A stretch of 10,734 nt of DNA, taken from Lachnospiraceae bacterium UBA3772. GTDB lineage: Bacteria > Bacillota > Clostridia > Lachnospirales > Lachnospiraceae. Positions 1-10,734 of the stretch are shown here, in pieces. The stretch's first letter is position 1. Every line of letters starts with the position of its first letter. The stretch is taken from the NCBI GenBank assembly GCA_002371025.1, contig DFFQ01000125.1, positions 1 through 10,734 of the forward strand, read 5' to 3'. The position numbers and the translations under genes were made by a program. The notes beneath the pieces are model-generated. The model searched no databases. It saw only the letters and a list, made by a program, of their open reading frames with translations, and was not told the DNA's origin.

Positions 1-2184
1 GGAACCTACTATGTATGGTATAAGGTAAAAGGTGATAAGGATCATTTAGATTCTGAACCTGTCTGTGTAGAGGCAGCTATAGCAAAGCGTAATGTAACGC
101 TTACATCAGCAGAAGACAGTAAGGATTATGACGGAAAACCATTAACTAATAATAATATTACTGTAACAGGTGACGGATGGGCAGAAGGAGAAGGGGCAAC
201 TTACAATGTAACCGGTACCCAGACACTTCCAGGAGCTTCAGATAATGGATTTACTTATACGCTTAATAATAATACTAAAGAATCTAATTACAATATTAGC
301 AAGGTAATTAACAAGCTTACAGTTAATGACAGAACTGAAAAATATGAGATAAATGTTGAGGTAAATAGTGACAATGTTACATATGATGGAAATGAACATG
401 AAGTTTCAGGTTTTAAAACACTTGAGTTTCTATGTGATGATGTGACATATACTGTATCAGGGCTGAGTGCTTCTGTTATAGGAACAGATGCCGGAACATA
501 TGATGTTGTTGTAACAGGAACTCCTTTAGTTAAGAATAGTGATGATAAAGATCTGACTAAGCAGTTTATAGTTAATATAGTTCCCGGACAATTGGTTATA
601 GATACAAGAAATGTTTCATTTACATCCGCTTCAGAGACAAAGCAATATGATGGAGAGCCACTTACAAATGATAATGTCGAGATTACAGGTGATGGATTTG
701 CAGAGGGAGAAGGAGCATCATTTGATGTTACCGGAAACCAGCTTGTTGTTGGAAGCAGCGCAAATACATTTACATATACATTAAATGAAGGTACAAATCC
801 TGACAATTATAGTATAACCTCGCAGGAAGGTACATTAACAGTAACTAACAGATTGGCTAAGTATGAGATCATTCCGAAGGCAAATAGTGGTGAATTTACC
901 TATGATGGAAGTGAGCATTCTGTAACAGGCTTTGTGACTGATACATTTGAGGTAGCCACAGATGATGAAACTACTCATATCTATACTTTATCGGGTCTGA
1001 CAGCAGAGGGCATAGGTACTGATGTCGGTGAGTATACTGTAAATATTACCGGAACACCTGTTGTTATTGATGCGGAAGGAAATGATGTATCAAGTGAATT
1101 CAGTGTTACCCCGGTAGCAGGAAACATAGTAATTAATAAGAGAAATGTAACACTTACATCAGCATCAGACAGTAAGGCTTATGATGGAAAAGAACTTACA
1201 AATGCAGAAGTAACAGTTTCCGGTGACGGATGGGCAGAAGGAGAAGGGGCTGAATATAAGGTGACAGGAACAAGAAAACTGCCGGGTGAAACCAGGAATT
1301 CATTTACATATACTTTGAACGAAGGAACAAATGCAGATAATTATGAAATCACATCAGTAGAAGGAATACTTACTATTACAGATAGAAAAGCTGAAGATGA
1401 AGAAGGCTCTGACAAAGATGTAAGGTATGAAATTACCGTTGTAGCAAACAGTGGTAATTTCACATATGATGGTACAGAGCATGAGGTATCAGGTATTGAG
1501 TCTACAGAATTTATAATAAATGATGTGACATATACCGTATCAGGGCTTGAAGCATCAGCTAAGGGAACTGAAGTCGGAACATATCCGGTAAAGATTTCTG
1601 GAACCCCTGTTGTTACTGATGCGGACGGAAATGATCTTACAAAGCAATTTACAGTTTATACAAAAGGAGGATCGCTGACAGTAGTAGAGAAAACAGTAAA
1701 TCCGGAAGGGGACATCAGATATAGCAATTATTCCGGTGATAGAGCTGTTTGGACAAAGGGCTCTAATGCAGGATGTGAATTTGTATTTAAGAGATCTGTG
1801 GATGATGAGCTTACATTTGGCCACTTTACAGGTATTGATGTAGAAAGTAAAGCTGTAGATGCATCAAACTATACTGCTGTAAGCGGTAGTGTAGTTATAA
1901 CACTTAAGCCGGAGTATCTTGAAACACTTGCTGTAGGAGATCATCTGCTTACTGCGAACTTTGATGACGGTAACTCTGTTACAGTAAAATTCACAATAAA
2001 AGAAAAATCTGAGGAAAAGAAATCAGATACTACTCTTAATAATAAAAAGGCTGATGTTACGCCAGAAACGGGTGATACAGTTAATGTACAGCTGATTTTC
2101 CTTGTTATGGTATTATCAATGTGCGTTATCTTTGTATTATGCAATCTCCGCAGTAAACTTGATGAAAAGAAGCGCAGGAGATAA
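1..2184 (+). CDS. Repeat-rich cell-surface protein with YDG/MBG-type repeats and C-terminal sorting signal (5' end outside window)
   Basis: The frame is open from base 1, so the window holds only the last 727 residues. A short beta-type segment (about 1-29) precedes three alternating A-B repeat pairs. A units start RNVTLTSA, carry a YDGKPLTN-like motif and a GDGWAEGEGA loop, and end with an NYxIT strand. B units start near KYEI, carry TYDGxEHxVSG, and end in GTPVV plus an FxV strand. This fits YDG/MBG-like Ig-fold repeats of Clostridia surface proteins. Residues about 566-670 form the C-terminal module (YSGDRAVWTKGSN, ASNYTAVSGSVVITL, LAVGDHLLTANFDDG) that often closes Lachnospiraceae surface proteins. 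The tail is PETGD (688-692), a hydrophobic segment (about 697-716) and a KKRRR end, the layout of a sortase signal with P in the LPXTG position. The role is probably adhesion or wall anchoring; the ligand cannot be told. A terminator follows. Confidence 0.85.
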   Translation, partial: GTYYVWYKVKGDKDHLDSEPVCVEAAIAKRNVTLTSAEDSKDYDGKPLTNNNITVTGDGWAEGEGATYNVTGTQTLPGASDNGFTYTLNNNTKESNYNISKVINKLTVNDRTEKYEINVEVNSDNVTYDGNEHEVSGFKTLEFLCDDVTYTVSGLSASVIGTDAGTYDVVVTGTPLVKNSDDKDLTKQFIVNIVPGQLVIDTRNVSFTSASETKQYDGEPLTNDNVEITGDGFAEGEGASFDVTGNQLVVGSSANTFTYTLNEGTNPDNYSITSQEGTLTVTNRLAKYEIIPKANSGEFTYDGSEHSVTGFVTDTFEVATDDETTHIYTLSGLTAEGIGTDVGEYTVNITGTPVVIDAEGNDVSSEFSVTPVAGNIVINKRNVTLTSASDSKAYDGKELTNAEVTVSGDGWAEGEGAEYKVTGTRKLPGETRNSFTYTLNEGTNADNYEITSVEGILTITDRKAEDEEGSDKDVRYEITVVANSGNFTYDGTEHEVSGIESTEFIINDVTYTVSGLEASAKGTEVGTYPVKISGTPVVTDADGNDLTKQFTVYTKGGSLTVVEKTVNPEGDIRYSNYSGDRAVWTKGSNAGCEFVFKRSVDDELTFGHFTGIDVESKAVDASNYTAVSGSVVITLKPEYLETLAVGDHLLTANFDDGNSVTVKFTIKEKSEEKKSDTTLNNKKADVTPETGDTVNVQLIFLVMVLSMCVIFVLCNLRSKLDEKKRRR
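88..1692 (+). repeat. Three tandem A-B coding repeat pairs of the surface protein
   Basis: A units lie at 88-333, 607-852 and 1141-1386, and B units at 334-606, 853-1140 and 1423-1692. The A-to-A spacings are 519 and 534 bp. A short acidic linker (1387-1422) separates A3 from B3. A1 and A3 are more alike than either is to A2 (both have GDGWAEGEGA and a LPG turn), which points to duplication or gene conversion within the gene. The array may start upstream of the window. Confidence 0.8.
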
Positions 2185-2218
2185 GTATAAATAAATTATT
2201 TCATAATATAAACTGCAG

Positions 2219-2300
2219 AGTCCTATATAAAGTATCTCCAACCAGTTCCAATAAAAAAACAGGCACAAAGTCTTATATAAAGTTAACAAACCAGTAAAAA
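2219..2300 (+). repeat. Imperfect direct repeat after the surface-protein gene
   Basis: Two copies of a sequence starting AGTCYTATATAAAGT and continuing to an ACCAG plus A-rich end lie at 2219-2254 and 2269-2300, 50 bp apart. They sit between the stop codon and the terminator hairpin. No gene is seen here; the function is unknown. Confidence 0.55.
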
Positions 2301-2304
2301 TAAA

Positions 2305-2370
2305 GACGCGAAAGAATTCCTCCAAAGGGTTAATTTAACCGCTGGAGGAATTGCTTGAGCGTCTATTTTA
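2305..2370 (+). terminator. Long rho-independent terminator of the surface-protein gene
   Basis: The outer arms GACGC (2305-2309) and GCGTC (2359-2363) pair. AAG (2312-2314) pairs with CTT (2354-2356). The main stem is AATTCCTCCA (2315-2324) with TGGAGGAATT (2343-2352). The tip is GGTTA/TAACC (2328-2332/2336-2340). A T-rich run follows (2364-2376). The A-rich stretch before the hairpin could let it also work on the minus strand. GCGTCTATTTT recurs at 2382-2392, giving a second possible 3' base and T run. Confidence 0.75.
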
Positions 2371-2456
2371 TTTTTACATTTGCGTCTATTTTTTTTGTCC
2401 GTACGTCGATTATTTGTCTTCGCAACTTTTTTTCCGAGATTAATCTATTTTAAGAA

Positions 2457-2466
2457 TGTATTATAT
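2457..2466 (+). promoter_or_regulatory. Possible -10 element for the tRNA-like RNA
   Basis: TATTAT at 2459-2464, directly preceded by TG, is the best -10 candidate upstream of the RNA gene. I see no convincing -35 at the right distance. Initiation here would give a 5' leader of about 45-50 nt before the acceptor stem. Confidence 0.3.
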
Positions 2467-2482
2467 AAACATCCGATGAGGA

Positions 2483-2510
2483 ACAGCAATTAAATGATTT
2501 CAATAGCTGT
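2483..2510 (+). other. Stem-loop just upstream of the tRNA-like RNA
   Basis: ACAGC (2483-2487) pairs with GCTGT (2506-2510). ATT (2489-2491) pairs with AAT (2502-2504) across an A/A mismatch, with a 10-nt loop. It ends nine bases before the first acceptor-stem base, where a precursor leader would lie. Confidence 0.45.
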
Positions 2511-2519
2511 AAAAAATAA

Positions 2520-2638
2520 GGGGAGATAGCTCAAGTGGTAGAGCAACGAAAAAAAAGGTGTAATGACTGTTACACTAACAGCAATTGATCACAAGATTAA
2601 GGTTTAGTTTGTTGAAGGTTCAAGCCCTTCTCTCCCCA
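2520..2638 (+). ncRNA. Y-RNA-like non-coding RNA with tRNA-like acceptor, D and T arms
   Basis: The acceptor GGGGAGA (2520-2526) pairs perfectly with TCTCCCC (2631-2637). TA fills tRNA positions 8-9. The D arm is GCTC (2529-2532), loop AAGTGGTA with the GG pair, and GAGC (2541-2544). The T arm is GAAGG (2614-2618), loop TTCAAGC, and CCTTC (2626-2630). A2638 is the discriminator; CCA is not encoded. A 68-nt insert (2546-2613) replaces the 22 nt of anticodon arm plus variable loop. In it AACGAA (2545-2550) pairs with TTTGTT (2608-2613), enclosing eight As and two hairpins: GTGTAA/TTACAC (2558-2563/2570-2575) and TTGATC/GATTAA (2585-2590/2595-2600). No translatable anticodon is visible. It lies 120 nt upstream of a Ro60-like gene on the same strand, as YrlA-type Y RNAs lie beside rsr. 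The ACGAA/TTTG stem recalls the Ro-binding helix of Y RNAs; that link is inference. Confidence 0.82.
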
Positions 2639-2643
2639 CTAAT

Positions 2644-2720
2644 GGGATGCTAACAGCAATTATTTTCTACTTCACATAGAAAAATGCGTCCTGATACCTT
2701 TCTGGATTTGAAAGTGTATC
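2644..2720 (+). promoter_or_regulatory. Structured leader with two abutting stem-loops before the DUF2828 gene
   Basis: Stem I pairs GGGATGC (2644-2650) with GCGTCCT (2686-2692) and encloses the hairpin TTTTCTA/TAGAAAA (2663-2669/2677-2683). Stem II starts at the next base: GATACCTTTC (2693-2702) pairs with GAAAG (2710-2714) and GTATC (2716-2720), with T2715 bulged. No long T run follows directly, so it is a weak terminator at best; TTTATTTT lies five bases on. It may be a 5' UTR control element, a second small RNA, or a processing signal. Confidence 0.5.
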
Positions 2721-2758
2721 AACAGTTTATTTTGGAAAGGTTAAAAAGGTAAGAAAAG

Positions 2759-4219
2759 ATGAATTTTATAGATGCATTAAAGAATGAAGGAAGAAAGACA
2801 TTTACAGAGAATGGTGCTAGTGCATATAACACTTCAGGCAACGCCTGCGTTGATCTTTTTGGTTCAATAGGTTCTCTTAGAAATAGAAATGAATCTGAGA
2901 TCGAGAGTTTATTTGTTGAAGCTTTTAAGGAAGATAAGTTACTGGCAACAAAGATGCTTTTTTATGCTAGAGATATAAGAGGCGGTCTTGGAGAAAGAAG
3001 AGTTTTCAGAGTACTTATCAAGTATCTTGCTAATAATCATAAGGAGGCGATCATTCCAAATCTTGATCTGATAGGAGTATTTGGTCGCTATGATGATCTC
3101 TATTGTCTTATAGACACACCTGTAGAAGAAGAGATGTGGGCTGTAATGAAGACACAGCTTGAAGAGGATATTGCAAATTATAAAGAGAAAAATGCCATTT
3201 CCATGCTTGCTAAGTGGATCAAGACTCCTGATGCAAGCAGCCAGAGAACAAGAACTCTTGGAATAAAGACTGCAATTAAGCTGGGATATTCTGTATATGA
3301 TTTTAAGCGTATCCTTAGAAAACTCCGTAAGCATATTGGAATAGTTGAAACATATATGTCTTTGGGCCAGTGGGATAAGATCAAATATTCCGCCGTACCA
3401 AGCCGAGCTATGATGATATATAGAGATGCATTTCTTAGACATGACGAGGAAGGATTCTCTGATTTTATCCAAAAGGCTGTAAAGGGAGAGGAAAAGATCA
3501 ACTCTTCTACATTGTATCCTTATGACATAGTTGAAAAGATCCTTTATAAGAAAGGATATGATGATACACTTGAAGCTCAGTGGAGACAGCTTCCAGATTA
3601 TGTAGAAAATGGAACTAATGCCATAGTTATGGCAGATGTTTCTGGTTCTATGACATGTGCAAATGGAAGACCGCTTGCTTCTTCAATAGGACTTGCAATG
3701 TATTTTGCCGAGAGAAATGTTGGCGCATATCACAATATGTTTATGACATTTTCTGCATCCCCTTCAATCGTAGAACTTAAGGGAGAAAAGCTTAATCAAA
3801 AGGTTAATTTCCTAAAAAAGGTTAGTTGGGGAATGAATACAAACCTTGAAGCCGCATTTAAGTGTATCCTTACAGTTGCAAAGAATAATCACGTCCCAGC
3901 AAAAGAAATGGTAAAGTCGATCATTGTTGTTTCAGATATGGAAATTGATTATTGTGTTTCAAACGACTGGAGTTTCTATGACCACATCAGAAATAGATAC
4001 GAGGAAGCAGGATATAGTATCCCTAATATAGTTTTCTGGAATGTGAATTCTAGAAATGATATATTCCATGTCGATTCAAAGAGAAAGGGTGTTCAGCTTT
4101 GTTCTGGCCAGAGTGCCTCAACATTTAAGACACTTATGAATTCCATTGGAATGACTCCGGAAGAAATGATGCTTTCCGTTTTAAATTCAGAAAGATATAA
4201 AGAAATAACAGTATCTTAA
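2759..4219 (+). CDS. Ro60-like vWA-domain protein, DUF2828 family
   Basis: This 486-aa soluble protein has an alpha-helical N-terminal part (about 10-280) and a C-terminal von Willebrand A domain (about 285-470). DUF2828-type landmarks, recalled from the family, are the TENGA start region, ARDIRGGLGERRVFR (70-84), LGQWDKIKYSAVPSRAM (202-218), FLRHDEEGF (225-233), WGMNT (357-361) and VVSDMEID (390-397). The MIDAS metal site looks complete: D293, S295 and S297 in DVSGSM, T361, and D393. DUF2828 shares the helical-repeat plus vWA layout with TROVE proteins (Ro60/Rsr), which bind Y RNAs and misfolded RNAs, but I do not see the classical TROVE signatures. The start is backed by AAAAAGG at 2743-2749, nine bases upstream. 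The tRNA-like RNA upstream, with no strong terminator between, suggests an RNA partner. RNA binding is inferred from context, not shown by sequence alone. Confidence 0.85.
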   Translation: MNFIDALKNEGRKTFTENGASAYNTSGNACVDLFGSIGSLRNRNESEIESLFVEAFKEDKLLATKMLFYARDIRGGLGERRVFRVLIKYLANNHKEAIIPNLDLIGVFGRYDDLYCLIDTPVEEEMWAVMKTQLEEDIANYKEKNAISMLAKWIKTPDASSQRTRTLGIKTAIKLGYSVYDFKRILRKLRKHIGIVETYMSLGQWDKIKYSAVPSRAMMIYRDAFLRHDEEGFSDFIQKAVKGEEKINSSTLYPYDIVEKILYKKGYDDTLEAQWRQLPDYVENGTNAIVMADVSGSMTCANGRPLASSIGLAMYFAERNVGAYHNMFMTFSASPSIVELKGEKLNQKVNFLKKVSWGMNTNLEAAFKCILTVAKNNHVPAKEMVKSIIVVSDMEIDYCVSNDWSFYDHIRNRYEEAGYSIPNIVFWNVNSRNDIFHVDSKRKGVQLCSGQSASTFKTLMNSIGMTPEEMMLSVLNSERYKEITVS

Positions 4220-4220
4220 A

Positions 4221-4257
4221 AAATACCTTCGGATATATATTCGGAGGTATTTTTTTT
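4221..4257 (+). terminator. Rho-independent terminator of the DUF2828 gene
   Basis: AAATACCT (4221-4228) pairs with AGGTATTT (4245-4252). The stem extends inward through TCGGA/TTCGG with two G-T wobbles, and a T run (4250-4257) follows. It begins two bases after the stop codon. Confidence 0.85.
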
Positions 4258-4277
4258 ATTATTTTTACTTTTTTTTG

Positions 4278-4344
4278 CAGTTCATTCTCAAAAAATGACA
4301 GTTCATTCCATTTTTGTTCACATGAGTCATTTTATTGTTATTAT
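4278..4344 (+). promoter_or_regulatory. Promoter region with 21-bp-spaced direct repeats
   Basis: CAGTTCATTC occurs exactly at 4278-4287 and 4299-4308, so the starts are 21 bp apart (two helical turns). A partial third copy, GTTCA, lies at 4316-4320. A candidate promoter is TTGTTC (4315-4320), an 18-bp gap and TATTAT (4339-4344). Repeats on one DNA face next to a promoter fit a regulator binding site; the regulator is unknown. Confidence 0.45.
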
Positions 4345-4374
4345 ATAAAAAAAATTGAAAGAGTAGGGTGTTAG

Positions 4375-4758
4375 ATGAATATTAAATTATATTTTGATGC
4401 AGAAGAAAAAGGATATTATATTGACCAATTTCCACTGGAAGAACTAGAGGAAAAACTGTCCTTATTAGAAAACAGATTAACTATAAAGGATAATGTATTT
4501 GTAGGGATAAATGATAATATATGCAGGCTGTTTGTTATAGATGAAAAGGGAACGGATATATTAAGGGTTTTTCCTGGCATTAAAGTTAGATTAGAGACAG
4601 ATTTTGATAAGCTGACAAGTGACATGGAAAGGGGTAAAAATGAAGTTTCAAAACTTAAATATAAATATACAGAGGAGGTATATTTACATTTTAGATTAGT
4701 AGATCTTAAGGAAAATTTCCTGGTCTTAGATATGTATCTTTGTATGATCGAGGATTAA
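4375..4758 (+). CDS. Hypothetical protein, 127 aa
   Basis: I do not recognise this protein. It is acidic and apparently cytosolic, with no signal peptide or TM segment. It starts with a strand-like stretch (MNIKLYFD), then a glutamate- and leucine-rich helix (20-34), a beta-rich middle (41-74, with VFVGIND and RVFPGIKVRLE), a charged helix (76-97) and a closing strand pair (100-125). It could be a small alpha-beta domain. AGGGTG five bases before the ATG serves as ribosome binding site. It has its own promoter-like region and no co-directional partner. The next gene converges on it with ten bases between the stop codons and no visible terminator. Codon use is AT-rich like its neighbours. Confidence 0.7.
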   Translation: MNIKLYFDAEEKGYYIDQFPLEELEEKLSLLENRLTIKDNVFVGINDNICRLFVIDEKGTDILRVFPGIKVRLETDFDKLTSDMERGKNEVSKLKYKYTEEVYLHFRLVDLKENFLVLDMYLCMIED

Positions 4759-4768
4759 AGAAAAACGC

Positions 4769-5410
4769 TTAATAATTCACTTTCGGAAGATTCCACTTGT
4801 AATGTCTTGCTAATATTCTCATAAGTATCACTAAGATAAAGCTGCTTACCATTGGAATGTTCCAGGTATGGATGATGTCGTGCATACCAACCATAACAAT
4901 TCCGCCGATGATAACAGGAAGAGCATATACGTGTTTTACAAAAATAGCAGGCATCTGGTTTGAAAGTACATCTCTAAGTACGCCACCACCAACGCCAGTG
5001 GTAAATCCAAGGAAGATCAATAAAAAAAGATTATCTGAATATCCAAAATTCACACCAATCATAATGCCATCTACCATAAATGCGGCAAGACCTAAAGTAT
5101 CAAAGATAAAAAGACCTTTTTCATATATCCCAGAAAGCTTTTCTGGGATAGTCTTCTTAAAATACATAATGGAAAATACAATATTAGCCACAATGGCTGC
5201 CACTAATACATAAAATGGATTTATAAACATTTGTGGTGGAAAATTTCCCATGATGATATCTCTTATTACACCACCGCCACAGGCTGTAACGATAGCTAAA
5301 ATATTAACTCCGAAGATATCCATTTTCTTGTGGATACCAGTAATGGCGCCGGATATGGCAAAGGCAACTGTGCCTATAAAATCAAAAATTTCTAAAAGTG
5401 TTACTGACAT
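4769..5410 (-). CDS. UPF0126 / Gly_transporter-family membrane protein (TRIC-type fold)
   Basis: This 213-aa integral membrane protein has about seven hydrophobic segments and the internal duplication typical of the family. Each half has a glycine-rich motif and a conserved arginine-aspartate: GGGVIRD (45-51) followed by PPQMF, and GGGVLRD (141-147) followed by MPAIF. The length matches the usual 200-215 aa. Bacterial members (YicG, YvgT types) are related to trimeric intracellular cation channels, and E. coli YicG has been linked to glycine uptake; which applies here cannot be told. The start is set by GGGGAG (5420-5425 on the plus strand), nine bases from the ATG. A minus-strand promoter lies upstream. 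The gene is divergent from 5693 and convergent with 4375. Confidence 0.9.
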   Translation of the reverse strand: MSVTLLEIFDFIGTVAFAISGAITGIHKKMDIFGVNILAIVTACGGGVIRDIIMGNFPPQMFINPFYVLVAAIVANIVFSIMYFKKTIPEKLSGIYEKGLFIFDTLGLAAFMVDGIMIGVNFGYSDNLFLLIFLGFTTGVGGGVLRDVLSNQMPAIFVKHVYALPVIIGGIVMVGMHDIIHTWNIPMVSSFILVILMRILARHYKWNLPKVNY

Positions 5411-5444
5411 TTCTTAATGCTCCCCATAATAAACTGCGGTGTTT

Positions 5445-5474
5445 ATGATACACCTTTTTATAAAGAATCTGCAA
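5445..5474 (-). promoter_or_regulatory. Promoter of the UPF0126-family gene
   Basis: On the minus strand, TTGCAG (plus-strand 5469-5474) is the -35 and TATCAT (5445-5450) the -10, separated by 18 bp. The 5' UTR would be about 30 nt. The -35 overlaps a TGCAAATG repeat and lies next to the palindrome at 5476-5486. Confidence 0.5.
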
Positions 5475-5525
5475 ATGTCACTGACAATAAGAATTTGCAA
5501 ATGCTTTAAATGTTACTGATAATAA
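5474..5525. repeat. Repeated palindrome-like sites in the divergent intergenic region
   Basis: AATGTCACTGACAATAA (5474-5490) recurs as AATGTTACTGATAATAA (5509-5525), 35 bp apart. The core TGTCACTGACA (5476-5486) is a perfect inverted repeat around a central C. A further copy, TGTTACTGACA, lies at 5399-5409 over the start codon of the minus gene. TGCAAATG also occurs twice (5470-5477 and 5496-5503), the second inside the palindrome ATTTGCAAAT (5493-5502). The sites flank the minus-strand -35 and reach up to the plus-strand -35, so they could control both genes. Confidence 0.45.
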
Positions 5526-5527
5526 TT

Positions 5528-5556
5528 TTGTGTTCCATAGGAAAAACAGATATAAT
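5528..5556 (+). promoter_or_regulatory. Promoter of the gene at 5693
   Basis: TTGTGT (5528-5533), a 17-bp gap and a perfect TATAAT (5551-5556). Transcription would start near 5563, giving a 5' UTR of about 130 nt in which I see no clear riboswitch or strong hairpin. Confidence 0.6.
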
Positions 5557-5692
5557 GATGTATACTTTGATTTATCATGAAAAAAACATAGAAAATAGTT
5601 CTGACAACAGAGGCGGGATTCTATGGTTCTTTGTTTGTAGGGTGAAAAAACTTTATTCTTCAACAAAAATTGCATGATTATAGGGAGGTTTT

Positions 5693-6292
5693 ATGGCAAA
5701 TAAAAAAGAAGAAAGTGCATGGGTGACATGGGCGCAGGATACTGGTGGATTTACAGCAACACTTATTGTTTTTAGTGTTATCGTTGCTGTAGCCACTTTC
5801 TTTGCTTATATAGGTATAAGCGCACATCTTACATACAAAAATGCGCCTTATAGAGTTGAATCGGATTGTACCCTGATAAATATAGAAAGTTATGAAAAAG
5901 AGCAGGAAGTAGTGGATGAAAATTATAAAAATGAGCCAGCTTACATAAGAAAACAGCACATGGTAAAAGAAAAATATACCCTGTATGTTTTAGAGTGGGA
6001 ATACCATATGAATGGTGAGGCAAGGACGTTTACTACAACCAATAAATATACAACCCTTCATAAGGTGGGGGATAAAATGACACAGAAAATGTATAGTGAA
6101 GACGGCGTAGAATATAAAAGAGCTGGCTTTGATGGTACAACAGATTTTATCCTTGGGGTAAGTATAATTGCCATTGCATTGTTTTCATTTTTAATAGTAA
6201 GAGTGATCATAGAACGTGTAAGACTTGCTAAAGCAGGAAAGTTAAAGAAAAAAAAGAAGAAACCGAGGAAGCTTAATAAAAACTTAAGATAG
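5693..6292 (+). CDS. Two-TM membrane protein with external domain, DUF3592-like layout
   Basis: This 199-aa protein has a short cytoplasmic head, TM1 (about 21-42), a roughly 105-residue external domain and TM2 (about 151-173). It ends in a very basic tail of 26 residues containing six lysines in a row (185-190), fitting a cytosolic C terminus. The external part has beta strands (VESDCTLINIESY, KYTLYVLEWEYHMNGEARTF) and a late GDKMTQKMYSEDG turn, which recalls DUF3592 proteins, where a domain between two TMs ends with a GxxxxVxYxP-like motif. That match is by layout and only moderate. No catalytic residues stand out; the function is unknown. AGGGAGG (5682-5688) four bases before the ATG sets the start. 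The gene is divergent from the UPF0126-family gene. Confidence 0.75.
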   Translation: MANKKEESAWVTWAQDTGGFTATLIVFSVIVAVATFFAYIGISAHLTYKNAPYRVESDCTLINIESYEKEQEVVDENYKNEPAYIRKQHMVKEKYTLYVLEWEYHMNGEARTFTTTNKYTTLHKVGDKMTQKMYSEDGVEYKRAGFDGTTDFILGVSIIAIALFSFLIVRVIIERVRLAKAGKLKKKKKKPRKLNKNLR

Positions 6293-6308
6293 TTAATTAA
6301 TTCTTAAA

Positions 6309-6337
6309 TTGATGGGGGTTATTCTTTTTGCTAGATT
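6309..6337 (+). promoter_or_regulatory. Possible promoter of the lipoprotein gene
   Basis: TTGATG (6309-6314), a 17-bp gap and TAGATT (6332-6337), each matching four of six consensus bases. No terminator hairpin is seen between 6292 and this site, so read-through from the gene at 5693 is also possible. Confidence 0.4.
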
Positions 6338-6370
6338 ATAAACAAATTTATGTTTAAGGAGAAGATATCA

Positions 6371-7360
6371 ATGAGAAGGAAATTGATTATCGCAGGTTTA
6401 ACACTTTCAATTTGTCTTTCGGCTTGTGGAAAGAATGGTGCTGAAAGGACGGTTTCAGAAAATCTTACTACAGTTAGTACAAGTGATACTGCTGGTGTAA
6501 ATGAAAAGGCTACAGAAGATGCTTCTGTAGAAGAAGATGTTTTTAAAGAAGATGTTTCTGAAGAGGAAATGGCTTCTCTTTCTGATACAAGTGATGACGA
6601 TGATCATGAAGAAGGAACAATAGAGAAAGAACTTGCAGAGATTGAGCAAAAAGAAGCTGGAAAGAAGGAACTTCTTAGTAGAGCAAAGACTCAAGGAGAT
6701 ATAAATCGAATTACAGAAGACAGATATGAGTTGTGGGACGATGAGCTTACTTCAATATGGAACAGATTAAGTGATGAAAAAAAAGAGGAACTTGAGGTTG
6801 ATAAAAATAGATGGGAGAAACAATTAAAAGCTAATGGAGTGGCTGCTAGAATAGAATATCTTAATGGTGCGATGGCTGTAAGTGAAGAAATTTCTAAGAA
6901 AAAGAATATGACAAGAAAAAGGGTTTATGAACTTGCAGCTTATTTAGCAGAAGAAAAAGGCGAATCATTTGAAATACCTGAGGAAGTTAAAGAAGATATA
7001 GAGAGCAGAGATACAAAGCTTGATGATGTTTTTAAAGAATTTGAAGGTGAATGGACAATTACTAAAAATGGTGACGGCGATATCGTGATCAAGTCTTTAG
7101 ATGCTTCAGCAGATGGAGAGGCAAAATGGTCATTTTCATATATGGGATATGAATTCACTGACTTAGATGTATACGGTTTTTGCGATAATAATATTATATT
7201 AATTTATAATCATAGAGAAAAGGAAGCACCATCATACTGCTGGATACATACAGACAAAGACAGCGATTTAATAAGGGTATGTCGTTATTCTGGATTTGCA
7301 GATTTTCTTGAAACTTCATCTTATTTTGATGAAAGTGTTATTGGTGAAAGAAAAAAATAA
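6371..7360 (+). CDS. Lipoprotein with LprI-like domain
   Basis: The start at 6371 is preferred over the in-frame ATG at 6350 because AAGGAG (6356-6361) lies nine bases before it, and the protein then begins with a compact lipoprotein signal MRRK plus hydrophobic core and lipobox LSAC (Cys19). The product is 329 aa. Residues 30-105 are acidic, Ser/Thr/Glu-rich and probably an extended tether (DDDD at 75-78). Residues about 107-195 resemble the LprI (DUF1311) domain: TQGDINRITEDRYELWDDEL, then DKNRWEK where that family has QRAW, then the trailing TRKRVYEL helix. The LprI name comes from a mycobacterial lysozyme-inhibitor lipoprotein; inhibition is not established for such relatives. The C-terminal part (about 222-315) is a beta-rich domain I do not recognise. 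It would sit on the outer face of the membrane. A terminator follows. Confidence 0.8.
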   Translation: MRRKLIIAGLTLSICLSACGKNGAERTVSENLTTVSTSDTAGVNEKATEDASVEEDVFKEDVSEEEMASLSDTSDDDDHEEGTIEKELAEIEQKEAGKKELLSRAKTQGDINRITEDRYELWDDELTSIWNRLSDEKKEELEVDKNRWEKQLKANGVAARIEYLNGAMAVSEEISKKKNMTRKRVYELAAYLAEEKGESFEIPEEVKEDIESRDTKLDDVFKEFEGEWTITKNGDGDIVIKSLDASADGEAKWSFSYMGYEFTDLDVYGFCDNNIILIYNHREKEAPSYCWIHTDKDSDLIRVCRYSGFADFLETSSYFDESVIGERKK

Positions 7361-7381
7361 TTCTGATATATTCAAAGTGTC

Positions 7382-7420
7382 AAAAAAGGACGGTTTATCA
7401 ATGATAAGCTGTCTTTTTTT
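7382..7420 (+). terminator. Rho-independent terminator of the lipoprotein gene
   Basis: GGACGGTTTATC (7388-7399) pairs with GATAAGCTGTCT (7403-7414) around an AAT loop, with three G-T wobbles. A T run (7414-7420) follows and A bases (7382-7387) precede, so it may work in both directions. Confidence 0.75.
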
Positions 7421-7440
7421 ATTTCGAGGGATTTCGAGGG
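7421..7440 (+). repeat. Tandem ATTTCGAGGG duplication
   Basis: Two exact adjacent 10-bp copies directly after the terminator. The following 80 bases (7441-7520) hold no gene, promoter or strong hairpin that I can see. Confidence 0.7.
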
Positions 7441-7522
7441 ACTCTCGGGTTGCTATTTACCCTCTACGGATTATTGATTGGAAATACAAGATAAAAATAT
7501 ATCGTGAGGCGATAAAAAATAG

Positions 7523-7551
7523 TTGACAAATGATAATGGGCGTTATATACT
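7523..7551 (+). promoter_or_regulatory. Strong sigma-A-type promoter of the DUF2975 operon
   Basis: Perfect TTGACA (7523-7528), a 17-bp gap and TATACT (7546-7551). The start would be near 7558, giving a 5' UTR of about 90 nt that contains the inverted repeat GCAGCC (7570-7575) / GGCTGC (7595-7600) with an inner ATAA/TTAT pair. This hairpin has no T run, so it is a leader structure rather than a terminator. Confidence 0.75.
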
Positions 7552-7648
7552 CCAATCAGTAGCTAAGAAGCAGCCAAAATAATGTTATATAAAGGGCTGC
7601 ATTTTAAATAAAAATAACGAGAGAATAAAAGAAACTGAGGAGAAAGAT

Positions 7649-8161
7649 ATGAAAGAGATTAAAAACAACAGGTCAAAAAAGATGAGTGTTTATCTTAAGC
7701 TTGTGGCGGGAATTGCTGCTTTACTTATGCTGGCATTCTTTGTAATGTGTACCATACAGTCAGTAAGTGACAATTTAAAAGACACGGGCAGTCAGTATTT
7801 CTTTATGCTTACTGCTGATCCAAAACTTAATTTAGGATTTATGTGGTTTACAGCAGTTCTTTGTTTCTTTATTGTATTTCAGTTCTGGAAGATATCAGAT
7901 CAGATTGGAAGAGAGAATTCATTTTCAGAAGAAAATGCCGTTAGTTTCCACAGAATGACCATCAGTTCAATCATAATTGTTATTCAGTATATTATAAGAA
8001 TTATTTTATTTATAGCATTAGATAAAGTAAATATTATGTCCCTCTATCTCCGCGGAGGAATGGCGATAGCGTTTATTCTTTTTGCAGTTCTTACAGAAGC
8101 TCTGGCAGGACTTGTTAGAAATGCATATGAGATGAAACAGGAAGCTGATCTTACAATTTAG
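7649..8161 (+). CDS. DUF2975 family membrane protein
   Basis: This 170-aa protein has a basic N terminus and four predicted TM segments (about 14-36, 62-82, 104-124, 135-157). The cytoplasmic loop between TM2 and TM3 carries ISDQIGRENSFSEENA (82-97), the hallmark of DUF2975 (a hydrophobic-rich stretch, then FSxEN). The family function is unknown, but its members are commonly paired with a short XRE-type regulator, as here: the next gene starts 11 bases downstream and its ribosome binding site overlaps this stop codon. GAGGAG six bases before the ATG sets the start. It is the first gene of an operon behind a near-consensus promoter. By inference it may sense a membrane or stress signal and act with the regulator. 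Confidence 0.85.
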   Translation: MKEIKNNRSKKMSVYLKLVAGIAALLMLAFFVMCTIQSVSDNLKDTGSQYFFMLTADPKLNLGFMWFTAVLCFFIVFQFWKISDQIGRENSFSEENAVSFHRMTISSIIIVIQYIIRIILFIALDKVNIMSLYLRGGMAIAFILFAVLTEALAGLVRNAYEMKQEADLTI

Positions 8162-8172
8162 GAGGTGGGTTT

Positions 8173-8385
8173 ATGATCATAATAAATGTAGATGTAATGC
8201 TGGCAAAAAGAAAAATGAAAGTTGGAGAATTGGCAGAAAAAGTTGGAATCACGCTTGCAAATATTTCAATTTTAAAAAATGGTAAAGCGAAGGCAATTAA
8301 GATTGAGACGCTGGATAAAATCTGTAAAGCGCTTGATTGCCAGCCAGGGGATATTCTTGAATATAGACCCGATGAAGAAGCATAA
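8173..8385 (+). CDS. Small XRE/Cro-type DNA-binding regulator (YozG-like)
   Basis: This 70-aa protein is a single helix-turn-helix domain. Helix 2 is KVGELAEKVG (16-25), the recognition helix starts at TLANISILKNGKA (27-39), and the closing helix is ETLDKICKALDCQPGDILEY (46-65), the typical end of YozG/HTH_26 regulators. No effector domain is present. It probably binds operator DNA as a dimer, plausibly at its own promoter. The ribosome binding site AGGAGGTG is near perfect and begins in the upstream stop codon, so the two genes are likely translationally coupled. Confidence 0.9.
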   Translation: MIIINVDVMLAKRKMKVGELAEKVGITLANISILKNGKAKAIKIETLDKICKALDCQPGDILEYRPDEEA

Positions 8386-8398
8386 AAGGTGAGATAAG

Positions 8399-8857
8399 AT
8401 GGATATTAATTATTTTATAAAAAGAGCAACAATAATAACTTTTATTCTGAGTATATTGTTATTTGTATTTATAATTACAGGGATAGTAATTTTTATTATT
8501 CCGGAATTAATGATTGTAGCTGTTTTTGTGGCTTTTTTAATGACTCATATCATTACGAATATAGGGGGAGTTGAGATTAATTCATTTATAATTTATTTCA
8601 TTACATCATTCGCCCTTGAGTTTTTATTATTTATAATCGTTATTTCTTCTTTAAGAGAACCGGATGATGGTTTTATTCCTAATATAGTGCCACTTATCTT
8701 TGGAACTCCTATAGTGGGACTTATATTGAGCCAGATTATTGTTTTTATTATTGCTATTTATAATATTATAAATAAAAAAATAAAAAACCGGGAAACCGGA
8801 CCACATTCAAACAAAGTGGAGCAGGCCCCCCCTGCTCCACAATTAAAAGAGAATTAA
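8399..8857 (+). CDS. Small four-TM membrane protein of unknown function
   Basis: This 152-aa protein is very hydrophobic and rich in isoleucine and phenylalanine, with TM segments at about 10-34, 36-54, 62-83 and 95-123. A hydrophilic C-terminal tail (124-152) is rich in Asn, Lys and Pro (EQAPPAPQ). I recognise no family. It starts 13 bases after the regulator stop, with AAGGTGAG upstream, so it is the third gene of the operon. The last 25 codons overlap unusually GC-rich RNA hairpins (8788-8840) and differ from the AT-rich rest of the gene. The tail may therefore be shaped by RNA structure as much as by protein function. Confidence 0.75.
   Translation: MDINYFIKRATIITFILSILLFVFIITGIVIFIIPELMIVAVFVAFLMTHIITNIGGVEINSFIIYFITSFALEFLLFIIVISSLREPDDGFIPNIVPLIFGTPIVGLILSQIIVFIIAIYNIINKKIKNRETGPHSNKVEQAPPAPQLKEN
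8788..8840 (+). promoter_or_regulatory. GC-rich hairpin pair at the third/fourth gene junction
   Basis: CCGG-GAAA-CCGG (8788-8799) is a four-bp stem with a GNRA tetraloop. GTGGAGCAGG (8816-8825) pairs perfectly with CCTGCTCCAC (8831-8840) around a five-C loop. No T run follows, so it is not a normal intrinsic terminator. It may stabilise a processed mRNA end or set gene ratios in the operon. CCAC (8801-8804) could compete for GTGG. Confidence 0.6.
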
Positions 8858-8875
8858 ATAAAAGGAGCATTTATC

Positions 8876-10471
8876 ATGGAATTTGCAATGAAAAAAAGAA
8901 AGTTCCATATGATAGTGAGTATTTTAATAGCGGCGGTTTTTTCGTTTTGTCGTTATGATAAGGGAGAAGGGCTATTAATATTATTGCTTAGTATGGCACT
9001 CGTGTTTTATCTGTTTTTAACTATTAGATCCAGCATAGGAACTATAAAGAAAGATTCGTATTTCCTACTGGGGATGATATTACTTTTAGGGTTGTCGAGT
9101 TTTATCACAGATAATAAAGATATACAGACAACTAATAATCTTGGAATATTTCTTCTTACATCTGTTACAGTTATTCATAATTATTATTTCGATAATAACT
9201 GGAGTCTTACAAAATATCTTGGAATGATAGTAAAATCATTTTTCAATATAATCCCTCTTACATTTCTTCCCGTTAAAGAATTTAGAGAATTAATAAATTA
9301 TAAAAAGATAGAGCAAAATGGTGATAATGCAGCAGTTGTTAAAAAAGAAACAGGATATTATGTATTTGTTGGACTTGTGACATCTATTCCAATAGTTTTA
9401 ATCCTTGTTTTTTTACTTGCATCTGCGGATGCAGTTTTTGGAAAAATAGTAAGTACCATTTTTGTAGAGATCATTGATTTTAATATAACAAATGTTTTTC
9501 AGATCGTTGTTTTATTTCTGCTGGGTCTTGTTTTATCATATTCAGGCATCAGGGTTATGGAACAAAAACAAGTACCTGACTATGATGGGAATAATGAATA
9601 TTTTGAAGAAGTTATAGCAATAACAGTGCTTAGCGTTATCTCTATATTATATTTAGTATTTTCAGTAATACAGATCTTATATCTGTTCATTGGAGATTTC
9701 AGATTGCCAGAAGGATATACCTATGCCAAGTATGCGAGAGAGGGCTTTTTCCAGCTTTTGTTTGTCTGCCTCTTAAATCTTTTGATAGTTTTATTTGTGC
9801 TTAAACATTTTAGGCGTGGAATTATTACAAAGATACTTCTTACAGTTATTTCAGCCTGTACCTATATAATGATCGCATCCAGTGCACTTAGAATGGGTAT
9901 GTATGTATCAGAGTTTAATCTTACCCGTCAAAGAGTAAAGGCGTTCTGGGCACTGGCGACATTAGCGATTATCTTTATATTTGTAGTTATCAATATCTAT
10001 AAGGAAAATTTTAGATTATCAAGATGGGCTATGATAGCATTCTGCATTTGTTATCTTGTACTTTCTTTTGGAAGGATGGATGCATTTATCGCCAGATATA
10101 ATCTGAGTAAGCTTACTAATGAAGAGATGGAAATGTTAGATACTTATGGGGAAGATTATATTTTCTTTGAGGAGAATTATAAAAATAGAGAAAAAGAGTA
10201 TCAGAGGGAACTTTGGAAGAAGATGGATTATGATCTGGACGCGATGTATGATGAGTATGCAGAATTAAAAAGTATCCGGGAGCTTGTTTGGAGCCATAGA
10301 TATGAATATACACTTTCTGCAGATGCGATTCCTGCACTTGAAGATGCATCCCATATATTTGTTTTAAAATATAAGGATGAGAATTTTAATAAAGAGTATG
10401 GAATATCCGATCTTAGCTTCAGGCATCTTAATCTGTCAAAGATTATGGCAAGAAGATATATTGAAAACTAA
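8876..10471 (+). CDS. DUF4173/DUF4153-type polytopic membrane protein
   Basis: This 531-aa protein has about ten TM segments in residues 10-400 and a soluble C-terminal part of about 130 residues. Family-like marks, recalled from DUF4173 proteins, are PVKEF (132-136), YAREGFFQLLFVCLLN (286-301), the RMGMYVSEFNLTRQR region (339-353), DAFIARYNL (402-410) and LSADAIPAL (480-488). The function is not established. GGAG (8864-8867) eight bases before the ATG sets the start; a second ATG four codons on is less well placed. It is the last gene of the operon that begins with DUF2975 and the XRE regulator, which suggests that the regulator controls it. The C-terminal part is rich in Glu, Tyr and Asp (417-470) and likely lies on one face of the membrane. 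An inverted repeat follows. Confidence 0.82.
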   Translation: MEFAMKKRKFHMIVSILIAAVFSFCRYDKGEGLLILLLSMALVFYLFLTIRSSIGTIKKDSYFLLGMILLLGLSSFITDNKDIQTTNNLGIFLLTSVTVIHNYYFDNNWSLTKYLGMIVKSFFNIIPLTFLPVKEFRELINYKKIEQNGDNAAVVKKETGYYVFVGLVTSIPIVLILVFLLASADAVFGKIVSTIFVEIIDFNITNVFQIVVLFLLGLVLSYSGIRVMEQKQVPDYDGNNEYFEEVIAITVLSVISILYLVFSVIQILYLFIGDFRLPEGYTYAKYAREGFFQLLFVCLLNLLIVLFVLKHFRRGIITKILLTVISACTYIMIASSALRMGMYVSEFNLTRQRVKAFWALATLAIIFIFVVINIYKENFRLSRWAMIAFCICYLVLSFGRMDAFIARYNLSKLTNEEMEMLDTYGEDYIFFEENYKNREKEYQRELWKKMDYDLDAMYDEYAELKSIRELVWSHRYEYTLSADAIPALEDASHIFVLKYKDENFNKEYGISDLSFRHLNLSKIMARRYIEN

Positions 10472-10503
10472 TATGTAAAAATCTAACAGTGGATTTATAA
10501 TAA

Positions 10504-10570
10504 AAACGTACCAGGTATATTTTGAAGGTTATGGCGTGAGCCGGGCCAAAGAAATATACCTGGTACGTTT
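10504..10570. repeat. 19-bp perfect inverted repeat with 29-nt GC-rich loop
   Basis: AAACGTACCAGGTATATTT (10504-10522) pairs without mismatch with 10552-10570. The loop (10523-10551) is GC-richer than its surroundings and can form GGC-GTGA-GCC (10533-10542). The 3' side has only three Ts before ATATG, so termination would be weak. It may be the operon terminator, a dispersed palindromic (REP/MITE-like) element, or a small structured RNA. Confidence 0.7.
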
Positions 10571-10699
10571 ATATGAATTTACGTCGGGATTCACGTTAGT
10601 TCTTTTTGCTTTGCCTTGTTTAAATTTAAGTCAAATGATATGATTATTCTGTGTTTTTTGATGAATAGTTGTAAATACTAAATAAAGTTTAACGATTAT

Positions 10700-10721
10700 A
10701 GGGGGTAAAAAGGGGGTAAAT
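10700..10721 (+). promoter_or_regulatory. Duplicated ribosome-binding-site-like sequence
   Basis: AGGGGGTAAA occurs twice (10700-10709 and 10711-10720), 11 bases apart, before the ATG at 10722. The second copy is at normal distance and is the likely ribosome binding site. The rest of the gap after the inverted repeat (10571-10699) holds no clear promoter. Confidence 0.5.
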
Positions 10722-10734
10722 ATGAATGAATCCA
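10722..10734 (+). CDS. Start of a gene cut by the window end
   Basis: ATG AAT GAA TCC (Met-Asn-Glu-Ser) follows a purine-rich GGGGGTAAA site (10712-10720) at normal distance. Only four codons are visible, so the product cannot be named and the call rests on the ribosome binding site and start codon. Confidence 0.4.

Follow-up and report, generated by a model that had tools for sequence, protein, structure and literature searches.

A tRNA-like RNA beside a DUF2828 gene: a candidate Ro60-Y RNA-like ribonucleoprotein outside the classical TROVE family

A stretch of 10,734 nucleotides from Lachnospiraceae bacterium UBA3772 (referred to here as the window) contains a tRNA-like RNA, a second RNA that carries the same sequence motif, and a gene for a DUF2828 protein with a predicted Ro60-like fold. 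We consider it probable that the three form a particle of the Ro60/Y-RNA type, in which the motif helix docks on the helical ring of the protein. Ro60 is an RNA caretaker of animals and some bacteria, and Y RNAs have so far been tied to TROVE proteins. A sequence-only reading of this DNA had proposed a Ro60-Y RNA-like ribonucleoprotein outside the classical TROVE family; the analysis presented here supports that reading, with binding of the RNAs by the protein as a prediction. The DUF2828 family would gain a partner RNA with its binding motif, besides a predicted fold and a likely pathway, and the role of bacterial Y RNAs becomes testable in compact systems that hold two RNAs in one operon, with and without a tRNA body. 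The features of the locus are collected in Table 1.

Table 1. Features of the RNA operon and the DUF2828 gene in the window.
Position	Strand	Feature	Basis
2420..2464	+	Promoter-like element TCGCAACTTTTTTTCCGAGATTAAT (2420-2444) and -10-like TATTAT (2459-2464); predicted promoter of the RNA operon	Genome scan, TANNAT spacing
2520..2638	+	tRNA-like, Y-like RNA; normal tRNA topology, anticodon arm replaced	RF00005, model R1, covariation
2520..2526	+	Acceptor stem, 5' strand; partner 2631-2637	7/7 pairs; all 7 column pairs changed on both sides in A2
2529..2544	+	D arm; stem 2529-2532 / 2541-2544	Rfam match, fold, A2 covariation
2558..2584	+	Motif hairpin, order A-B: A GTGTAA 2558-2563, UG 2564-2565, loop, B TTACAC 2570-2575, tail TAACAGCAA 2576-2584; predicted protein-binding site	Motif scan, pairing test, fold
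2614..2638	+	T arm 2614-2630, acceptor 3' strand 2631-2637, A2638 at the discriminator position	Rfam match, fold, sequence
2644..2693	+	Second, stand-alone Y-like RNA, order B-A: B GGATGC 2645-2650, TAACAGCAA, A GCGTCC 2686-2691, TG 2692-2693	Motif scan, fold
2759..4219	+	DUF2828 + DUF7788 (vWA) protein, 486 aa, ATG start, predicted Ro60-like fold	ORF list, Pfam, structure model
3635..3937	+	MIDAS codon stretch: D293 (3635), S295, S297, T361 (3839), D393 (3935)	Invariant in alignments A1 and A3

An Rfam scan of the window matched the tRNA model RF00005 to the first RNA from end to end on the plus strand (44.3 bits, E 6.2e-7; gathering score 29). Together with the predicted fold, this match confirms the tRNA-like frame described earlier, a 7-bp acceptor with D and T arms around a folded insert. 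At the position of the anticodon arm, the hairpin at 2558-2575 is followed by UAACAGCAA, and 59 bases, with the motif hairpin among them, separate the two pairs that remain at the base of the arm. The RNA has the tRNA-like domain of a bacterial Y RNA (acceptor, D, and T arms) and lacks the anticodon arm of a functional tRNA, and no CCA is encoded at its 3' end. ARAGORN called no tRNA anywhere in the window, and neither ARAGORN nor the Rfam scan returned a match there to tmRNA, whose tRNA-like domain resembles the window RNA in combining acceptor, D, and T arms with the lack of a normal anticodon arm. YrlA (RF02553) was not among the nine Rfam matches to the window at E ≤ 5 and did not reach its gathering score of 69.

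The stems covary, as the sequence-only reading would have it. In an alignment of 25 tRNA-like RNAs (A2), 98.5% of cells are paired and both partners change in 18 of the 22 pairs; the alignment has a covariation score of 0.828, versus 0.215 for shuffles and 0.10-0.16 when partners are slid. All seven acceptor pairs have changes on both sides with 100% of cells paired, in a helix that, like the motif hairpin, is partly selected, because a paired motif hairpin was a condition for inclusion and each acceptor was assigned by best complementarity within 60 positions. Neither the D pairs nor the outer T pairs were selected in this way. By eye, no aligned copy has a normal anticodon arm, and a few copies retain some pairs at its base.

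The motif, read from the inserts of the relatives' RNAs, consists of a 6-bp helix in which strand A is followed by UG and strand B by YNRCAGCA (N6-UG / N6'-YNRCAGCA). Its opposite strand order (B-A) is found in short RNAs such as the one at 2644-2693 of the window. Both that second RNA and the promoter-like element at 2420-2464 were absent from the first reading of the window. A strict motif scan covered 103 DUF2828 loci (the window, L003-L011, L040-L052, and L064-L143; some near-duplicates, some truncated) and gave 160 matches in 71 loci on the strand of the gene and 9 matches in 8 loci on the other strand, while three dinucleotide shuffles of the same loci gave 4, 7, and 3. Similar RNAs are thus present beside other DUF2828 genes, as had been anticipated. 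Among 33 whole-genome DUF2828 loci that stood outside the motif definition, the gene's strand accounted for 23 and the other strand for 1. No match was found on either strand in 22 tRNA loci, 9 YrlA-search loci, or 6 TROVE loci, the last of which sets the TROVE loci apart from the DUF2828 loci (0 of 6 scanned). The strict motif was missing from 32 of the 103 loci and from 10 of the 33; some of the motif-negative contigs are truncated upstream, and some loci carry variants (UAG or AG for UG) that fail the strict rule.

Pairing was assessed on cores chosen by sequence alone. A complementary hexamer with UG, correctly placed, accompanied 115 of 208 same-strand cores, versus a mean of 12.6 and a maximum of 24 paired cores in 1000 swaps of B strands between loci; on the other strand, 1 of 20 cores was paired. 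The motif is a helix and more than a conserved word. Across the 103 loci, a T arm lies downstream of 37 of the 39 distinct A-B hairpins, and no T arm is contained in 102 of the 120 distinct B-A hits. One locus, L007, has four A-B hairpins.

The DUF2828 gene is intact and, in agreement with the initial observation, begins 120 nt past the tRNA-like RNA on the same strand. Its product matched PF11443 (DUF2828, 139 bits), PF25043 (DUF7788, the vWA part, 161 bits), and PHROG 850 "RNA-binding protein" (463 bits). No TROVE (PF05731) match was obtained for the protein at E ≤ 0.1, and none was found in the window's assembly, which is 86.7% complete. A profile-profile comparison of DUF2828 with TROVE extended over 246 columns with an E of 1e-7 for that one comparison, which suggests that DUF2828 is distantly homologous to TROVE although it lies outside Pfam TROVE. 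The earlier claim that DUF2828 is without TROVE signatures therefore stands for the Pfam profile but not in the sense that the two families are unrelated. The predicted structure is Ro60-like over most of its length, with 10% identity to Ro60, and bears out the proposed resemblance: in the model, a helical-repeat ring is closed by a vWA domain. The MIDAS residues of that domain, D293, S295, S297, T361, and D393, are invariant in the 17 sequences of alignment A1 and the 65 of alignment A3, consistent with the intact MIDAS reported from the sequence. The place beside a Y RNA that a TROVE gene holds in Ro60 systems is occupied here by a gene for a predicted Ro60-like DUF2828 protein. Of 200 genomes sampled from one bacterial family, 22 have DUF2828, as do 682 of 50,697 phage records. 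For one 575-aa relative (P0025), the precomputed domain list also includes PF01912, the eIF-6 family.

The pairing of the RNA with a DUF2828 gene is recurrent in many gut bacteria and phages. Eight of the first nine relatives, among which L003 and L004 are near copies of the window (96-97% protein identity), have a tRNA-like RNA with a long insert upstream of the gene on the same strand; in L008, the ninth, two B-A motif RNAs take its place. A covariance model, R1, was tested on 54 further loci, including 47 with DUF2828, and gave 10 matches of at least 50 bits in 8 loci, all of them DUF2828; none of 6 TROVE loci reached 50 bits, and the HEAT-TerD locus L063 topped out at 37.2. In a search of 200 genomes of the family that scored only 18 first-look candidates in each, R1 reached at least 50 bits at 11 places in 8 genomes (the window, G173 twice, G131, G122, G047, G118 three times, G033, and G016), and 73-nt matches, assumed to be ordinary tRNAs, scored up to 49.4 bits. 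The window RNA, itself part of the model, had the top score of 106.3 bits. In seven of the eight genomes, one or more of these RNAs are found on the DUF2828 strand no more than about 1 kb from the gene; G118 has one further copy at a distance of about 8 kb. The eighth, G131, has one of the strongest matches (98.5 bits; L165/L193, G131:C13:42090-42205), yet the genome has no DUF2828 match. With 18 candidates scored per genome, 15 of the family's 22 DUF2828 genomes gave no R1 match of at least 50 bits; of these, 8 carry the motif on the same strand as the gene (seven B-A, one A-B), and the strict rule found none in the other 7. Copies of the tRNA-like RNA also lie downstream of the gene in ten loci (L064, L069, L073, L074, L076, L077, L112, L117, L126, and L127). 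As a separate observation, the G131 RNA directly precedes isochorismatase-family, PRPP-synthetase-like, and NAMPT/NAPRT genes, an arrangement that is NAD-salvage-like.

Two orders of the RNA parts were observed. The window RNA and its relatives run from the acceptor through the D arm, strand A, strand B, and the T arm back to the acceptor. The RNAs at Felix-O1-like, Bacillus, and other phage loci begin with strand B, continue with the T arm, the closed acceptor, and the D arm, and finish with strand A. Six permuted RNAs with the DUF2828 motif were identified by a strict filter at other DUF2828 loci. Both orders are the same cyclic order, opened at a different point. Excerpts of two papers describe YrlA as a circularly permuted form that superposes on tRNA (PMC11472068) and the Rsr-binding stem as being formed by the 5' and 3' ends of YrlA (PMC8394870). 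YrlA shares its order with the permuted phage RNAs at DUF2828 loci, whereas the window RNA is in normal tRNA order and ends in the acceptor rather than in a Ro-binding stem. The parallel with bacterial Y RNAs drawn in the sequence-only reading consequently holds for the tRNA-like domain but not for the topology of YrlA. The TROVE-associated Y RNAs of L057 and L161, by eye, combine the YrlA order with a different basal stem.

A promoter-like element, TTCGCAACTTTTTTTCCGNGATAA, lies upstream of several such RNA loci. In 14 of the 19 distinct loose matches in the loci examined, TANNAT occurs exactly 38 nt past the start of CGNAAC; the other five comprise a CGTAAC variant in L050, L090, and L092, a match in L021 on the other strand, and the G131 site, which has TAGTAA. 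At up to three mismatches, the window's own genome has exactly two sites, in the window and at a HEAT-TerD Y-RNA locus on C69, and the 200 genomes have ten sites in eight genomes, with none for the reversed control. Six of the ten precede DUF2828 loci and two precede HEAT-TerD loci (G000:C69 and G002:C34), with rtcB (PF01139, 186.7 bits) as the first gene after the element in G002:C34; one precedes a lone B-A motif RNA (G092:C127) and one a tRNA-like stretch, permuted by eye, and a Band_7 gene (G179:C22). A sigma-70 scan found no promoter on the plus strand between 2180 and 2780. The shared element may report a damage signal. Eight of 34 DUF2828 genomes (G051, G070, G089, G112, G309, G330, G382, and G431) have rtcB on the same strand as DUF2828, the matched domains being less than 1 kb apart, and in 20 of the 34 an rtcB match occurs somewhere in the genome; in Listeria phage P100, rtcB is located 1.3 kb downstream of DUF2828. 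The window's gene has no adjacent rtcB, and the rtcB matches of its genome are on C41 and C82.

Three loci associated with the element are of separate interest. At L205 (G002:C34) and L195, the element, rtcB, and two tRNA-like RNAs, one clearly in YrlA order, are followed by a HEAT-TerD gene; by analogy, this arrangement appears to be the counterpart of the Salmonella rsr-yrl-rtc operon. At L206 (G179:C22:288345), the element stands before the tRNA-like stretch, which by eye follows the YrlA order, and a Band_7/SPFH gene, in a genome with neither a DUF2828 nor an rtcB match. At L204 (G092:C127:1797), the lone B-A motif RNA lies behind the element and the DUF2828 gene is on another contig (C140), so that this RNA may be a Y-like RNA provided in trans.

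We propose the following pathway, modelled on the Salmonella rsr-yrlBA-rtcBA operon, whose induction follows tRNA cleavage (PMC7790460, in excerpt), and on the complex formed by Deinococcus Rsr, Y RNA, and PNPase (PMC8394870, in excerpt). The element at 2420-2464 would drive one precursor transcript, from which tRNA-like processing at the tRNA-like ends would release both RNAs; the second RNA starts about five bases past the first. Both RNAs would dock through the same motif helix on the outer face of the ring, as Y RNAs do in Ro60. The tRNA body, devoid of the loop targeted by anticodon nucleases, may recruit an enzyme that recognises tRNA (PNPase or another nuclease, or enzymes of repair or modification) or, alternatively, act as a decoy for tRNA enzymes. 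The ring would then admit damaged or misfolded RNA for repair or decay, alongside RtcB. The likeness to bacterial Ro60/Rsr and the Salmonella operon lies in the predicted helical ring with a vWA domain, the adjacent RNA with a tRNA-like domain, and the link to rtcB; the difference is that the window protein is DUF2828/DUF7788, without a PF05731 match. On a broader scale, we lean slightly toward the view that bacteria have at least two further Ro60/Y-RNA lineages, DUF2828 (ring plus vWA) and HEAT-TerD (a helical part, with TerD replacing the vWA domain), each with its own RNA-binding motif. In Lachnospiraceae and relatives, one dedicated promoter shared with rtcB would make these an RNA-repair regulon, and the RNA body of the DUF2828 lineage would occur in both circular permutations, with the opening at either the acceptor or the protein-binding helix and the cyclic order unchanged.

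The decoy function could also be the main one, with a ring-held tRNA body that lacks an anticodon loop absorbing tRNA-targeting nucleases or enzymes and the particle having no role in repair or decay. The aligned copies, none of which has a normal anticodon arm by eye, and the several phage DUF2828 genes that sit in tRNA clusters are consistent with such sponges, and Hughes et al. suggest that YrlA may act as a competitive inhibitor (PMC7790460, in excerpt). However, a pure tRNA decoy needs no RNAs like the B-A hits that are without a T arm (102 of 120), and the rtcB neighbours point to repair; we therefore regard this explanation as unlikely. Still less credit can be given to a cis-acting leader, T-box-like or a processing signal, that controls the DUF2828 mRNA without a separate partner RNA. 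Such a leader would suit an element that is co-directional and 120 nt upstream of the gene, and just before it in several relatives, but not the downstream copies in ten loci, the four A-B hairpins of L007, the copy in G131, or the same motif in stand-alone and permuted RNAs. That these are degenerate or intron-bearing tRNA genes, remnants of phages or islands lying beside DUF2828 by chance, is scarcely credible despite the tRNA-rich nature of several of the many phages with DUF2828 (682 of 50,697 records) and the score that the tRNA model still assigns to the RNA, since the acceptors are fully paired despite changed letters (7/7 pairs changed on both sides, 100% of cells), conservation and strand bias mark the insert motif, and R1 gave at most 49.4 bits for the 73-nt matches taken as ordinary tRNAs versus 106.3 for the window.

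The Ro resemblance of phage DUF2828 proteins is already recorded in public annotation ("Ro-like RNA binding protein"; PHROG 850 "RNA-binding protein"). The mycobacteriophage proteins so named (LeBron gp53 and relatives) belong to the same family, with 39% identity over the full length, but the labels cover the protein alone and a Y RNA is named in none of 13 phage feature tables. In Mycobacterium phage LeBron, a YrlA-like RNA lies just downstream of the gene at 39.8 bits, below the gathering score of 69, and by eye the match fits the permuted order with a variant motif. The strict motif scan of LeBron (L040) gave no match. In the literature searched, DUF2828 appears, by title, in plant or crop studies. 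The excerpt of a phage note reports that such a gene is absent from phage Underpass, and that excerpt mentions no RNA partner (PMC12714340); a jumbo-phage survey, also in excerpt, refers to TROVE proteins as working in cells with a tRNA-like partner (PMC7824862). The tRNA-like RNA, the motif, and the element were not described in the portions of the literature covered by that search, outside of which the main Y-RNA papers lie.

Several phage loci contain further RNAs. Downstream of LeBron gene 53 "RNA-binding protein", three unannotated motif-like RNAs were recognised by eye (L040 5464-5711), among them the one that matches YrlA at 39.8 bits. Synechococcus phage B23 has a feature annotated "tRNA-Undet-???" downstream of its DUF2828 gene (L046 5869-5978), which scores 84.7 bits with R1 and therefore looks like a DUF2828-type Y-like RNA. 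Bacillus phage vB_BcoS-136 has an unannotated, normal-order tRNA-like stretch (1979-2050) within a B-A motif RNA (L045 1941-2064). Lastly, a ROOL RNA match (86 bits, E 7e-16; gathering score 99.1) was found in Listeria phage P100 (L041 2459-3010), about 1 kb upstream of the DUF2828 gene and amid tRNA genes, with rtcB downstream.
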